DNA of 64,000 nt, from contig NZ_CP011266.1 of the NCBI RefSeq assembly GCF_001477655.1, positions 669,001 to 733,000 of the forward strand. The letters are read 5' to 3'. Below are positions 1 to 64,000 of this stretch, piece after piece. Each line of letters opens with the position of its first letter. Position 1 is the first letter of the stretch. The position numbers and the translations under genes are program-made. The DNA comes from Methanobrevibacter millerae. GTDB lineage: Archaea; Methanobacteriota; Methanobacteria; Methanobacteriales; Methanobacteriaceae. Below the pieces are notes generated by a model. That model was not told the DNA's origin, ran no database searches, and saw only the letters and a list, made by a program, of their open reading frames with translations.

Positions 1-111
1 ATTGGATTCAATAAAAAAGAATCAAAAGAACAAATCTCATATCGTAGTTTTGTTCATGTTGATTGTAATCTTCCGATTTTTTCAAAAGATTTCTTTAACA
101 GTCTTTTTTGA
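1..111 (+). CDS. C-terminal fragment of an unidentified gene (5' end outside window)
   Basis: Frame 1 is open from the first base to a TGA at 109-111 and reads 36 residues, including ISYRSFVHVDCNLPIFSKDF. The stop lies inside the GAGGTGAT ribosome binding site of the next gene, a spacing typical of co-transcribed genes in this genome. The fragment is too short to recognise a family. It could still be a chance open frame, but the tight junction with the next gene supports a real upstream operon member. Confidence 0.45.
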   Translation: MGFNKKESKEQISYRSFVHVDCNLPIFSKDFFNSLF

Positions 112-120
112 GGTGATTTG

Positions 121-822
121 GTGGGTTTTTTATCAAGGATATTTAGCAGTGATGGTGATGAGGAATTTGATGAAATATGTGTTGATAGGGAAGTTCTTGA
201 CGCTGTAATTTATTATGCTAAAAAATCTTATCCAAATGAGTTTTTATCATTTTTTGATGGGGAAATCATCGATAAGAAACTTTATATTAATAGTCTTATT
301 TTTATTCCTGGTGAAACAGGTGCTACTGGTGCTGTTGTTCACACAGAAATGTTGCCTCCAACCATGAAGTATTGGGGTTCTGTTCATTCACATCCAGGTC
401 CTAGCGCTCAACCTTCTGGTGCTGATTTAAAAACTTTTTCAAAACATGGGGTTTTTCACATGATAGTATGTTTGCCATATAGCTATGATACTTTCAAATC
501 TTATGATAAATATGGTAATCCTTGTAAATACACTGTAGGTGATTACAGCAGCATGTTCGATGATGACATTGATGATTTCTTTGATGAAAGTGATGTTTTA
601 AAAGAAGGTGAAGTTATTAAGCCAGGATTCTTTGATGAGGATGCAAACTTTGATGATGATCCAAATACTGCATATGAAGAATATGAAAAAAGACAAAAAC
701 CTAAAAACAATCTTAAGATAATTTCTAATAATTCATTAGAACCGATATTCATTACAAATGATTCTTCTCTTAAAATAGAATTTGATGAAAACGGCAACAT
801 TAAAAAGATTCATAAAAAATAG
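121..822 (+). CDS. JAMM/MPN-domain (Mov34/PAD-1-like) metalloprotease
   Basis: This is a 233-residue protein with a complete JAMM zinc site: H89-S-H91, then seven residues, S99-x2-D102 (HSHPGPSAQPSGAD), and an upstream Glu at about 76 (HTEML). JAMM proteins remove ubiquitin-like tags or cleave isopeptide bonds, so in archaea a role with SAMP-like modifiers or sulfur-carrier processing is plausible, but no substrate is shown here. The C-terminal half (about 140-230) is strongly acidic and low complexity and has no family match I recognise. I prefer GTG at 121 over TTG at 118 because the GAGGTGAT site at 110-117 leaves no spacing for the TTG. An IS element lies 15 bp after the stop without disrupting the gene. 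Confidence 0.85.
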   Translation: MGFLSRIFSSDGDEEFDEICVDREVLDAVIYYAKKSYPNEFLSFFDGEIIDKKLYINSLIFIPGETGATGAVVHTEMLPPTMKYWGSVHSHPGPSAQPSGADLKTFSKHGVFHMIVCLPYSYDTFKSYDKYGNPCKYTVGDYSSMFDDDIDDFFDESDVLKEGEVIKPGFFDEDANFDDDPNTAYEEYEKRQKPKNNLKIISNNSLEPIFITNDSSLKIEFDENGNIKKIHKK

Positions 823-837
823 TTTTTTTGATGGTTA

Positions 838-2624
838 GGGTGTCCGCCAAAATTAAATTTTAGTTTTGAACCCTATTTTTTTTAGAATATGGTTGCTGTG
901 AGTTGTAATTGATTTTTAATGGATGTACTTTCACAGAAATCTTCTAAATCTTCCGTTGTATTTTCTATTTCTTGTTTTATGTTGTATAATCTGATTAGAT
1001 TGTATGCTAATGCATCTAGGTTTATTCTTTCTTCTGTTTTTATCATTCCGACGACTACTTCTTTTTCTATTTGGAATTGTTCTTTGAATATTCCGAATGG
1101 TCCTTCAACGCTTGATCTTTTTGCGTATTCGTCTTTATATTTTTGTTTTTCCATTTTGTGGTTCATTGCTTTTTGTAATTCTGAACCGTATTCTGTGATT
1201 GTTTTGTGTGTTTGTGAGGATGCACAGCATTTTGTTCGTGCATTACAGTTTTTACATGCATTGTAATTGTTGTATATCCTTTTTACTTTGACTGGTTTTT
1301 TTGAATCTTTGTGTGGTTCTGTGTATTTCGCGTAGAAATGTAAGTATTGGTTTTCTGGGCATTTAAATGCATCTTGTTCATAATCGTATTCAAAGTGGTC
1401 TTTATGGTATGGATTTTCGTTTAATTTTCCTATTTTTTCTTTTGATTGTTTTCTTGTTGGTATTAATCCTTCTATTTTTTCATCTGCTAGGTATGATAGT
1501 GATATTTGATTTAAATATATTGTATCTGCGCTTATGTATTTTGGTTTGGTGTTTACGTTTTGTATTGCTTTTTTAGCGATTGCTGGTAGTTCATAATGGT
1601 CTGTTGGGCTTTGTGTGACGTTTATTGCGCAGATTAGTTTGGTGTCGTAATCGACTGCAGATTGGATATTGTAGGCAACCATGTAATTTCCTTTCTTTCC
1701 TTTCATAAAACGTGCTTCAATATCGTTTACTGGTATTCTATCTTGTCCTGTGAATGTGAATTGTGTTTCTATTCCATACAATAGTTCTAATTTATCTTCA
1801 TCACTCATGTCCTTTTTTTCCAATATTCTTTGGGCAGGTTTATGGAGTTTTTCAAGGCTTTCAGGACTAACTGGGCGTCCTTCGTAGTAATCAACTAATA
1901 TTTTGGTTTCTTTTTTGGAGATTGTGTTGTTGTTGGAATTATATGCTTTTTTGATGGTTCCATCAATAGCAACGTGATTAAATTCCGTAAAACCTTCATC
2001 AAATGCCTTTTTCAATGTCATTTGTAATAATACTTCGAAATAACGACCGTATTCTCTTCGATACCTTTGAATTGAACGTTCAGATGGTCTAATATCGTCA
2101 CAAACGAACCTAAAAATATCATGGTACCTTGCCATGTCCGCAATTATGGATGTTCTATCAATATGCTGGATTTTAGCATAAACAAGCAATTTTAACATTG
2201 AATCTAGAGGTAAAGGCTCTCTTCTTTTCTTTTTCTTAGGTTCATCAATTTCCAAAAGAGGAAAAACATCTTCAATAAAATCACCGACAAAACGAGAAAT
2301 ATGATCCTTCGGAACATTCCAATCTAATGTACTAATGCCTAATTTCGTTTGATTCTTGTCAAATTTTCTTTTAACCATAAACAACAACACCAAAATAACT
2401 TATACCTAATATAAAATATGTATAACAAAGTATATAAACTTAACTATTTAAAAAACAGTTAAATCCAAAACAAAAACTCATAATTAATTAAAAACAAATA
2501 AAACAAAAATTTAATATATAAAATTAAAATTTAAGAATAATGAATTAAAATATTTAAAAAATAGTATAAAATAATGTTAAAATTTTTTTGCACAAAATTC
2601 AAAAATTAATTTTGGTGGACACCC
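838..2624 (-). mobile_element. IS1182-like insertion sequence, intact
   Basis: The element is about 1787 bp, bounded by imperfect terminal inverted repeats. The left end 838-861 begins GGGTGTCCGCCAAAATTAA and the right end 2601-2624, read in reverse complement, begins GGGTGTCCACCAAAATTAA; there are 2 mismatches over 24 bp. Both ends abut GTTA (834-837 and 2625-2628), a probable 4-bp target duplication. It carries one transposase gene on the minus strand. The 2379-2600 stretch is AT-rich end DNA upstream of the transposase with no gene. The intact ends and open transposase suggest recent insertion. Confidence 0.88.
882..2378 (-). CDS. IS1182-family DDE transposase
   Basis: The protein has 498 residues. 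An N-terminal region rich in basic residues (KKKKRREP near 50) leads into a DUF772-like helical domain (PLDSMLKLLVYAKIQ). The DDE core shows D139 (VAIDGT), D285 (YISADTIY) and E425 (SSVEGPFG). A cysteine cluster CKNCNARTKCC (about 375-385) between the last two is typical of IS1182 transposases. ATG at 2378 is chosen because GGTG lies 9 nt upstream; TTG and GTG codons extend the frame five residues further. There is no frameshift or internal stop, so it is probably functional. It is the only gene of the element. Confidence 0.9.
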   Translation of the reverse strand: MVKRKFDKNQTKLGISTLDWNVPKDHISRFVGDFIEDVFPLLEIDEPKKKKRREPLPLDSMLKLLVYAKIQHIDRTSIIADMARYHDIFRFVCDDIRPSERSIQRYRREYGRYFEVLLQMTLKKAFDEGFTEFNHVAIDGTIKKAYNSNNNTISKKETKILVDYYEGRPVSPESLEKLHKPAQRILEKKDMSDEDKLELLYGIETQFTFTGQDRIPVNDIEARFMKGKKGNYMVAYNIQSAVDYDTKLICAINVTQSPTDHYELPAIAKKAIQNVNTKPKYISADTIYLNQISLSYLADEKIEGLIPTRKQSKEKIGKLNENPYHKDHFEYDYEQDAFKCPENQYLHFYAKYTEPHKDSKKPVKVKRIYNNYNACKNCNARTKCCASSQTHKTITEYGSELQKAMNHKMEKQKYKDEYAKRSSVEGPFGIFKEQFQIEKEVVVGMIKTEERINLDALAYNLIRLYNIKQEIENTTEDLEDFCESTSIKNQLQLTATIF

Positions 2625-2666
2625 GTTAAAAAATAAAAATAAAAAACAATATGGTGAAATTGTTTT

Positions 2667-4241
2667 TTATAATTCTAATCCAATAGCTTCATATACATTT
2701 TTTAAAGCTTGAATTTCTTTGATTACATCAGTTGGAATTTCTTTATCGAGAGTTAAAATCATAATTGCTCTTCCACCTTTTTCGTCTCTTCCAACTTGCA
2801 TAATTCCGATATTGACGCCGTATTCTCCTAATTTTGTACCGATTGATCCGATACTTCCAGGAACATCTTCATATTTTGCAATAAACATGTGTCCTTCAGG
2901 GATAACATCGACCCAATAATCATTAACTTTTAATATTCTTGCTTCATGTAATGTTGTTCCTTCAGCAGAGAATTCATCATTTTCAGTTTTTGCTTTTACT
3001 CTGATTAATGAATCATAACCTTTTGCGTTAGTTTTTCTGCCTTCGGTTATGTTAATTCCACGGTCTTTAGCAACAAGTGATGCATTAACTGTATTTACTG
3101 GTGAGCTCAAGAACGGATTAACAACACCCTGAATAACTGTTCTTGTTAAAATTTCTAAGTTATCTATTTTTGAGAGTTCTCCACTGTAAACAATTTCCAA
3201 ATCTTTGATTTTACCATTCACTGCTTGTGAAATGAAACTACCTAATTTTTCACAGATTTCAAAGTAGGGGGATAATTCTTGATAAGTTTTATTGTCAATT
3301 CTTGGCATGTTTAAAACATTTTTAGGAGTTCCGCCTTTGAATAATTCTATGATTTCATCAGCAACAATAATTGCCGCATCTCTTTGAGCTTCTTGGGTTG
3401 ATGCTGCAATATGTGGAGTTAATACAATGTTGTCTAATTCAAATAATTTTGAATCTTCTGCAGGTGGTTCTTCTTCATATACGTCTAAAGCTGCTCCACC
3501 AATCTTTTCATTTTTCAATGCATCATATAATGCATCTTCATCAATGATTCCTCCACGTGCACAATTTGTAATAAATGCGGAGTCTTTCATTAATTCAAAT
3601 TCATCATGTGAAATTAAATGTTTGGTTTCGGGAGTTAAAGGTACGTGAATTGTAATGAAATCTGCTTTTTTAAGTACGGTTTCTAAATCTGTTAATTCCA
3701 CACCCATTTGTGTAGCTACTTCTTCTGGTAAATATGGGTCGTATGCGACTGCATCCATTTCAAATGCTTTACATCTGTTAACTACTTGTGAACCGATTCT
3801 TCCCATTCCGATTACACCAAGAGTTTTGTTTCTAAGTTCGACTCCCATGAATCTTTTCTTTTCCCATTTTCCTTCTTTTACAGATTTGTCTGCAATTGAT
3901 AATTTACGGGCCATGGAAAGTAATAATCCCATGGTATGTTCAGCTACAGTAATGGAAGTTGATTCTGGTGAGTTGACTACCATGATACCTTTTTCAGTAG
4001 CGGCATCTAAATCGATGTTGTCCACTCCAACACCTGCTCTTGCGATAATTTTTAAATTATCTGCATTAGCAATTACTTCTTTTGTAACTTTTGTTCTACT
4101 TCTTACAATAATTCCATCATATTCCTTGATGGTTTTGACTAAATCTTCTGGAGTAATGCTGGTATCTACAGTAACATCAGCTACTTCCTTTAAATTTTCT
4201 ATTCCTTTCTCATTAATTGCATCTGCAACGAGTACTTTCAT
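2667..4241 (-). CDS. serA: D-3-phosphoglycerate dehydrogenase
   Basis: SerA oxidises 3-phosphoglycerate to 3-phosphohydroxypyruvate with NAD, the first step of serine synthesis in the cytoplasm. The 524-residue length matches the long form with catalytic, nucleotide-binding, ASB and ACT domains. Visible features are the Rossmann motif GMGRIG at 145-150, catalytic R229 (NCARGGIID), a Glu near 257 (DVYEEEPP), H277 (LTPHIAAST), an ASB-like region at about 315-440 and a C-terminal ACT domain from about 450. The ACT domain suggests effector control, commonly by serine. The GGTG site five bases before ATG 4241 supports the start. It is transcribed divergently from the YbjQ-family gene. Confidence 0.96.
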
Positions 4242-4351
4242 TATTTCACCATATTATATAATTTTTTAAATATTATCATTAATACTAACTAAATATATAT
4301 ATCTCTTTATATTTAAAATTATAATTAATTAATTATATAAAGGTGAAAATT

Positions 4352-4690
4352 ATGGTTTCTGTTGATGAATTTCCAATTTCAAGTGCTAATGAAATTCCGG
4401 GTTATAGGATTATTGAAACTAAAGGTTTTGTATATGGTTTAACTGTAAGAAGTAGGGGTGCCGGTGGACAAATTGGTGCTAGTGTAAAATCCCTATTTGG
4501 TGGAGAAATCAAACAATATGTGACAATGATGGAAGAATCTCGTGATGAAGCTTTAAATAGGGTAATTGAACATGCAAAAGAATTAGGCGCAAATGCAATT
4601 GTAACTATCCGCTTCGATTCGAATGAAATATCTCAGGTCATGCAGGAAATTTTAGCTTATGGAACTGCTGTTGTAGTTGAAAAGGAATAG
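4352..4690 (+). CDS. YbjQ/UPF0145 family protein
   Basis: This 112-residue protein matches the YbjQ/UPF0145 (DUF74) family: an N-terminal IIETKGFVYG segment, a GGxxxxYxxMMEESRDEA-type helix and the ending GANAIVTIRFDSNE...AYGTAVVVE. Family members form pentameric rings in solved structures; the function is unknown, with heavy-metal binding proposed. AAGGTG at 4340-4345 places the start at ATG 4352; an in-frame GTG at 4343 is part of the ribosome binding site. A second member lies at 40532-40870. The next gene begins at or just after this stop. Confidence 0.88.
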   Translation: MVSVDEFPISSANEIPGYRIIETKGFVYGLTVRSRGAGGQIGASVKSLFGGEIKQYVTMMEESRDEALNRVIEHAKELGANAIVTIRFDSNEISQVMQEILAYGTAVVVEKE

Positions 4691-5495
4691 GGGCGGTATT
4701 ATTTTTGATAAAAATTTAGATTTTAAAGATAAATCAATTCCTGAGACTATTCTGGGTTATGGTCCGTTTATGGCAGAACCTTATTATGGCCATAGGGCCA
4801 GGTTATACTATGAGGATTTGTACACACAGCCTGAAAAAATGGCTGAAATTATTCTAAAGGCTAATGATTGTGGTGCAGGAGCAATTAATCTGGTTAATGA
4901 TAAGAATATTTTAAAAGCTTTTGATTTGGCATGTGATAATGGTTGTGACATGAAGGTAATTGCAACCATTGGCAAATCTGATGTTGATTATTTAAATCCT
5001 AATTATGATGTTGCATGTGAAGTTGACTGGGAAGAGGATATTGAATTATTTTCTGCTTATGATACTCCAGTAATGCTAGTTGATGAGTTCATTACTGATG
5101 CTTATAAATGGAATTTGACTTCAAAAATCTTAACACATATTAATGATATCGGTTCATTATCAGGTATTGTAACCGCATTTCCTTATCGTACAACAGATCT
5201 GCTTAAAGATAATATTGATATGGATTTATTTGATTTTTATATGATTCCTTTAAACAGTTTTGCTTATATGATGGATACTCCTTCATTTTTAAAGGCACAA
5301 AGAGAGGAGTTCAGACAAAAAATTTTGGATTTAAACAAAAAAATAATTGCCTGCCGTGTTTTAAGCGTTGGCATTCAAACGCCGCAGGAGGGTTTCACTT
5401 TTCTTAATTCTTTGGATTTTGTTGATTTGATGACATTTGGTGTGGCTAGTGTTGATGAAATAAAAAAAGATATGGAAGTTTTAAAAGGTCTTTAG
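4677..5495 (+). CDS. Conserved hypothetical protein, possible alpha/beta-barrel
   Basis: I do not recognise the family. The sequence of about 265-272 residues is well behaved, with alternating strands and helices (for example GCDMKVIATIGKSDVD and DTPVMLVDEFITDAYKW) suggestive of a TIM-barrel fold; no catalytic motif is clear. The start is uncertain. TTG 4677 has no ribosome binding site and overlaps the upstream gene by 14 bp, while an AGGGG stretch at 4689-4693 sits 7 nt before ATT 4701, a possible non-canonical start. The first in-frame ATG would remove about 30 residues, including the conserved-looking ETILGYGPF region. It meets the minus-strand gene at 5492 tail to tail with a 4-bp overlap. 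Confidence 0.7.
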   Translation: MKRNRGGIIFDKNLDFKDKSIPETILGYGPFMAEPYYGHRARLYYEDLYTQPEKMAEIILKANDCGAGAINLVNDKNILKAFDLACDNGCDMKVIATIGKSDVDYLNPNYDVACEVDWEEDIELFSAYDTPVMLVDEFITDAYKWNLTSKILTHINDIGSLSGIVTAFPYRTTDLLKDNIDMDLFDFYMIPLNSFAYMMDTPSFLKAQREEFRQKILDLNKKIIACRVLSVGIQTPQEGFTFLNSLDFVDLMTFGVASVDEIKKDMEVLKGL

Positions 5496-5878
5496 AATTT
5501 AATAACATCATATTCTTCGAAAGGAACAATATTCATTATTTTAAATTCTTCATTTAAACTTTTTAATCCTTCATTTAAATCTTTTACATTTTTATTTGAT
5601 GGTTTTTTCCCAGTAATCTGCAGATATTGTCTTGGTGTTATTTCGCAGTATTTGCAATCAAAATTGCAGCATCTGTCTTTTTCTTCACATCCGTAGCCTT
5701 CCAAATCCTCATGTGTTCCGATTACAATATCCTCTAAAATTCTAGATACTCTTTCATCGGATGCAAACATTGCTATTTTTTGTGAATAGCCACATATTCC
5801 GATAGCTTTCTGACCTCTAAAATTACAGACCCATTTAATTGGATAATTTTCCATATCAGGAATTCTTAAATCTTCCAT
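5492..5878 (-). CDS. Conserved hypothetical cysteine-cluster protein
   Basis: The protein has 128 residues and no family I can name. A central cluster GCEEKDRCCNFDCKYCE (about residues 63-79) places five cysteines in 17 residues, suggesting a metal or Fe-S site. The N-terminal half (NYPIKWVCNFRGQKAIGICG) has two further cysteines. It is followed by a charged helical tail. It lies 4 bp downstream of the HTH regulator gene on the same strand (5883 to 5878), so the two are probably one transcript. GTGAT just upstream of ATG 5878 supports the start. Confidence 0.7.
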   Translation of the reverse strand: MEDLRIPDMENYPIKWVCNFRGQKAIGICGYSQKIAMFASDERVSRILEDIVIGTHEDLEGYGCEEKDRCCNFDCKYCEITPRQYLQITGKKPSNKNVKDLNEGLKSLNEEFKIMNIVPFEEYDVIKF

Positions 5879-5882
5879 ATTA

Positions 5883-6815
5883 TCACTGATTTTCCTTTCT
5901 TTCTTTAATAAGTTTTAATAATTCTTGTGAACGTTCAAATTCTTTCAATTCCCAGGATTTGATTACTGGAATTGTTCCCAGAGATTCTTTAATTTTGTCG
6001 TTGTTTATAATGAATACCGGTTCGGATGAAGTAATCATTGATAAGTCTTTTAATGGAACCGCCATTCTTTTTAAAGTTTTCTGACTTCTATTTTTTTCGA
6101 CATTTGCTATCAATGAGGAATTTTTATCTTTTGCAACTGCATCGAATGGACTTTTGCTAGTAGAAACAACTCCATATCCGAGTTTTGATAAATCTTCAGT
6201 TCCTTCACCAGTTGTTTGAAATTGAATTTGATCTTCGGGGTTGTATTTTAATATATCGATATCAAGAGTGACTTTTGTATTCAATATTTCTTCCAGTATC
6301 ATAGCGGTTTCAGCATTCGCCCTAACTATTTCATTTTCATATTTATACATTGTAGCTCTAGAAACATGGGCCAAATCTGCAAGGTCTTTAAGTGAAAGTG
6401 AATACTCTTCTCGGTATTGTTTAATAACATTTCCGTCAATTTTAACAAAGTATCCCCCTCTATCAGCCAATATTTCAGGATATTCTTTGTACAAAATCAT
6501 ATTTTTTAGAGTTTCAAGCCCTATTGTTGGAATATCGTATCTTTCATAGATTACTCCTTCTTCCAAAAGACCGTTCCTTGATTTTGCTCCAACTATTATT
6601 GGTGATGCTAAGAATATGTTGGCTAACTGTTTCATTTCATGAGCATTTTTCTCATTCACACTATCAATATTAACAAATGTTTTTAAAAGTAAAATCAGTA
6701 AGTTTTTACGAGCAACAATATCAAAAGAACCTTGGTCATAGATATCTGATGTTTTATATCCCTCAGATACTAACAATCTTTCTATTTCTTGCAACATTCT
6801 ACTTCGAGTTAACAT
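5883..6815 (-). CDS. Archaeal HTH-type transcriptional regulator (XRE-like HTH)
   Basis: At 310 residues it matches the archaeal family of putative HTH-type regulatory proteins. An alpha/beta N-terminal domain (1-115; IVARKNLLILLLKTF, resembling a nuclease-like fold) precedes a Cro/XRE-type helix-turn-helix at about 133-185 (LSLKDLADLAHVSRATMYKYE). The C-terminal domain is about 200-310 (LGYGVVSTSKSPFDAVAKD). Members are expected to bind DNA as cytoplasmic regulators, but targets are not known. The start at ATG 6815 has only a weak GGTTG site upstream. It is divergent from tiaS with a short intergenic region of about 80 bp. Confidence 0.85.
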   Translation of the reverse strand: MLTRSRMLQEIERLLVSEGYKTSDIYDQGSFDIVARKNLLILLLKTFVNIDSVNEKNAHEMKQLANIFLASPIIVGAKSRNGLLEEGVIYERYDIPTIGLETLKNMILYKEYPEILADRGGYFVKIDGNVIKQYREEYSLSLKDLADLAHVSRATMYKYENEIVRANAETAMILEEILNTKVTLDIDILKYNPEDQIQFQTTGEGTEDLSKLGYGVVSTSKSPFDAVAKDKNSSLIANVEKNRSQKTLKRMAVPLKDLSMITSSEPVFIINNDKIKESLGTIPVIKSWELKEFERSQELLKLIKERKENQ

Positions 6816-6898
6816 ATTGATACAACCATTTCTACTTTGTTTAAAAAATTATATATTACTTTTTGTTAAAATAATTTAATGTAGTAAAGGTGATTAGA

Positions 6899-8149
6899 AT
6901 TAATTATTTATATATTGGGATTGATGATACTGATTCTCCGGACGGCATGTGTACAACTTATTTGGCATGTCACATTATCAAAAAATTAAAAGACAATGGG
7001 ATTGATCTTGTTGATTATCCTCGTCTAATAAGACTAAATCCTTTTGCCCGTTTCAAAACTAGGGGTAATGGTGGAGTATCATTTAAGATTATTAATGATG
7101 AAAAAGCATCTCTAGCAAAGAAAATTGTCTTGGATGAAGTGTCCAAACTTTCCATGTTTGACTGTGACAATACTAATCCTGGTGTGATTTTTTATGATGG
7201 CGAAATTACAAAGGAAATGGAAGATTATGCATTTAGGGCTATTTATTCATTTATAACTATAGATGAGGCTGAAGAATTTGGCAAGTCTATTGGATGTGAA
7301 ATTCATAAATTTAAAAAAGGTAGGGGCATTATTGGCTCTATTGCAGCTATTAGCTTGCCTTTAGATGATTATACCTATGAATTGCTCACTTATAGGGTTC
7401 CTGAAAATTATGGAACCAAACGCCAAATTGATTATGATTCCGTAATTAAAATGGATAAGGAAACTTATCCGGATACTTTTGAAAATGTTGATTATTCTGA
7501 AAATTATATCGCTATTGAACCTAAAACTCCTTGTCCGGTTTTATATGGTGTCAGATCAAATAATGTTTCAGTTTTGGATAAAGTACTTGAAATTGTAAAA
7601 GTATCTGAACCGATTGAAGATTATTGTATTTTTTTAACCAATCAGCATACTGACATGCATATTCAAAAGGCAGATAATATTTCTCAGATGAATCAGTTTG
7701 GATGTTATGAAATCACTGCTACCGTAAAGGATAATCCTCATGTCATCGATGGAGGACACATGTTTTTCACAATTTTCGATAAAAGTGGTGAAATCGAATG
7801 CGGTGCTTATGAACCGACTAAAAACTTTAGAAAAACTGTTTCTCTTTTACGTTCCGGTGATATAATAAAGTTTTATGGTGGAATCGGTGAGCATAATACA
7901 TTCAACATTGAAAAATTCCAGGTCATAGAATTAAATGATGTTGAGTATAAAAATCCAATTTGTGAATGTGGAAAAAGGATGACCTCCGCAGGAAAGAATA
8001 AGGGTTTCAAATGTAAAAAATGTGGAAATAAAATTAAATCTTCACAAAAAGTGATGATAAAAATTGAACGTTCATTGAATAATGGTGAATTTTACGAAAC
8101 TCCGGTTAGTGCCCGCAGACATTTATCAAAACCTCTTTGTAGAATGTAA
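6899..8149 (+). CDS. tiaS: tRNA(Ile2) 2-agmatinylcytidine synthetase TiaS
   Basis: TiaS uses ATP and agmatine to modify C34 of tRNA-Ile(CAU) so that it reads AUA, an essential archaeal function. The N-terminal signature YIGIDDTDSPDGMCTTYLA, the PRLIRLNPFARFKTRGNGG segment, an OB-fold region near 270-345 and a C-terminal zinc ribbon (CECGKRM...CKKCGNK) are all present. The gene is about 416 codons. The only canonical start, GTG 6890, overlaps the AAAGGTGAT ribosome binding site itself; ATT 6899, six bases after GGTG, has normal spacing and gives IxYLYIGIDDTD, close to the usual N-terminus. ATT initiation is my inference. The next gene starts about 200 bp downstream. Confidence 0.93.
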   Translation: MNYLYIGIDDTDSPDGMCTTYLACHIIKKLKDNGIDLVDYPRLIRLNPFARFKTRGNGGVSFKIINDEKASLAKKIVLDEVSKLSMFDCDNTNPGVIFYDGEITKEMEDYAFRAIYSFITIDEAEEFGKSIGCEIHKFKKGRGIIGSIAAISLPLDDYTYELLTYRVPENYGTKRQIDYDSVIKMDKETYPDTFENVDYSENYIAIEPKTPCPVLYGVRSNNVSVLDKVLEIVKVSEPIEDYCIFLTNQHTDMHIQKADNISQMNQFGCYEITATVKDNPHVIDGGHMFFTIFDKSGEIECGAYEPTKNFRKTVSLLRSGDIIKFYGGIGEHNTFNIEKFQVIELNDVEYKNPICECGKRMTSAGKNKGFKCKKCGNKIKSSQKVMIKIERSLNNGEFYETPVSARRHLSKPLCRM

Positions 8150-8350
8150 TTTTTATTTAATTGATTTTTATTCTTTTATTTTTAAAAATTATTGATGATT
8201 AATCCTTTAATTTTTTTCACTTTTTAGGAATTAATTTGATGAAAATTTCCTATTTTTATTCGTATTTGATGAATTTTTAACTTTCAAATAATACTCATTT
8301 AAATAGTAGTAAATTAGTATTATAATTTATGGGAATGATGTTATGGGGGG

Positions 8351-9244
8351 ATGTTTATTTCAAAGGAGAATAAACAAAATGTTGAACACATTTATCGTGA
8401 AAAGACAGATAGGCGAATTTTAAAGAAGAATCCTTGGAGAGATTATAGATTACATGGTACTGTTCTTATTTTGGTTATTATTGCTCAAATTATTGGTCCT
8501 AAACAGATTCCTATTGCAAATGGTGTTGAAGTTTCAATAATGCCTTTGCTTTATACAATGGTTTTGGGTTTGATTTTTTATTTAGCCAAGCCTATTACTT
8601 GGATTCAAAGAAGACAGGCCCGTATTGCTGAAGGAGCAATGATGCTTTTTATAGGTATATTGATTGCTAAACTGGCAGTGGCTAGTGGTCAATCTATTCA
8701 TCTGATTTTTGAAATGGGTCCCGCATTGTTATTGCAGGAATTCGGACACTTGGCTACAATTCTTATTGCACTCCCTGTTGCTTTGATTTTAGGATTTAAA
8801 AGAGAATGTATCGGTATGACTAGTTCTATCGGTCGTGAACCGGAGGTTGCAGTCATTGTTGATAAATATGGATTTAACTCAGCCGAGTCTAGAGGAATAT
8901 TTGCACTTTTTATTGTTGGAACTATTATTGGTACGGTATTCATTAGCTTTTTGGCTAGTATTTCTGTTTCACTTATTCCATTGCATCCGTTTGCTTTTGC
9001 TATGGCTAGTGGTGTTGGTAGTGCTAGTATGAATGCTGCTTCATTGGGTCCTACTCTTGCAGCATTTCCTGCATTGGAAACCAGTATTGAAGCATTTGCG
9101 GGATTCAGTAATCTCCTTTCATTTTCTATTGGTATTTATATAGTAATTTTTATTGCTGTTCCTTTAACTGAAAAATTATATTCTTGGTTAGAGCCTAAAA
9201 TTGGAAGGAAAGCTATCGTTGAAGAAGATGGGGGTGATGAATAA
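8351..9244 (+). CDS. DUF3100 family integral membrane protein, copy 1
   Basis: The protein has 297 residues and about eight predicted membrane segments after a cytoplasmic basic N-terminus (YREKTDRRILKKNPW). Conserved-looking loops include RRQARIAEGAMMLFIGIL, GREPEVAVIVDKYGF and MASGVGSASMNAA. DUF3100 has no proven function; the split, hydrophobic layout resembles half of a secondary transporter. It overlaps the next gene by one base (TAATG), so the two are translationally coupled and probably form one complex. The pair is repeated at 9871-11261. The position upstream of MmgE/PrpD, fumarase and citryl-CoA lyase genes suggests an organic-acid substrate, which is inference. Confidence 0.85.
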   Translation: MFISKENKQNVEHIYREKTDRRILKKNPWRDYRLHGTVLILVIIAQIIGPKQIPIANGVEVSIMPLLYTMVLGLIFYLAKPITWIQRRQARIAEGAMMLFIGILIAKLAVASGQSIHLIFEMGPALLLQEFGHLATILIALPVALILGFKRECIGMTSSIGREPEVAVIVDKYGFNSAESRGIFALFIVGTIIGTVFISFLASISVSLIPLHPFAFAMASGVGSASMNAASLGPTLAAFPALETSIEAFAGFSNLLSFSIGIYIVIFIAVPLTEKLYSWLEPKIGRKAIVEEDGGDE

Positions 9245-9735
9245 TGCCTGATTTGATTGATGGATCTGAAAATGTTTCTGTTCATGGTATTTTCAATTGG
9301 ATTTTATTATTGGTTATATTTTCAGTTATCACAGTTATTGGGAATTTTATTGGATATAAACATCCTATGACTGATTCATTGGTTGGTATGGGTATATTGT
9401 CTCTTATTACTCTTATTGGTGTGTGGTTAGAGAGATATTTGCCATTTAACATTTCATCTATTCTTTATATAAGTGTAATCGGTATAGTGATTGCATTGCC
9501 TGGAATGCCGACATCTGATTTTGTTCTTTATTATGTTTCCAAAGTTGAACTTTTATCTATCGTAACTGTATTTTTGGCTTATGTCGGTATTGGTATGGGT
9601 AAAAGTTGGGATGAATTTAAGGCATTAGGTTGGAGAGCTGTAGTTGTGACTGTTTTAGTTATTGCAGCTACTTATTATGGTGCAGCAATCGTGGCGCATG
9701 TCGTGCTTGTTGCAACAGGTGTGCCTGCAATCTAA
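9244..9735 (+). CDS. Membrane partner of DUF3100 protein, copy 1
   Basis: This is a 163-residue protein with about five membrane segments, starting MPDLIDGSENVSVHGIFNW. The segments GIVIALPGMPTSDFVLYYVS and YVGIGMGKSWDEFKALGW resemble helices of ion-coupled carboxylate carriers, but no family assignment is certain. It starts at ATG 9244, overlapping the stop of the DUF3100 gene by one base. It differs from copy 2 (10770-11261) at only five residues, and the DNA is close to identical over its first two thirds. Confidence 0.82.
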   Translation: MPDLIDGSENVSVHGIFNWILLLVIFSVITVIGNFIGYKHPMTDSLVGMGILSLITLIGVWLERYLPFNISSILYISVIGIVIALPGMPTSDFVLYYVSKVELLSIVTVFLAYVGIGMGKSWDEFKALGWRAVVVTVLVIAATYYGAAIVAHVVLVATGVPAI

Positions 9736-9870
9736 TTTTTATTCTTTTTTTGTGAATTTTATTATTCTTTTTTATTCTCATTTTATGAACTTTTAAAAAT
9801 TAAAACTTAATAATTTATATAATATTTTTAAGAAAAATAAATTCAATGAATAATTGTGGAATTTTTGGGG

Positions 9871-10770
9871 ATGATTTGTATTCCTAAAAGAGCTGATGAT
9901 GGTCATGTTGAGCATATCTATCGTGAAAAAACTGATAGAAGGATTTTAAAGAAGAATCCTTGGAGAGATTATAAACTACATTTGACCGTGTTTTTTTTAG
10001 TTGTTATTGCTGAATTAATCGGAACTATTTATATTCCTATTTCTAAAAATGTTACCATAACAATAATGCCCTTGATTTATACTATTGTCTTGGGTTTGAT
10101 TTTTTATCTGGATAAACGTATTACTTGGATTAAAAGAAGGCAGGCTCGCATTGCTGAAGGGGCAATGATGCTTTTTATTGGTATTTTAATTGCAAAATTG
10201 GCTGTGTCCAGTGGTCAGTCAATTCATCTGATTTTTGAGATGGGTCCTGCATTGATATTGCAGGAATTAGGACATTTGGCTACAATTTTAGTTCTTCCAA
10301 TTGCTTTGCTTTTAGGATTTAAGGAAGAATCTATTGGTATGACAAATTCTATAGGTCGTGAACCAAATGTTGCTGTTGTTGTAGATAAATATGGTTTTAA
10401 TTCACCACAATCAAGAGGTGTATTTGCAATATTCATTATTGGTACTGTGATTGGAACAATTTTCATTAGTTTCCTTGTTACTTTTTCATTATCTTTCTTG
10501 CCATTGCATCCTTATGCATTTGCTATGGCTAGTGGTGTTGGTAGTGCCAGTATGAATGCGGCTGCTATTGGACCTACTCTTGCAGCATTTCCTGGATTGG
10601 AAACTAGTATTGAAGCATTTGCCGGTTTTAGTAATTTACTGTCTTTCTGTGTTGGTATCTATATAGTTATTTTTGTAGCAATGCCTTTGACAGAAAAATT
10701 ATATTATTGGTTAGAACCTAAAATCGGAAAAAAATCTGTTGTTGAAAAGAAAAATGGGGATGATGAATAA
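9871..10770 (+). CDS. DUF3100 family integral membrane protein, copy 2
   Basis: At 299 residues it is colinear with copy 1, sharing VEHIYREKTDRRILKKNPW, RRQARIAEGAMMLFIGIL and MASGVGSASMNAA. Differences cluster in the first membrane segment and in loops. ATG 9871 aligns with the start of copy 1; a GTG at 9856 would add five residues not matched in copy 1. It ends with TAATG coupling to the next gene. Its role is likely the same as copy 1, perhaps with altered substrate or regulation, since it has its own AT-rich upstream region. Confidence 0.85.
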   Translation: MICIPKRADDGHVEHIYREKTDRRILKKNPWRDYKLHLTVFFLVVIAELIGTIYIPISKNVTITIMPLIYTIVLGLIFYLDKRITWIKRRQARIAEGAMMLFIGILIAKLAVSSGQSIHLIFEMGPALILQELGHLATILVLPIALLLGFKEESIGMTNSIGREPNVAVVVDKYGFNSPQSRGVFAIFIIGTVIGTIFISFLVTFSLSFLPLHPYAFAMASGVGSASMNAAAIGPTLAAFPGLETSIEAFAGFSNLLSFCVGIYIVIFVAMPLTEKLYYWLEPKIGKKSVVEKKNGDDE

Positions 10771-11261
10771 TGCCTGATTTGATTGATGGATCTGAAAATG
10801 TTTCTGTTCATGGTATTTTCAATTGGATTGTGTTATTGATTATATTTTCAGTTATCACAGTTATTGGGAATTTTATTGGATATAAACATCCTATGACTGA
10901 TTCATTGGTTGGTATGGGTATATTGTCTCTTATTACTCTTATTGGTGTGTGGTTAGAGAGATATTTACCATTCAATATTTCATCTATTCTTTATATAAGT
11001 GTAATCGGTATAGTGATTGCATTGCCTGGAATGCCGACATCTGATTTTGTTCTTTATTATGTTTCCAAAGTTGAACTTTTATCTATTGTTACTGTATTTT
11101 TGGCTTATGTTGGTATTGGTATGGGTAAAAGTTGGGATGAATTTAAGGCATTGGGCTGGAGAGCAGTTGTTGTTACGATTTTGGTTATTGCATCCACTTA
11201 TTATGGGGCAGCAATTGTAGCACATATTGTGCTTGTTGCAACAGGCGTGCCTGCAATTTAA
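10770..11261 (+). CDS. Membrane partner of DUF3100 protein, copy 2
   Basis: The 163 residues are identical to copy 1 except for five conservative changes (two in the first membrane segment, three in the last). Most base differences are silent and lie toward the 3' end. It is translationally coupled to the upstream DUF3100 gene. The MmgE/PrpD gene follows after 67 bp. Confidence 0.82.
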   Translation: MPDLIDGSENVSVHGIFNWIVLLIIFSVITVIGNFIGYKHPMTDSLVGMGILSLITLIGVWLERYLPFNISSILYISVIGIVIALPGMPTSDFVLYYVSKVELLSIVTVFLAYVGIGMGKSWDEFKALGWRAVVVTILVIASTYYGAAIVAHIVLVATGVPAI

Positions 11262-11328
11262 ATTCCTTTTTTGTTTTTTAAAGATAAGTATTTATTCTAT
11301 TTTATACATACTTATTGTTGAGATTATT

Positions 11329-12741
11329 ATGTTTTTGCAAGATATTTCAAAATTTATTTCAAATTATCGTTATGAACAGGCTACTGTAGAATCAATCAAT
11401 ACAGTAAAGGCAGCTTTTTTAGACTTTTTTGGCGTAACGTATAGGGGAGCTAATGAAAATTCTCCAGTAATTGCTTTTAATACAATTAATGAAATATTTC
11501 AAAAAAACGATGATGTTGGTTTGCATGCATCTATTATCGGAAAACCAAATGTAAAAACAAATGTATTAAATGCTGCTTTTTTAAATGGTATTTCAGCACA
11601 TGTTTTGGAATTGGATGATGGTCACAGACAAGCACAAGCCCATTTGGGTGCAGTAATTTTTCCAACTGCATTAGCATTGGCTGAAGCTTATGGATTAGGT
11701 GGAAAAGAATTTTTTGAAGCGGTTATTGTTGGTTATGAAGTTGGAATTTTGTTTGGAAAATTGGTTAATCCTAAACACAGGGATAATGGTTTTCATACAA
11801 CTGGAACTATTGGAACTTTTGTTTCCGGTGCCGTTGCATCCAAACTACTTAAACTTGATGAGACACAAATTTTAAATGCATTGGGGCTATGTGGAACCCA
11901 GGCAGCAGGTCTTTTGGAATCGGATCATGCCGGAAGTATGGGCAAAGTTCTCCATATTGGTAAGGCAAATTATAATGGGATGCTGTCTGCATTTCTTGCA
12001 AGAAATGGATTTACTGGTGCCGAAACAATAATTGAAGGTTCTGAAGGGTTTTTAAAAACTATGGTTTTTCATGATGAGTTTGATAGTGATGATTATTCTT
12101 TTGATTCAATTTTAGAAGATGTGGGTACTGTAAAAGTTAGGGATATCTATTTTAAAAAATATCCGTTTTGCAGGCATTTGCATTCATCAATAGACACTGC
12201 ATTAAAGTTAAGGACTAGTTTGGGGGAGGAATATAATCATATTGAAAATGTGGCTGTTAAAACATATGATGTTGCGGCAGACCATAATAATTTCAAACCT
12301 AAAAACATTGAAGAATTAAAGCAGAGCCTTCCTTATGCGGTTGCCATTACACTTGTTATGGGTGAGGTAACTATTGAAACATTAGACATGCTAGTTGAAT
12401 ATGGGTTATTTGACAATTATTCTACTGTGGATAAAGTAAACAGTATAAAAAATCTTGTAAATAAGATGATTATTCTTAAAGATGAAAAATTGAATGATTT
12501 GTATCCAAATAAAAGACCTTCTAATGTTATTATAAAATTGGATGAAAGTTTTAGAAATGGGGTATTTCAAAATATTACTTTTATTCCGAAGGGAGACTTT
12601 GAAAACCCTTATGATTTAAGTGAATTGATTGATAAATTCAAAAGTTTAAATCCTGATTATAATATAAATAATTTAGTTATAATTGATGAATTGGATAATT
12701 ATTCGATGACTGATGTTGTTGGGGTTTTAAATGAAAACTAA
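11329..12741 (+). CDS. MmgE/PrpD family protein (2-methylcitrate dehydratase-like)
   Basis: The 470-residue protein shows the MmgE/PrpD signature: AFLDFFGVTYRG, NAAFLNGISAHVLELDDGH, YEVGILFGK, GFHTTGTIGTFVSGAVASKL, LGLCGTQAAGL and a C-terminal KKYPFCRHLHSSID. Family members dehydrate 2-methylcitrate (PrpD) or decarboxylate cis-aconitate; the substrate here is not settled by sequence. ATG 11329 begins the conserved fold (MFLQDISKF); an upstream in-frame extension to 11227 would overlap the previous gene. The next gene overlaps by 11 bp. With fumarase alpha and a citryl-CoA lyase-like gene nearby, a C6 tricarboxylic-acid pathway is likely. Confidence 0.88.
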   Translation: MFLQDISKFISNYRYEQATVESINTVKAAFLDFFGVTYRGANENSPVIAFNTINEIFQKNDDVGLHASIIGKPNVKTNVLNAAFLNGISAHVLELDDGHRQAQAHLGAVIFPTALALAEAYGLGGKEFFEAVIVGYEVGILFGKLVNPKHRDNGFHTTGTIGTFVSGAVASKLLKLDETQILNALGLCGTQAAGLLESDHAGSMGKVLHIGKANYNGMLSAFLARNGFTGAETIIEGSEGFLKTMVFHDEFDSDDYSFDSILEDVGTVKVRDIYFKKYPFCRHLHSSIDTALKLRTSLGEEYNHIENVAVKTYDVAADHNNFKPKNIEELKQSLPYAVAITLVMGEVTIETLDMLVEYGLFDNYSTVDKVNSIKNLVNKMIILKDEKLNDLYPNKRPSNVIIKLDESFRNGVFQNITFIPKGDFENPYDLSELIDKFKSLNPDYNINNLVIIDELDNYSMTDVVGVLNEN

Positions 12742-13630
12742 TGATTTTTTAAGTCAAATTGGCATTAATGATGTTGATTCTAATTATGAGTCTGAAAAAC
12801 GCTTTGGCGATGGTGGCCAATTTAGATTTGAGGTTCCGGGTATTCAGTCACCAAAAACAATGAAAGCACTTTTAAATGAAGCAAAAAATCAGGAATTGGT
12901 CATTCACAGGGTAACTCAGACGAAAGGAATAATGCTTTTGACAGATGAAGAAATTATTGAAATGGTAAATTTGGCTAAAAATTATGGATGTGAATTGTTT
13001 TTATCTGTCGGTCCAAGAGCAACTTATGACACATCTGCAACCGTTCATACTAAAGAGGGCAGCAGAATTGGTTATCGCTTAAGAGGCTATGATAATTTAG
13101 TTTATGCAATTGAAGATGTGAAAAGAGCTGTAAATTTAGGTGTTCGTGGAATTTTACTGTATGATGAAGGTTTATTATATGTTTTAAACCAAATGAGGAT
13201 TGATGGCGAACTTTCAAATAACCTACATTTTAAGATGTCTGCCCATGCAGGTCATGGAAACCCCGCTTCAGCAAAGCTTTTGGAATTAATTGGACTTAAT
13301 TCATTTAATCCTGTTCGTGATTTACAAATTCCAATGCTGGCTTCCATAAGAAATGCCATTGATATTCCAATTGACTTGCATACTGAAAATCCAAAATCAA
13401 CAGGTGGTTTTATAAGGCATTATGAAGTTCCTAAATTCATTAAAGTAGCATCTCCTGTTTATTTAAAGACTGGAGGTTCTGTTGCAGCTAATCACAATTG
13501 GGATACTACAGAAAAAGAAGCTATTGCCAGAATAAAACAAGTCAAATTGGTTGAAAGGATGATAAGACAATATGCACCTGATTCCACCATCTCACCAAAA
13601 AATTCTAATGATTTGTCAATTCCTGAGTGA
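12731..13630 (+). CDS. TIM-barrel protein, possibly U32-peptidase-like
   Basis: A 299-residue cytoplasmic protein with barrel-like strands (LVIHRVTQTKG, CELFLSVGPRA, GVRGILLYDEG, LHFKMSAHAGHGNPASA, IDIPIDLHTENP). The SAHAGHGN and DLHTENPKSTGG segments look like active-site loops. The overall pattern resembles proteins annotated as U32 peptidases, but I do not see enough to assert peptidase activity; a lyase or aldolase-type barrel is an alternative. It overlaps the MmgE/PrpD gene by 11 bp and precedes fumarase alpha by 4 bp, so it is a core member of this operon. Confidence 0.6.
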   Translation: MKTNDFLSQIGINDVDSNYESEKRFGDGGQFRFEVPGIQSPKTMKALLNEAKNQELVIHRVTQTKGIMLLTDEEIIEMVNLAKNYGCELFLSVGPRATYDTSATVHTKEGSRIGYRLRGYDNLVYAIEDVKRAVNLGVRGILLYDEGLLYVLNQMRIDGELSNNLHFKMSAHAGHGNPASAKLLELIGLNSFNPVRDLQIPMLASIRNAIDIPIDLHTENPKSTGGFIRHYEVPKFIKVASPVYLKTGGSVAANHNWDTTEKEAIARIKQVKLVERMIRQYAPDSTISPKNSNDLSIPE

Positions 13631-13634
13631 TTAT

Positions 13635-14480
13635 ATGGACATTATTGATAAAGTATCGGATTCGATAATTAAAGCCAGCACTAATTTGTCTGTTGATAAA
13701 GAAAATGCTTTAAAGCTTGCTATTGAAAATGAAACTAATGAAAATGCTTTATGGGCATTAGAACAAATTTTAGAAAATTATAAAGTCGCTCAAAAAACCA
13801 AGTTTCCATTATGTGATGATACAGGAATTCCTCATGTTGTTATAGAGTTGGGATCTAATCGAGAAATCACGTCTGATTTGATATCTCAAATTAATGAAGG
13901 AATTTATCAAGGTTTGAATAAACTTCCTGCAAGGCCAATGGCTGTAAAAGGTAATCCTATTGAGAAAATTGAACAATCAAAAGGTTTATTTGATGATCCT
14001 GGTTTAATGAAACCCGCTTCTTTTTTAATAGATAATGCTGATAATCCCGATACATTGAATATTCATTTTCTGCTGCAGGGTGGGGGTCCTGAAATAAGGG
14101 CAAAAACTTATAGGGTATATCATAAGCGTTCTTTTGAAATTGTAATCAATGAAGCTATTGGTTGGCTAAATGATTCATTGAAGCTTTTAGGCTGCACTCC
14201 TTCAATTCCCGCAATAGGTATTGGAAGAACACATTATGAAGCATCTTCGTTGATGTTAAAGGCAATGGTATATGGAAATCTTGATAACATGTCAAATGAA
14301 GAAAGATATATAACTCAAAAACTAAATGAAACGCAAATTGGTCCTTTAGGTTTTGGTGGAGATACTACTGTTTTAGGAGCATTTTTAAAAATCGGAAATC
14401 AAAGAGCCAGCGGAGTTCGTATTGTTTCTGTCAGACCGTCTTGTTTTGTTGAGCCAAGAAAAGCAACTTTAATATTATAA
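13635..14480 (+). CDS. Class I fumarate hydratase, alpha (N-terminal) subunit
   Basis: The 281 residues match the alpha subunit of two-part class I fumarase/tartrate dehydratase. Likely [4Fe-4S] ligands are C60 (FPLCDDTG), C187 (LLGCTPSIPAIGIG) and C270 (VRPSCFVEPRK). The gene normally acts with a beta subunit to interconvert fumarate and malate; no beta gene is in the window. ATG 13635 has GAGTGATT upstream, overlapping the previous stop. The annotated substrate is uncertain because TtdA-type enzymes hydrate different dicarboxylates and the neighbours are MmgE/PrpD and citryl-CoA lyase-like genes. The TnpB element begins just downstream. Confidence 0.87.
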   Translation: MDIIDKVSDSIIKASTNLSVDKENALKLAIENETNENALWALEQILENYKVAQKTKFPLCDDTGIPHVVIELGSNREITSDLISQINEGIYQGLNKLPARPMAVKGNPIEKIEQSKGLFDDPGLMKPASFLIDNADNPDTLNIHFLLQGGGPEIRAKTYRVYHKRSFEIVINEAIGWLNDSLKLLGCTPSIPAIGIGRTHYEASSLMLKAMVYGNLDNMSNEERYITQKLNETQIGPLGFGGDTTVLGAFLKIGNQRASGVRIVSVRPSCFVEPRKATLIL

Positions 14481-14498
14481 TTTTTCTTTAACTTTATT

Positions 14499-14542
14499 GT
14501 GCAAGAATTCTCTGGCTTCTTTAAGCCAGGGATGAATTGCAC
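14499..14542 (+). repeat. Left-end subterminal hairpin of the tnpB element
   Basis: GTGCAA (14499-14504) and TTGCAC (14537-14542) form an outer arm, with the inner 9-bp stem 14510-14518/14523-14531 and loop CTTT. It is near-identical in core to the right-end hairpin. Lying 19 bp after the fumarase stop, it could also act as a terminator for that operon. Confidence 0.7.
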
Positions 14543-14829
14543 ATTTTAGTGGATAGTGTCTATATTTTTTTTATGTGGATGGAGTGATGAGATTACTTTT
14601 CAAATGCTCTCGGATAAATGCCATATAATATGTAGGTTTATAATATGTAATATAGAAAGATGTGGGGAAAAACTTCAATAAGTTAATTTTTTTCCTTTCT
14701 TTTTTAATCACGGTTTCATAATAATATTCTAAAAAAACAATCCTTTTAGTGTATTATATTTTTTTAGTCACTAGGATGATGTTTTTTTTAGGTTTTAATA
14801 AAATGTGAAAAAAAAGATGTTGAAAAAAA

Positions 14830-16086
14830 ATGTGCGATAAAACTTTTATTTTAACGGATAAGGTTGAATTTGTTCCTGATGAAAAGATGGAAAAGGAATT
14901 ATGGTTTAATATTAATGCCAGTGCTTTTGTATACAATAAAACATTGGAATATAGTATTTACCGTGAAAATCTAGTTAAAGAATTCGCAATAGGCAACAAA
15001 TTTAAAGTAAACCGCACATACACACAAAAAATAGTTAAAACATTAAAAAAACATTATCCTTTTCTAGAAGATGCTGATTCTACCTGCCTTCAAGCATCCA
15101 CTGATAGACTAATAAAAGCCTATGAAGGATATTATGACCACAGAACCGGCGCTCCAAGATTTAAAAAACGTAAAAAAAATCCTGTAACTTCTATTACTCT
15201 TCGAAACAATTTTTATGATACCAAAGAAGGTAATGTAGGGGCTATTAGGTGGTTGTCTGAAAATGAATTACGAGTGACTAAACTGGGAAAAATAACCGTT
15301 AAGCATAGAAGACACATCAAAGGTAAAATTAAAGAGGCTACATTAAAATATGAAAACGGACGCTGGTACGTATGTATAGTATACGAATTAGATGAAAATA
15401 GACATGGTGAATTTTCCTATGGAGGATTATATGTCGGAATAGATGTTGGAATAACTGACTTTTTAACATTTTCCAACGGAAAAGTGATAGCCAAACCTGA
15501 CCTGAAGAAAATAAACGGAAGAATACAGTATTACCAACAAAAACTCGACGGCAAAAAAGAAGGCGGATCCAACTGGAAAAAAACACTAAAAAAACTCCAC
15601 AAATGGATAAGAAAGAAAAACAACGTAGTAAACGACTATTACCATAAAATATCCTATAATATAGTCAAACACTGCCAATTCATAGCCATGGAAACACTCA
15701 ACATTCGAGGAATGATTAAAGGTAACTTAAGCCGAAGCATACATGAAATCGGATGGGGAAAACTCATAGAAATGATAAAATACAAAGCAGAATTATATGG
15801 TCGTGAATTCGTACAAATCGATCGTTGGTTTCCATCGAGCAAAAAATGCCATGTTTGTGGAGAAATCAATCACGACTTAGGTCGTGAAGAAAGAGAATGG
15901 GAATGTCCCCATTGTCATGCAGTACATCAAAGAGATGTAAATGCTGCAAAAAACATTTTAGACGAAGGTCTACGCGCCACTGGTTCAATGGTGCTATGCT
16001 TAGTAGATTTCATGCCTAATAGTCAAGGAAAATCCATATATTATTATGAATGGAAATGCTTTGACGAAAAAATAGGCATGGCCTAA
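14830..16086 (+). CDS. tnpB: TnpB, RNA-guided endonuclease of IS605/IS1341 type
   Basis: At 418 residues it is a full-length TnpB. A basic N-terminal part (wedge/REC region, about 1-190) is followed by the split RuvC nuclease: D in YVGIDVGITDF (about 202), E in IAMETLNIRGM (about 289) and D in HQRDVNAAKN (about 370). A zinc ribbon CHVCG...CPHCH sits between the last two. All three catalytic acids and four cysteines are present, so the enzyme should be active. Known TnpB proteins cut DNA using a right-end RNA and promote element retention. The start ATG 14830 has no clear ribosome binding site. The element lies inside an otherwise metabolic gene run. Confidence 0.92.
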   Translation: MCDKTFILTDKVEFVPDEKMEKELWFNINASAFVYNKTLEYSIYRENLVKEFAIGNKFKVNRTYTQKIVKTLKKHYPFLEDADSTCLQASTDRLIKAYEGYYDHRTGAPRFKKRKKNPVTSITLRNNFYDTKEGNVGAIRWLSENELRVTKLGKITVKHRRHIKGKIKEATLKYENGRWYVCIVYELDENRHGEFSYGGLYVGIDVGITDFLTFSNGKVIAKPDLKKINGRIQYYQQKLDGKKEGGSNWKKTLKKLHKWIRKKNNVVNDYYHKISYNIVKHCQFIAMETLNIRGMIKGNLSRSIHEIGWGKLIEMIKYKAELYGREFVQIDRWFPSSKKCHVCGEINHDLGREEREWECPHCHAVHQRDVNAAKNILDEGLRATGSMVLCLVDFMPNSQGKSIYYYEWKCFDEKIGMA

Positions 16087-16121
16087 GAATCTCTGGCTTC
16101 TACAAGCCGGAGAGGTTCAAT
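15960..16121 (+). ncRNA. Candidate omega (right-end) RNA of TnpB
   Basis: In characterised TnpB elements the guide scaffold overlaps the 3' end of tnpB and ends at the right end. Here the right-end hairpin 16091-16112 followed by GAGGTTCAA fits that scaffold terminus. The guide would then be the flanking DNA starting about TTTTACTATAAC (16121 on). The 5' boundary given is arbitrary; no promoter was identified. Confidence 0.45.
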
Positions 16122-16163
16122 TTTACTATAACATTTATAAATAAATTAAATTATATTTTAATC

Positions 16164-16961
16164 ATGCAAAAAAATAATTTTCATGTTAATGAGCACTCTT
16201 TAAAAACTGCTATTTCTAATGTTGAACCTAATAAGTTAACTACACGGGGGTATAATCAGCAAGACTTAATCGAAAAGATTAGGTATGGAGATATGATTTT
16301 TCTAATTTTACGAGGAAGATTACCTTCAATTAAGGAGAGCAAAATGTTTAATCATGTTTTAGTTTCTTTCTGTGATCATGGCGTAACTCCTCCAAGCACT
16401 CAAACTGCAAGAATCATAGCTTCCTCAGGTTCACCGCTAAATTCAGCAGTTGCAGGTGCTTTGCTTTCTTTTGGCCATAAGCATGCGGGTGCCATAGAAA
16501 AATCAATGGAATTATATCAATCCAGTGTCAATTCACTAATATTAACAGAAGATGCAGATTTGGATAATAAGCAAATTGCAAGTTTGGCTATTGACATTTA
16601 TAATAATCATATTTCCGGAGATGAAAAAATTCCCGGTTTTGGGCACCGTTATCATACTACCGATCCAAGAGCCGAAAAATTAATTCAAATAGCAATTAAA
16701 GAGGGTTTTGTCGGCCCACATATTAAACTGGCTGTAGCTATTGAAGATTTATTAAGTCAAAATAAAGGAATTAAATTAAATGTGGATGGAGCTAATGCGG
16801 CTATTTTATCTGATTTAGGTTTCACTCCAGATTTAGGTTTGGGTATTTTCATAATTGGCCGTATTCCCGGAATCATTGCTCATATTCATGAAGAAAAAAT
16901 GGATGAAGATGAATTTAGACGTTTTTGCGATTTAGATGATATAATATATGGAGGTCATTAA
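16164..16961 (+). CDS. Short citrate synthase-family protein, citryl-CoA lyase-like
   Basis: The 265 residues cover the citrate synthase fold without the usual N-terminal extension, the size of stand-alone citryl-CoA lyases. Catalytic-type residues are present: His in FGHKHAGA (about 108), His in PGFGHRYH (about 157) and Asp in NVDGANAAI (about 209). It may cleave citryl-CoA or a homologue to acetyl-CoA and an oxo acid. A TATA-like TTTATAAATA lies about 25 bp before ATG 16164, with no ribosome binding site, so the mRNA may be leaderless and independently transcribed after the insertion element. The nitroreductase gene follows after one base. Confidence 0.85.
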   Translation: MQKNNFHVNEHSLKTAISNVEPNKLTTRGYNQQDLIEKIRYGDMIFLILRGRLPSIKESKMFNHVLVSFCDHGVTPPSTQTARIIASSGSPLNSAVAGALLSFGHKHAGAIEKSMELYQSSVNSLILTEDADLDNKQIASLAIDIYNNHISGDEKIPGFGHRYHTTDPRAEKLIQIAIKEGFVGPHIKLAVAIEDLLSQNKGIKLNVDGANAAILSDLGFTPDLGLGIFIIGRIPGIIAHIHEEKMDEDEFRRFCDLDDIIYGGH

Positions 16962-16962
16962 G

Positions 16963-17469
16963 ATGGATTTTGATGATGTAATCAATAAAAGATATAGTGT
17001 AAGAGGATATTTGGATAAAGATGTTGAACAGGAAAAATTGGATTATGTTTTAAATGCCGCTACTCTTGCTCCAACAGGTGTAAATTACCAGCCTTTTAAG
17101 GTTTATGTAATTGATACTAAAAAGAATAAAGAGGCATTATCTGAAATTTATTCAGCTAAATGGTTTACACAAGCACCATATGTATTGTGTGTTGTGGCAC
17201 AAACCGACAAGTCTTGGGTTAGAAAATGGGATAATAAAAACATTTCAGACATCGATGCTACTATTGTAATGGATCATATTATTTTAGCAGCTACAAATGT
17301 GGGTCTTGGAACATGTTATATTGCAGCATTCAAACCTGATAAGGCAAGAGAACTTTTGCAATTGGAAGATTCTGAGGAACCTGTATTATTCACACCTTTA
17401 GGTTATGGTGATGCCGAACCTAGGGACACTCCAAGAAAAGAAATTGATGAATTTGCCGTTTATTTATAG
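16963..17469 (+). CDS. Nitroreductase family flavoprotein
   Basis: This 168-residue protein starts with the family motif (INKRYSVRGYLDKDV) and has LAPTGVNYQPFKVYV, a central DHIILAATNVGLGTCYI and the C-terminal LGYGDAEPRDTPRK. Such proteins bind FMN and reduce diverse substrates with NAD(P)H. GGAGGTC at 16950-16956 precedes ATG 16963; the ribosome binding site lies within the end of the citryl-CoA lyase-like gene, so the genes are coupled. The physiological substrate is unknown. Confidence 0.9.
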   Translation: MDFDDVINKRYSVRGYLDKDVEQEKLDYVLNAATLAPTGVNYQPFKVYVIDTKKNKEALSEIYSAKWFTQAPYVLCVVAQTDKSWVRKWDNKNISDIDATIVMDHIILAATNVGLGTCYIAAFKPDKARELLQLEDSEEPVLFTPLGYGDAEPRDTPRKEIDEFAVYL

Positions 17470-17475
17470 ATTAAT

Positions 17476-17814
17476 ATGGATTTATTTATATTAAAAGCAG
17501 ATAATTCAGATGAAATGAATAGAATTTCAGAAGAGTTATCTGAAAATAAATTTAAAAAGATACAGGAAGAAGACCATTTTATCTTAATGAAAAAGAAAAG
17601 GTATGGTAATTATTATGTCCATATCTTATTTTTAATAATAGGTTTGTTATTTATTTATTTAGTATTGTTATTAAATGTAATTTACTTTACTTACAGTTAT
17701 TTATGGGCTTCCCCACATGTTTTAATAACAACTGAACTAAAAAGTAGTGATGGCGAACCATTGGAATATAATACAATGGATGAAGTTCTTGAAAAGGCAA
17801 ATAAACAATTTTAA
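17476..17814 (+). CDS. Hypothetical membrane-anchored protein
   Basis: The 112 residues have a charged N-terminal domain (1-44), one or two membrane segments at about 46-75 (VHILFLIIGLLFIYLVLLLNV) and a short hydrophilic C-terminal domain. No family is recognised. It begins 6 bp after the nitroreductase stop and is likely co-transcribed. It meets the next gene tail to tail with no spacing. Confidence 0.6.
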   Translation: MDLFILKADNSDEMNRISEELSENKFKKIQEEDHFILMKKKRYGNYYVHILFLIIGLLFIYLVLLLNVIYFTYSYLWASPHVLITTELKSSDGEPLEYNTMDEVLEKANKQF

Positions 17815-18150
17815 TTAGTCTATTATTTCATCAACATCATATTCTTCTATTTTTCTTATTATTAATGGTGTTGATATGTTTGGATTGTCATATTCAGATT
17901 CTTCACCTATTTTGGCATTAATGAATACTTCATTGACTTGAGGCTCTAAAAATAACGTTAAGATGTCTTCTCTAAACTCATCATATTCTCTTTGTATGTT
18001 CTCATCAGATATTCTTAATAATGGAAGCTCTTCTGTCCATATATCTCCGCCTGGTGAGAATTTTTTATCCTGCAACTTGTTTTTATAAACTTCTCCATCT
18101 AACATCATTTCAAAATTTCTATTTAAAATTATCCAAACACATCTATTCAT
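17815..18150 (-). CDS. Hypothetical acidic protein
   Basis: The 111 residues start MNRCVWIILNRNFEMMLDGE and end in an acidic tail (EEYDVDEIID). It is probably cytoplasmic; no motif is recognised. There is no ribosome binding site, but a TATA-like AATATAAATA lies about 20 bp upstream of ATG 18150, suggesting a leaderless transcript. It is divergent from the next membrane protein gene. Confidence 0.6.
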   Translation of the reverse strand: MNRCVWIILNRNFEMMLDGEVYKNKLQDKKFSPGGDIWTEELPLLRISDENIQREYDEFREDILTLFLEPQVNEVFINAKIGEESEYDNPNISTPLIIRKIEEYDVDEIID

Positions 18151-18190
18151 AATTAATAGTATTTATATTAAGATAGTTAAATATTGATGT

Positions 18191-18541
18191 ATGTCTCGTA
18201 TTAAAACTTTTAAAATGCTGGGTATAGTTTTAGCCATAGTGTTAATAATTGTTGGAATCCTTCCAATTATTAGGGGAGATGTATTAACTAACGATACTGT
18301 TGCTACATCAATTATTCTTATACTTTTAGGTATTGCATATATTATTATTACATTCAAGCCAGAATGGACAAAAGCAGTCTTTTTCTTTGAAGGTATTGTT
18401 ATTGGTGTTGTTGGATATATGGTACTTGCATCTCCATATAATATTGGCTTTGCTATAATTGGTCTTTTTATTATTGTAATAGCTATTTTGGCTTATTTAA
18501 TGAAATTACCTAAAGGAATCCTTAAATTCTTTTATAGGTAA
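18191..18541 (+). CDS. Small four-helix membrane protein, hypothetical
   Basis: The 116 residues carry about four membrane segments (FKMLGIVLAIVLIIVGILP, ATSIILILLGIAYIIITF, AVFFFEGIVIGVVGYMVL, IGFAIIGLFIIVIAILAYL) and a basic C-terminus. No family is recognised. T-rich DNA follows the stop (18543-18580) and may end transcription before the ATP synthase promoter. Confidence 0.6.
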   Translation: MSRIKTFKMLGIVLAIVLIIVGILPIIRGDVLTNDTVATSIILILLGIAYIIITFKPEWTKAVFFFEGIVIGVVGYMVLASPYNIGFAIIGLFIIVIAILAYLMKLPKGILKFFYR

Positions 18542-18665
18542 TCTTTTTTTCTTTATTTTTATAAATTCTTTTTTTTAACATATTAATTCATAAAAATATA
18601 ATTTTTTTGTTATCATTTTTTATTTTAAGTCATGAATTGTTTTATTTTTCATGAAAATATAGTAA

Positions 18666-18712
18666 AAGATATATATTAAGCAAAATAAAAATTAAATATA
18701 CCATGGTGATTA
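18666..18712 (+). promoter_or_regulatory. Promoter and ribosome binding site of the ATP synthase operon
   Basis: GATATATATTAAG at 18668-18680 is a good archaeal TATA element about 40 bp before ATG 18716, followed by GGTGAT at 18705-18710. The upstream gap 18542-18665 is T-rich and has no gene. Position and sequence support a start of transcription near 18695-18700. Confidence 0.55.
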
Positions 18713-18715
18713 ATT

Positions 18716-19030
18716 ATGGCAGAGATATCAGACGCAATCGCAATGATAAAAAAAGCTGAATCTGATGCTGAACAACTTATCATTGATTCCGAATCACAAT
18801 CAAAAGATTTAATCAATGAATCCAAAGTTAAAGCTGAAGAAATCATTTCCGAAGCTAAAAAATCAGCAGAAGAGGAAGTTAAAAATACTGTTTTTGATGC
18901 AGAAGATAAAGCTAAAGAAGAAGCTAAAACAATTGCTGCTAACTCTGATAATGACGTAAGCGCATTAAAAGATAAGGCTATGGCAAATGTGGATGAAGCT
19001 GCTTCTATTATTGTCAAAAATATTTTGTAG
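18716..19030 (+). CDS. atpH: A1Ao-ATP synthase subunit H
   Basis: This is a 104-residue, almost wholly helical, charged protein (AIAMIKKAESDAEQLIIDSE...) with heptad-like alanine and hydrophobic spacing. It is the subunit that pairs with subunit E to form the peripheral stalks. It is first in the operon, as in other methanogens (H-I-K-E-C-F-A-B-D). ATG 18716 has GGTGAT five bases upstream. The gene symbol follows the ATP synthase order; ahaH is a synonym. Confidence 0.9.
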   Translation: MAEISDAIAMIKKAESDAEQLIIDSESQSKDLINESKVKAEEIISEAKKSAEEEVKNTVFDAEDKAKEEAKTIAANSDNDVSALKDKAMANVDEAASIIVKNIL

Positions 19031-19041
19031 TGTGAGATTAT

Positions 19042-21045
19042 ATGTTCAAGACAGCTAGAATGCGAAAAATTAGAATAGTTACACTGGATAAGTATGTAGC
19101 TCCTACAGTGGATGCTCTCCACGAACAGGGGTTAGTACAAATCAGTGATATTTCTGATAGTATTCAGCAAGATCCTGAATTAGCGGAATTAGTTACTCCT
19201 GCAAAAGCTACTCCTTACACAGGTAAATTATCTTCACTTTTAATGAAAACAAACGGTATATCTGAACTTTTGGGAAATTCTTTATCAGAAGGCCATGGGA
19301 TTAAAGATACTTTAATGTCTTTCATTAGTCCAGATTTGCCAGTTCAAAAAAATGTTGAAGATTTAGACACTGAAGCTTTCATAGCTAAAGCTGAAGAAAC
19401 TTTATCTAAGGTAGAGAGTAAGACACATGTTATTGAGGGAAAACTATCCGCTCTCGACTCCGAAACAAGTGAATTAAAGTCTAATAAAAGTTTAGCTAGA
19501 CACTTATCTAATTTTGACATGGATTTAGCTCTTTTAAAAGATTCTAAGTACACTTCTACAACTGTTGGAAGGATTAATGTTGAATCTGCTTCAGAAATCA
19601 AAACTAAATTAAGTAACTTGACTGATGAATTAGATATGTTTACAGTCCCGAGCGATGATAAAGATTATGTCAACATCGTTGTGGTGACTTTAAAAGAATT
19701 TAATGATGATGTCTATGCGACACTTCGTAAATTCGACTTTGAGAAAATTGAAATAGGTAATGTTGAAGGTACTCCTCAACAGATTATTTCAAATGCTGAT
19801 GCAAGATTAAATGCCATTGAATCAGAACGTGCAACTGTTAAATCAGAATTAAGAGTTGTCGCTGAGCAATGGGATGATGAAATATTAGCACTCAAAGAGC
19901 AAATAGAAAATGAAAAAGAAAAGAATGAGATTCTTTCTGCATTTGTTCAAACTAAAGATGCTTATATGCTTGAAGCATGGGTACCTGTAAAGGATACTGA
20001 AAAAGTTGAACAATTGGTAGAAACAACCTCAGACGGTCACTGTGCCTTTGAATTAATTGAAATTGAAGGAACAGATGATGAAGATGTACCTATTTTACAA
20101 CAAAACGGATGGTATGCAAAACCTTTCGAATACCTTGTTGATATGTACTCTCCAGTACGTTACAATGAAATCGATCCAACTATATTTGTTGCTATTATGT
20201 TCCCTATTTTCTTTGGGTTCTGTTTAACTGATGCATTTTATGGATTATGTGTAGCTTTAATAGGTGTTGTATTATTAAAAGGATTAGGTAAAATTAAAGA
20301 ATCCATGCATTCATTTGGTTGGATTTTAATTTGGTCCGGTCTGTGGGCAGTTATCCTGGGTCTTTTAACAAATGGTCTTCTTGGTGATTTCTATGATAGG
20401 ATATTGCATTTAGGAAAAGCTTTACCTACAGTATATGAACCTGTAAATGCATTTGGCCACCCAGATAAAATTTTAATAATTGCTATCGCTATTGGTGTAA
20501 TCTATACTAATATAGCTTTCATTTTAGGAGCTATTAATAACTTTAGATATGGCAATAAAAAAGAGGCTATTGGATCTCAATTATGTTGGTTTGTTTTAGA
20601 AGCTGGTGTTATTTTCCTCGCTTTAGGTTATTTAAACCCTGCAATCGGTATGATTGGTTTTATTATTGGAGGAATTTTAGTAATTGCATGTATTGGAATG
20701 TTAGTTTATGCTAATGGTGCATATGGAGTAATGGATATTTTCGGATTCATGGGTGATGTATTATCCTACGCTCGTTTATTAGCATTATGTTTGGCTACCG
20801 GTGGTATTGCTATGACAGTTAACATTTTAACCAATATGGTAAATGATATGATTCCTTTTATTGGAATAATTCTTGCAATTGTCATATTTATAGGCGGTCA
20901 TATTGCAAACTTCGCTTTCCAAGTATTGGGTGCATTTATTAACGCTTTACGTTTAAATTATGTTGAATTCTTCTCTCAATTCTACATGGGAGGAAAAGGC
21001 AAATTTGAAGCTTTTAAAGCAAGTAGAACATTTACTAAAAAATAA
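19042..21045 (+). CDS. atpI: A1Ao-ATP synthase subunit I (a subunit)
   Basis: The 667 residues consist of a cytoplasmic, coiled-coil-rich N-terminal half (1-360) that links to the stalks and a C-terminal membrane domain with seven or eight segments. The essential Arg next to the rotor is R578 in SYARLLALCLATGG. The subunit forms the ion half-channels with the proteolipid ring. The sequence PIFFGFCLTDAFYGL marks the first membrane segment. It starts 11 bp after atpH. Confidence 0.95.
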   Translation: MFKTARMRKIRIVTLDKYVAPTVDALHEQGLVQISDISDSIQQDPELAELVTPAKATPYTGKLSSLLMKTNGISELLGNSLSEGHGIKDTLMSFISPDLPVQKNVEDLDTEAFIAKAEETLSKVESKTHVIEGKLSALDSETSELKSNKSLARHLSNFDMDLALLKDSKYTSTTVGRINVESASEIKTKLSNLTDELDMFTVPSDDKDYVNIVVVTLKEFNDDVYATLRKFDFEKIEIGNVEGTPQQIISNADARLNAIESERATVKSELRVVAEQWDDEILALKEQIENEKEKNEILSAFVQTKDAYMLEAWVPVKDTEKVEQLVETTSDGHCAFELIEIEGTDDEDVPILQQNGWYAKPFEYLVDMYSPVRYNEIDPTIFVAIMFPIFFGFCLTDAFYGLCVALIGVVLLKGLGKIKESMHSFGWILIWSGLWAVILGLLTNGLLGDFYDRILHLGKALPTVYEPVNAFGHPDKILIIAIAIGVIYTNIAFILGAINNFRYGNKKEAIGSQLCWFVLEAGVIFLALGYLNPAIGMIGFIIGGILVIACIGMLVYANGAYGVMDIFGFMGDVLSYARLLALCLATGGIAMTVNILTNMVNDMIPFIGIILAIVIFIGGHIANFAFQVLGAFINALRLNYVEFFSQFYMGGKGKFEAFKASRTFTKK

Positions 21046-21116
21046 AATTAAAAATTTTTCATTTATATATAAAATAAACAAAATTAAAAAAATATTATTA
21101 TAAAGGTGAATTAAAT

Positions 21117-21602
21117 ATGGTAGAAATTGCTTTAGGTACTGCTTTAGCAGCTATTGGTGCTGGAGTAGCAATTGGTTTTGCTGGATTAGGTTCCGGTTTA
21201 GGGCAAGGTATGGCAGCTGCTGGATCTGTAGGTGCAGTTGCAGAAGATAACGATATGTTTGCTAGAGGTATTATTTTCTCTGCATTACCAGAGACTCAGG
21301 CTATTTACGGTTTCTTGATTGCAATCTTATTACTCGTATTCTCCGGATTATTAGGTGGAGGAAAAGGTTTAAGTATGGAAGCTGGTCTTGTAGCTATTGG
21401 TGTAGGTGCATCCATTGGTTTCGCTGGATTAGGTTCCGGTATGGGACAAGGTATTGCTGCATCCTCATCTGTTGGTGCAATCGTAGAAGATAATGATATG
21501 TTCGCACGTGGTATTATTTTCTCTGCATTACCAGAGACTCAGGCTATTTACGGTTTCTTGATTGCTATTTTACTCATGGTATTCGGTGGAATCTTAGGTT
21601 AA
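21117..21602 (+). CDS. atpK: A1Ao-ATP synthase proteolipid subunit K (c subunit)
   Basis: The 161 residues are two tandem hairpins, about 1-80 and 81-161, so the subunit has four membrane helices. Each hairpin has a Gln in GLGSGxGQG (Q30, Q111) and a carboxylate in the ALPETQAIYG motif (E59, E140) with adjacent Thr, Gln and Tyr. That Q/E/T/Y set is the kind of site reported for sodium-binding rotor rings. Two carboxylates per four-helix subunit means both hairpins can carry an ion. The DNA of the two ALPETQAIYG regions is nearly identical. GGTGAA precedes ATG 21117, 72 bp after atpI. Confidence 0.95.
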   Translation: MVEIALGTALAAIGAGVAIGFAGLGSGLGQGMAAAGSVGAVAEDNDMFARGIIFSALPETQAIYGFLIAILLLVFSGLLGGGKGLSMEAGLVAIGVGASIGFAGLGSGMGQGIAASSSVGAIVEDNDMFARGIIFSALPETQAIYGFLIAILLMVFGGILG

Positions 21603-21615
21603 GGAGGCATTTTTT

Positions 21616-22227
21616 ATGAGCTCAGGCACAGATAAAATTGTTTCAAGCATTATGTCTGAAGCCCAAGAGAAAGCTGATACAATCATGCAAGAGGCAAATG
21701 CAGAAATTGCAACAATAAATGCAAATGCTGAGAAAACTGCAGAATCAGAGAAAAATAAAATTTTAGATAATGGAAAAAAACAATCTGATATGAGATATCA
21801 GCAAATTATCTCTGAAGCTAAGATGAATGCTCGTAGAGCAGAATTAGGCGCTAAAGAAGAAGTTATCGAAGCAGCTTTTGATAAAGCTAGTGAAGAATTA
21901 AAAAGTATTGCTTCTTCTGGTAGTGATGAATATGATGATTCATTGAGTAAAATGATTAAAGAAGCTGTCGATGAACTTGGTAGCAATGATTTAATCATTC
22001 AATTAAATGAAGCTGATACAAATAAATTTAAAAGTCAACTTGATTCATCTTCTACTTTCCAAATTGACGATATCAAATTCCAATTAGGTGAACCTATCGA
22101 TGCTATCGGTGGAGCTATTGTTAAAACTAAAAGTGGGGACATTGAAGTAAACAACACTATTGAATCTAGATTAGAAAGATTTAGAAGTGTTTTACGTAGT
22201 GAAGTTGCAAATGTTTTATTTAAATAA
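21616..22227 (+). CDS. atpE: A1Ao-ATP synthase subunit E (peripheral stalk)
   Basis: The 203 residues form a long N-terminal helix (1-100, rich in Ala, Glu and Lys) and a globular C-terminal domain ending ESRLERFRSVLRSEVANVLF, which packs on the catalytic head. GGAGGC precedes ATG 21616. It pairs with subunit H in the peripheral stalk. Confidence 0.94.
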   Translation: MSSGTDKIVSSIMSEAQEKADTIMQEANAEIATINANAEKTAESEKNKILDNGKKQSDMRYQQIISEAKMNARRAELGAKEEVIEAAFDKASEELKSIASSGSDEYDDSLSKMIKEAVDELGSNDLIIQLNEADTNKFKSQLDSSSTFQIDDIKFQLGEPIDAIGGAIVKTKSGDIEVNNTIESRLERFRSVLRSEVANVLFK

Positions 22228-22244
22228 ATTAGGAGGGAGAAATT

Positions 22245-23399
22245 ATGGCAGATGAACTTGCATCATTAATAACAGCTCTTGGATTAACACAAGAAGTATT
22301 TATTGTATTCGTTATTCTTGCTGTTATTATAATAGGTGCTGTAGTTGTAATTATCACATCTAGACCAATATTGGATATTTATCCTTATCTCAATCCTAGT
22401 TCAAGAGTTAGAGCAAGAAAAGGAAGACTCTTCGATGAAAAACAAATGTCTGAAATTGTTGAATCCAACAATGTTGAAGAAGTAGAAAATTATCTTAAAG
22501 GCGTTCCTGAATATGCTGATGTTTTAGATGACTATCCTTTAGACAAAGCATTAGATGTTCAACGTGCTAATACTTATGATTTTATTGCAAGATTAGCTCC
22601 TAAGGAAGTTAAAGATCCATTTGTTGTAATGTCTAAAAAAACAGATATTAACAATATTAAAAGTCTTATAACTGCAAAAGAAGTTGGTCTTAATGCTGAA
22701 GAAACCAAAGAATTATTAATTCCTTGCGGGTCATTATATGATGATTTAAGTTCTTTAGTTGACACTGATAGTGTCACTGATATTATCACTAGTTTAGATG
22801 GTACTGAATATGCTACTGCTTTAGAAGATGCTCTTCCACAATATGAAGAGAAAAAAATGACTCTTCCATTAGAATCTGCTTTAGATAAATATTACTTAGG
22901 CAAATTATTACACTCTTCAGATGTTCCGGCTGATGAAAATAGACAAATAGTATATTCATATGTAGGAACTCAAGTAGATGTTGATAATCTTAAATTAATT
23001 TTAAGAGCTAAAGAAGATGGTTTAACTTATGATGATATTTCAGAATATATTTTAGCTGATGGTTATCAATTACGTGAATGGAAACTTAAAGATTTAATGG
23101 ATTCTCCTGATGTTACTAATGTAGTATCTGGTTTAGAAGGTACTAAATATTCAGAGGCTTTAACTGATGTTGTTCCACAGTACAACGAGACTGGATCTGT
23201 TGCTGTGTTTGAAAGGGCATTAGATGTGTATGTCGCAGAACATGCAAAATCATTAGCTTCCAAAAAACCATTAGGTGTTGGTCCAATTATTGGTTATTTA
23301 AGTCAAAAAGAAGCTGAAATTAAGAATTTAAAAATTATTGCAAGGGCAAAAAGAGAAGCTGATTTCCCTAATTCTAAAATAATGGAGATGTTAATATGA
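22245..23399 (+). CDS. atpC: A1Ao-ATP synthase subunit C (central rotor adaptor)
   Basis: The 384 residues form the V-type d/C family subunit that caps the proteolipid ring and holds the central stalk. An N-terminal hydrophobic stretch (VFIVFVILAVIIIGAVVVII, about 18-38) is unusual for a soluble subunit and could be a membrane anchor; the family-typical repeats follow (VEEVENYLKG..., LDKYYLGKLL). GGAGGGAG precedes ATG 22245. It overlaps atpF by 4 bp. Confidence 0.93.
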   Translation: MADELASLITALGLTQEVFIVFVILAVIIIGAVVVIITSRPILDIYPYLNPSSRVRARKGRLFDEKQMSEIVESNNVEEVENYLKGVPEYADVLDDYPLDKALDVQRANTYDFIARLAPKEVKDPFVVMSKKTDINNIKSLITAKEVGLNAEETKELLIPCGSLYDDLSSLVDTDSVTDIITSLDGTEYATALEDALPQYEEKKMTLPLESALDKYYLGKLLHSSDVPADENRQIVYSYVGTQVDVDNLKLILRAKEDGLTYDDISEYILADGYQLREWKLKDLMDSPDVTNVVSGLEGTKYSEALTDVVPQYNETGSVAVFERALDVYVAEHAKSLASKKPLGVGPIIGYLSQKEAEIKNLKIIARAKREADFPNSKIMEMLI

Positions 23400-23713
23400 G
23401 TTCAGTCGCTATTATAGGAGATATAGATACTGTATCTGGATTTAGACTTGGTGGAGTTAAAGAAGCAGAAGTTGTTAATACTGCTGAAGAAGCTATTACT
23501 GCTTTTGATAAATTTTTAGATGATGAAATTTCAATCATTATAATAACTCAAGTATTAGCTAATGAAATTAGAGAACATATTAATAGGAAAATTGGTTCTA
23601 GTGTATTACCAATGATAATTGAAATACCTGATAAAGATGGGTCCTCCGAAGGGTCATCTGATCAAATGAACGATCTTATTAAAAGAGTTATCGGGGTAGA
23701 GATGGTTAAATGA
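23396..23713 (+). CDS. atpF: A1Ao-ATP synthase subunit F
   Basis: The 105 residues show the subunit F Rossmann-like fold: [18 protein letters not shown] at the N-terminus, an [16 protein letters not shown] helix, and [11 protein letters not shown] before a C-terminal helix. It binds subunit D in the central stalk. It starts in an ATGA overlap with atpC and ends in an ATGA overlap with atpA. Confidence 0.94.
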
Positions 23714-25452
23714 TTATTGAAGGAAAAATTATTAAAATTGCTGGGCCTGTTATTGTCGCAGATGGTATGAGAGGAGCCCAGATGCTTGAGATGGTTAGGG
23801 TAGGTGAACAAAAGCTTATTGGAGAAATCATCGAATTAGAAGGTGACACCGCAACTATCCAAGTATATGAAGAAACAGCAGGTATTCAACCTGGTGAAGT
23901 TGTAGAATGTACAGGAGGTCCTTTGTCTGTAGAACTCGGTCCTGGAGTTATGAGTTCTATTTTTGATGGTATTCAAAGGCCTTTAAGAATTATTAGAGAA
24001 GAATCTGGTGACTTTATTGCAAGAGGTATTGATGTAGACTCTGTAAACAAAGAGAAAAAATGGGAATTCAAACCTGTTGCTAAAGTTGGGGATAAAGTAG
24101 TTGGTGGAGACGTTCTTGGTGAAGTACAAGAAACTACTGCTGTATTACACAAAATCTTAGTTCCTCCAACAATGGAAGGTGAAGTTACTAGCATTGCTTC
24201 TGAAGGAGAATATACTGTACTTGAAGACATTGCAGAAATTGATGGGGAAGCAGTTCAAATGCTCCAAAAATGGCCGGTAAAAAGAAGCCGTCCATATGTA
24301 AGAAAATTAGACCCAGATATACCATTGGTAACTGGTCAAAGAGCACAAGACACTTTCTTCTCTGTAGCTAAAGGAGGAGCAGCAGCTATTCCAGGTCCTT
24401 TCGGATCAGGTAAAACTGTTACTCAACAACAATTAGCTAAATGGGCAGACGCAGATATTGTTGTTTACATTGGATGTGGAGAACGTGGAAACGAAATGAC
24501 TGAAGTACTTACTGAGTTCCCATTCCTTGACGACCCTAAAACAGGAAACCCATTAATGGACAGAACTGTTCTTATTGCAAACACTTCAAACATGCCAGTA
24601 GCAGCTCGTGAAGCATGTGTATATACTGGTATTACTATTGCTGAATACTATCGTGACCAAGGTTACGATGTAGCACTTATGGCAGATTCAACCTCAAGAT
24701 GGGCTGAAGCTATGAGGGAGATTTCAGGAAGATTAGAAGAAATGCCTGGGGAAGAAGGTTACCCAGCATATTTAGCATCTAGATTAGCACAATTCTACGA
24801 AAGAGCAGGAAGAGTAGAAACTATTGGTAGTGAACCTAATGTTGCGTCTATTTCTGTAGTTGGTGCAGTATCACCTCCTGGTGGGGACTTGTCTGAACCA
24901 GTTACACAAAACACTTTACGTATCTGTAAAGTATTTTGGGCTTTAGATGCATCTCTTGCAGATAAACGTCACTTCCCTTCAATTGACTGGTTACAAAGTT
25001 ACTCATTATATGTAGACAGTATTGAAGGATGGTGGGCTGAAAATGTAGCAGCAGATTGGAGAGCTACTCGTGATAAAGCTATGGGTCTTTTACAAAAAGA
25101 ATCAGAACTTCAAGAAATTGTTCAATTAGTAGGTCCTGATGCTTTACCAGAGACCGATCAGGCTACTTTAGAAACTACCCGTATGTTAAGAGAAGACTTC
25201 TTGCAACAAAATGCATTTGATGATGTAGATACATACTGTGCTCCAGAAAAACAATACAAAATGTTAAAAACCATTCTTCAGTTCTACGATGAATCTCTTG
25301 CAGCAGTTAACAGAGGTGCTCCTATTGCAAATATTGTAGCATTACCTGTAAAAGAAGAAATCGGTAAAATGAAATATGTCCCACAAGAGGAATTTGATGC
25401 TAAAATTGAAGAAATTCAATCAGCAATTACTAAACAATGCAGTGAGGCTTAA
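23710..25452 (+). CDS. atpA: A1Ao-ATP synthase catalytic subunit A
   Basis: The 580 residues contain the Walker A motif GPFGSGKT at 229-236, the long insertion typical of A-type catalytic subunits (about 115-190), [20 protein letters not shown] and the [16 protein letters not shown] loop. It hydrolyses or makes ATP at the interface with subunit B in the cytoplasmic head. The first codon overlaps atpF by 4 bp. No intein or insertion is present. Confidence 0.98.
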
Positions 25453-25454
25453 AA

Positions 25455-26843
25455 ATGAATACAAATATTAAAACTAGAGAATATACTACTGTATCTGAAG
25501 TCTCAGGTCCTTTGATGATTGTTGAAGGAGTGGAAGGCGTTGGTTACAATGAAATTGTAGATATTGAAACACCTACTGGTGAAAAAAGAAGCGGTCAAGT
25601 TCTTGAAGTAACTAAAGATGTTGCTGTTATCCAAGTATTCGAAGGAACTAACGATTTAAACACCAAAAACACAAAAACCAGATTCACTGGTGAAACTGCA
25701 AAAATTGGTGTTTCAAGAGATATGATGGGTCGTATCTTTAACGGTATCGGTAAACCTATTGACGGTGGACCAGAAATCATTCCTGACGAAGAATTGGATA
25801 TTAACGGTGCTCCAATGAACCCGGCTTCTCGTGAATTCCCAGAAGAATTCATTCAAACTGGTATCTCTACCATTGATGGAATGAACACTTTAGTAAGAGG
25901 ACAAAAACTTCCTATTTTCTCAGGATCAGGTTTACCTCACAACGATTTGGCTGTACAGATTGCAAGGCAAGCTAAAGTATTAGGTGCTGACGATGAATTT
26001 GCAGTAATTTTCGCAGCAATGGGTATTACAAACGAAGAAGCAAACTTCTTCATGAGAGACTTTGAACGTACTGGAGCTTTAGAAAAATTAACAGTATTCA
26101 TGAACTTAGCTGACGACCCAGCTATTGAAAGAATCTTAACTCCAAAAATGGCTTTAACTACTGCAGAATATTATGCATTCACCTTAGGTATGCAAGTATT
26201 AGTTATCTTAACAGATATGACTAACTACTGTGAAGCTTTAAGGGAAATTTCCGCAGCAAGAGAAGAAGTACCTGGAAGAAGAGGTTACCCTGGATACATG
26301 TATACTGACCTTGCAGGTATTTATGAAAGAGCAGGACGTATTGATGGTAAAGAAGGTTCAATTACTCAAATGCCTATCTTAGTTATGCCTCAAGACGATA
26401 TTACTCACCCTATTCCGGACTTAACAGGTTATATTACTGAAGGACAAATTGTATTAAGCAGAGAAATCTCCAGGAAAGGTATTTACCCTCCTGTAGACGT
26501 ACTTCCTTCACTCTCTCGTTTGATGAGTGGTGGTATTGGTGGAGAAAAAACTCGTGATGACCACAGTGGAGTATCTGACCAACTTTATTCTGCTTATGCA
26601 GAAGGTCGTGAATTAAGAGACTTAGTAGCAGTAGTAGGGGAAGAAGCTCTTACCGAAAGGGATCAAAAATTCTTGGAATTTGCTCAAGCATTTGAAGATA
26701 GATTCATCACTCAAAGTAAAGACGAAGACAGAACTATCTTTGAAACTTTGGATCTCGGTTGGGATTTACTTAAAATCTTACCTAAAACTGAACTCAAAAG
26801 GGTTAAAGAAGAATTTATCGAACAATACCTTCCAAAAGAATAA
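25455..26843 (+). CDS. atpB: A1Ao-ATP synthase regulatory subunit B
   Basis: The 462 residues match subunit B: the P-loop is degenerate ([18 protein letters not shown], about 154-171), which is normal for this non-catalytic nucleotide-binding subunit. [20 protein letters not shown] and [14 protein letters not shown] are conserved. It starts 2 bp after the atpA stop. Confidence 0.98.
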
Positions 26844-26870
26844 ATTCATTTGCTTAAAACAGGTGATTGA

Positions 26871-27545
26871 ATGGCACAAGATATTATTGATGGAATTAAT
26901 CCAACAAGGATGGAGTTATTATCTCTTAAAAACAGGACTAAACTAGCTGTTAAAGGGCATGGTTTACTCAAAGAAAAAAGAGATGCTTTAATCAAAGAGT
27001 TTTTTGATATCTTGGATCGTGTTAAAGGTATTCGTGAAAATGCAGAGAAAAGTTTAAAAGAAGCTAATGAAGCATTAATTGAAGCTCAAATTGCAATGGG
27101 TGATTTGGCTGTAAGAAAAGCATCATTATCAGTTAAAGAATCTATTGATGTTGATATTACTTCAAGAAGTGTAATGGGTGTTAATGTACCTGTAACCAAT
27201 ATTCAAATGGAAGAAAGATCCATTGTTGATAGGGGTTACGGTTTTTCAGACACCACTATCCAATTAGATGAAGCTGCTAAAAAATTCGAGGAATCTCTCA
27301 AGTATTTAATTGAACTTGGTGAAGTAGAAAAAACAATTTTCTTATTGGCTGAGGAAATTGAATCCACTAAACGTAGAGTAAATGCTTTAGAACATATTAT
27401 GATTCCAAGATTCCAAAATACTGAAAAGTATATTGATATGAGACTCCAAGAAATGGAAAGGGAAAACTTTGTTCGTTTGAAAATGATTAGGTCTACTATT
27501 GAGAAAAATGAAAAAGCTCAAGCTGCAAAAGAGGCTGCAGAATAA
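26871..27545 (+). CDS. atpD: A1Ao-ATP synthase subunit D (central stalk)
   Basis: The 224-residue, mostly helical protein starts with the family motif [21 protein letters not shown], which packs into the catalytic head. It includes [13 protein letters not shown] near 165-180. The C-terminal helix is rich in Ala, Lys and Glu. GGTGATTGA precedes ATG 26871. It is the last subunit gene of the operon; a hairpin overlaps its stop. Confidence 0.95.
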
Positions 27546-27560
27546 GATTTTTATCTTATT
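27541..27560 (+). terminator. Hairpin at the end of atpD
   Basis: AATAAGAT, loop TTTT, ATCTTATT is a perfect 8-bp stem that includes the atpD stop codon. T-rich DNA follows at 27567-27599. It may slow or end transcription, or separate the operon from the small gene at 27611. Confidence 0.45.
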
Positions 27561-27610
27561 CTAATCATTTTCTATTTTTTTTAAAAAACTTATTTTTTTA
27601 TGGTGTATTA

Positions 27611-27760
27611 ATGAAAAGAAATCCAATAGACCAATTTTTAGCTGATCCAGATAATAAAGCTAAACTATTTAGATGGATGACTTATGGTATGATTATTACT
27701 ACTTTTTTAATTACAGTAGGGTTTTTATTTTTTATAATTCATCTTGTTGGCATTATATAG
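27611..27760 (+). CDS. Small single-pass membrane protein downstream of atpD
   Basis: A 49-residue reading frame starts MKRNPIDQFLADPDNKAKLF, then RWMTYGMIITTFLITVGFLF and a hydrophobic end. GGTG at 27602-27605 lies 5 nt before ATG 27611. The layout is a short amphipathic cytoplasmic part and one membrane helix of about 20-25 residues. It sits 65 bp after atpD, same strand, and its last 8 bp overlap the end of the ATP-grasp gene. I do not know a named family; a role as a small ATP synthase-associated or membrane protein is inference. Confidence 0.7.
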   Translation: MKRNPIDQFLADPDNKAKLFRWMTYGMIITTFLITVGFLFFIIHLVGII

Positions 27761-28919
27761 TTTCTTGATTTACAATTCGAGAGCTATTTTCTACTTTTTC
27801 ATATAATTTTTTAAAATCGGTATCTTTGTCGATTATTGTAAGCAATGGTTCTGATTTTTCTGTTATCGTTCCAATATGTGGCAGGTCATAAATATTGTCT
27901 AAATCTATTTTTGAATATTTGTTTCTGCATGGTGAATAGATTATTTTTTTATATGAGTAATATTTTGCCTTTGGGATTTCGACAGATTCATTCATGCAAC
28001 TTTTTATATGTGCATCTAGCATATTAATCTGAAGTGACTTTTCCACACATTCAAATGTACCCTGTATTCTTGGATTAACTTCAATTACATATAATCCGTT
28101 TTCATTTAATATGTAGTCCACACCATTGGAACCTATTAAATTGAATTTATATGCTAAATTCTGTGATGTTTCTATCATTTGTTTATTTATTTCATCGATA
28201 TTTCCTATATTTGAAAGAATGCTTTCTTTTGTTAAAGGCAGGATGTTTCCAATGTATATGTAGCTGTTATTATTTTTAAAATCATTTTCAGTCAACAGCC
28301 TTGAGTTCATTATGGTTTTTTTGATGTCTTTTCTTGCAAGGATTGATGAACTTAGATTTATTCCATCAATATATTCCTGCAAGATATAATTTTCACTATC
28401 ATTTAATTGAATAGTGCTATCATTATTTAAAAGATTAATATCATAACCACCTGATCCTTTAACAGGTTTTATTATATATTTAACCTCAGGTTTATTTTCA
28501 CTAATTTCAATTGCTTCATCTACATCTTTTATTAAAAAAGTCTCCGGAACAGTAAATTCATCTTTGATTTTTTCATAAAACTTGAACTTATTTTCTATTT
28601 GGCTAACGTCTTTATTTCCTAAAATCTTTTTTTGATCTTTTTTGGAAAATTCGCCAGGTGAAATTCCGGAAATTGGGATGATGTAGTCTGCTTCATCAAT
28701 AAAATCTTTTGAAGTCTCCAGAATATAAGAACTGTTAAAATTGTCTTCAAAAATGCCTGAACTTTCATTATTCTTTTCTTCAAGAATTATTTTCTGGTTT
28801 TTTATTTGTGGTGTGTCTGATGTAGAAAAATAACTTGTAGAAAAGATTTCATAATCTAATTTCAACGCACTATTAAGCATACTTCTTGTATTTATTCCAA
28901 TAAGCAGTAGCTTTTCCAT
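27753..28919 (-). CDS. ATP-grasp domain carboxylate-amine ligase
   Basis: The 388 residues have a Rossmann-like N-terminus (EKLLLIGINTRSMLNSALKL), a central ATP-grasp (YIIKPVKGSGGYDINLL, YILQEYIDGINLSSS) and metal-binding residues near NGVDYILNENGLYVIEVNPR. ATP-grasp enzymes join a carboxylate to an amine through an acyl-phosphate. Related methanogen proteins include the MfnD-type tyramine-glutamate ligase, but the substrate is not determinable here. ATG 28919 is preferred over ATG 28931 because GAGAT lies six bases upstream and the fold begins there. tRNA-Gln lies directly upstream on the same strand. Confidence 0.83.
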   Translation of the reverse strand: MEKLLLIGINTRSMLNSALKLDYEIFSTSYFSTSDTPQIKNQKIILEEKNNESSGIFEDNFNSSYILETSKDFIDEADYIIPISGISPGEFSKKDQKKILGNKDVSQIENKFKFYEKIKDEFTVPETFLIKDVDEAIEISENKPEVKYIIKPVKGSGGYDINLLNNDSTIQLNDSENYILQEYIDGINLSSSILARKDIKKTIMNSRLLTENDFKNNNSYIYIGNILPLTKESILSNIGNIDEINKQMIETSQNLAYKFNLIGSNGVDYILNENGLYVIEVNPRIQGTFECVEKSLQINMLDAHIKSCMNESVEIPKAKYYSYKKIIYSPCRNKYSKIDLDNIYDLPHIGTITEKSEPLLTIIDKDTDFKKLYEKVENSSRIVNQETI

Positions 28920-28949
28920 AAAAAATCTCATAAAAAAAGTTAGTTAGAA

Positions 28950-29021
28950 TAGTCCCGAGCGGAGTCGAACCGCCGTCTCCGGGTCCAAAGCCTAGAAGGA
29001 TTACCACTACCCTACGGGACT
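28950..29021 (-). tRNA. tRNA-Gln (anticodon TTG)
   Basis: On the minus strand the acceptor arms AGTCCCG and CGGGACT pair perfectly, with discriminator A and a GGTTCGACTCC T-loop region. The anticodon loop reads CTTTGGA, giving anticodon TTG. The first pair A1-U72 is the identity feature archaeal GatDE uses on tRNA-Gln. No intron is seen and CCA is not encoded. Only 30 nt separate it from the ATP-grasp start, so the two may share a transcript. Confidence 0.95.
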
Positions 29022-29041
29022 ATGTTGTAATATAACAACAT
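29022..29041. promoter_or_regulatory. Perfect dyad at the tRNA-Gln promoter
   Basis: ATGTTGT-AATATA-ACAACAT is a 7-bp inverted repeat directly abutting the tRNA 5' end. On the minus strand a TATA-like CATATATTAAC (29044-29054) lies just upstream, so the dyad falls between TATA and the probable start site. It could be an operator or a leader hairpin for tRNA processing. Confidence 0.4.
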
Positions 29042-29078
29042 GTTAATATATGAGTTAAGTAGTATTTAAAGGTATCGT

Positions 29079-29462
29079 TCATTTTAATTTTTTGTAAAAT
29101 AAACATTTTTCCGCCCATTTACAATCATTGCAAATATTTTCAACACTTTTTAATGTATTGAATTTTAAAATTACTTCATTAAATAAATCTATTGCATTAT
29201 ACTCTTTATTAATATCAAATTCGGATAATACTTCTTCATCCATTTTTACAATGGTTTCATTTTGCATTTCGTTTTCGCACAGGTCATTTTTTAAATTCGG
29301 ACAAGCGGAACAAATGTCGTCAGAACTATTAATTAATTTAATGGTGGTTTTATCGGTTTTTCTTAATTCATTAATTCGGGTCATATTCAAAACAAAATCC
29401 TCACTGTAGCCATAACCCTGAAAACCTAAAATGCATAATAAATGATGACCTCTTAATTCCAT
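29079..29462 (-). CDS. DUF1284 domain protein, probable metal or Fe-S binding
   Basis: The 127 residues begin with the DUF1284 signature ELRGHHLLCILGFQGYGYSE and have paired cysteines DDICSACPNLKNDLCE and ENICNDCKWAEKCLF. The cysteine spacing suggests Fe-S cluster or zinc binding; the function is unknown. ATG 29462 is used rather than TTG 29471 because the conserved motif begins directly after it. It is 42 bp downstream of bioY on the same strand. Confidence 0.85.
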   Translation of the reverse strand: MELRGHHLLCILGFQGYGYSEDFVLNMTRINELRKTDKTTIKLINSSDDICSACPNLKNDLCENEMQNETIVKMDEEVLSEFDINKEYNAIDLFNEVILKFNTLKSVENICNDCKWAEKCLFYKKLK

Positions 29463-29503
29463 ATCAATCAATAAAAATATAGTAAAAAGGTTAAAATTAA
29501 CCT

Positions 29504-30115
29504 TTAGTCTTTTGGTAAGAAAACTTTGGATAATCCAGCTGCACCTGCAACTTTAACAAGGTCTCCGAAGATGAAAGGAACAAGACCCATCATTAAAAGA
29601 TCTGCAATTCCAACAACAGTACCTTGAGCAAAGTACATCCATAATGCTAAACCTAAAAGTCCTGGAATATAAATTAATGCAAAGTTAGCTACACAAATAA
29701 CTGCAAACATACGGGTAAAATTACGTGCTTTTGCATATTTGTCAGTAATATAACCAATAAAGTATGATGCAATAATGAATCCGATTAAATATCCTCCAGT
29801 AGATCCGAGCAATACATCTAATCCACCAGTCATTCCCCCAAACCATGGGACAAATGCAATTCCTAAAACAACATACATTATTTGGCTTAAACATCCATAT
29901 CTTTTACCAAGGAATAATCCTGAACATAAAACTGCAAATGTTTGGGCAGTAATTGGGACAGGAGTCCATGGAAGAGGAATGATTATTTGAGCCATTAAAC
30001 CTGTAATACAAGCCATTAAAAATGAAAAAACAATTTTTGTTATTGTACTAGATTCGTTAAATCTTTCAAAGACATTTTTTCTAGCAGTATAATAATTTTC
30101 AATGTTTATATTCAT
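29504..30115 (-). CDS. bioY: Biotin ECF transporter S component BioY
   Basis: The 203 residues have about six membrane segments and the BioY features ALCSGLFLGKRYGCLSQIMY, PWFGGMTGGLDVLLGSTGGY and GTVVGIADLLMMGLVPFIFG. It binds biotin at the membrane and works with a shared energising module (EcfT with ATPases), which is not in this window. AAGGAGGAAATTTA precedes ATG 30115, a strong site. An AT-rich tandem repeat lies upstream. Confidence 0.93.
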   Translation of the reverse strand: MNINIENYYTARKNVFERFNESSTITKIVFSFLMACITGLMAQIIIPLPWTPVPITAQTFAVLCSGLFLGKRYGCLSQIMYVVLGIAFVPWFGGMTGGLDVLLGSTGGYLIGFIIASYFIGYITDKYAKARNFTRMFAVICVANFALIYIPGLLGLALWMYFAQGTVVGIADLLMMGLVPFIFGDLVKVAGAAGLSKVFLPKD

Positions 30116-30140
30116 TAAATTTCCTCCTTATTTAATTTCC

Positions 30141-30170
30141 TTATTAATATTTATCTTTATTAATATTTAT
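30141..30170 (-). promoter_or_regulatory. Tandem 14-bp repeat upstream of bioY
   Basis: TTATTAATATTTAT occurs at 30141-30154 and 30157-30170, period 16 bp. Read on the minus strand the units (ATAAATATTAATAA) lie 26-55 bp before the bioY start and resemble TATA elements. They may be a duplicated promoter element or an operator for biotin control. Confidence 0.4.
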
Positions 30171-30250
30171 AATTATAGAAAATTTATAACATTCAAAAAG
30201 AGTATGGATATAATTGGAAAAAATAATAAAAAATGAGGATGGGTAATCCT

Positions 30251-31471
30251 CTATTCGATGGTAATAATTTTTAAGTTGTATGGTTTTTTGACAATGTTTG
30301 ATCTGAAGGCAACTAATTTTTTAATTCCTTTTTGGGATGATACGTCAACTAATCTTTGGCTGATAATACCGTCAAATATCACAGTATCCGCACTTCCTTC
30401 AATATTTTTGATTTCTTCATAGATATCTTCGATGGATACTTCTTTAGTTATATTTAATGCTTCATCCAAGATTGCTCCGCATCCTGTGCCTTCAAATTCT
30501 TTTAACATGTCTTTCATTAAACTTACTTCATCATCTTCAATTTCAACTTTTGGTTCCTTGTTGTATTTTTGTTTTTTGTGATGAGTATGTTTGTCATGTT
30601 TTTTGTGATGGTGATTGTTGTTGTTTTCTGAAAGAATGTTGTGACTTGCTAAAAATTGTGCAGTAGGAACTTTGTCTCTGAGTGCAACTAAAACCTCATC
30701 TTTTTCCAAGTCTTCAACTTCTTTTCCTTTAGGAGCACGTGTAATATAGTCAACATCACCGATTTGTAAAAGTTCTTTTAAGATTAATTCTCCACCACGG
30801 TCACCATCTACGAATGCTGTGGTAGTTCTTTTTTTACTTAAATCGCCGATAGCCTGTGGGACACTGACTCCTTCAACAGCAACAGTATTTTTAATTCCGT
30901 ATTTGAGTAAATTTAAAACATCGCTACGTCCTTCAACAACAATGATTGCATCTGAAGTGTGTATGCTAGGACCTGCAGGTAACCTGTCGTCCCCATATTC
31001 TGAAATTTCATGAATACGCATTGCTTCTCTCACTTCTTCAATCATTTTCATGCTTGCCGGACCAACGCTTTCGACCATGTTTTTATAGATTTCTTTTGCA
31101 CGGTTTACAACTTGTTCTCTTTTTACAGCACGAACATCTTCAACTTTTAAAGTTTGGATTTCGGCTTCACAAGGTCCAACACGATTAATTGTTTCTAAGG
31201 ATGCTGCGAGAATAGCAGTTTCAACTCTGTCTAAACTTGAAGGAATTACTATTTCTCCTTTGGCTCTTCCACTATTAGAATGAATATTGACTTGGATCCT
31301 ACCTATTCTACCAGTCCTTTGAAGTTCTCTTAAATCTAAATCATTACTTAATAAACCTTCAGTTTGTCCGAAAACTGCTCCGACAACATCAGGTTTTTCT
31401 ACAATTCCATTTGCATTAATTTGTGCATGGATTAAATATTTTGTTGTAGTTAATTCTTCGCCTTTTCCCAT
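30251..31471 (-). CDS. dnaG: Archaeal DnaG-type primase
   Basis: The 406 residues contain a central Toprim domain (DAIIVVEGRSDVLNLL with catalytic Glu about 180; TTAFVDGDRGGELIL with the DxD). Archaeal DnaG is linked to RNA processing by the exosome as well as primase activity. Between Toprim and the C-terminal domain is a low-complexity His/Lys linker (about 285-310, NNNNHHHKKHDKHTHHKK). AGGAGGC precedes ATG 31471. It is divergent from the RraA-like gene. Confidence 0.95.
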   Translation of the reverse strand: MGKGEELTTTKYLIHAQINANGIVEKPDVVGAVFGQTEGLLSNDLDLRELQRTGRIGRIQVNIHSNSGRAKGEIVIPSSLDRVETAILAASLETINRVGPCEAEIQTLKVEDVRAVKREQVVNRAKEIYKNMVESVGPASMKMIEEVREAMRIHEISEYGDDRLPAGPSIHTSDAIIVVEGRSDVLNLLKYGIKNTVAVEGVSVPQAIGDLSKKRTTTAFVDGDRGGELILKELLQIGDVDYITRAPKGKEVEDLEKDEVLVALRDKVPTAQFLASHNILSENNNNHHHKKHDKHTHHKKQKYNKEPKVEIEDDEVSLMKDMLKEFEGTGCGAILDEALNITKEVSIEDIYEEIKNIEGSADTVIFDGIISQRLVDVSSQKGIKKLVAFRSNIVKKPYNLKIITIE

Positions 31472-31897
31472 ATTTAAGCCTCCTAGCTTATTAATCGGGT
31501 TAATTTATATTTTTCTAAAAATCATAATTATTTTTAGGCAATAAATAAATTATACGATAAACATGTTTTTGATTATAAATCTATTATATACTAAAAAGAG
31601 TAAAAGTGCAAATGAAAATTTAATTATTCGGGTTTAAATTTTGTTTTAATTGTTTTAAATTTGTTATTTTCTTTTATTTTGTTTTAAATCCTTTTTTAAT
31701 AATTAAATTTTCTCCTTTTCTGTTAATCAAATAAATGATAAATTAATAATAATGAATAAATTAACTCTTAAGCATATAATAAATAAGTATTGTTCAAATA
31801 CTACAATTATTATTTTGGTTAAACTAATATATAAAATATTGTTTATAGAAATTTTTTTATTTGATAATTCCATATAAATTAATACAATGGTGATTTA
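31472..31897. other. Divergent intergenic region dnaG / RraA-like gene
   Basis: This 426-bp stretch is AT-rich. It holds the dnaG ribosome binding site at its left edge and, near 31826-31838, AATATATAAAATA, a likely TATA element for the gene at 31898, about 70 bp before its start. GGTGATTT lies just before that ATG. I see no gene, clear hairpin or repeat in the middle. Confidence 0.5.
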
Positions 31898-32635
31898 ATG
31901 TCTATAAAACCTCAAGACTTATTACATAATAAAAAAGATTTAACTAAAATAAAAGATATAAAAGATATTTCATTAGATAATATTACAATTGATGATTTAA
32001 CATATGATGGTCAGAATTACGATGAATACATTAATCTGAATTCATTTCTAAATCAGGTTTCAAGTTGTCAGATTTCCGATGCATATAATCAAATTGCCCG
32101 CAGATCAGGAGTATTATATAACTTGAAATCTATCAATAACTTAAAGACTTGGGGTAGGATTACTACTTCCAAAACGAATAGTGATGACTGGGGAACTATC
32201 ACTTTAGCTATCGATGAGGCGAATGATGGTGATGTATTGCTTGTTGAAACCAGTGATATGGATGCGGCAATCTGGGGCGAACTGGCTTCCACATGTGCAA
32301 AGAATAATGGCCTTAAGGCGACACTGGTTTATGGATGTGTGCGTGATTTGGATGCATTGTTATATATGGATTATCCTATTTTTGCATGTGGTTTTAGACC
32401 AAATGCAGGGTCTGCTTTGGGATTGGGTGAAATTAACATTGATTTGGAATTGGAATCTATTAAAATTTCTCCTGGCGATTTCTTATATGGTGATGAAACC
32501 GGCGTGGTTATAATTCCTAAAAAATTGTTCAATGAAGTCATGAACAAAACCTTGGAAATTAAGATTAAAGAAAAAAATATTGTTGACATTTTAAATTCAG
32601 GCAAGTCTTTATCTCAGGTGGCAGGGTTGAGATAA
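31898..32635 (+). CDS. RraA-like family protein
   Basis: The 245 residues have an N-terminal extension of about 55 residues followed by an RraA-like fold: QVSSCQISDAYNQIARRSG, GDVLLVETSDMDAAIWGELA, LVYGCVRDLDALLYMDYPIF and GDETGVVIIPKK. RraA-like proteins include aldolases for HMG/oxaloacetate-type substrates and RNase E regulators; archaeal members are mostly uncharacterised. The RD pair in GCVRDLDAL is the usual active-site signature. GGTGAT precedes ATG 31898. An IS4 element follows 49 bp after the stop. Confidence 0.85.
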   Translation: MSIKPQDLLHNKKDLTKIKDIKDISLDNITIDDLTYDGQNYDEYINLNSFLNQVSSCQISDAYNQIARRSGVLYNLKSINNLKTWGRITTSKTNSDDWGTITLAIDEANDGDVLLVETSDMDAAIWGELASTCAKNNGLKATLVYGCVRDLDALLYMDYPIFACGFRPNAGSALGLGEINIDLELESIKISPGDFLYGDETGVVIIPKKLFNEVMNKTLEIKIKEKNIVDILNSGKSLSQVAGLR

Positions 32636-32683
32636 AAATATAAAATTATTTAAATAAGTTTATATTTCCATATATAAGTATAT

Positions 32684-34441
32684 CATTCCTAGAAACTTAA
32701 TATATTTTTGGATGAAATTTTTCATCATAATTGGTTTTTAATAACATTGTTATATTATTTTGGTATGGATAATTGATTTTTCGTAAGTTTTTTATATTAT
32801 TTGTGAACAAAAAATTAAACAAGATTTAAAAACTCACTAATTTTTGTGTGTTGAATTGTTGATTAGAGTGTTTTTTTCTTGTTTCCCGGATGTTTGTTAT
32901 TAACATCTGGGGTTTTTCGCTCTTTTTCATCATATTGATGTTCTTCGTATTGTGTTAGTTCTTTGGATGCTTCTTTTATTATAAAATCGATTATTTCTTC
33001 TCTTTTTGTTCTCGATCCAAATAGTATGTCAAAGAAGAATAAATAGATATTTCCTATTATTTTTGCGAAATTCGACTGATAAATTATTTTTTTATCTTTA
33101 TTTCTGGGTGTTCTTGTTATATTGTTTTCTGCGTGGTTTTTTATGGTTATTGCTAGGTTATAAACGAATATATGTGCGTAAAAATCTTGTTCGATTATTT
33201 GTCTTCGTATTCCGCTGAAATCTTCGATTTCGATGAGATTTTTTAATCTATCGAATCCTGTTTCTACTGTCCATCTTTTTGCATATAATTCTTTTAAATC
33301 TTCTGTTGAGAATTCTTCTGGTGTTAAATTTGTTGCTAGTATTTCTGGTTCTTCATTTCCAATATCTATTAATGCTATTCTTATTTCTAATCGTCCCATT
33401 TTTCTTGCTTTTTCTTTTAAATTTTCATCATCAAATTTCTTTAATCTGTTGTTTGTCATGTTGATTTGTATTATTTCATCATTGGTTTTCATTTGTTTAA
33501 TTTGATGTGCAAATACGTTTTTTGGTAGTCTTATTAAAAATTTTGAGTTCAAATCAATAGTTTTTGCCATTAATTCGATTGATGGATAACCCCTGTCATA
33601 AATTGTAATTAATTTTGTGATGTCTAATCGTTGTTTTAAGTTATTTAGATGTTCTATTGCTAAATCAATTTCATTTACTACTGTTTCAACAATTTTTACA
33701 GTTAAAATATGTTTGGAATGCACATCCAATACGCATGAAACTCTTGCACGAATTCTTTTTTCTTTTAACAAGTTTTCATCACCAACAGGAAATTCTTCAC
33801 GTGTTAAAGTAACATTTGGAAGATCAACAATACTCCCATCACACGCACTGACAATATATCCTTTAAATTTTGAAAATCCTGGAAATTTGTTATATAATTC
33901 ATCAATAAAACATTCATACATGTCAATAAACACTTTAGGGTCAATAAACATTCTCTGTTTTCCAATTCCCTGACTCGAAATCGTTTCAAAATCTTTCTTC
34001 ATCCACATAGTAAAAAATCTAATCGTTTCAATATAACTAGTACAGCTCCTTTGGGAAAGAATAAATGCAGTATATTCTTTTTGAGTCATTTTTCTATCCC
34101 TAATAAATCGATTATCTTCAGTAATATATCTTTTTGATATAAAACACTCAAATAATCGAAAAAAATTTTTGATAAACCTATCAAAAGAATACATAAAATA
34201 CTCCTCCAATTAACTAAATTCGTAATCAAAAAACTTCAATTACATATATAATTATATATAACTCATAATATTTAAAATAAACTATTAATAATTATTAAAA
34301 TAAGATATAAATAAATTAAAAGTAATTAAACAAGTATTAAAATAAATAACGTTTGATTCAATTAAAATAAATAAAAATTAGATGTTTTCAATATTGAAAA
34401 CATAGTTAAAAATAAGTTAAATCCTTAAGTTTCTAGGAATG
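32684..34441 (-). mobile_element. IS4-family insertion sequence, intact
   Basis: The element is 1758 bp. It has perfect 17-bp terminal inverted repeats (CATTCCTAGAAACTTAA at 32684-32700; its complement at 34425-34441) and a 10-bp direct repeat ATAAGTATAT on both sides (32674-32683 and 34442-34451). The 10-bp duplication and CAT ends fit the IS4 family. The terminal stretches 32701-32862 and 34195-34424 are AT-rich with no other gene. Perfect ends suggest recent movement. Confidence 0.93.
32863..34194 (-). CDS. IS4-family DDE transposase
   Basis: The 443 residues carry the DDE triad: D in SACDGSIVDLP, D in ITIYDRGYPSIEL, and E within the YREK signature (YAKRWTVETGFDRLK, spacing Y-2-R-3-E-6-K). 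The first Met after GGAGGAG is ATG 34194 (MYSFDRFIKN), six bases from the site; an upstream in-frame extension to 34209 overlaps that site. The C-terminus is lysine-rich. It is intact and probably active. Confidence 0.92.
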   Translation of the reverse strand: MYSFDRFIKNFFRLFECFISKRYITEDNRFIRDRKMTQKEYTAFILSQRSCTSYIETIRFFTMWMKKDFETISSQGIGKQRMFIDPKVFIDMYECFIDELYNKFPGFSKFKGYIVSACDGSIVDLPNVTLTREEFPVGDENLLKEKRIRARVSCVLDVHSKHILTVKIVETVVNEIDLAIEHLNNLKQRLDITKLITIYDRGYPSIELMAKTIDLNSKFLIRLPKNVFAHQIKQMKTNDEIIQINMTNNRLKKFDDENLKEKARKMGRLEIRIALIDIGNEEPEILATNLTPEEFSTEDLKELYAKRWTVETGFDRLKNLIEIEDFSGIRRQIIEQDFYAHIFVYNLAITIKNHAENNITRTPRNKDKKIIYQSNFAKIIGNIYLFFFDILFGSRTKREEIIDFIIKEASKELTQYEEHQYDEKERKTPDVNNKHPGNKKKTL

Positions 34442-34519
34442 ATAAGTATATCGATACCTTTATATATGGGAATATTCTAAACATATAAACGATACAGATT
34501 TAATTTTTAGTTTGATTAT

Positions 34520-34807
34520 ATGAAATTCTTAGGAAATAGTTTGCATATTGCAAACTCTGGTAAATTGATAGCAAGGTCTTCCCAAACACCAACTAGTGGT
34601 GGTATAGTTTTTGACAGTAATAAAAATAAAATTGGGAAGGTGGGCTATGTATTTGGACCTACTAAACAACCATACATTTCAATTCGTTTATTTAAGTCAG
34701 CAGATTATGACAGAATAAAAAGAAATTATGGTGAGAAACTGTTTGTATCAAAACCAAAATCTAAAAAACGTAAAAAACGGAGGATGAAAACATTTCAGAA
34801 GAAGTAA
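34520..34807 (+). CDS. gar1: H/ACA ribonucleoprotein subunit Gar1
   Basis: The 95 residues are the Gar1 core: [19 protein letters not shown], a [20 protein letters not shown] barrel and [11 protein letters not shown], with a basic tail ([13 protein letters not shown]). Gar1 binds Cbf5 in the H/ACA complex for RNA pseudouridylation. It overlaps the predicted start of tfb by 16 bp. The IS4 element ends 78 bp upstream and may have separated it from its ancestral promoter; AAACATATAAACG near 34479-34491 is a TATA candidate. Confidence 0.92.
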
Positions 34808-35778
34808 ATCAGGCTCCTAGACGCAGAAAAAGATCAGATAGGACTGCAAGAAAAAGTGAAGAAGAAAATAAAAAGGCTGCTGTTTGTCCTGAATGTGGTT
34901 CTACAGAATTAATAGGAGATTATGAAAGAGCAGAAGTTGTTTGTTCTCATTGTGGATTAGTTATTGATGAAAATTTAGTAGATATGGGTCCTGAATGGAG
35001 GGCATTTGACCACGAACAAAGAGATAAACGTACAAGGGTTGGTGCTCCGATAACATACACTATTCACGATAAAGGTTTAAGTACCATGATTGACTGGAGG
35101 AATAAGGATATTTATGGTCGTGATATTCCTGCAAGAAATCGTGCTCAATGGTACAGATTAAGAAAATGGCAAAGAAAAATCAGAATTTCCGGTGCTACTG
35201 AACGTAACTTGGCATTTGCATTATCTGAATTGGATAGGGATTCATCAAGATTGGGTCTTCCAAGAAGTGTAAGGGAAGCAGCATCTGTAATCTACAGAAG
35301 TGCAGTAGATAATAAGTTAATTCGTGGAAGAAGTATTGAAGGTGTGGTTGCAGCTTCATTATATGCTGCATGCAGACAATGTAACGTCCCACGTACATTA
35401 GATGAGATTGCTGAAGTTTCTAGAGTAACTAAAAAAGAAGTTGGTAGGACTTACAGGTTCCTTACAAGAGAATTAAATATTAAATTACCACCAACATCTC
35501 CAGTAGATTATGTTCCTAGATTTGCAAGTGAATTAGGTTTGTCTGGTGAAGCTCAATCTAAAGCTATTGAAATTATTGAAAAAGCAATGGATAAAGGTTT
35601 GACTTCTGGAAGAGGACCAACCGGTGTAGCGGCTGCTGCATTATACATCGCATCTGTTTTATTGGGTGAGAGAAAAACCCAAAGGGATGTAGCTGACATT
35701 GCTGGTGTTACTGAAGTAACTATCAGAAACAGATATAAAGAATTAACTGAACAGTTAGATATGGGTGTAACTTTATAG
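34792..35778 (+). CDS. tfb: Transcription initiation factor B (TFB)
   Basis: TFB recruits RNA polymerase to TATA-TBP. With an ATT start at 34792 the protein has 328 residues: a basic N-terminus, zinc ribbon C32-x2-C35...C51-x2-C54, a B-finger/linker ([20 protein letters not shown]) and two cyclin folds (about 130-225 and 235-325). From the in-frame stop TAA at 34771 to ATG 34984 there is no ATG, GTG or TTG, and an ATG 34984 start would lose the zinc ribbon. GGAGG at 34779-34783 lies 8 nt before the ATT. The frame is continuous, so I infer non-canonical initiation. Gar1 overlaps by 16 bp. Confidence 0.95.
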
Positions 35779-35798
35779 TTCACCTAAAACTTATTTTT

Positions 35799-37697
35799 TT
35801 ATTTAGAATATTTTTCGATACGGTATTTTAATTCTCGTATGATTAAATCATTGCTGTATATTTTAACATTATTTAATTTGTTTTGGTATTTGTCAAGTCT
35901 TTTTAGGAATCGTTTTATCTTTTTAACACTCATTTCTTCGTGGTATTCACCGTATCCTAATTTTTGAACATAAAATCCGTTTAATGTTTGCTCAAAGTTT
36001 CCAATAGCCGGAACACTGAAAATTGGTTTTTTAAGTGTTATGGCTTCGGTTATAAATGTAAATCCACCATTACATATTACTGCTTTTGAACTGGCCAAAT
36101 CATCATAGAATTCATCTTCATTGAATGGTTTGTATGTAAGATTTTCATCAACTTTATCCTGATTAAATCCATAAACGATAAATTTTTCATCAATCTTTTT
36201 TAATCTTTCAACCAGATTAACACTTTCCTTACTGGTTTGATAGACTATTATATGATCTCCTGTCGTTGGCTTTAATTTCAATATGTCATCACGGACTACG
36301 GGAGGATAAATCACAGCCTTTTTTCTGGACTTGACTTTTGGGTAGAAAAAGCTGGTCATGATGTGGAACTTTGGATTTACAACATAACCTTTTATCACTC
36401 CTTTTGCCTTAAGCATTTCGGCCTGATGATGTTTGGGATAGTCAATTTTTGTTTGAGTAATCATATGGATATTATCTAAACTTATTAATGGAATTTGCAG
36501 AAGTTTAGATACAATTGTCGCATATGGCTCAAAATCAGTAACGATTATATCAGGTGATAATGCTCTTGCCTTTTTATATAATTCATGATATCCTACCTTG
36601 ATATTGGTTGGATTTCTTTTAATGGCTGAAATTAGTGTTTTTAAATTATTCACTTTGTTGTTAATATAAACAGTGTTGAATCCGCCGATTTTATAAACAT
36701 GATCAAATTTCTCATTCAGGTATTCATATGCACGGTCATGTGAGAATATGTAAATATCATAATTTTCTTTGATTTTGTCTATTATTACTCCTGATCTTAT
36801 TGCATGACCCATTCCTTCACCACAGACACAATAAAAGACTATTTTTTTGGACCTATTTTTTTTCATTTGTGTCTTTTTGAAATAAGTTTTTGCATTGTTT
36901 ATTTTTTCTGCAGACTTATCATAATTTTCAAACATTTTACTTATTCTTTCAGATTCAGTAGCAAAATTATCTAATTTATTTTTATCTAATTGTTCTTTAT
37001 CATGTCCAAAATTATAATTTAAATCATCTGCATCAGTTTTTTTACCGACAAAATCATTTAGAGTACTTTTTCCATACTGCTGTATCAGTGTTTGAATGCC
37101 CTCTTCTTCAAGTCTTCTTGTTGACACACCTATTTTCGCCTTTCTTAAAACCTTGAATTGTTCAACATGTCCCAGACGATTTATATAATCGCTGTCTTCT
37201 CCAAAATTTAATTCTTCATTGAATCCTCCACATTTTTCATGGAGTTCTTTTTTTACGATTATTCCATAACATCCTGCTCCGTGAGGTTTGATTTTTTCAA
37301 CACTTACCATAAATAAATTTGCTAAATCATGCCATATCTTATCCTCTGATTTTTTTGACAATGGTTTCATCTGTGTAATAGCAATTCCAAGTCTTTCCAT
37401 TTGGAATTCATAAAGGACGTCTCTTAGATAATCATCAGTAAGTTTCAAATCAGAATCTAAAAAAAGTAAATAGTCTCCTTTCGCAACTTTAGCACCATTA
37501 TTCCTACCGACCGCAGGCATACCGCCATCAACGATAATGCATCCGTATTCTTCAGCTATTTCTCTGGTTCTGTCTGTTGAGTTGGCATCAGCAATAATTA
37601 TTTCATAATCATCGAAGTTTTGCTTTTTTATACTGTCCAACAGTGTCGGCAAATATTCTTCTTCATTATATGTTGGAATAATAATACTAAAAATCAT
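35799..37697 (-). CDS. Fused glycosyltransferase: GT2 domain plus MJ1255/MurG-like GT
   Basis: The 632 residues have two enzymes in one chain. Residues 1-230 are a GT-A family 2 transferase (FSIIIPTYNEEEYLPTLL, DSD at 81-83). After a charged linker (about 235-285) comes a GT-B domain, about 287-625 (KKIVFYCVCGEGMGHAIRSG, SKAVICNGGFTFITEAITL), like MJ1255 and glycosyltransferase family 28. The fusion would add two sugars in sequence, for example in glycolipid or surface glycan synthesis; acceptors are unknown. The gene upstream (37717-38856) encodes a membrane protein ending 20 bp before, and probably the two act together. Confidence 0.83.
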   Translation of the reverse strand: MIFSIIIPTYNEEEYLPTLLDSIKKQNFDDYEIIIADANSTDRTREIAEEYGCIIVDGGMPAVGRNNGAKVAKGDYLLFLDSDLKLTDDYLRDVLYEFQMERLGIAITQMKPLSKKSEDKIWHDLANLFMVSVEKIKPHGAGCYGIIVKKELHEKCGGFNEELNFGEDSDYINRLGHVEQFKVLRKAKIGVSTRRLEEEGIQTLIQQYGKSTLNDFVGKKTDADDLNYNFGHDKEQLDKNKLDNFATESERISKMFENYDKSAEKINNAKTYFKKTQMKKNRSKKIVFYCVCGEGMGHAIRSGVIIDKIKENYDIYIFSHDRAYEYLNEKFDHVYKIGGFNTVYINNKVNNLKTLISAIKRNPTNIKVGYHELYKKARALSPDIIVTDFEPYATIVSKLLQIPLISLDNIHMITQTKIDYPKHHQAEMLKAKGVIKGYVVNPKFHIMTSFFYPKVKSRKKAVIYPPVVRDDILKLKPTTGDHIIVYQTSKESVNLVERLKKIDEKFIVYGFNQDKVDENLTYKPFNEDEFYDDLASSKAVICNGGFTFITEAITLKKPIFSVPAIGNFEQTLNGFYVQKLGYGEYHEEMSVKKIKRFLKRLDKYQNKLNNVKIYSNDLIIRELKYRIEKYSK

Positions 37698-37716
37698 ATT
37701 AATTAATATTTTATCT

Positions 37717-38856
37717 TTAATAAGTATAAAAATTTTTATATAGATTTATAATTTCAGTTAATATATTGGTTATTGGATGATTAGGTTCTAAATATGAAAC
37801 TATGTTCCACGATACGGTATAATAATCACATGAATTATTCAGAGGCATTTTCAAATCATTCAGCAATTCCATTTCATTATAATTTGAATTCATGATGTAT
37901 GTTGTTTTGTTGTTGCTGTGGCTTATATTTTCTATTGGGAATCCGTTCAGTTCTATATTATCTGCAGGATTAACAACATTCACTTCATAATATTCAGTAT
38001 TTGCTCCAATTATTGCAATTGAAAACCTTAAAGCTATTATAAATCCTGCTACTATATATGGAAGGTATCTTTTTATCAGGGTAATGATTACATATTTGAA
38101 ATTTTTAAATTCCGGTAGAATTTTACATTTTTCACACAGGTTTCTGTCAATGTTTAGGATATAATCGACAATCTGTTCTATGCAGATTCCGTTTCTTAAA
38201 ATTAAAAATACTCCACATATTCCTGTAATTCCTGGTGTTGAGAATAATCCTCCATCTAAAGCTCCAATCAACAGGCAGCATCCGAAAAATGAAAGCAGTA
38301 ATGTTTGGACAAATCTTCTGTTTCTGATTGCCAGCAATAATGTGATTCCTGTTATAGGTATTAGTAAAATTATGTATTTTCCAACTTCTGGAATGTATTG
38401 ATATAGTCCAATACCGGTATTAATCTCTTTTCCAATAAATGGTCCTATTAAATTGGTTATAAAGTTTCCGAAAACAGATTTTAGCAGGTGTGTATGCAGA
38501 ATGCTTGTTGATGAAATACTTTTTCCGATAGTCATGAAAATGGTGTTGAGACCGATTCCCATCTGGTATCTGAACAGGACTTCTAATAGTATTCCCAATG
38601 TTAATGTGATTGAACCTAAAACCAATGTAATTTTTAGGAACTTATCTGAATCAACTTTTAAATCTTTAAATATCTGTGTTGAAATTAAAAAAAATCCCAT
38701 CAATCCAAAAAAGATTATGTCTTTTCCTTTAGATGATCCCATTAAAAATAAGTATGTTATTGGATGAACAATTGGGTTTAAGATATTGCTTATAAAAAGC
38801 ACACCGGCAATTATTATAAATAGTATACCAACTAATATAGATTTGTTTATATTCAT
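37717..38856 (-). CDS. Multi-pass membrane protein of unknown function
   Basis: The 379 residues carry about eight membrane segments. A cytoplasmic CEKC pair lies near 243 (NLCEKCKILPEF), and a C-terminal extracytoplasmic domain follows the last helix (about 280-379) with NxT/S sites (NISHSNNKTTY, NNSCDYY). No family is recognised. Its place 20 bp upstream of the fused glycosyltransferase suggests that it supports the same lipid- or surface-glycan pathway. Confidence 0.6.
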   Translation of the reverse strand: MNINKSILVGILFIIIAGVLFISNILNPIVHPITYLFLMGSSKGKDIIFFGLMGFFLISTQIFKDLKVDSDKFLKITLVLGSITLTLGILLEVLFRYQMGIGLNTIFMTIGKSISSTSILHTHLLKSVFGNFITNLIGPFIGKEINTGIGLYQYIPEVGKYIILLIPITGITLLLAIRNRRFVQTLLLSFFGCCLLIGALDGGLFSTPGITGICGVFLILRNGICIEQIVDYILNIDRNLCEKCKILPEFKNFKYVIITLIKRYLPYIVAGFIIALRFSIAIIGANTEYYEVNVVNPADNIELNGFPIENISHSNNKTTYIMNSNYNEMELLNDLKMPLNNSCDYYTVSWNIVSYLEPNHPITNILTEIINLYKNFYTY

Positions 38857-38912
38857 TATAAATAACTTTTAAATTAATAATATTTAAATTATTTACTAGA
38901 TGTGATTTTAAC

Positions 38913-39722
38913 ATGTTTGCAATAGAATATTATATTGGCTTGATTTTGATAGGTATTGTTGCCGGCTTTGCATCAGGTCTTTTGGGTGTTGGCGGTGGTT
39001 TTTTAATCGTTCCATTCCAATATTTTCTTTTAAAATATATTGGTTTATCTTCTGACCTTGCAATGTTGATTTCATTGGGTACTAGTTTGGCAATCATTAT
39101 TCCAACTGCATCAAGCGGTGCATATAAGCATGCTCAAAAATTGGACAATATCATTGAGCCGGGGATAAAACTTGGAATCTTTGGTATTATTGGAAGCTTT
39201 TGCGGAGGTTTTGTCGCTTCCATGTTGCCATCTAATATATTGGAAATAATTTTTGGCGTTTTATTGTTATTCATAGCTATTAGAAACATTATTTCAAAAG
39301 ATAAAAAGGAAAACAAAGCCAAATTCGATTTTAATTTCATAACTATAATGTTAACAGGTTTATTTGTCGGATTTTTCTCAGGATTATTGGGTATCGGTGG
39401 TGGAATCTTTTTGATTGTCATTCTAACGATGCTTTTAGGATTCCCTATGATTAGGGCAATAGGTACTTCATCAGTATTTATTTCTCTAACTGCAATCGGA
39501 GGAACAATATCATATATTATTTCGGGTTGGGGAGTTAACACATTCCCATTTTCCTTAGGTTATGTCAGCATTATCAATTTTATTTTAATTGCATGCTTTT
39601 CAGTTCCGTTAGCACAAATCGGTGCGAAATATGCACACAAATTACCTGAAAAACGTTTAAAACAAGTATTTGGATTTGTTGTATTATATATTGCTCTTAA
39701 GATGTTGGGTATTCTTCCTTAA
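38913..39722 (+). CDS. TauE/SafE family permease
   Basis: The 269 residues have about eight membrane segments and two GLLGVGGGFLIVP / GLLGIGGGIFLIV repeats, the hallmark of the TauE/SafE sulfite exporter family. Members move organosulfur or carboxylate anions; the substrate here is unknown. GTGAT lies upstream of ATG 38913. The 3' end overlaps the convergent gene at 39697 by 26 bp. Confidence 0.88.
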   Translation: MFAIEYYIGLILIGIVAGFASGLLGVGGGFLIVPFQYFLLKYIGLSSDLAMLISLGTSLAIIIPTASSGAYKHAQKLDNIIEPGIKLGIFGIIGSFCGGFVASMLPSNILEIIFGVLLLFIAIRNIISKDKKENKAKFDFNFITIMLTGLFVGFFSGLLGIGGGIFLIVILTMLLGFPMIRAIGTSSVFISLTAIGGTISYIISGWGVNTFPFSLGYVSIINFILIACFSVPLAQIGAKYAHKLPEKRLKQVFGFVVLYIALKMLGILP

Positions 39723-40545
39723 TCTTTATACCCATTCCACGAGCGATAATCTGAAATTCAGACCCTCCAATTCCATTTAAAAAATATATAATATCTAAAT
39801 CAACAACACCATTTCCACCATTTTTTTTAATTTCAGATGCTAATCTGATTAAACATTCATCCTTACCTTTTTTTAATTCGTTAAGATGTTCTTTTTCCAC
39901 ATTTTCCGGGGATAAATGAAGAATATGTGTATTTCTGTCTATATTTTTTGTCGCATAATGAAATCCGATTATGTCATAATCCAAATCTTTGGGGTCTGTA
40001 CTTGTTATGAAAATAAATTTCTGTGAATTTATTATATTATTGCTTCTGGTTTCGTTGAATTCCTCTACAGTTTCAATAACTTCAAGTTCTGGTTTACCAA
40101 TAAGTCTTCTTACATGATTTCGAAGTTTATCAGTCAAATTTTTAAAGAATCCTGTAAGATATGATAATGTTCCAACTACAACAACAATTCCAAAGTAGTT
40201 GATGAATGTCGGAATGGCTGCTTGGATAATAATAACTATTGATCCGAATGTTATGATGTTATATCCCAATGTTGGATTGTTTATAATAAATCCGTAAGCG
40301 ACGGTTACAATAAATAAAATGAATGCACTGATTGCACCGATATCCTCACCGATAAAATGCTTTGCGAGTATTGTTTCAACATAACCTGCAGCCAATGGTG
40401 CAAATATAAGACCTAAATTCCATCCGAAAATATCAATATGGAAATATAAAAAGAAGGCATAAACTGCAAGACCAGATGCTGTACCTAAAGCAATGATATT
40501 GAATGCTTTTTGTAAGTTTCTTAGTCTTTGTTTATCGATTTTCAT
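39697..40545 (-). CDS. Membrane protein with C-terminal YbjQ-like domain
   Basis: The 282 residues have an N-terminal membrane domain (about 1-140, four or more segments) and a cytoplasmic C-terminal domain, about 175-282. That domain aligns by eye with the neighbouring YbjQ protein: [19 protein letters not shown], a charged helix ([18 protein letters not shown]) and ARGMGIKI against the family AYGTAI ending. ATG 40545 is used because the frame's earlier TTG region overlaps the upstream gene. It overlaps the YbjQ gene by 14 bp, so the two are coupled. I find no named family for the whole protein. Confidence 0.7.
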
Positions 40546-40870
40546 TTTCTTCACAGAATATTGCAGTACCATATGCAGTAATTAAAATTGTATTTCCCAT
40601 GGTACCGCCAAGATTGTCATATGAAATTTTTAGCCCGATAACTGCATTTGCATTTAATTGCTCTGCTTTTTCGGTCATACTCTTAAGTGCAATGTCCCGA
40701 GCTTTCTTTATCTCATCTTCATATCTGGAGGTTCTACCACCTACAACATCACGAACACCAGAAAATAAATCTTTATAGATATTAGCCCCTATTAATGATT
40801 CTCCAGTAACAAGGCCTTTATATTCTATTATTTTTTTATTTTCCAGTGTATTTGCGGATGTTAATATCAC
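40532..40870 (-). CDS. YbjQ/UPF0145 family protein
   Basis: The 112 residues (GTG start at 40870, with GTGATAAT before it) match the YbjQ family: [36 protein letters not shown] and [20 protein letters not shown] ending in AYGTAIFCE. Its product likely assembles as a ring, by family. The two neighbours are a membrane protein whose tail is a YbjQ-like domain (downstream) and a Zn-ribbon protein (upstream); the order suggests one operon on the minus strand. Confidence 0.88.
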
Positions 40871-40880
40871 ATTATCACAT

Positions 40881-41072
40881 CTATTTCATGAATGTCATTA
40901 CCGCCCAAATTATTAAGAATATAGCTATCACTACATATAATATGAGTCTACTTCTTTTTGTTTGACTTAATCTTGCATCCCATACTTTCTGACAGTCTGG
41001 GGAGCATACAAGTTCGTCTAAAGGAATCGGAGTTCCGCAAATTGGACAATGTTTGTGTGGGTCTACTGCCAT
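40881..41072 (-). CDS. DUF2116-type Zn-ribbon membrane protein
   Basis: The 63 residues have an N-terminal zinc ribbon ([21 protein letters not shown]) and one C-terminal membrane helix ([20 protein letters not shown]). It fits DUF2116. It is 10 bp upstream of the YbjQ gene on the minus strand. The function is unknown. Confidence 0.82.
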
Positions 41073-41085
41073 ATTATCACCTATC

Positions 41086-41874
41086 TTATATTTTAAAAAA
41101 TTCTTTTGTATTTGAAGTTACTTGCAATGCAAGTTCTTCTACATCCATACCCATACAAAGAGCTATTGTTTCGAGTATGTGGGGTAAATATTTTGGTTCA
41201 TTTCTATTTTTCTTAGGTTTTTTATCAAAATTTTTAGGAATTAAAAACGGTGCATCTGTTTCAATCATTAACTTTTCTGGAGGAATTACACAAACAGCCT
41301 CCTGTAAATCCCTTCCTCTTTTCATATCACAAATCCATCCGGTAACACCTATATAACAACCTAAATCAATATAATTCTGTGCTTCATGTTTTGTTCCAGT
41401 AAAACAGTGAACAACACTTTTTGAAGCAATTTCATCATGCTTTTTTAATATTTTATATAAGTCTTCATGAGCTTCTCTTTCATGTAAAAATAAAGGCATA
41501 TCTAAAGTCTCTGCAAGTTCCACTTGAGCTTCAAACCATTTTCTTTGCAAATCCTGTGGAGAAAAATTTCTATTGTAGTCAAGACCACACTCTCCAATAG
41601 CCACTACACAATCAGCATCAGCTATTTTTTCCAGTTCATTTATTGTGTGTCCATTGCATGTTTTAGCGTCATGGGGATGAACTCCTGATGTTGAAAACAA
41701 TGTATCCAGATATTTGGATGCATAATCTTGAGCCATATGGCTTGAATGTATATTGGTTCCTGTAATGATGAATTGCTTTACACCAACCTTTTTTGCCTCT
41801 TCAATAATTTCGACTCTATCTTTTTTAAATGAAGAATGCATCAAATTCAAACCAATATCGATTAAATTATCCAC
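41086..41874 (-). CDS. tatD: TatD family metal-dependent hydrolase
   Basis: The 262 residues match TatD-type nucleases: DIGLNLMHSSF at the start, STSGVHPHDAKTC, AIGECGLDYNR, PLFLHEREAHED, VVHCFTGTKHEA and MIETDAPFLIPK. These supply the His, Glu and Asp ligands of a two-metal centre. TatD enzymes act as 3'-5' DNases in bacteria. It lies 12 bp downstream of pyrH. A more distant TatD relative is at 55069. Confidence 0.9.
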   Translation of the reverse strand: MDNLIDIGLNLMHSSFKKDRVEIIEEAKKVGVKQFIITGTNIHSSHMAQDYASKYLDTLFSTSGVHPHDAKTCNGHTINELEKIADADCVVAIGECGLDYNRNFSPQDLQRKWFEAQVELAETLDMPLFLHEREAHEDLYKILKKHDEIASKSVVHCFTGTKHEAQNYIDLGCYIGVTGWICDMKRGRDLQEAVCVIPPEKLMIETDAPFLIPKNFDKKPKKNRNEPKYLPHILETIALCMGMDVEELALQVTSNTKEFFKI

Positions 41875-41886
41875 TAAATCACCTAT

Positions 41887-42564
41887 TTATTCGTTTATGA
41901 CTTTAGTACCTATGTCTTCACCATTAATTGCTTTAATAAGATTTTCTGGTTCATTACCATTTGCAATAACGGTTTCCAAATTGGATCTTTTAATCATTTG
42001 AACTGCTGTCGTGTCAAAGAATTCGTAGGTTCCTGCCTTCATGTCTTTTCCATTAAGGAAATCAAGCAAGTCTGTAGCTGTAATTTCACTTACAAGTTCA
42101 GCATCGTCATACTTGTTGGGATCTTTTGTATACATTCCATCTACTGAAGTTAAATTAATCAATTTGTCTGCATGTACATATTCCGCTAGAATAGCAGATA
42201 CTGCATCAGTACTGTGTGCAGGTTCAGTTCCACCCATGACAATGATTTTGCCACTGGATGCAAATTCCAATGCTTCTTGGAAATTATGAGGTACTCTTTG
42301 ATACGCTACATCTCCAAGTGCAGACAATAATAATTTAGCATTAATTCTAGTAACTTCAATTCCAATATCATCACATTGAGCTTCACCAGCTCCAAAATCA
42401 CGAACAACACTGATATATTCTCTTGCAGGTTTTCCTCCCCCAACAACAATGAATAATTCATGTTCTTCTGTTAATTCTTTTAAAATTTCACTGTATTGTT
42501 TGAATCTTGTACTGTCGTAATCTTTTAATAGAATTGATCCGCCAATTGCAACAACTATTTTCAT
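41887..42564 (-). CDS. pyrH: Uridylate (UMP) kinase
   Basis: The 225 residues have the archaeal UMP kinase layout: [63 protein letters not shown] and [19 protein letters not shown]. It phosphorylates UMP to UDP with ATP. It starts the minus-strand run pyrH-tatD-DUF2116-YbjQ-membrane YbjQ, with gaps of about 10 bp or less; shared transcription is likely. Confidence 0.95.
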
Positions 42565-42654
42565 ATATTCACCTTATATATTAAATATCAATTCTATTAT
42601 ATTTAAGTTTTTAAAATGATGGTTGGGTTAAAAAAATAAAAAAAGAGGAATAAT

Positions 42655-43335
42655 CTATTCCTCTGTGTATAATCCTTTGTGTGCTAAACCAGCAATGACT
42701 GCACCGATAATTGGGGCTACGATAAATACCCATACTTGTTGGAGAGCTACTCCGCCCATGAATAATGCTGGTGCTAAACTACGTGCAGGGTTAACTGATG
42801 TACCTGTTAATGGGATTCCCATAATATGTACGAATGCAAGGGTTAAACCAATTACGATTCCTGCAATAACGCCGGTTTTTTCACTTCTGGTAACTCCAAG
42901 TACAGTAAATACAAATACGAATGTTAAAATTATTTCAGTAATTAATGCACCGTATAAGTTAATTCCAACACTTGAAGCCGCTCCAAATCCGTTTTGACCT
43001 AATCCAGTTGCCATGTATCCGCCAAGGGATGGTGCGGAGTTGATTAACATTGCAAGGATTGCAGTACCGATAATCGCACCAATACATTGGAAAATAATGT
43101 ACATGATTAAATCTTTTAATTCCATTCTTCCGTCAATCCACATTCCTATGGATACTGCTGGGTTAATGTGGCATCCTGAGATGTCTCCAATAACATAAGC
43201 CATAGCTACAATGGATAAACCAAATGCCATAGCAATTCCTAAGTTACCGAGTACTGTACCTGCGATAGCGGCACTTCCACACCCGAATAAAACTAGAACC
43301 ATTGTTCCGATTAATTCGCTTATATATCTTTTCAT
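42655..43335 (-). CDS. aqpM: Aquaporin (MIP family), AqpM-like
   Basis: The 226 residues have six membrane helices and the two half-helix loops with NPA motifs (SGCHINPAVSIG and GTSVNPARSLAPALF). AqpM in related methanogens passes water and some glycerol or gases. GGTG upstream of ATG 43335 supports the start. The pseudomurein-binding-like gene lies upstream on the same strand. Confidence 0.92.
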   Translation of the reverse strand: MKRYISELIGTMVLVLFGCGSAAIAGTVLGNLGIAMAFGLSIVAMAYVIGDISGCHINPAVSIGMWIDGRMELKDLIMYIIFQCIGAIIGTAILAMLINSAPSLGGYMATGLGQNGFGAASSVGINLYGALITEIILTFVFVFTVLGVTRSEKTGVIAGIVIGLTLAFVHIMGIPLTGTSVNPARSLAPALFMGGVALQQVWVFIVAPIIGAVIAGLAHKGLYTEE

Positions 43336-43376
43336 AAATTCACCTACATTATAAAGGTTGTAATTAACTTATATAT

Positions 43377-44510
43377 TTATTTTCGCCTAATTCTTCTTAA
43401 TCCGGCACATGCTAAAATCAAAACAATAATTGCACAGATATAAGGGAACATTGTTAATATTATTGGTTCATTAATTTTGTCAAAGTGATACTGTCTTGCA
43501 AAATCCATATGGGTATTGTCTGTATGATTTTCAGTAATTTTTGCAAAATTGTATTGCAAATCATAATAACTGAGTTTGGCGCCGTTGTATTCTATGTAGT
43601 CTGGAGCTCTTCCGTTTTCATCCATATATTGTTTTACAATTCCTCCCATTTTGACATAATCATTAATTGAATATGAATTTTTTGCAAATGTTGAATATTG
43701 TTCTGGATTTGTTGGAGCATCGTATTGTTTGGGGTTTTCAAGACCATTGCCGTTTAAATATGAACTTGTTAAGTATAAGACTTGCGGGGCAGTATATGAA
43801 TTATATGTTCCATTCATATTAGTATCTCCGCTTTCATATAATTCCTGACTTGCTTTGGCCATTTTGGATGGATCCAGTTTATGTGTGACTACTAAATCAT
43901 TATCATAGTTTTTAAATGAAATATTACCTATATTTTTTACTATTTCTTTGGCAATGTATTTATTCACATCTTCGCTATATTTATCCAAGTTTCCATTTTT
44001 GCCTGCATCGGGGAACTCTTTTAGTGGTTGAATGTATGCAACACCAGCATCTTTAAGAAATGTTCCTGGGGAATTCAGTCCTGCAAATATTTTTGATGAA
44101 TAATTGTCGTCCCATGCTCTTCTCAGGTACTTTTCTGTATCCAAATCAAAATTTCCTGTATTTACATAGATTAATGGCTTTTTAGTATTTGCTGCAAATT
44201 TTGCCAATACCAAAAGGTTTCCGGGGTCTGCCGCTGCAAGGTTTACACTTACATTGGCACCACTTTCTATCCCTCTTGTTGCTTCTCCAGGATTTGGTGA
44301 TTCACTATCAACAATTACTTGAATTTCTCCATTGCTTAACTCCTCTACATAGTTTTTTATGGAGTTTAACATTTTTTTATCATTATCTTCTCCCATAATG
44401 TTGTCTGAGGTTAGAAATACCGTTGTTGCAGCACAAACCTGTCCAACACTGGAGGATAATAATAAAAATATAAAAATTAAAATTATGCATTCTTTTTTCA
44501 TCATGTTCAT
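43377..44510 (-). CDS. Secreted, membrane-anchored protein with pseudomurein-binding-like repeat
   Basis: The 377 residues have a signal peptide (about 1-28, ending VCAA), a CobN/BtuS-like or Rossmann-type extracellular domain (about 30-190: TVFLTSDNIMGEDNDKKM, KPLIYVNTGNFDLD), and a C-terminal repeat at about 290-335 (YSINDYVKMGGIVKQYMDEN, GRAPDYIEYNG) that resembles the pseudomurein-binding repeat. A C-terminal membrane helix and RRIRRK tail anchor it. It probably sits at the cell wall. The exact domain names are inference from the pattern. The start is MNMMKKE at 44510. Confidence 0.75.
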   Translation of the reverse strand: MNMMKKECIILIFIFLLLSSSVGQVCAATTVFLTSDNIMGEDNDKKMLNSIKNYVEELSNGEIQVIVDSESPNPGEATRGIESGANVSVNLAAADPGNLLVLAKFAANTKKPLIYVNTGNFDLDTEKYLRRAWDDNYSSKIFAGLNSPGTFLKDAGVAYIQPLKEFPDAGKNGNLDKYSEDVNKYIAKEIVKNIGNISFKNYDNDLVVTHKLDPSKMAKASQELYESGDTNMNGTYNSYTAPQVLYLTSSYLNGNGLENPKQYDAPTNPEQYSTFAKNSYSINDYVKMGGIVKQYMDENGRAPDYIEYNGAKLSYYDLQYNFAKITENHTDNTHMDFARQYHFDKINEPIILTMFPYICAIIVLILACAGLRRIRRK

Positions 44511-44964
44511 CCTTTTTAAATGTTATAATTAGTTTTAGTTTTACCTATTAATTAAAGTTTTCATGGGGTAGGGTTAAATTCTTATTAAAATAGAATATTT
44601 TTTTATAAAGTAAATTTATATTCAGTTTTAACCAAAAATATAAATATTAAAGCAGATTAATTAGATTTAGAGGATTTATAAAGATTATCTTTTATTTTAG
44701 TACAATATTATAAAATTTTGATAAAATTTTTATCATATTGAAAAATTGTACAAAATTGATGAATTATAATCTTATATTTGTCCTAAATTATGAGGTGTAA
44801 GCTGGCTACATAGATAGTCAGCTTTTGATTCATTATATTTTGCATAAATTTTAGATTCAGATAATTATTTTCGGAATTTATGTTAAAATAAAAAGGTTAA
44901 TTGCTTATTAATAGCTTTTTGTTAATTAATGGTGGTTATCAATTTCCTCAAAAGGAGACAAAAT
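44511..44964 (+). promoter_or_regulatory. Upstream region and putative leader of the adhesin gene, with two hairpins
   Basis: There is no gene in these 454 bp. AATATAAATATTAAA near 44637-44651 is a TATA-like element for the plus strand. If used, it gives a leader of about 300 nt with hairpins TGATAAA-ATT-TTTATCA (44719-44735) and AAGCTGGCTA-CATAGA-TAGTCAGCTT (44799-44824, one G-T pair). The AAAGGAG ribosome binding site sits at 44950-44956. A second promoter closer to the gene cannot be excluded. Confidence 0.45.
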
Positions 44965-47900
44965 ATGTTTAAAAATAAGATAGCTATTAGCAAAAATTTT
45001 TTAATTGCCATATGCTTCATTTCTTTAATTCTGTTTGCAGTTAATACAGTTAATGCAATAGATTTAAATGATGTTGTATCTTGTGGTGATACATTAGGTA
45101 TTGAAGCAAACAGTGGTATAAATGCAATTGATAAAGATAAACTAGAAAATTCTCAGCAAGATATGCTTTCACAAGCAAATACAATAACTTTAAATAATGG
45201 TAAATTTTCAGATATTCAGGAAGCTATAAATTCTAATTTAAATGATGGGGATACGCTTGTTTTAAATGGTGAATTCACAACCAATAAAGCGGAATCACAT
45301 ATTATTATTTATAAAAATATAACTTTTACTTCAACATCTAATGGTATTTTAAATGGAAAAAATTTATCAAGTATTTTTATTGTTGAAAATGGTGGATCTG
45401 GCTCTTCATTTTCAAATCTGGTATTTAAAAATGGAAATGGTTTGTATGGAGGGGCTATAAGGATTCTTGCAAAAGATGTAACGATAGATAATTGTCTATT
45501 CCAGGATAATTATGCTTCACGGGGTGGTGGTTCAATTTATACAGAGTATAATATTGAAAATAACCCTGATTTTGGACGTAATCTTTTAATAAAAAATTCT
45601 CAATTTAAAAATAATAGGGCAGAAATTACTGCTGGAGCTATTGGTGCTTATGGTTATAATACAAGGATATTGAATTGTTTATTTGAATCAAATTCAGTTT
45701 ATAACAGAAATGGTGGAAGCGTTTATGGAGGTGCAATACAAGTTGGAAAAGAAGAATATATTACAAATTCAATAATTAAAGATTGTAAATTTATTAACAA
45801 TAAAGCAATTTCCATAACTGGAACTAAATTATCTCATGGCGGAGCAAGCTGTTTAAGGGATGGTGTAACATATGAAAATTGTTTGTTTGAAAGAAATTCT
45901 GCAGATTTTGGAGGAGCATTAACCGCTCATTTTTCAGGTACAATTAAAAACTGTACTTTCAATTCAAACACTGCAAATGATTATGGAGGAGCAATTTCTA
46001 ATATGGAGGGTGTTAAATCAATAAACCTTAAAATCATTGACTGTGACTTCAATTCCAATAGTGCTCCTTATGGTGGTGCTGTAAGATTAACCGGTAACAG
46101 TGTAACTATTGATGATTGTAACTTTGATAAAAATTATGCATCTATTGATGGTGGTGCAGTATTTGTAGAAACGAAAATAATTGATGTTGTGGACTCAAAT
46201 TTTAATCATAATAGTGCTGAAAATAATGGTGGTGCAATATTCATAAATGGTGAATCTACAAATGTCCAAAATTCAAATTTTACATATAATACCGCGATTG
46301 CTAATCCAAAAGTTAAAAATGATGGATTGGGTGGAGCTATTTATATTAATAGTAGTTCCGATACTGTGAATAATAATAAATTTGAATATAATGTGGCAAG
46401 AAATGGTAGTGCAATTTATTATGATAACTCAGGTAAAAATTTAAAAATAACAAATAATGTAATGTTTAAAAATCAGGCATGGGTTTATGCACTTCCTATT
46501 TATGCAAATGATATTTATTATGGAGAAAATGTGGATGTTGGTGCGATAATTTATGGTGGAAACAATATTGCGGATTATGATAATTTGGCTGTTTCAAATT
46601 CAATTTATAATGCGGCCTCTAATAAATATATTGTTGTCAATGGTGAAATTCCTGTTTTGGGAGCAACAAATAGTGGTCAATTATATCAGGATGCTCGTGA
46701 ATATAATATTGATGTGCTTTTAACAGTCAAACACTCAGACGGGACTGTTGTTTTTAATAATACATTAAAGTCAAATTATCTTGGTGAAATCACAACTAAA
46801 TTAAATAATTTAAAAGTTGGAACATATACAGTTACTGCAATGCATTTTGAAGATAATTACTATAAAGCTATTGTAAATCAAACAACATTTGTTGTTAATC
46901 CAAAAATTGATGTTTCAGTAAGTAAAAACACCCAATATTCAGAATTCAATTATCGAGATCAGGTGGTTTGGACAATAAACGTAGTAAATAATGGTCCAAG
47001 TGATGCATCCAATGTTAAAGTAAATGATGTTTTGCCGGATGGTTTGATTTATCAGTCTTCTTCTGCTTCTGTTGGTAATTATGCTAATGGAGTTTGGAAT
47101 ATTGGTAATTTAGCTAAAGGTAAAACTGCAACCATTAAAATAACAACTTTAATTAATAAAACAGGTGATATTACAAATAAAGCAACAGTTGATGCTAAGG
47201 AATTTGATTGGAATACAACAAATAATCAGGATTCACAGAAAATAACAGTTCCTAAAGCAATAGATTTATCAATTGCTAAAATTGCTAATGTATCTAATCC
47301 GAAATATGGTGATTTGGTTAAGTGGACTTTGACTGTTAGGAATAATGGTCCTGATATTGCTCATGATGTAGTTGTTAGTGATGTTTTACCTATGGGTTTA
47401 CTATTTAAAAGTTCAAATGGAAATTATGCTGATTCCAAATGGTCTGTTGGCACGTTAAATCTAGGTCAATCTAAAAGTTTGGAAATTATAACTTCTGTAA
47501 TTGCAACGGGCAATATTGAAAATACTGCTACTGTTTCTGGTAAGGAATATGACTATAACTTAGCTAATAATAAGGTATCTAAAACTATAAATGTTGATAG
47601 GGCTGCTGATTTGTCTGTTATAAAATCAGTTAATGAAACAAGGCCTAATTATGGTGATTTGGTTAAGTGGACTTTGACTGTTAGGAATAATGGTCCTGAT
47701 GCGGCTAGTGGTGTTAATGTGGGTGATGTTTTACCTGTAGGTTTGGTTTATCAGTCTTCTTCTGCTTCAGTTGGTAGTTATGCTAATGGTGTTTGGAGTA
47801 TTGGTAATTTGGATAATGGCAAGACTGTTACTTTGTCTATTGTTTGTAAAATTAATAAAACTGGTTTGATTAAGAATGTTGCTTCTGTTTCTGGTAATGA

Positions 47901-50622
47901 GTTTGATATTGATTTGACTAATAATAGGGGTGATGCTTCTGTTAATGTTGCTAAGGCTGCTGATTTGGAGGTTATTAAAACTGTGAATAATGGTGCTCCT
48001 AATTATGGTGATTTGGTTAAGTGGACTGTGACTGTTAGGAATAATGGTCCTGATGTTGCTAGTGATGTTGTTTTAACTGATGTTTTGCCTGCTGGTTTGG
48101 TTATTAAAAGTGCTACTGGTAATTTTGTTGATGGCAAATGGGTTATTGGATCTTTGGATTCCGGTAAGTCTCAGAGCTTTGAAGTTGTTACTTTGGTTAA
48201 TAAAACTGGTAGTTTAACTAATAAAGTTTCTGTAGTTGGTAGGGAATATGATTATAATCCTAAAAATAATAATGCATCAAAAGGTATTAATGTTGCTAAG
48301 GCTGCTGATTTGTCTGTTATAAAATCAGTTAATGAAACAAGGCCTAATTATGGTGATTTGGTTAAGTGGACTTTGACTGTTAGGAATAATGGTCCTGATA
48401 TGGCTAGTGGTGTTAATGTGAGTGATGTTTTACCTGAGGGTTTGGTTTATCAGTCTTCTTCTGCTTCAGTTGGTAGTTATGCTAATGGTGTTTGGACTAT
48501 TGGTAATTTAGATAATGGCAAGACTGTTACATTAACAATTATTTCTAAGGTGGATAAAACTGGTTCAATTAACAATATTGTAAATGTCAGTGGAAATGAG
48601 TACGATATTAACAAGACAAATAATGAAAATAATAAAATTATAGATGTTCCAAAAGCCTGTGATTTAGAAGTTATTAAATCCGTTAATGATTCTTCTCCAA
48701 ATTACCATAAACTGGTTAGATGGACAATCATTGTCAATAATAATGGTCCGGACAATGCAACTGGTGTTTTGGTTGAAGATATTTTACCTCAAGGTTTGGT
48801 AATAATAAGCAGCAATGCCAATTATACAAATGGCAAATGGTTTATTGGAAATCTAAATGCATTTTCATCAAAAATATTGGAAATCACTACTTTAATTAAT
48901 AAAACAGGTTTATTGATTAATAATGCTAATATTACTGGAAATGAATATGATTTTAATAAATCTAACAATTATGATAATGCATCTATTGACGTTTTGCCTT
49001 CAGCAGATTTAGAAATTCAAAAAATTGTCAGCAATGAAAATCCATTATATAATGATACCGTTAAATGGATAATTATTGTAAAAAATAATGGTCCAGACAA
49101 AGCTACTGGTGTTAAAGTCAATGAAACATTGGATGATTCTTTTGAATTGGTAAAATCAAAATTGAGTAAAGGATTTTACATAAATGGAATTTGGACTATC
49201 GGCGATTTAAATGCTGGTGAGAATGTTTACCTTGAAATAATAACAAAAATTCTCAAAACAGGTAATTTCACAAATGTTGTTAATGTCATAGGTAATGAAT
49301 ATGATCATAATACTTCCAATAATTTGGCAAATAAATCCATAAACGTTTATCCTGCTATAGATTTACAAATTACTAAAAATGTAAATAATTCCTCTCCAAA
49401 TTACAATGATTTGGTTAAATGGACTGTGACTGTTAGGAATAATGGTCCTGATAAAGCAAATGTAATTGAAATTGCAGATATTTTACCTAAAGGATTAGAA
49501 TTTGTTGGATATAATTCAACTAAAGGATATTATGCTGATGGATTTTGGAAATTCTGCTGTCTTGAAGTTGGTGAAACTCAAAGTTTAGATATTGTTACTA
49601 GGGTAAAATCCATAGGAAATATTAAAAATATTGTTTCAGCAAATGCAAAAGAATATGACTATAATCCAGATAACAATAAAGATGAATCTGAAATAACAGT
49701 ACCTCCTGCTGCTGATTTAGAAATAACCAAATTGGTTAATCAAAGTGTAGTCAATTATACAAATTTAGTTAAATGGACATTGATTGTTAAGAATAACGGT
49801 CCAAATGAAGCGACACGTGTTGTAGTAATGGATAAATTGCCTGAAGGTTTAACCTTCGTTAGTGCACAGGGTGATGGTACATATTCAACTACTGGAACAT
49901 GGTATGTTGGAAACATTGCTTCTGGCCAATCAAAAGAATTAACAATCATTACACGTTGTGATAAAGTTGGTGAATTAACTAATGTTGCAGTTGTCAAAGG
50001 TGATCAATATGATTATAACTCAACAAATGATAAGGGAGAAAAAACTGTTGTAGTCCCTCCTGCTGCTGATTTGGCTATTACAAAAACAGTATCAAAAGCA
50101 CAATATTTTGTCAATGATTTGATTAATTATACAATTGAAATTCTTAATAATGGTCCAAGTGTTGCCGAAAATATTTCAGTCAAAGAATTTATGGATGATT
50201 CATTAATACTAAAATCAGTTTTCGCTGCTTCAGGATATTATGATGATGTTAATCAAATTTGGCATATTAACTCATTGGCTAATGGAGAAAAAACATATCT
50301 GAATATTAATGCAATTGCTACTGGAGATGGTTTGGTCAATAATAAAGTTTCAGTAATTTCAGATACTTTTGACAATAATTTAAAAAATAATTATGCTGAA
50401 TGTATTGTTGAAATTATTAAAAAGATTATTGATCCAAATTCTGTCTTTAATCCAGGTCTTTATTCAAGATTCAGTAATCATAATTCTTTAGAAAAAGATT
50501 TAAGTATGATTGCAAAAGCAGGAATTGAAATGAAAAGCACTGGTATGCCAATCGGTTTATTGTTTGCTATTGCATTGATTTCTATTGGAATTTGTACATC
50601 CAATATTTCAAGAAAAAGGTAA
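44965..50622 (+). CDS. Giant adhesin-like surface protein: beta-helix plus ten DUF11 repeats
   Basis: The 1885 residues are built for the cell surface. A signal peptide (1-32, ending VNA) precedes a right-handed parallel beta-helix, about 70-500, with many GGAI/NNxAxxGGA turns (NSNTANDYGGAIS, DGGAVFVETK). A linker with an immunoglobulin-like region (about 530-640) follows, then ten DUF11 repeats of about 117 residues (46903-50400), each with a (V)KWTxxVRNNGPDxA motif. A C-terminal helix (GLLFAIALISIGICTSNIS) and RKR tail anchor it. These are the adhesin-like proteins of Methanobrevibacter, probably for host or microbe contact. AAAGGAG precedes ATG 44965; an upstream in-frame extension lacks a site. 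Confidence 0.93.
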   Translation: MFKNKIAISKNFLIAICFISLILFAVNTVNAIDLNDVVSCGDTLGIEANSGINAIDKDKLENSQQDMLSQANTITLNNGKFSDIQEAINSNLNDGDTLVLNGEFTTNKAESHIIIYKNITFTSTSNGILNGKNLSSIFIVENGGSGSSFSNLVFKNGNGLYGGAIRILAKDVTIDNCLFQDNYASRGGGSIYTEYNIENNPDFGRNLLIKNSQFKNNRAEITAGAIGAYGYNTRILNCLFESNSVYNRNGGSVYGGAIQVGKEEYITNSIIKDCKFINNKAISITGTKLSHGGASCLRDGVTYENCLFERNSADFGGALTAHFSGTIKNCTFNSNTANDYGGAISNMEGVKSINLKIIDCDFNSNSAPYGGAVRLTGNSVTIDDCNFDKNYASIDGGAVFVETKIIDVVDSNFNHNSAENNGGAIFINGESTNVQNSNFTYNTAIANPKVKNDGLGGAIYINSSSDTVNNNKFEYNVARNGSAIYYDNSGKNLKITNNVMFKNQAWVYALPIYANDIYYGENVDVGAIIYGGNNIADYDNLAVSNSIYNAASNKYIVVNGEIPVLGATNSGQLYQDAREYNIDVLLTVKHSDGTVVFNNTLKSNYLGEITTKLNNLKVGTYTVTAMHFEDNYYKAIVNQTTFVVNPKIDVSVSKNTQYSEFNYRDQVVWTINVVNNGPSDASNVKVNDVLPDGLIYQSSSASVGNYANGVWNIGNLAKGKTATIKITTLINKTGDITNKATVDAKEFDWNTTNNQDSQKITVPKAIDLSIAKIANVSNPKYGDLVKWTLTVRNNGPDIAHDVVVSDVLPMGLLFKSSNGNYADSKWSVGTLNLGQSKSLEIITSVIATGNIENTATVSGKEYDYNLANNKVSKTINVDRAADLSVIKSVNETRPNYGDLVKWTLTVRNNGPDAASGVNVGDVLPVGLVYQSSSASVGSYANGVWSIGNLDNGKTVTLSIVCKINKTGLIKNVASVSGNEFDIDLTNNRGDASVNVAKAADLEVIKTVNNGAPNYGDLVKWTVTVRNNGPDVASDVVLTDVLPAGLVIKSATGNFVDGKWVIGSLDSGKSQSFEVVTLVNKTGSLTNKVSVVGREYDYNPKNNNASKGINVAKAADLSVIKSVNETRPNYGDLVKWTLTVRNNGPDMASGVNVSDVLPEGLVYQSSSASVGSYANGVWTIGNLDNGKTVTLTIISKVDKTGSINNIVNVSGNEYDINKTNNENNKIIDVPKACDLEVIKSVNDSSPNYHKLVRWTIIVNNNGPDNATGVLVEDILPQGLVIISSNANYTNGKWFIGNLNAFSSKILEITTLINKTGLLINNANITGNEYDFNKSNNYDNASIDVLPSADLEIQKIVSNENPLYNDTVKWIIIVKNNGPDKATGVKVNETLDDSFELVKSKLSKGFYINGIWTIGDLNAGENVYLEIITKILKTGNFTNVVNVIGNEYDHNTSNNLANKSINVYPAIDLQITKNVNNSSPNYNDLVKWTVTVRNNGPDKANVIEIADILPKGLEFVGYNSTKGYYADGFWKFCCLEVGETQSLDIVTRVKSIGNIKNIVSANAKEYDYNPDNNKDESEITVPPAADLEITKLVNQSVVNYTNLVKWTLIVKNNGPNEATRVVVMDKLPEGLTFVSAQGDGTYSTTGTWYVGNIASGQSKELTIITRCDKVGELTNVAVVKGDQYDYNSTNDKGEKTVVVPPAADLAITKTVSKAQYFVNDLINYTIEILNNGPSVAENISVKEFMDDSLILKSVFAASGYYDDVNQIWHINSLANGEKTYLNINAIATGDGLVNNKVSVISDTFDNNLKNNYAECIVEIIKKIIDPNSVFNPGLYSRFSNHNSLEKDLSMIAKAGIEMKSTGMPIGLLFAIALISIGICTSNISRKR
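46903..50400 (+). repeat. Array of ten DUF11 repeats in the adhesin
   Basis: Repeats begin near 46903, 47260, 47602, 47955, 48301, 48655, 49001, 49353, 49707 and 50062, spacing about 350 bp. Repeats 3 and 5 (47602 and 48301) match over long exact stretches, including GGTGATTTGGTTAAGTGGAC, and repeats 2-5 share a distinct GTT/GGT/GCT-rich codon style. Repeats 6-10 are more divergent. This indicates recent duplication or conversion within the gene. Confidence 0.9.
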
Positions 50623-50623
50623 T

Positions 50624-50668
50624 GAAGTAGCTTTTTATGCTACTTCTTTTATTTTTTATTTTATTTTT
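50624..50668 (+). terminator. Intrinsic terminator of the adhesin gene
   Basis: GAAGTAGC, loop TTTTTAT, GCTACTTC (50624-50646) forms an 8-bp stem directly after the stop codon, followed by long T-rich runs to about 50668. Confidence 0.8.
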
Positions 50669-51057
50669 TAAAATTTATTATTTTTAATTGATTATTTCTA
50701 AAAATATGGATGTATACTAATTAAATTTTATTTTGGATACTTTTTTTGATTTTTCTTTGCCCCTTGTGATATTTCAAAGAAAAGGTAATTTAAAATAACT
50801 TTCATGTGTGTATTTTTAATTTTTGTTAATCGATTTTTACAAATTTTCAAAGTACTAAAATTATTGATTTTCCAATTAATTATTTTAATGGATGCATCGA
50901 TTTCTATTATAATAATTATTCATGAATGTAAAATTATGCATATGTTTATATAAGAGTTTGAATAAAAATAATAATTGATATTGATGTAATGGTAAGTTTT
51001 TTGTAAACTTGATTATTTGCACAATATTTTTTTATAAAAAATATGAAGTGAATTATT
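50669..51057 (+). other. Intergenic region before the candidate histone-fold gene
   Basis: No gene is seen. TTTTCTTTG (50751-50759) and CAAAGAAAA (50775-50783) form a 9-bp stem with a 15-nt loop. GTTTATATAAGAG at 50944-50956 is a TATA-like promoter for the gene at 51058, about 100 bp upstream. A GTGAA site lies at 51048-51052. Confidence 0.45.
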
Positions 51058-51492
51058 ATGTCAGAAGAAGAAATTCAACAACAAACTGAAGACTACATTG
51101 AAGAAGACGAAGAAAAATTACCTTTTGCTAAAGCTGAAGTTGTTCGTTTAATGAAAGAAAATCTTGATGACGACAAAATGATTAGGGAAAGAGTAAAAGT
51201 TGAAATGAATAAATTCTTAGGCGAAGTTTTAAAAAATGTATGTAAACAATTAAACGATTATCCATATACCACAATTGAATATGAAATGCTTAAGGAATCA
51301 ACTTACCCATATACTAATATTGAAAGAATCAACCAAGAAAAAGAAAGAATTTTATTACACTTGGAAGCTATTAAAGCTGATTGTAATGCATTAGCAATGG
51401 ATGTTCAAAAAACATTAAAATTAAAAGATGTTGTCGAAGAAGACACTTTCGCTACTTTTTCAGCTGATGTTGAAGAAGAGGAAGAAGAATAA
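51058..51492 (+). CDS. Acidic protein with predicted histone fold and coiled coil
   Basis: The 144 residues have an acidic N-terminus (1-20), then three helices of a histone fold: [16 protein letters not shown] (about 21-36), [19 protein letters not shown] (about 40-66) and [12 protein letters not shown] (about 71-82). A long amphipathic helix ([20 protein letters not shown], about 90-122) follows, and a glutamate-rich tail. The pattern LPxAxxxxxxK...IxxxAxxxxxKxLxEV...TIxxxxL is like archaeal histones, but with a different surface and an acidic, not basic, extension. I do not recognise a named family. It has its own promoter. Confidence 0.7.
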
Positions 51493-51514
51493 TTTTCTTC
51501 CATTACTTATTTTT

Positions 51515-52105
51515 TTACCTATCTTCAATATGGGAAAACCCTGTTTTTAATTCTTTTAGTTCATCTTCAGGAATTTCAGATATTACAACATCATCACTGA
51601 CAATATTGCTTTGACCAAAAGGATCATCAATAATCAAAGTTGCAGTTCCATTACCTTTTATTAACTCCTGTATTTCAGCAAGTGTTTTTTTGGCATTTGC
51701 CTGTGATTGTTCATCTTCAAATAATTGCAATGCTTTTTTTACAGCACCTTCGAATCTTGTAAGCATCCCTTCAACATTTGTTACATATCCTTCGGATTTT
51801 GGGCCAGGTTCCACTTTAACCCCGATTTCAGGAATTGTAACGGTGGCAGATTGAGAACGTACAACTCTGATGGATAATGTTTCTTTAGAAATTTTTAATG
51901 TATATTTTGCAGGGTCATTGTGTTCCAGTGCTATGACATCGCTATGTTTAAATCCGCATTTTTTACATTGTATTGTTGTTTCAAGAACTTTTCCAAAATG
52001 AGGAATTTCAATTTCTTTCATTATTGATTTTGCTATTCCATCAACATTACATGCGGGGCATTTAATAACCATTTCATTAATTTCTGTTGTTTCTTCTTCA
52101 CTCAT
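51515..52105 (-). CDS. ZPR1 zinc-finger domain protein
   Basis: The 196 residues start with a C4 zinc ribbon (IKCPACNVDG...IQCKKCGFKHSDV) followed by a ZPR1-type beta-rich domain (LSIRVVRSQSATVTIPEIGV) and a helical part (RFEGAVKKALQLFEDEQSQA). In eukaryotes ZPR1 binds translation factors; archaeal copies are single-domain. ATG 52105 (MSEEETTE) overlaps the upstream 2-phosphoglycerate kinase stop by 8 bp, so they are coupled. Confidence 0.88.
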   Translation of the reverse strand: MSEEETTEINEMVIKCPACNVDGIAKSIMKEIEIPHFGKVLETTIQCKKCGFKHSDVIALEHNDPAKYTLKISKETLSIRVVRSQSATVTIPEIGVKVEPGPKSEGYVTNVEGMLTRFEGAVKKALQLFEDEQSQANAKKTLAEIQELIKGNGTATLIIDDPFGQSNIVSDDVVISEIPEDELKELKTGFSHIEDR

Positions 52106-53042
52106 TATAAACAAATCCTTTATCTGTCAATTCTTTTTTAATCTTTTCTATTATTTCATTATTGGCTGCACAAATTGTGAATTCCCTATATTTTGAAATA
52201 TTATATAAATTGTTCAAATCATCTTTCACATTTGGATTCTTTTTGATATTGTCAATAAATCTTTTTGCGGAATCATAGTCTGAAACTTTAACGTCTCTTA
52301 CAAGAGGATCTTTAAACCCTTTTAAACTATAGATGATTTTTTCTATGCTTCCGTTATTGTTGTTTATAATAATATCAATAACTTCCGGAAGTTCTTCAAC
52401 ATTATTTGTTAGTTTGATGTTGGTACATGACTTATTGATAATCGTTAAAATCTGTTCTACACTTTTATCAATGCTTTCCGTTTTTATTATTGAAACATTA
52501 TTCTTTTCTGCTTCACTCAATAAGTGATTATGGATAATCCTATTTTCAGTAAAGAAATCAAGTTGCTTTCCGCCTCTGTGTATTTGAATTGCTCTTTTAA
52601 CAAATCGCTCTTTATGAGATTCCTCATCAGAACTTAAAACAAAGAAATATATTTCAGCAAAGTCCTTAAACTGTTCAATGTCAATTAAGCCAGGAACCAA
52701 ATGAACACCCTCAATAATTATGTCATCAAAATCAGTAATAGCACGTTGAATTATTTTTTCAAGCCCTGGAATTACATACGATGCATGCTCATCAAAGCCT
52801 GCTGAAACCAAATCATCATAACTTTTAAAATTAGCCTTGTTTCTTAAATTTTTATATGCATCATATGATGAGCTGTGTAATGCTGGTGCATATTCCTTTC
52901 CTATAATTCCTCTTACGACAGCTCTTATAAAATCACTTTCAATTAAATGTTTTATATTTAACTGTTTAGCTAGTTGTGAAGCAATTGTTGATTTTCCAAT
53001 CCCTGATGCACTTCCAATTAATATAACATAAGGTTTTCTCAT
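52098..53042 (-). CDS. 2-phosphoglycerate kinase
   Basis: The 314 residues match the methanogen 2-phosphoglycerate kinase used to make 2,3-bisphosphoglycerate for cyclic 2,3-diphosphoglycerate. A Walker A motif GSASGIGKSTIA is at about 10-21, followed by HLIESDFIRAVVRGIIG and DDIIIEGVHLVPG. The C-terminal 110 residues (from about 205) are less conserved. The synthase gene is not in the window. It is divergent from the DUF1611 gene. Confidence 0.85.
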   Translation of the reverse strand: MRKPYVILIGSASGIGKSTIASQLAKQLNIKHLIESDFIRAVVRGIIGKEYAPALHSSSYDAYKNLRNKANFKSYDDLVSAGFDEHASYVIPGLEKIIQRAITDFDDIIIEGVHLVPGLIDIEQFKDFAEIYFFVLSSDEESHKERFVKRAIQIHRGGKQLDFFTENRIIHNHLLSEAEKNNVSIIKTESIDKSVEQILTIINKSCTNIKLTNNVEELPEVIDIIINNNNGSIEKIIYSLKGFKDPLVRDVKVSDYDSAKRFIDNIKKNPNVKDDLNNLYNISKYREFTICAANNEIIEKIKKELTDKGFVYNE

Positions 53043-53238
53043 GTTCCATTCTCCATATTGTCTTTTTGTATAATTTATATATATTATATTAAAAAGTTTT
53101 TTCTATTCAAAACATATATTTTAATATTAGAAACTATAATAATTATAATTAATATATAATTTTTTTGAAACAATTTTTTGTAAAAAAATTTTCAAGATTA
53201 TTTTTATTATTATGAGATATTATAAGTTATAAGGAGAG

Positions 53239-54294
53239 ATGGTTTTGTATTCAGTAGATTCAGTTAAAGAAATTCAAGATTTAAATCCTTTCATCGTTGT
53301 TGGATGCGGTGGTGGAGGAGAAAAATTCTCTAATCTTGAGGGAATTGAAACAGTTGGATTCATTGATGATGATGAAAGAAAACAGGGTAAACAGTATTGC
53401 GGACATATTATTTCGAACAGTTTAGAAGGATGTTTGGAAGAAAATGATGCAAAATCTATTGTTATAATGTTGCCTATTGGTGCGGAAGGAACCGCTCTTA
53501 AATATGCTGTTCAAGCTATTGATGCTGGATTGAATGTGGTAACTTCATTCAGGTCATTGTCAATAGAAGATAATCCGTCATTAGCTAAATTTGCAGAATC
53601 AAAAAATGTTATTTTAAAAGAAATCAGTCCTAGATTGGATGTAGTTGAAAAATTTGCAGGTGTTGCTCCCGAAAAATCCTGTGAAGTTTTACCTAAAATT
53701 TCTTACACTCCAAAAGCACATGTTGTTTTTGTTGGAGGTACTTCCCAGGAATGTGGTAAAAGAACTACTTCAAAACAGTTAGGTATTGCTGCAACTGAAC
53801 GTGGTTTAACTTCAGCTATAATTTCCACTGATGAAATGGGACTTGAAGAACCGACTGATTTTAATTTTAGAGCAGGTAGTTTATCTGCAATGGATGTTCC
53901 TGCAGCTATTTTATCTGCAATAAAATATGTTGAAGAAAAGAAAAACCCTGATATTATTTTTATTGAAGGTCAATCTAGTTTAACTGAAAAAGGAAACCCT
54001 CATCCAAGAGGTTTATCTGCAGCTATTTTAATCGGTGCTGCTCCTGATGCAGTTATTGTTGGACACAGACCTAATCATCCATACAGAGAACCTAGAGGAA
54101 TTGAAGAAGAAATTAAAGCTATTGAATCTATTGAACCAACTAAAGTTGTTGGAATATCCATTAATTTAAAAAATGCAGAATTGGATATGGATGTCGACTT
54201 CTTCGAATCTAAATATGATTTACCTGTTGAGGATGTTTATAATAATGGAGCTTCAAAATTATTGGATGCTATTTTAGATTATTTGGAGGAGTAA
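53239..54294 (+). CDS. DUF1611 family P-loop protein
   Basis: The 351 residues have a Rossmann-like N-terminal half ([33 protein letters not shown]) and a C-terminal P-loop domain with Walker [13 protein letters not shown] (about 166-177) and [18 protein letters not shown]. This is the DUF1611 arrangement; biochemical role uncertain (some relatives act on amino-acid-derived metabolites). AAGGAGAG touches ATG 53239, so TTG 53245 is a possible alternative start. It lies 6 bp upstream of sepF, an unusual but clear coupling. Confidence 0.83.
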
Positions 54295-54300
54295 TTTTTT

Positions 54301-54756
54301 ATGAATTTAATGGATACAATTAAAAAAAGTTTAGGTTTTGAAATCACTGAAGAATCTAGACAGCAATATAGAAGTAATCCAGGATATGGTTCTCCTAATC
54401 GTGGTCCAAGACAAAATCCTAATTATAATAATACCCGTACTAGTCCTAGACCGGATTTTGATGATATAGAACCTATTATTCCTGAACAGCCTTATTATGA
54501 AATTGTTCTAATCAGACCAAGAACAATAGATGATATTAACTATGTTGTTGATCAGGTAATAGAAGAGAAAAATCCTGTTATTTTAGATTTGTCTTTTCTT
54601 GAAAGTGAAAGTCCTGCTAATTTTAAACTTGCTGGAGATAAAATTAAGCAGATGAGAACTCGTTATGGTGCTCAGGCATTATTGCTTTCCCGTACCAGTG
54701 AAAAAAACTTGATTATTCTTTCTCCTAAGAAAGTTAAATTAGTTAAAAAAAGTTAA
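54301..54756 (+). CDS. sepF: Archaeal cell-division protein SepF
   Basis: The 151 residues show SepF architecture: an amphipathic N-terminal membrane-targeting helix (MNLMDTIKKSLGFEIT), a disordered Pro/Asn/Arg linker (15-65), and the SepF core from about 66 (IVLIRPRTIDDINYVVDQVI, NPVILDLSFLESES). It anchors FtsZ to the membrane. GGAGGAG precedes ATG 54301. It is in an operon with DUF1611, and a terminator follows. Confidence 0.92.
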   Translation: MNLMDTIKKSLGFEITEESRQQYRSNPGYGSPNRGPRQNPNYNNTRTSPRPDFDDIEPIIPEQPYYEIVLIRPRTIDDINYVVDQVIEEKNPVILDLSFLESESPANFKLAGDKIKQMRTRYGAQALLLSRTSEKNLIILSPKKVKLVKKS

Positions 54757-54758
54757 TC

Positions 54759-54796
54759 GGATAATGCAGACGCATTATTCATAATCCTATTTTTTT
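54759..54796 (+). terminator. Intrinsic terminator after sepF
   Basis: GGATAATGC, loop AGAC, GCATTATTC (54759-54780, 9 bp with one G-T pair) is followed after 9 nt by a T-run (54790-54796). It isolates the sepF transcript from the unit that follows. Confidence 0.65.
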
Positions 54797-54800
54797 AAAA

Positions 54801-54888
54801 TTTAGTCATACCTAAAAAATACCAAAACATTTATATGCTACTTCTTACAACATTATAATTAGGTGATGTAAATTTAGGCAAACCTAAA
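54801..54888 (+). promoter_or_regulatory. Promoter flanked by two DtxR/IdeR-like operators
   Basis: Operator 1, TTTAGTCATACCTAAA (54801-54816), and operator 2, TTTAGGCAAACCTAAA (54873-54888, perfect 6-bp arms), are centred 72 bp apart. Between them is TTTATATG (54830-54837), a TATA element predicting a start near 54858. The TTAGG/CCTAA half-sites match those of metal-dependent DtxR/IdeR/MDR1-type repressors. No protein gene follows. Confidence 0.6.
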
Positions 54889-55070
54889 ACACATTGCTTT
54901 TAATTATCAGTCGATGATAATACAATCTCCAAAATTAAATTTCGTTTGAATTAGTTTTCTCACAATTTTCTAATTCAAAATTTAGAAAAAATTTATCTGT
55001 CAGGTTTTTTCTAAAAAATATGTCTGGTGTTTAAAAGCGGTATTAAACACCAATTATTATCTCTTTTTTT
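54858..55070 (+). ncRNA. Candidate structured small RNA under metal-repressor control
   Basis: Downstream of the promoter no reading frame follows; GTGATGTAA is the only start-stop near AGGTGAT. Instead four hairpins occur in sequence: ATTATCA/TGATAAT (54903-54921), TTTGAATTAG/CTAATTCAAA (54946-54979, 10 bp), TTTAGAAAAAA/TTTTTTCTAAA (54981-55015, 11 bp) and GGTGTTTAA/TTAAACACC (55026-55051, 9 bp) followed by a T-run (55064-55070). All stems are perfect. The 5' end is approximate. The last hairpin may instead be a shared terminator for the converging gene. Confidence 0.5.
55026..55070. terminator. Probable bidirectional terminator
   Basis: The perfect 9-bp stem GGTGTTTAA/TTAAACACC has a T-run on the plus-strand side (55064-55070) and, read on the minus strand, ATATTTTTT (55020-55012). 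It could end both the plus-strand unit and the minus-strand TatD-like gene. Confidence 0.55.
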
Positions 55071-55824
55071 AAAAATTAAAAAACTTTTCTGCATTTTTAA
55101 AAGCTATTTTATTAATTTCCTTTTTATTAAATCCTAATCTTGTCAGTTCTCGAATAGTTTTTGGAACGGATAATGGATCTGAAGGTTTGTTGCTTATGTC
55201 GCTATTCAATAAAAATCTATCAAAGCCATAGTTATCTAAAATATCAATGGCTTCATATTTATCCATTTTTTGGGGCTGTACAGTCAGGCCTAAAGTGTAA
55301 TCTGTATCAATTGCCTTTTCAATGACATTTTGGTTAATGTGATCGATTACCACATATTCTGGTGAAATATGTTGGGGCAGAATTTCCAATATTTCATCCA
55401 AAACAGCAGATTTATTTTTACGTGGTGTATGGATGATGACATTTGTTTTTGTTTCTTGTGCAATATCAAGTTGTTTTTTAAAAATTTCATATTCCTTTTC
55501 GGTCAGATTTTCAAGTCCTATTTCGCCGATGGCAACAATGTCTTTATTTTCAATCCATTTATATAAATTTTCATATATTAACCCACCATCAACATTTGTA
55601 TTTGTCGGATGTATTCCTAATGCAACTTTTAGTTCAATACCATGTTCACCTGCTCTTTTTGTATCATAGTTTAAAATTCTCATTAAATGATTTAAAAGAA
55701 TCGTATCATTATCTATCTTGTATGGGTAATATGCACATGTTACTGCAACATCTATTCCAGATAAATACATTTCATTAAAATCTTCACCAGTTCTTGCATC
55801 GGCATGTATATGTGTGTCTATCAT
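55069..55824 (-). CDS. TatD-like metal-dependent hydrolase, archaeal subgroup
   Basis: The 251 residues start MIDTHIHADART and contain LKVALGIHPTN, IVAIGEIGLEN, NVIIHTPRKNKS and FLLNSDISNKPSDP, giving HxH, Glu, His and Asp ligands. It is a distinct subgroup from the TatD at 41086. ATG 55824 is preferred; GTG 55833 is three codons earlier and forms part of the GTGAT site. The substrate is unknown. It ends against the terminator of the candidate RNA. Confidence 0.83.
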   Translation of the reverse strand: MIDTHIHADARTGEDFNEMYLSGIDVAVTCAYYPYKIDNDTILLNHLMRILNYDTKRAGEHGIELKVALGIHPTNTNVDGGLIYENLYKWIENKDIVAIGEIGLENLTEKEYEIFKKQLDIAQETKTNVIIHTPRKNKSAVLDEILEILPQHISPEYVVIDHINQNVIEKAIDTDYTLGLTVQPQKMDKYEAIDILDNYGFDRFLLNSDISNKPSDPLSVPKTIRELTRLGFNKKEINKIAFKNAEKFFNF

Positions 55825-55924
55825 TTCAATCACTTCAATAATTTCGATAACTTTATTTAATTAGTATATTGTTTTTCAATTAAAAGATTATCCTGAATAA
55901 ATATATGCTTTATATATTTTTTGG

Positions 55925-55952
55925 AAGTGCAAAAATGTGTCCGGTCGCACTT
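55925..55952. promoter_or_regulatory. Inverted repeat upstream of FilR1-like regulator
   Basis: AAGTGC (55925-55930) and GCACTT (55947-55952) frame a GC-richer centre with GTGTCCGGTCGCAC. It lies 62 bp before ATG 56014, in a TATA-rich promoter (TTTATATATTTT at 55910-55921), so it could be an autoregulatory operator or a leader hairpin. Confidence 0.4.
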
Positions 55953-56013
55953 ACTTAGATTTTATATTCAAATTATTATAAACAATAAAATAAGTATTAC
56001 TGGTGGTGATATA

Positions 56014-56820
56014 ATGAAAAAAATTTCAAATACTATAGAAAACTATGAACCTATTTCAAGGGATATAAAATTTTTACCAAAGTCCCTAATCAGGTTAACA
56101 ATTCTAAAAAAGTTATATGAATCTCCAATGAACATGAAAGAAATTAATCAGAAAACAAATATTAATTATAGTGCTATATCTAATACGATTCATATGTTGG
56201 AACTTTCAGGACATGTTTATAGAAATAAGAATAATTATATGTTATCTAATTCTATGAGGATTTATGTTGGTAATATCCTGAAATTGGCTGAATTAACTAT
56301 ATTACTGGATGAAATATCTGAAATTACACAAAACCATATTGTTAATTCATTACCTTTGGAATCTGTTTATGAGTTATATAAGTTAAATAGTATTGATTTG
56401 GTTGAATCAGATGGTTTAAGTGTATATAAGACATATGATATAATTGAAAAAGCTATTATGAAATCCAATCATGTTAATGCAATATTGCCGTTTTCATATG
56501 GTGAAATTAATGATAGTTTTAATAAGATATTAAAAAAGGATAAAAAAATTCATATTATATCTCCTTTGGAGATTAAAGACATTTTATTCAGAAGTTTAAA
56601 TATCTCTGATGATAACCTGGAAATTAATTTTTTTGATTTTAAAGAAGATGATTATTTATTATTGATAAGTACCGATAAAAAAATGATGCTGGGTTTTTTT
56701 AAAGATGATGGGGCTTATGATCAAAATAGGTTGTTAACTTCGACTGATGATAACTGTATAAAATGGGCTAATGAGTTATTTGAAAATTTTAAAAAAGAGA
56801 ATATTAAAATGAGTATTTGA
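56014..56820 (+). CDS. FilR1/DUF1724-type transcriptional regulator
   Basis: The 268 residues have an N-terminal winged helix-turn-helix (KSLIRLTILKKLYESPMNMK, NINYSAISNTIHMLELSGHV, about 22-85) and a C-terminal DUF1724/FilR1-like sensor domain, about 125-265 (HVNAILPFSYGEINDSFNKI, DDNLEINFFDFKEDDYLLLI). FilR1 proteins regulate genes in response to small-molecule signals in methanogens. GGTGGTGATATA precedes ATG 56014. It meets glyS tail to tail with 4 bp between. Confidence 0.85.
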   Translation: MKKISNTIENYEPISRDIKFLPKSLIRLTILKKLYESPMNMKEINQKTNINYSAISNTIHMLELSGHVYRNKNNYMLSNSMRIYVGNILKLAELTILLDEISEITQNHIVNSLPLESVYELYKLNSIDLVESDGLSVYKTYDIIEKAIMKSNHVNAILPFSYGEINDSFNKILKKDKKIHIISPLEIKDILFRSLNISDDNLEINFFDFKEDDYLLLISTDKKMMLGFFKDDGAYDQNRLLTSTDDNCIKWANELFENFKKENIKMSI

Positions 56821-56824
56821 TTAC

Positions 56825-58519
56825 TCATTTATAATAATTTTCTATATATTCTTTTAAATCACTTATTGGGATTCTTTCTTGAGCTTCGGTATCTCTGTCC
56901 CTTACAGTAACCATATTATCATCTTTTGATTCATAGTCTACAGTTACAGCAAGAGGGATACCTATTTCATCAGCTCTGGCATATCTTTTTCCGATAGTGT
57001 TACCTTCATCATATTCTACAGTAAATCCTGCTTCTCTTAAAGTATTTTTTAGTTCTGTAGCTATTTCTGGAAGTCCGTCTTTTTTAACAAGAGGATATAC
57101 TCCAACTTGAACTGGTGCTACAGCTTTTGCAAATTTGAAGTAGTCTTTATCTTCACTTTCTTTGAATGAATGTAATAAAACAGAATAAACAATACGGTCA
57201 ATACCGAAAGATGGTTCGATAACGTGAGGTATGATTTTTTCACCGGTCACATCCTCTTCCACTTCTTCAATAATAAGCAAATCTTTTGTTACTTCATAGG
57301 TATTATCTAATTCAATAACATATTTGTCTTCTTTTTCCAGTGCAGAAATGATTTCTTGAGGATCTGCTTCTTCAATAGCTTGTTTTACTTTAGGTGAATC
57401 TCCTTTAAATACAGGCCCAAATTTGGATAAATTAGGTTTTACTACAGTTTTTTGGACTTTTTTAGGTTCATCATATTCTTTAAATACGTATAATTCATCG
57501 TTACTGAATTTGGAGTGTGATGATAAATCATAGTCTCCTCTGTCAGCTATTCCGATTATTTCAACCCATCCATATTTGTCGGTTTTAACTTCAACATCCC
57601 AGCAGTCAAGTGCATAATGAGCCATTTCTCCTTTTAAGTGTTGGCGGAATCTTAAGGCATCATTTGGTATTCCAATTTCATTTAAAAATTTACGAGCCAA
57701 GTATAATTGATAAATTAGCATTTCATTAGCAACAATGCCTTTGTCAAGTGCTTCACGTGCAGTAATTTCTATCGGTTCTAAATCATTTTCCTGGACTTCC
57801 TGGGAGTTTAATCTTAATATTTCATTTTCAATTTGAGAAAAGTTTGGTGTTGTTTTGTCTTCCGGGTCTAAAAAGATTTCCGCTTCTGCTTGGGTGAATT
57901 CTCTAAGTCTTATGACACCTTGTCTTGGTGAAATCTCATTTCTATAAGCTTTTCCTAATTGTACAGCCCCAAATGGAAGTTTTCCTCTAAAAAATCTTTC
58001 AAGACGTTTAAATAAAATGAAAATTCCTTGTGCGGTTTCTGGCCTCATGTAACCTACTTTATTTCCTTTTGCACCGATTTCAGTTTTAAACATTAAATTG
58101 TAATCCCAGATGTTTGCCAAATCTCCACCACATTCAGGACATTTGATATTGTTTTCAGCTACAATCTTATCCATTTCGCTGTTTTCAAGGCTTTCCACAT
58201 CTTGTCCGATTGCTTCTTCGATGATATGGTCTGCCCTGTAAACTTCTCCACAGCTTTCACATTTTGTCATAGGGTCTGTAAAATTATCAACATGACCTGA
58301 TGCCTTGAGAACTTCTTTTGGCATTACTGTTGGACCTTCTATTTCATAGAATCCCTCACCGGAAACATATTGTTTCCTCCATTTTTGCATAATGTTATTT
58401 TTTAAACTTGCTCCTAGTGGCCCATAGTCAGTAAATCCTGAAACTCCAGAATATATTTCAAATGATGGCCATAAAAATCCTCTTTTTGCACTTATATTTG
58501 TCATTTTGTCATGATTCAT
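56825..58519 (-). CDS. glyS: Glycyl-tRNA synthetase
   Basis: The 564-residue class II enzyme charges tRNA-Gly. Motif 1 includes YSGVSGFTDYGPLGASL; a C4 zinc site (CESCGEVY...CPECGGDL) follows at about 85-135; motif 2 is RNEISPRQGVIRLREFTQ; motif 3 is EPSFGIDRIVYSVL. The C-terminal anticodon-binding domain ends ISDLKEYIENYYK. This is the archaeal/eukaryotic homodimer type. It is 16 bp downstream of dcd. Confidence 0.97.
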   Translation of the reverse strand: MNHDKMTNISAKRGFLWPSFEIYSGVSGFTDYGPLGASLKNNIMQKWRKQYVSGEGFYEIEGPTVMPKEVLKASGHVDNFTDPMTKCESCGEVYRADHIIEEAIGQDVESLENSEMDKIVAENNIKCPECGGDLANIWDYNLMFKTEIGAKGNKVGYMRPETAQGIFILFKRLERFFRGKLPFGAVQLGKAYRNEISPRQGVIRLREFTQAEAEIFLDPEDKTTPNFSQIENEILRLNSQEVQENDLEPIEITAREALDKGIVANEMLIYQLYLARKFLNEIGIPNDALRFRQHLKGEMAHYALDCWDVEVKTDKYGWVEIIGIADRGDYDLSSHSKFSNDELYVFKEYDEPKKVQKTVVKPNLSKFGPVFKGDSPKVKQAIEEADPQEIISALEKEDKYVIELDNTYEVTKDLLIIEEVEEDVTGEKIIPHVIEPSFGIDRIVYSVLLHSFKESEDKDYFKFAKAVAPVQVGVYPLVKKDGLPEIATELKNTLREAGFTVEYDEGNTIGKRYARADEIGIPLAVTVDYESKDDNMVTVRDRDTEAQERIPISDLKEYIENYYK

Positions 58520-58535
58520 AAATATTAACTTCCAT

Positions 58536-59120
58536 TTATTTTTTTAATTCATAATCTAATTTAACTCTACTGCTTTCAGGACTAACTTGTCCCATGTATT
58601 TACTTTTCCTTGAAGGATGTCCATAAGGTATCTCTGACGGTGTTGTCATTGTTTCAAATACAATCTGACATACTCTTTGGCCAGGATATAAAGCAACAGG
58701 CATTGCTCCTATATTTGATATTTCTAAGGTTATTCTACCTTCAAATCCCGGATCAATAAAACCTGCGGTAACATGCATCGTCACACCAAGTCTTCCCATG
58801 CTGGAACGACCTTCAACACGGGCTACAAGGTTATCAGGAACTTTAACGTACTCTAATGTTGTTGCCAATGCGAATTCATTGGGGTGAATTATAAATGCTT
58901 CACCTTCCTTAACGGTGGTTGATTCCATATATGATGCAATGTCTTCCTCATCTTTTGGGTCAATATATGCTTTTCTAATCACTTTAAATACTTTAAATTC
59001 ATCACCCAGCCTCATATCGACAGAAGATGGTTGTATCTGTTTTTCATCTAAAAGAGGGTCAATAACGATTTTTTCCTCCTTTAAATATTCTTTTATAGTT
59101 TTATCACTTAAAATAGCCAT
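58536..59120 (-). CDS. dcd: dCTP deaminase
   Basis: The 194 residues match Dcd: QPSSVDMRLGDEFKVF, EGRSSMGRLGVTMHVTAGFI, DPGFEGRITLEISN (catalytic Glu) and YPGQRVCQIVFE. It converts dCTP to dUTP, or directly to dUMP in the bifunctional archaeal type; sequence alone does not settle which. It sits between the Fe-S protein and glyS on the minus strand. Confidence 0.95.
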   Translation of the reverse strand: MAILSDKTIKEYLKEEKIVIDPLLDEKQIQPSSVDMRLGDEFKVFKVIRKAYIDPKDEEDIASYMESTTVKEGEAFIIHPNEFALATTLEYVKVPDNLVARVEGRSSMGRLGVTMHVTAGFIDPGFEGRITLEISNIGAMPVALYPGQRVCQIVFETMTTPSEIPYGHPSRKSKYMGQVSPESSRVKLDYELKK

Positions 59121-59138
59121 TTTATCACACAGTAAGTA

Positions 59139-59963
59139 TTATCTAATTTCTAATAAGTCATCTATCCTATTAACTACATTATCAATAGCTTCATTTGTAT
59201 ATTCTATTGTAAGAGCTCCAAATTTGCATGAATTAACACAAAGACCGCAGCCTTTACAGATATCATAATCAATGGATATTTCATCGTCTTTTAAGCTTAG
59301 AGCATTAAACATGCACCTTTCTTTTAAACATTTTTTGCACATTTTGCATTTACTTTCATCAAATTTCAAACTGACTCCGTCAAGTTTTTCTAATTTGTCG
59401 GTTATGCTGTTATCTAAATTAGGATATACTTTCCATAAACAACAGCATGGGCAGCAGTGACATATTGTTAATAATCCTTTTCCTGGACGTATGTTCATCC
59501 AAACGGTATCAATTTTGTTCCTGCCTATGATATGGCTTAAACCAGCAGCATCTGCCCGGTCAACCTGTGCTAAAGCTTCTTCGACTGTTGCTTTTTTTCC
59601 AATATGCTCTGGAATTTTTTTGGATGTGGGACCTATAAAGATGCATCCTATATCTCGTGGGTAATCTTGACATTTGTTTGATGTTCTGCAAAGGCAGGAA
59701 TTCATAATAACAATATCTTTGTTGCGTTTGATTACTTCTTTAATAACTTCCGTAGGTAAGAATTCTGAACCTTCTGATTCAATCTTTTTATTAACATTTA
59801 TGGTATTTGGGACAACAACTATTTCATCATCTTCAAATAACATCTTATCTACTACTTTTTTATAAGTATTTGATTTTTTTGTAATCTCTGCAATCCAAAA
59901 TCTCCAGTTAAATATGTATTTGAGAGTAAATCTGCTCAAATCAACGAATCTAGGACGTCTCAT
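59139..59963 (-). CDS. 4Fe-4S cluster protein with double ferredoxin domain
   Basis: The 274 residues have an N-terminal region with scattered cysteines (MNSCLCRTSNKC; DIGCIFIGP), an unusual TICHCCPCCCLWK cluster (about 175-187) and a C-terminal ferredoxin with CKMCKKCLKERC and CKGCGLCVNSC, that is, two 4Fe-4S sites. It probably acts in electron transfer; no partner enzyme is coded next to it. It starts in a 4-bp overlap with trmJ. Confidence 0.85.
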   Translation of the reverse strand: MRRPRFVDLSRFTLKYIFNWRFWIAEITKKSNTYKKVVDKMLFEDDEIVVVPNTINVNKKIESEGSEFLPTEVIKEVIKRNKDIVIMNSCLCRTSNKCQDYPRDIGCIFIGPTSKKIPEHIGKKATVEEALAQVDRADAAGLSHIIGRNKIDTVWMNIRPGKGLLTICHCCPCCCLWKVYPNLDNSITDKLEKLDGVSLKFDESKCKMCKKCLKERCMFNALSLKDDEISIDYDICKGCGLCVNSCKFGALTIEYTNEAIDNVVNRIDDLLEIR

Positions 59964-60862
59964 GTTTCCTCCAGTTTATTTTTTAATCTTCTTAAAATGC
60001 CTTTTAATGTATGTGCTTCTCGACCAGTTATGAATGCTCTATTTACAATATTTTTAAATGTTTTTAGTCCATTTTTTTTCTTATGCTCAGGTATGTCTAA
60101 TTTTTCAATAAGTTCCGACATGTCTTTAATTAAATATTCTTTTTCAAGGGCAGTACTTTCTTCAAGCCCTTCAACTGCATATTCATGTTTATTTTTAAAT
60201 AATTCATATAATATTATTGCAGCTGCATGTGAAATGTTTAAAATAGGATATGTCGGGTCTGTTGGGATAGAAACGCATATATCACAATCTTCTATCTCTT
60301 TATTTGTAAGACCATCACCTTCTCTTCCAAACAATATTGCTATTTTATTATTGATATTAATATTTTCAGCCAATTGTTCAGGTTTTAAAGGAATTCTTGA
60401 TAAATTATAGCTTCCTCCCGCAACTCCTGTAGATGCAATCTTAAAGTCAATTCTTTTGGACTGGTAAAATTCATCCAATGTCGGATAAACTAAAGCATTT
60501 TCAACAATGTATTTTCCATGTGTTGCCTGATAATAAGCTTCAGGTGTCAATGTGGGCGGATTTATCAGAACTAAATTTTTCAATCCGAAGTTTGCCATGG
60601 TTCTTGCAAGAAATCCGATGTTTCCTGGAGTTTCACATTCAACAAAAACAATGTATATGTTGCTTTTAAATGAATCCAGTTCATTTTCTTCATCTTTGGG
60701 CTGCTGCTGTAGGTCTTTTATTGCTAAAGACTGACCTCTTGATTGGGCCTTTTTTGTAGAAGTTGATTTTTTCTCAGCTTTTTTTTCTTCTTCAGGTGAG
60801 TTTATAGGTGTTGTTTCAACAACTTTTTGTTCGCTTACAGCTGTATCTCCTATTTTAATCAA
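59960..60862 (-). CDS. trmJ: TrmJ-like tRNA 2'-O-methyltransferase (SPOUT family)
   Basis: The 300 residues contain a SPOUT domain (NIYIVFVECETPGNIGFLAR; AILFGREGDGLTNKEIEDC; SIPTDPTYPILNISHAAAI) that 2'-O-methylates tRNA nucleotide 32 in TrmJ. The N-terminal 70 residues are Lys/Glu-rich and low complexity. The start is unclear: TTG 60862 touches the AGGGAG site; ATT 60859 or ATA 60853 would give better spacing. It is 12 bp downstream of tfrB. Confidence 0.88.
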   Translation of the reverse strand: MIKIGDTAVSEQKVVETTPINSPEEEKKAEKKSTSTKKAQSRGQSLAIKDLQQQPKDEENELDSFKSNIYIVFVECETPGNIGFLARTMANFGLKNLVLINPPTLTPEAYYQATHGKYIVENALVYPTLDEFYQSKRIDFKIASTGVAGGSYNLSRIPLKPEQLAENININNKIAILFGREGDGLTNKEIEDCDICVSIPTDPTYPILNISHAAAIILYELFKNKHEYAVEGLEESTALEKEYLIKDMSELIEKLDIPEHKKKNGLKTFKNIVNRAFITGREAHTLKGILRRLKNKLEET

Positions 60863-60874
60863 CTCCCTTGTTAG

Positions 60875-62347
60875 TTATTCATAAGATTTTTCTAATAATT
60901 CTAAAATGTGCATTGTCTTTACATTTTCTTCATTAATATCATTTAATCCATCTTGAAGGTTGCGTTGGCAGAATGGACATATGGTTATTACAGCATCTGC
61001 ACCAGTGTCCTTAATCATATCTGCTTTTGCCTTTGAAAGTTCCATTGCAATTTCAGGCCTTCCGGATTTTATTCCACCGCCTGCACCACAGCATTGGCAT
61101 GGATAAAGCATCTCTTCAAATTCCACTCCGGGGATTTGCTCTATGATTTCCCTAGGTTGGTCTTTAATCCCTTGGCCTCTGCCTAGGTGACATGGGTCAT
61201 GGTATGTAACCTTCATATTCACTTCTTTCATTTTGTCTGTATCAAGCTTATCTACTAAAAATTCACTTATATCCATCACATTGAGTTTGGATCCGAATTG
61301 AGGATGATTATTTTTTAATGTAGATCCGCAACCTGAACATAACGTAATGACAGTATCATAATCCTTGAATACTTCTTTATTCTTATCTACCAGGCTTTGA
61401 ACTAACTCTGTCTGACCGGTTCTTAATAATGGAGAACCGCAACAGACCTGACCTTCAGGAATATCAATTTTAATGTTATTGGCTTCAAGAACTTTAAGCA
61501 GGCTGTGTCCTATTTTTTGCATTTTATTGTCCAGCATACATCCTGTAAATAATGCTACTTTTGAATCATTGTAGTTATCAACTTGACTAATAAAGCTTTC
61601 GCCGTCTAAACTGACTGATCTGCCGGTATCTTTTACATTGTTATTAAATGCAACATGCTGTGGCAATGGACCTAAGTTTTCAGAGCATGCGATGGCTCTC
61701 ATTTTTTCTATCGCATCACCAAATGTATTGATGTTTTTAGGACAAACTGCTAAGCATTTTCCACAGCTGGTACAGTTATATAATCCTTCATCTAATCCTT
61801 CTTTCAACCTATTAAAATCTTCACGAGGGTCTGATTCAAATTTTGATATGTATCTCATTATGTATGGTCCGCCAAACTCTGCAGTTGCAAAATTAACTAC
61901 AGGGCATGATGAAAGGCATGAATAACATTCAATACAGCTTCTAACCTTTCTGGTTTCAGCGGTATTTTCCTTTGTTAAATTATTGTCTAATTTATCATGA
62001 TTTTGTGAATGCAAATTCAATTGTAAATCTTTTACCTTATTTTCTATTCCACTTTTATCAACAATCAAGTCCTTGATAACTGGAAAACGTAACGGTTCAA
62101 TTCTTGCATTGTCTTTTATTTCTCTTTGGCATGCAAGTGCACCATTACCATTAAATAATATTCCACATGATCCGCATTGTCCTGCCCTACAGGAACTTCT
62201 GAAACTAATGTCTGCGCCATACTTATCGTTTATTTCCTGAAGAGCGTCCAAAACTTTCATATGTGGAGTCTTTTCAATTTCATAACACTCCATGTGCGGT
62301 TCACTATCTTTTTCTTTATTGAACCTGGAGACATATACTTTAATCAT
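60875..62347 (-). CDS. tfrB: CoM/CoB thiol:fumarate reductase, subunit B
   Basis: The 490 residues combine an SdhB-like part, 2Fe-2S (SSCRAGQCGSCG) and two 4Fe-4S clusters (CIECYSCLSSCP, CTSCGKCLAVCP), with a C-terminal HdrB-like part with two CCG motifs (VCCGSPLLRT; CQCCGAGGG). This is the TfrB layout: it takes electrons from coenzymes M and B thiols and passes them to fumarate reductase TfrA, forming heterodisulfide. GAGGGAG leads to ATG 62347 (five-base spacing); earlier Met codons in frame are too close. TfrA is not adjacent. Confidence 0.95.
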   Translation of the reverse strand: MIKVYVSRFNKEKDSEPHMECYEIEKTPHMKVLDALQEINDKYGADISFRSSCRAGQCGSCGILFNGNGALACQREIKDNARIEPLRFPVIKDLIVDKSGIENKVKDLQLNLHSQNHDKLDNNLTKENTAETRKVRSCIECYSCLSSCPVVNFATAEFGGPYIMRYISKFESDPREDFNRLKEGLDEGLYNCTSCGKCLAVCPKNINTFGDAIEKMRAIACSENLGPLPQHVAFNNNVKDTGRSVSLDGESFISQVDNYNDSKVALFTGCMLDNKMQKIGHSLLKVLEANNIKIDIPEGQVCCGSPLLRTGQTELVQSLVDKNKEVFKDYDTVITLCSGCGSTLKNNHPQFGSKLNVMDISEFLVDKLDTDKMKEVNMKVTYHDPCHLGRGQGIKDQPREIIEQIPGVEFEEMLYPCQCCGAGGGIKSGRPEIAMELSKAKADMIKDTGADAVITICPFCQRNLQDGLNDINEENVKTMHILELLEKSYE

Positions 62348-62475
62348 CATTTCTCCCTCATTATAAAATCTAGTCAAAATAACTATAAATTTATATTATA
62401 TTTTGAACTTATTATTATAATATATTATCTATTATAATTATTTAATTTATAATTTATTTTTTGAGGAAAAATATA

Positions 62476-64000
62476 ATGAATTTAAAAGAATTAGTTACTG
62501 GAAAATCTGGTGAAAAACAGTTTTTGCTTGGAAACGAAGCTGCTGTAAGAGGTGTAATTGAGGCAGGATTATCAATTGCAGCAACTTATCCTGGAACTCC
62601 TTCATCAGAAATAGGAAATATACTATCAGTGCTTGCAAAAGATGCAAATATTTATTTTGAATTTTCAACTAATGAAAAGGTCGCAATGGAAGTTGCAGCG
62701 ACTGCAGCAGCATCCGGGCTTCGTTCATTTACTTTCATGAAACATGTAGGTATGAATGTGGCAAGTGATTCATTCATGACTACTGCATACACTGGTGTTA
62801 ACGGCGGTATGGTTATTTTAACGGCTGATGATCCTTCATTGTTTTCATCCCAAAATGAACAAGATACTCGTAATTATGCTCGTTTATCCAATGTTCCTGT
62901 GTTGGAGCCTTCCAATTGTCAGGAAGTTAAGGATATGGTTAAGTATGCATTTGATTTATCTGAAGAATATAAATTGCCTGTAATTGTAAGAACCACTACT
63001 CGTGTATCTCATATGAGGGGTGTTGTCGAATTTGGTGACGTGAAAGATAATTCATCCAATAATGATGACCATTGGATGAGAGGCCATTTTGATAAGGATC
63101 CATCAAAATATGTACCGGTTCCAGCTTTTGCAGGAAAAATGCATGAAGTATTGTGTGATAAAATAAGCAAAATTAACAATGAAACTAACAAATCCAAATT
63201 CAATAAAGATACTTCATTTTCTGAAAATAAAAAATATGGTGTAATATCTTCAGGAAGCGCATTTAATTATGCATTTGATGTAATTAAATACAATAATTTG
63301 GACATGGATATATTAAAGATTGGATTTTCTTATCCATTTCCTGATAAAAAAGTTTCTGAATTTATCAAAGATTTGGATGAAATATTCATAGTTGAAGAGG
63401 TAGATCCTATAATGGAAAAAGAAGTTTTAGCTATTATTGGTCGTGAAAATCTTGATATTACTGTTCATGGTAAACTGGATGGTACTTTCCCTGAATGCTA
63501 TGAATTCAATTCAGATATTGTAAGTGAAGGATTTGACAAAGTTTTAAGTTTCTTAAATAAAGAAAATATTTCTTTTTCAAGCAGTTTAACTGATTTGAGT
63601 GAAAATATTCCTTCAAGAGCTCCTGTTTTATGTGCAGGTTGTCCTCACAGAGCAATGTATTATGGTATTAACATTGCAATTGAAGAATTGGGATTAAAAA
63701 CTTCCGATGTTATTTTCGCATCAGATATTGGATGTTATACATTGGGAATAAATCCTCCGTATAATGCTGCCGATTACTTGCTGTCTATGGGTTCAAGTGT
63801 CGGTGACGGTTGCGGATTTTCAGTTTCAACAGACCAGAAAGTAGCAAGTTTCATTGGAGATTCTACATTCTTCCATAGCGGTATTTCTCCATTAATCAAT
63901 GCTGTTCACAATAAACATAATTTTGTGTTGACTGTTCTGGACAATAGGATTACTGCAATGACTGGAGGTCAACCAAATCCAGGTATTCCTGTCGATGGGA
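62476..64000 (+). CDS. iorA: Indolepyruvate:ferredoxin oxidoreductase subunit alpha (partial)
   Basis: The gene runs off the window; 508 codons are present. The N-terminal half has the pyrimidine-type domain (GNEAAVRGVIEAGLSIAATY, PGTPSSEIGN, HVGMNVASDSFMT) and a thiamine-diphosphate domain begins at about 370 (LCAGCPHRAMYYGINIA; ASDIGCYTLG; IGDSTFFHSGISPLINAVHN). The C-terminal ferredoxin domain is missing. It makes or uses indolepyruvate and related aromatic 2-oxo acids. GAGGAAAA precedes ATG 62476. Confidence 0.95.
   Translation, partial: MNLKELVTGKSGEKQFLLGNEAAVRGVIEAGLSIAATYPGTPSSEIGNILSVLAKDANIYFEFSTNEKVAMEVAATAAASGLRSFTFMKHVGMNVASDSFMTTAYTGVNGGMVILTADDPSLFSSQNEQDTRNYARLSNVPVLEPSNCQEVKDMVKYAFDLSEEYKLPVIVRTTTRVSHMRGVVEFGDVKDNSSNNDDHWMRGHFDKDPSKYVPVPAFAGKMHEVLCDKISKINNETNKSKFNKDTSFSENKKYGVISSGSAFNYAFDVIKYNNLDMDILKIGFSYPFPDKKVSEFIKDLDEIFIVEEVDPIMEKEVLAIIGRENLDITVHGKLDGTFPECYEFNSDIVSEGFDKVLSFLNKENISFSSSLTDLSENIPSRAPVLCAGCPHRAMYYGINIAIEELGLKTSDVIFASDIGCYTLGINPPYNAADYLLSMGSSVGDGCGFSVSTDQKVASFIGDSTFFHSGISPLINAVHNKHNFVLTVLDNRITAMTGGQPNPGIPVDG

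Follow-up and report, generated by a model that had tools for sequence, protein, structure and literature searches.

A multicopy structured RNA of Methanobrevibacter with DtxR/IdeR-like operators and predicted pairing to the ribosome-binding sites of fdhA and fwdF

The window analyzed here is the whole 64,000-nucleotide stretch spanning positions 669001-733000 of the single-contig Methanobrevibacter millerae SM9 genome (2,543,538 bp). At window positions 54801-55070 it carries an RNA gene that is one of four copies in the SM9 genome and is flanked by sepF and a TatD-like gene, the same two neighbors that had been named in an initial annotation of this DNA. The features of the locus, in window coordinates, are as follows:

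54301-54756, + strand: sepF (Pfam SepF), one flank of the RNA gene
54801-54816: operator dyad 1, TTTAGTCATACCTAAA, a DtxR/IdeR-like iron box that precedes the TATA box, with one mismatch to TTTAGGN4CCTAAA
54830-54837, + strand: TATA box, TTTATATG, with a BRE-like run of purines before it
54857-55070, + strand: predicted non-coding transcript, its start estimated from TATA spacing
54861-54899, + strand: 5' hairpin (54861-54869/54891-54899) enclosing dyad 2, as obtained by folding the window copy and 33 copies
54873-54888: operator dyad 2, TTTAGGCAAACCTAAA, an exact TTTAGGN4CCTAAA inside the transcript start
54903-54909/54915-54921, + strand: hairpin 2 (7 bp), whose 3' arm has the 3' tail as an alternative partner
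54922-54936, + strand: unpaired conserved segment ACAATCTCCAAAATT, containing CTCC and near-invariant in the family
54924-54936, + strand: AATCTCCAAAATT, within the unpaired segment, the complement of the ribosome-binding sites at fdhA and fwdF
54945-54954/54970-54979, + strand: hairpin 3 (10 bp), with the conserved loop TTTTCTCACAATTTT and AU-to-GC covariation in 12 sequences
54981-54991/55005-55015, + strand: hairpin 4 (11 bp), with the loop ATCTGTCAGG (family consensus ATCTGCCAAA)
55025-55034/55043-55052, + strand: terminator hairpin (10 bp), followed by the conserved TTATTATCTC and a T-run (whole element 55025-55070)
55064-55070, + strand: T-run, the end of the terminator
55069-55833, - strand: TatD-like gene (Pfam TatD_DNase), convergent with the RNA gene

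The initial annotation had described two DtxR/IdeR-like dyads around a TATA box, four hairpins and a terminal T-run. The dyads and the TATA box are present where it had placed them, to within a few bases, and the T-run closes the element. All four hairpins are there and the lengths proposed for the first three (7, 10, and 11 bp) stand, but the fourth measures 10 bp rather than 9, and the hairpin at the 5' end had been overlooked. In the minimum-energy fold of the window copy, the 3' arm of hairpin 2 (54913-54921) pairs not with its own 5' arm but with the conserved tail at the 3' end (55055-55063), TTATTATC, a predicted pairing that might represent an alternative conformation of this copy.

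A DNA search of the SM9 genome located the three further copies at 1444947-1445170 and 1445413-1445702, arranged in tandem, and at 797390-797667. Homologues occur in most genomes of the same genus: a covariance model (R1) built, like the family alignment, from 33 full copies matches 62 of 67 Methanobrevibacter genomes, with one to five copies in each and tandem copies in some, and finds no match in 72 genomes from other genera of the Methanobacteriaceae. An exact-pattern scan of named genomes likewise returned Methanobrevibacter records only, mostly gut and rumen metagenome-assembled genomes. Gene order recurs among relatives, with the RNA gene next to SepF/TatD, rubrerythrin/VWA, or FeoB, and feoB is its neighbor at 11 of the 59 loci checked in relatives. 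The SM9 tandem pair (1444947-1446282; L035, 1952-2684 and 2741-3283) ends convergent with the gene for rubrerythrin, an iron protein; the same neighborhood was found again in L010, L012, L094, and L100, and the rubrerythrin ribosome-binding site, ATTGGAGATGT, shows fairly good pairing to the targeting segment, at -12.4 kcal/mol. The SM9 copy at 797390-797667 (L036, 1905-2162, - strand) adjoins a MarR-like gene and a flavodoxin/ferredoxin-like gene and has two exact iron boxes, and its targeting segment has diverged to TATAACTCTTCAAAC; it is perhaps a paralogue with other targets.

Several computations establish these copies as a structured, conserved, non-coding RNA family. The window copy has a fold z-score of -5.2 and a paralogue one of -7.5, and in neither case was any of 200 shuffles as good. 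Across the alignment, 91.4% of cells are paired under the proposed stems, compared with 35-53% when the 3' partners are slid by one to three columns. The comparison of relatives for covarying stems that the initial annotation had called for revealed two-sided changes in 13 of the 32 pairs and a covariation score of 0.185, against 0.114 in shuffled alignments, none of 500 reaching the observed value; shuffling loses relatedness, so that the slid control carries more weight, and the two controls agree. The 5' hairpin is retained where dyad 2 is missing (AGTGATGTG...CACATTGCTT) and hence seems to be a feature of the RNA itself. A hidden conserved small protein, also suggested as a check, was sought and none was found, the longest ATG reading frame having a median length of 17 aa and being unshared among copies. 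The locus thus agrees with the original description of an expression unit lacking a coding frame, with its own TATA box (where TTTATATAC is conserved in the 33-copy alignment), covarying hairpins, and the terminator that a structured non-coding regulatory RNA of the iron-sparing type would carry. No Rfam 15 family, the bacterial iron sRNAs in that collection included, was matched at gathering score by the window copy or its three paralogues; low-scoring matches of the window copy at a permissive threshold (LhrC, HIV_FE, and others) were at chance level and were set aside.

Dyad 1 matches TTTAGGN4CCTAAA exactly in 31 of the 33 aligned copies and with a single mismatch in the other two, the window copy included, while dyad 2 is exact in 24 of the 33, carries one or two mismatches in five, and is absent from four. 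The exact dyad occurs at 13 places in the SM9 genome, five of them within the RNA copies. The initial annotation had proposed scanning for the same operator at feo genes, and there it is present, with four dyads (one exact, three with one mismatch) upstream of feoB-feoA at 505106-505428 (L053, 5107-5429), an unusually dense cluster of four dyads in about 320 bp. Furthermore, a one-mismatch dyad at 947037 lies directly upstream of a DtxR-type repressor gene (947108-947812) whose product shows Fe_dep_repress, Fe_dep_repr_C, and FeoA domains, so that the RNA copies, feoBA, and this dtxR-like gene have an operator in common. One-mismatch matches number 36 in SM9 versus 31 for a reversed control; as they are mostly background, only exact sites, clusters, and sites at metal genes were counted. 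Single dyads also precede or lie close to genes for a P-type metal ATPase, a small ferredoxin, and an ABC exporter pair as well as the fwd cluster and the fdh cluster (876359, 1156886, 1990965, 2376307, and 2383991 in SM9); these possibly delineate an iron regulon, and with one-mismatch matches near background they serve as leads only.

The published DtxR/IdeR operator motif, TAGGTTAG(G/C)CTAACCTAA (PMC12327846), resembles the sites described here in its TTAGG...CCTAA half-sites and in forming a palindrome at iron genes, whereas the operator of the window RNA has a shorter center (TTTAGGN4CCTAAA) and stands in an archaeal promoter context. At the level of sequence, the RNA gene shows the TTAGG/CCTAA half-sites, common to iron-uptake genes, that characterize a DtxR/IdeR regulon, and its promoter has the operators through which an iron-responsive repressor would act, as at the promoter of an iron-sparing small RNA. 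The dyads at feoBA and the FeoB neighbors in relatives favor iron over manganese as the signal, and the regulator to which the operator belongs is most likely a DtxR of the iron type.

The conserved unpaired segment points to candidate targets. Its AATCTCCAAAATT portion is an exact complement of two ribosome-binding sites, those of fdhA, encoding the full-length alpha subunit of formate dehydrogenase (TIGR01591, above cut-off), and fwdF, encoding the polyferredoxin of formylmethanofuran dehydrogenase (eight Fer4 matches; NF042909, above cut-off), so that, as a prediction, the family has the conserved segment complementary to iron-protein mRNAs that is typical of iron-sparing small RNAs. The pairing energies for fdhA (-15.7 kcal/mol) and fwdF (-15.5 kcal/mol) rank first and second among 372 gene starts (mean -5.9, sd 2.6 kcal/mol), a set comprising an evenly spaced 400-kb sample, the window, and the fdh/fwd region, in which fdhA, fwdF, and their neighbors were added to an otherwise evenly drawn gene sample. 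When the flanks of the segment were shuffled and CTCC was retained, the fdhA energy was reached in 2 of 300 trials and that of fwdF in 3 of 300. CTCC is the general anti-Shine-Dalgarno core, and some match to many genes is expected. The complement TTTTGGAGATT occurs 18 times in SM9: three times in RNA copies, at four copies of a repeated element, and at 11 other places. Six of these 11 are ribosome-binding sites located exactly 16 nt upstream of an ATG; they belong to fdhA and fwdF, to a flavoprotein-like gene that has a cysteine motif, to the gene of a MATE-like protein, and to two further genes; the four gene starts with an 11-nt match other than fdhA and fwdF are not all those of iron proteins. 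The 13-nt complement AATTTTGGAGATT, RNA copies aside, is found in SM9 at fdhA and fwdF only.

The fdhA site, TTTTGGAGATTATAAA, is conserved throughout the genus: in 32 distinct sequences no position falls below 90% conservation, and the 5' flank of the site is variable. A sister genus, in which the window RNA was not found, has TGGAGATTATAAA as the corresponding site, where the conserved TTT stretch is missing; the site of G029, which is without either of the two RNA families described here, reads TTGGGGTTTGTAAAG. In two genomes, G027 and G116, fdhA was detected without the site; as fdhA follows a different gene in these two and in G008 and G013, they offer no clean test of pairing. The fwdF site and the end of the preceding reading frame overlap, which partly constrains conservation of the site. 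Outside gene starts, TTTGGAGATTGT at window positions 1914-1925 (SM9 670914), with near-identical repeat copies at 1165687, 1417514, and 2136556, could by its sequence bind the RNA. Pairing of the hairpin 4 loop with the fdhC leader, TTTGGCAGAT, is exact in SM9, yet it is found in only 2 of 30 genomes and was dropped; when gene starts were searched with the hairpin 3 and hairpin 4 loops as seeds, no target was singled out, and the matches of ATCTGCCAAA are largely those of any gene starting ATG GCA GAT, mvhG included.

A second RNA family, unrelated to the first, also matches the fdhA site, over a longer stretch. Its members are about 125 nt long, with their own TATA box, a 5' hairpin (GATRTGAA/TTCATRTC), and a terminator, and no iron box was seen at their promoter. 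All 14 copies used carry CATTTTATAATCTCCAAA, 18 nt that are perfectly antisense to the fdhA site with its AUG, and in many of them the antisense stretch is longer; the invariance is a selection effect, the copies having been retrieved by the CATTTTATAATCTCCAAA pattern itself. The corresponding model, R2, matches 59 of the 67 genomes of the genus (two weakly) and, weakly, two genomes from other genera; it additionally matches the antisense strand of fdhA itself. The SM9 copy, at 1907486-1907612 on the + strand (L056), has the same 15-nt core, and relatives are L331, L337, L342, L347, L353, L356, L364, L368, L371, L377, L314, and L315. The existence of this family suggests that small RNAs act on fdhA in these archaea and that the two families have AATCTCCAAA in common. 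Because the second family matches the fdhA site as well, conservation of that site is not creditable to the window RNA alone.

We infer from these features how transcription, the metal sensed, repressor binding, and target repression could be connected. When iron is plentiful, an iron-loaded DtxR/IdeR-type repressor would occupy the dyads around the promoter and keep the RNA gene off. As iron falls, the repressor would be released, and the RNA would be transcribed from four loci and accumulate. The unpaired AATCTCCAAAATT would then pair over the ribosome-binding sites of fdhA and fwdF and block their translation, less of these iron-rich enzymes would be made, and iron would be spared. That the window holds a DtxR/IdeR-controlled, trans-acting small RNA gene, present in four SM9 copies and sparing iron by blocking fdhA and fwdF translation, is in our judgment a probable reading, and the iron- or manganese-controlled regulatory RNA initially proposed is, in its general outline, supported at the level of sequence.

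Three other explanations bear on this reading. The RNA might be controlled through the iron box and have another main job, binding a protein or pairing with other mRNAs through the loops of hairpins 3 and 4, with fdhA and fwdF as secondary targets. The loops TTTTCCACAATTTT and ATCTGCCAAA are indeed as conserved as the CTCC segment, and the SM9 copy at 797390-797667, which is without that segment, retains both of them; the loops may bind other mRNAs or a protein, and no convincing partner was found for either. The CTCC segment, however, is near-invariant, its two best matches being ribosome-binding sites of Fe-S enzymes; as an account of the main function, this explanation seems rather unlikely. 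A signal other than iron, manganese or another metal sensed through an MntR-like member of the DtxR family, would leave the same RNA in place. DtxR-family proteins sense iron or manganese, and among NCBIfam models the repressor scores best against one for MntR, though far below the cut-off of that model. FeoB, moreover, is able to carry some manganese (PMC8351635). Against this stand the location of the dyads at feoBA, the C-terminal FeoA/SH3-like domain of the repressor, and the nature of the predicted targets as Fe-S enzymes, which together make a switch of signal improbable.

Lastly, the presence of several copies per genome, in tandem in some, could be taken to indicate a mobile repeat; or, instead of a trans-acting RNA gene, the element could be a cis-acting leader. 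The copies nevertheless have their own promoter, operator, and terminator, and they show compensatory changes and a synteny shared among relatives. A leader or riboswitch role is unlikely because the downstream neighbors checked in SM9, TatD and rubrerythrin, are both on the opposite strand; where a sense gene downstream or marks of transposition would be looked for, antisense neighbors and shared synteny are found instead, and we regard both forms of this explanation as very improbable.

An iron-sparing small RNA gene, the reading preferred here, has counterparts in bacteria. FsrA, RyhB, and PrrF are iron-repressed small RNAs that lower the synthesis of iron proteins, with Fur control and bacterial chaperones; FsrA covers the Shine-Dalgarno sequence with a C-rich motif, and PrrF and others have duplicated copies. 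Their sequences are unrelated to that of the window RNA, and their control by Fur contrasts with its DtxR-type box. They are mentioned alongside IsrR of Staphylococcus aureus, which is iron-repressed via two Fur boxes and has fdhA among its validated targets (PMC9410917). IsrR and the window RNA are alike in their two operator boxes, their hairpins and terminator, their single-stranded C-containing segments over the Shine-Dalgarno sequence, and their AT-rich genome (PMC9410917). IsrR differs in being bacterial, in its control by Fur and not DtxR, and in its longer C runs, with no sequence or Rfam relationship, while the window RNA is multicopy and its targeting segment is a CTCC in an AT-rich stretch. 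IsrR would be the closest functional parallel to the window RNA. MrsI of Mycobacterium tuberculosis, an iron-sparing RNA under a box for the DtxR-family regulator IdeR, targets hypF and bfrA (PMC8628891); it resembles the window RNA in its DtxR-family control and in the iron-sparing role predicted for the latter, and differs in being bacterial, with a 6-nt seed and a single gene (PMC8628891), and no sequence relationship was found. Among methanogens, sRNA162 and sRNA154 of Methanosarcina mazei are trans-acting, and sRNA162 masks a ribosome-binding site, but they serve methylamine and nitrogen metabolism rather than iron and belong to an unrelated lineage and sequence (PMC3510493, PMC3600222). 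With no Rfam match to the small RNAs compared, the window RNA would combine iron-sparing-like action with a position outside known sequence families.

Iron-sparing small RNAs are known from bacteria, and, as far as searched, such control has not been found reported for archaea. A literature search returned no report of the window RNA or of any iron-responsive RNA in Methanobrevibacter, which is weak evidence, subscription papers being mostly outside its coverage. With a confidence only a little better than even, we regard this as the first archaeal iron-sparing small RNA regulon: DtxR-controlled, multicopy, and genus-specific in rumen methanogens, repressing formate dehydrogenase and the first enzyme of methanogenesis, which is rich in iron, with a second, unrelated RNA converging on the fdhA ribosome-binding site. 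To our knowledge, very few archaeal small RNAs are known with both their signal and their target, and this family offers a likely signal in the iron box, specific candidate targets in fdhA and fwdF, and about 150 natural variants. If the reading is true, archaea would have arrived independently at a solution that bears a striking likeness to IsrR of Staphylococcus, with fdhA a target of both, and in rumen methanogens the supply of iron would be linked both to the use of formate and to the first methane-forming step.
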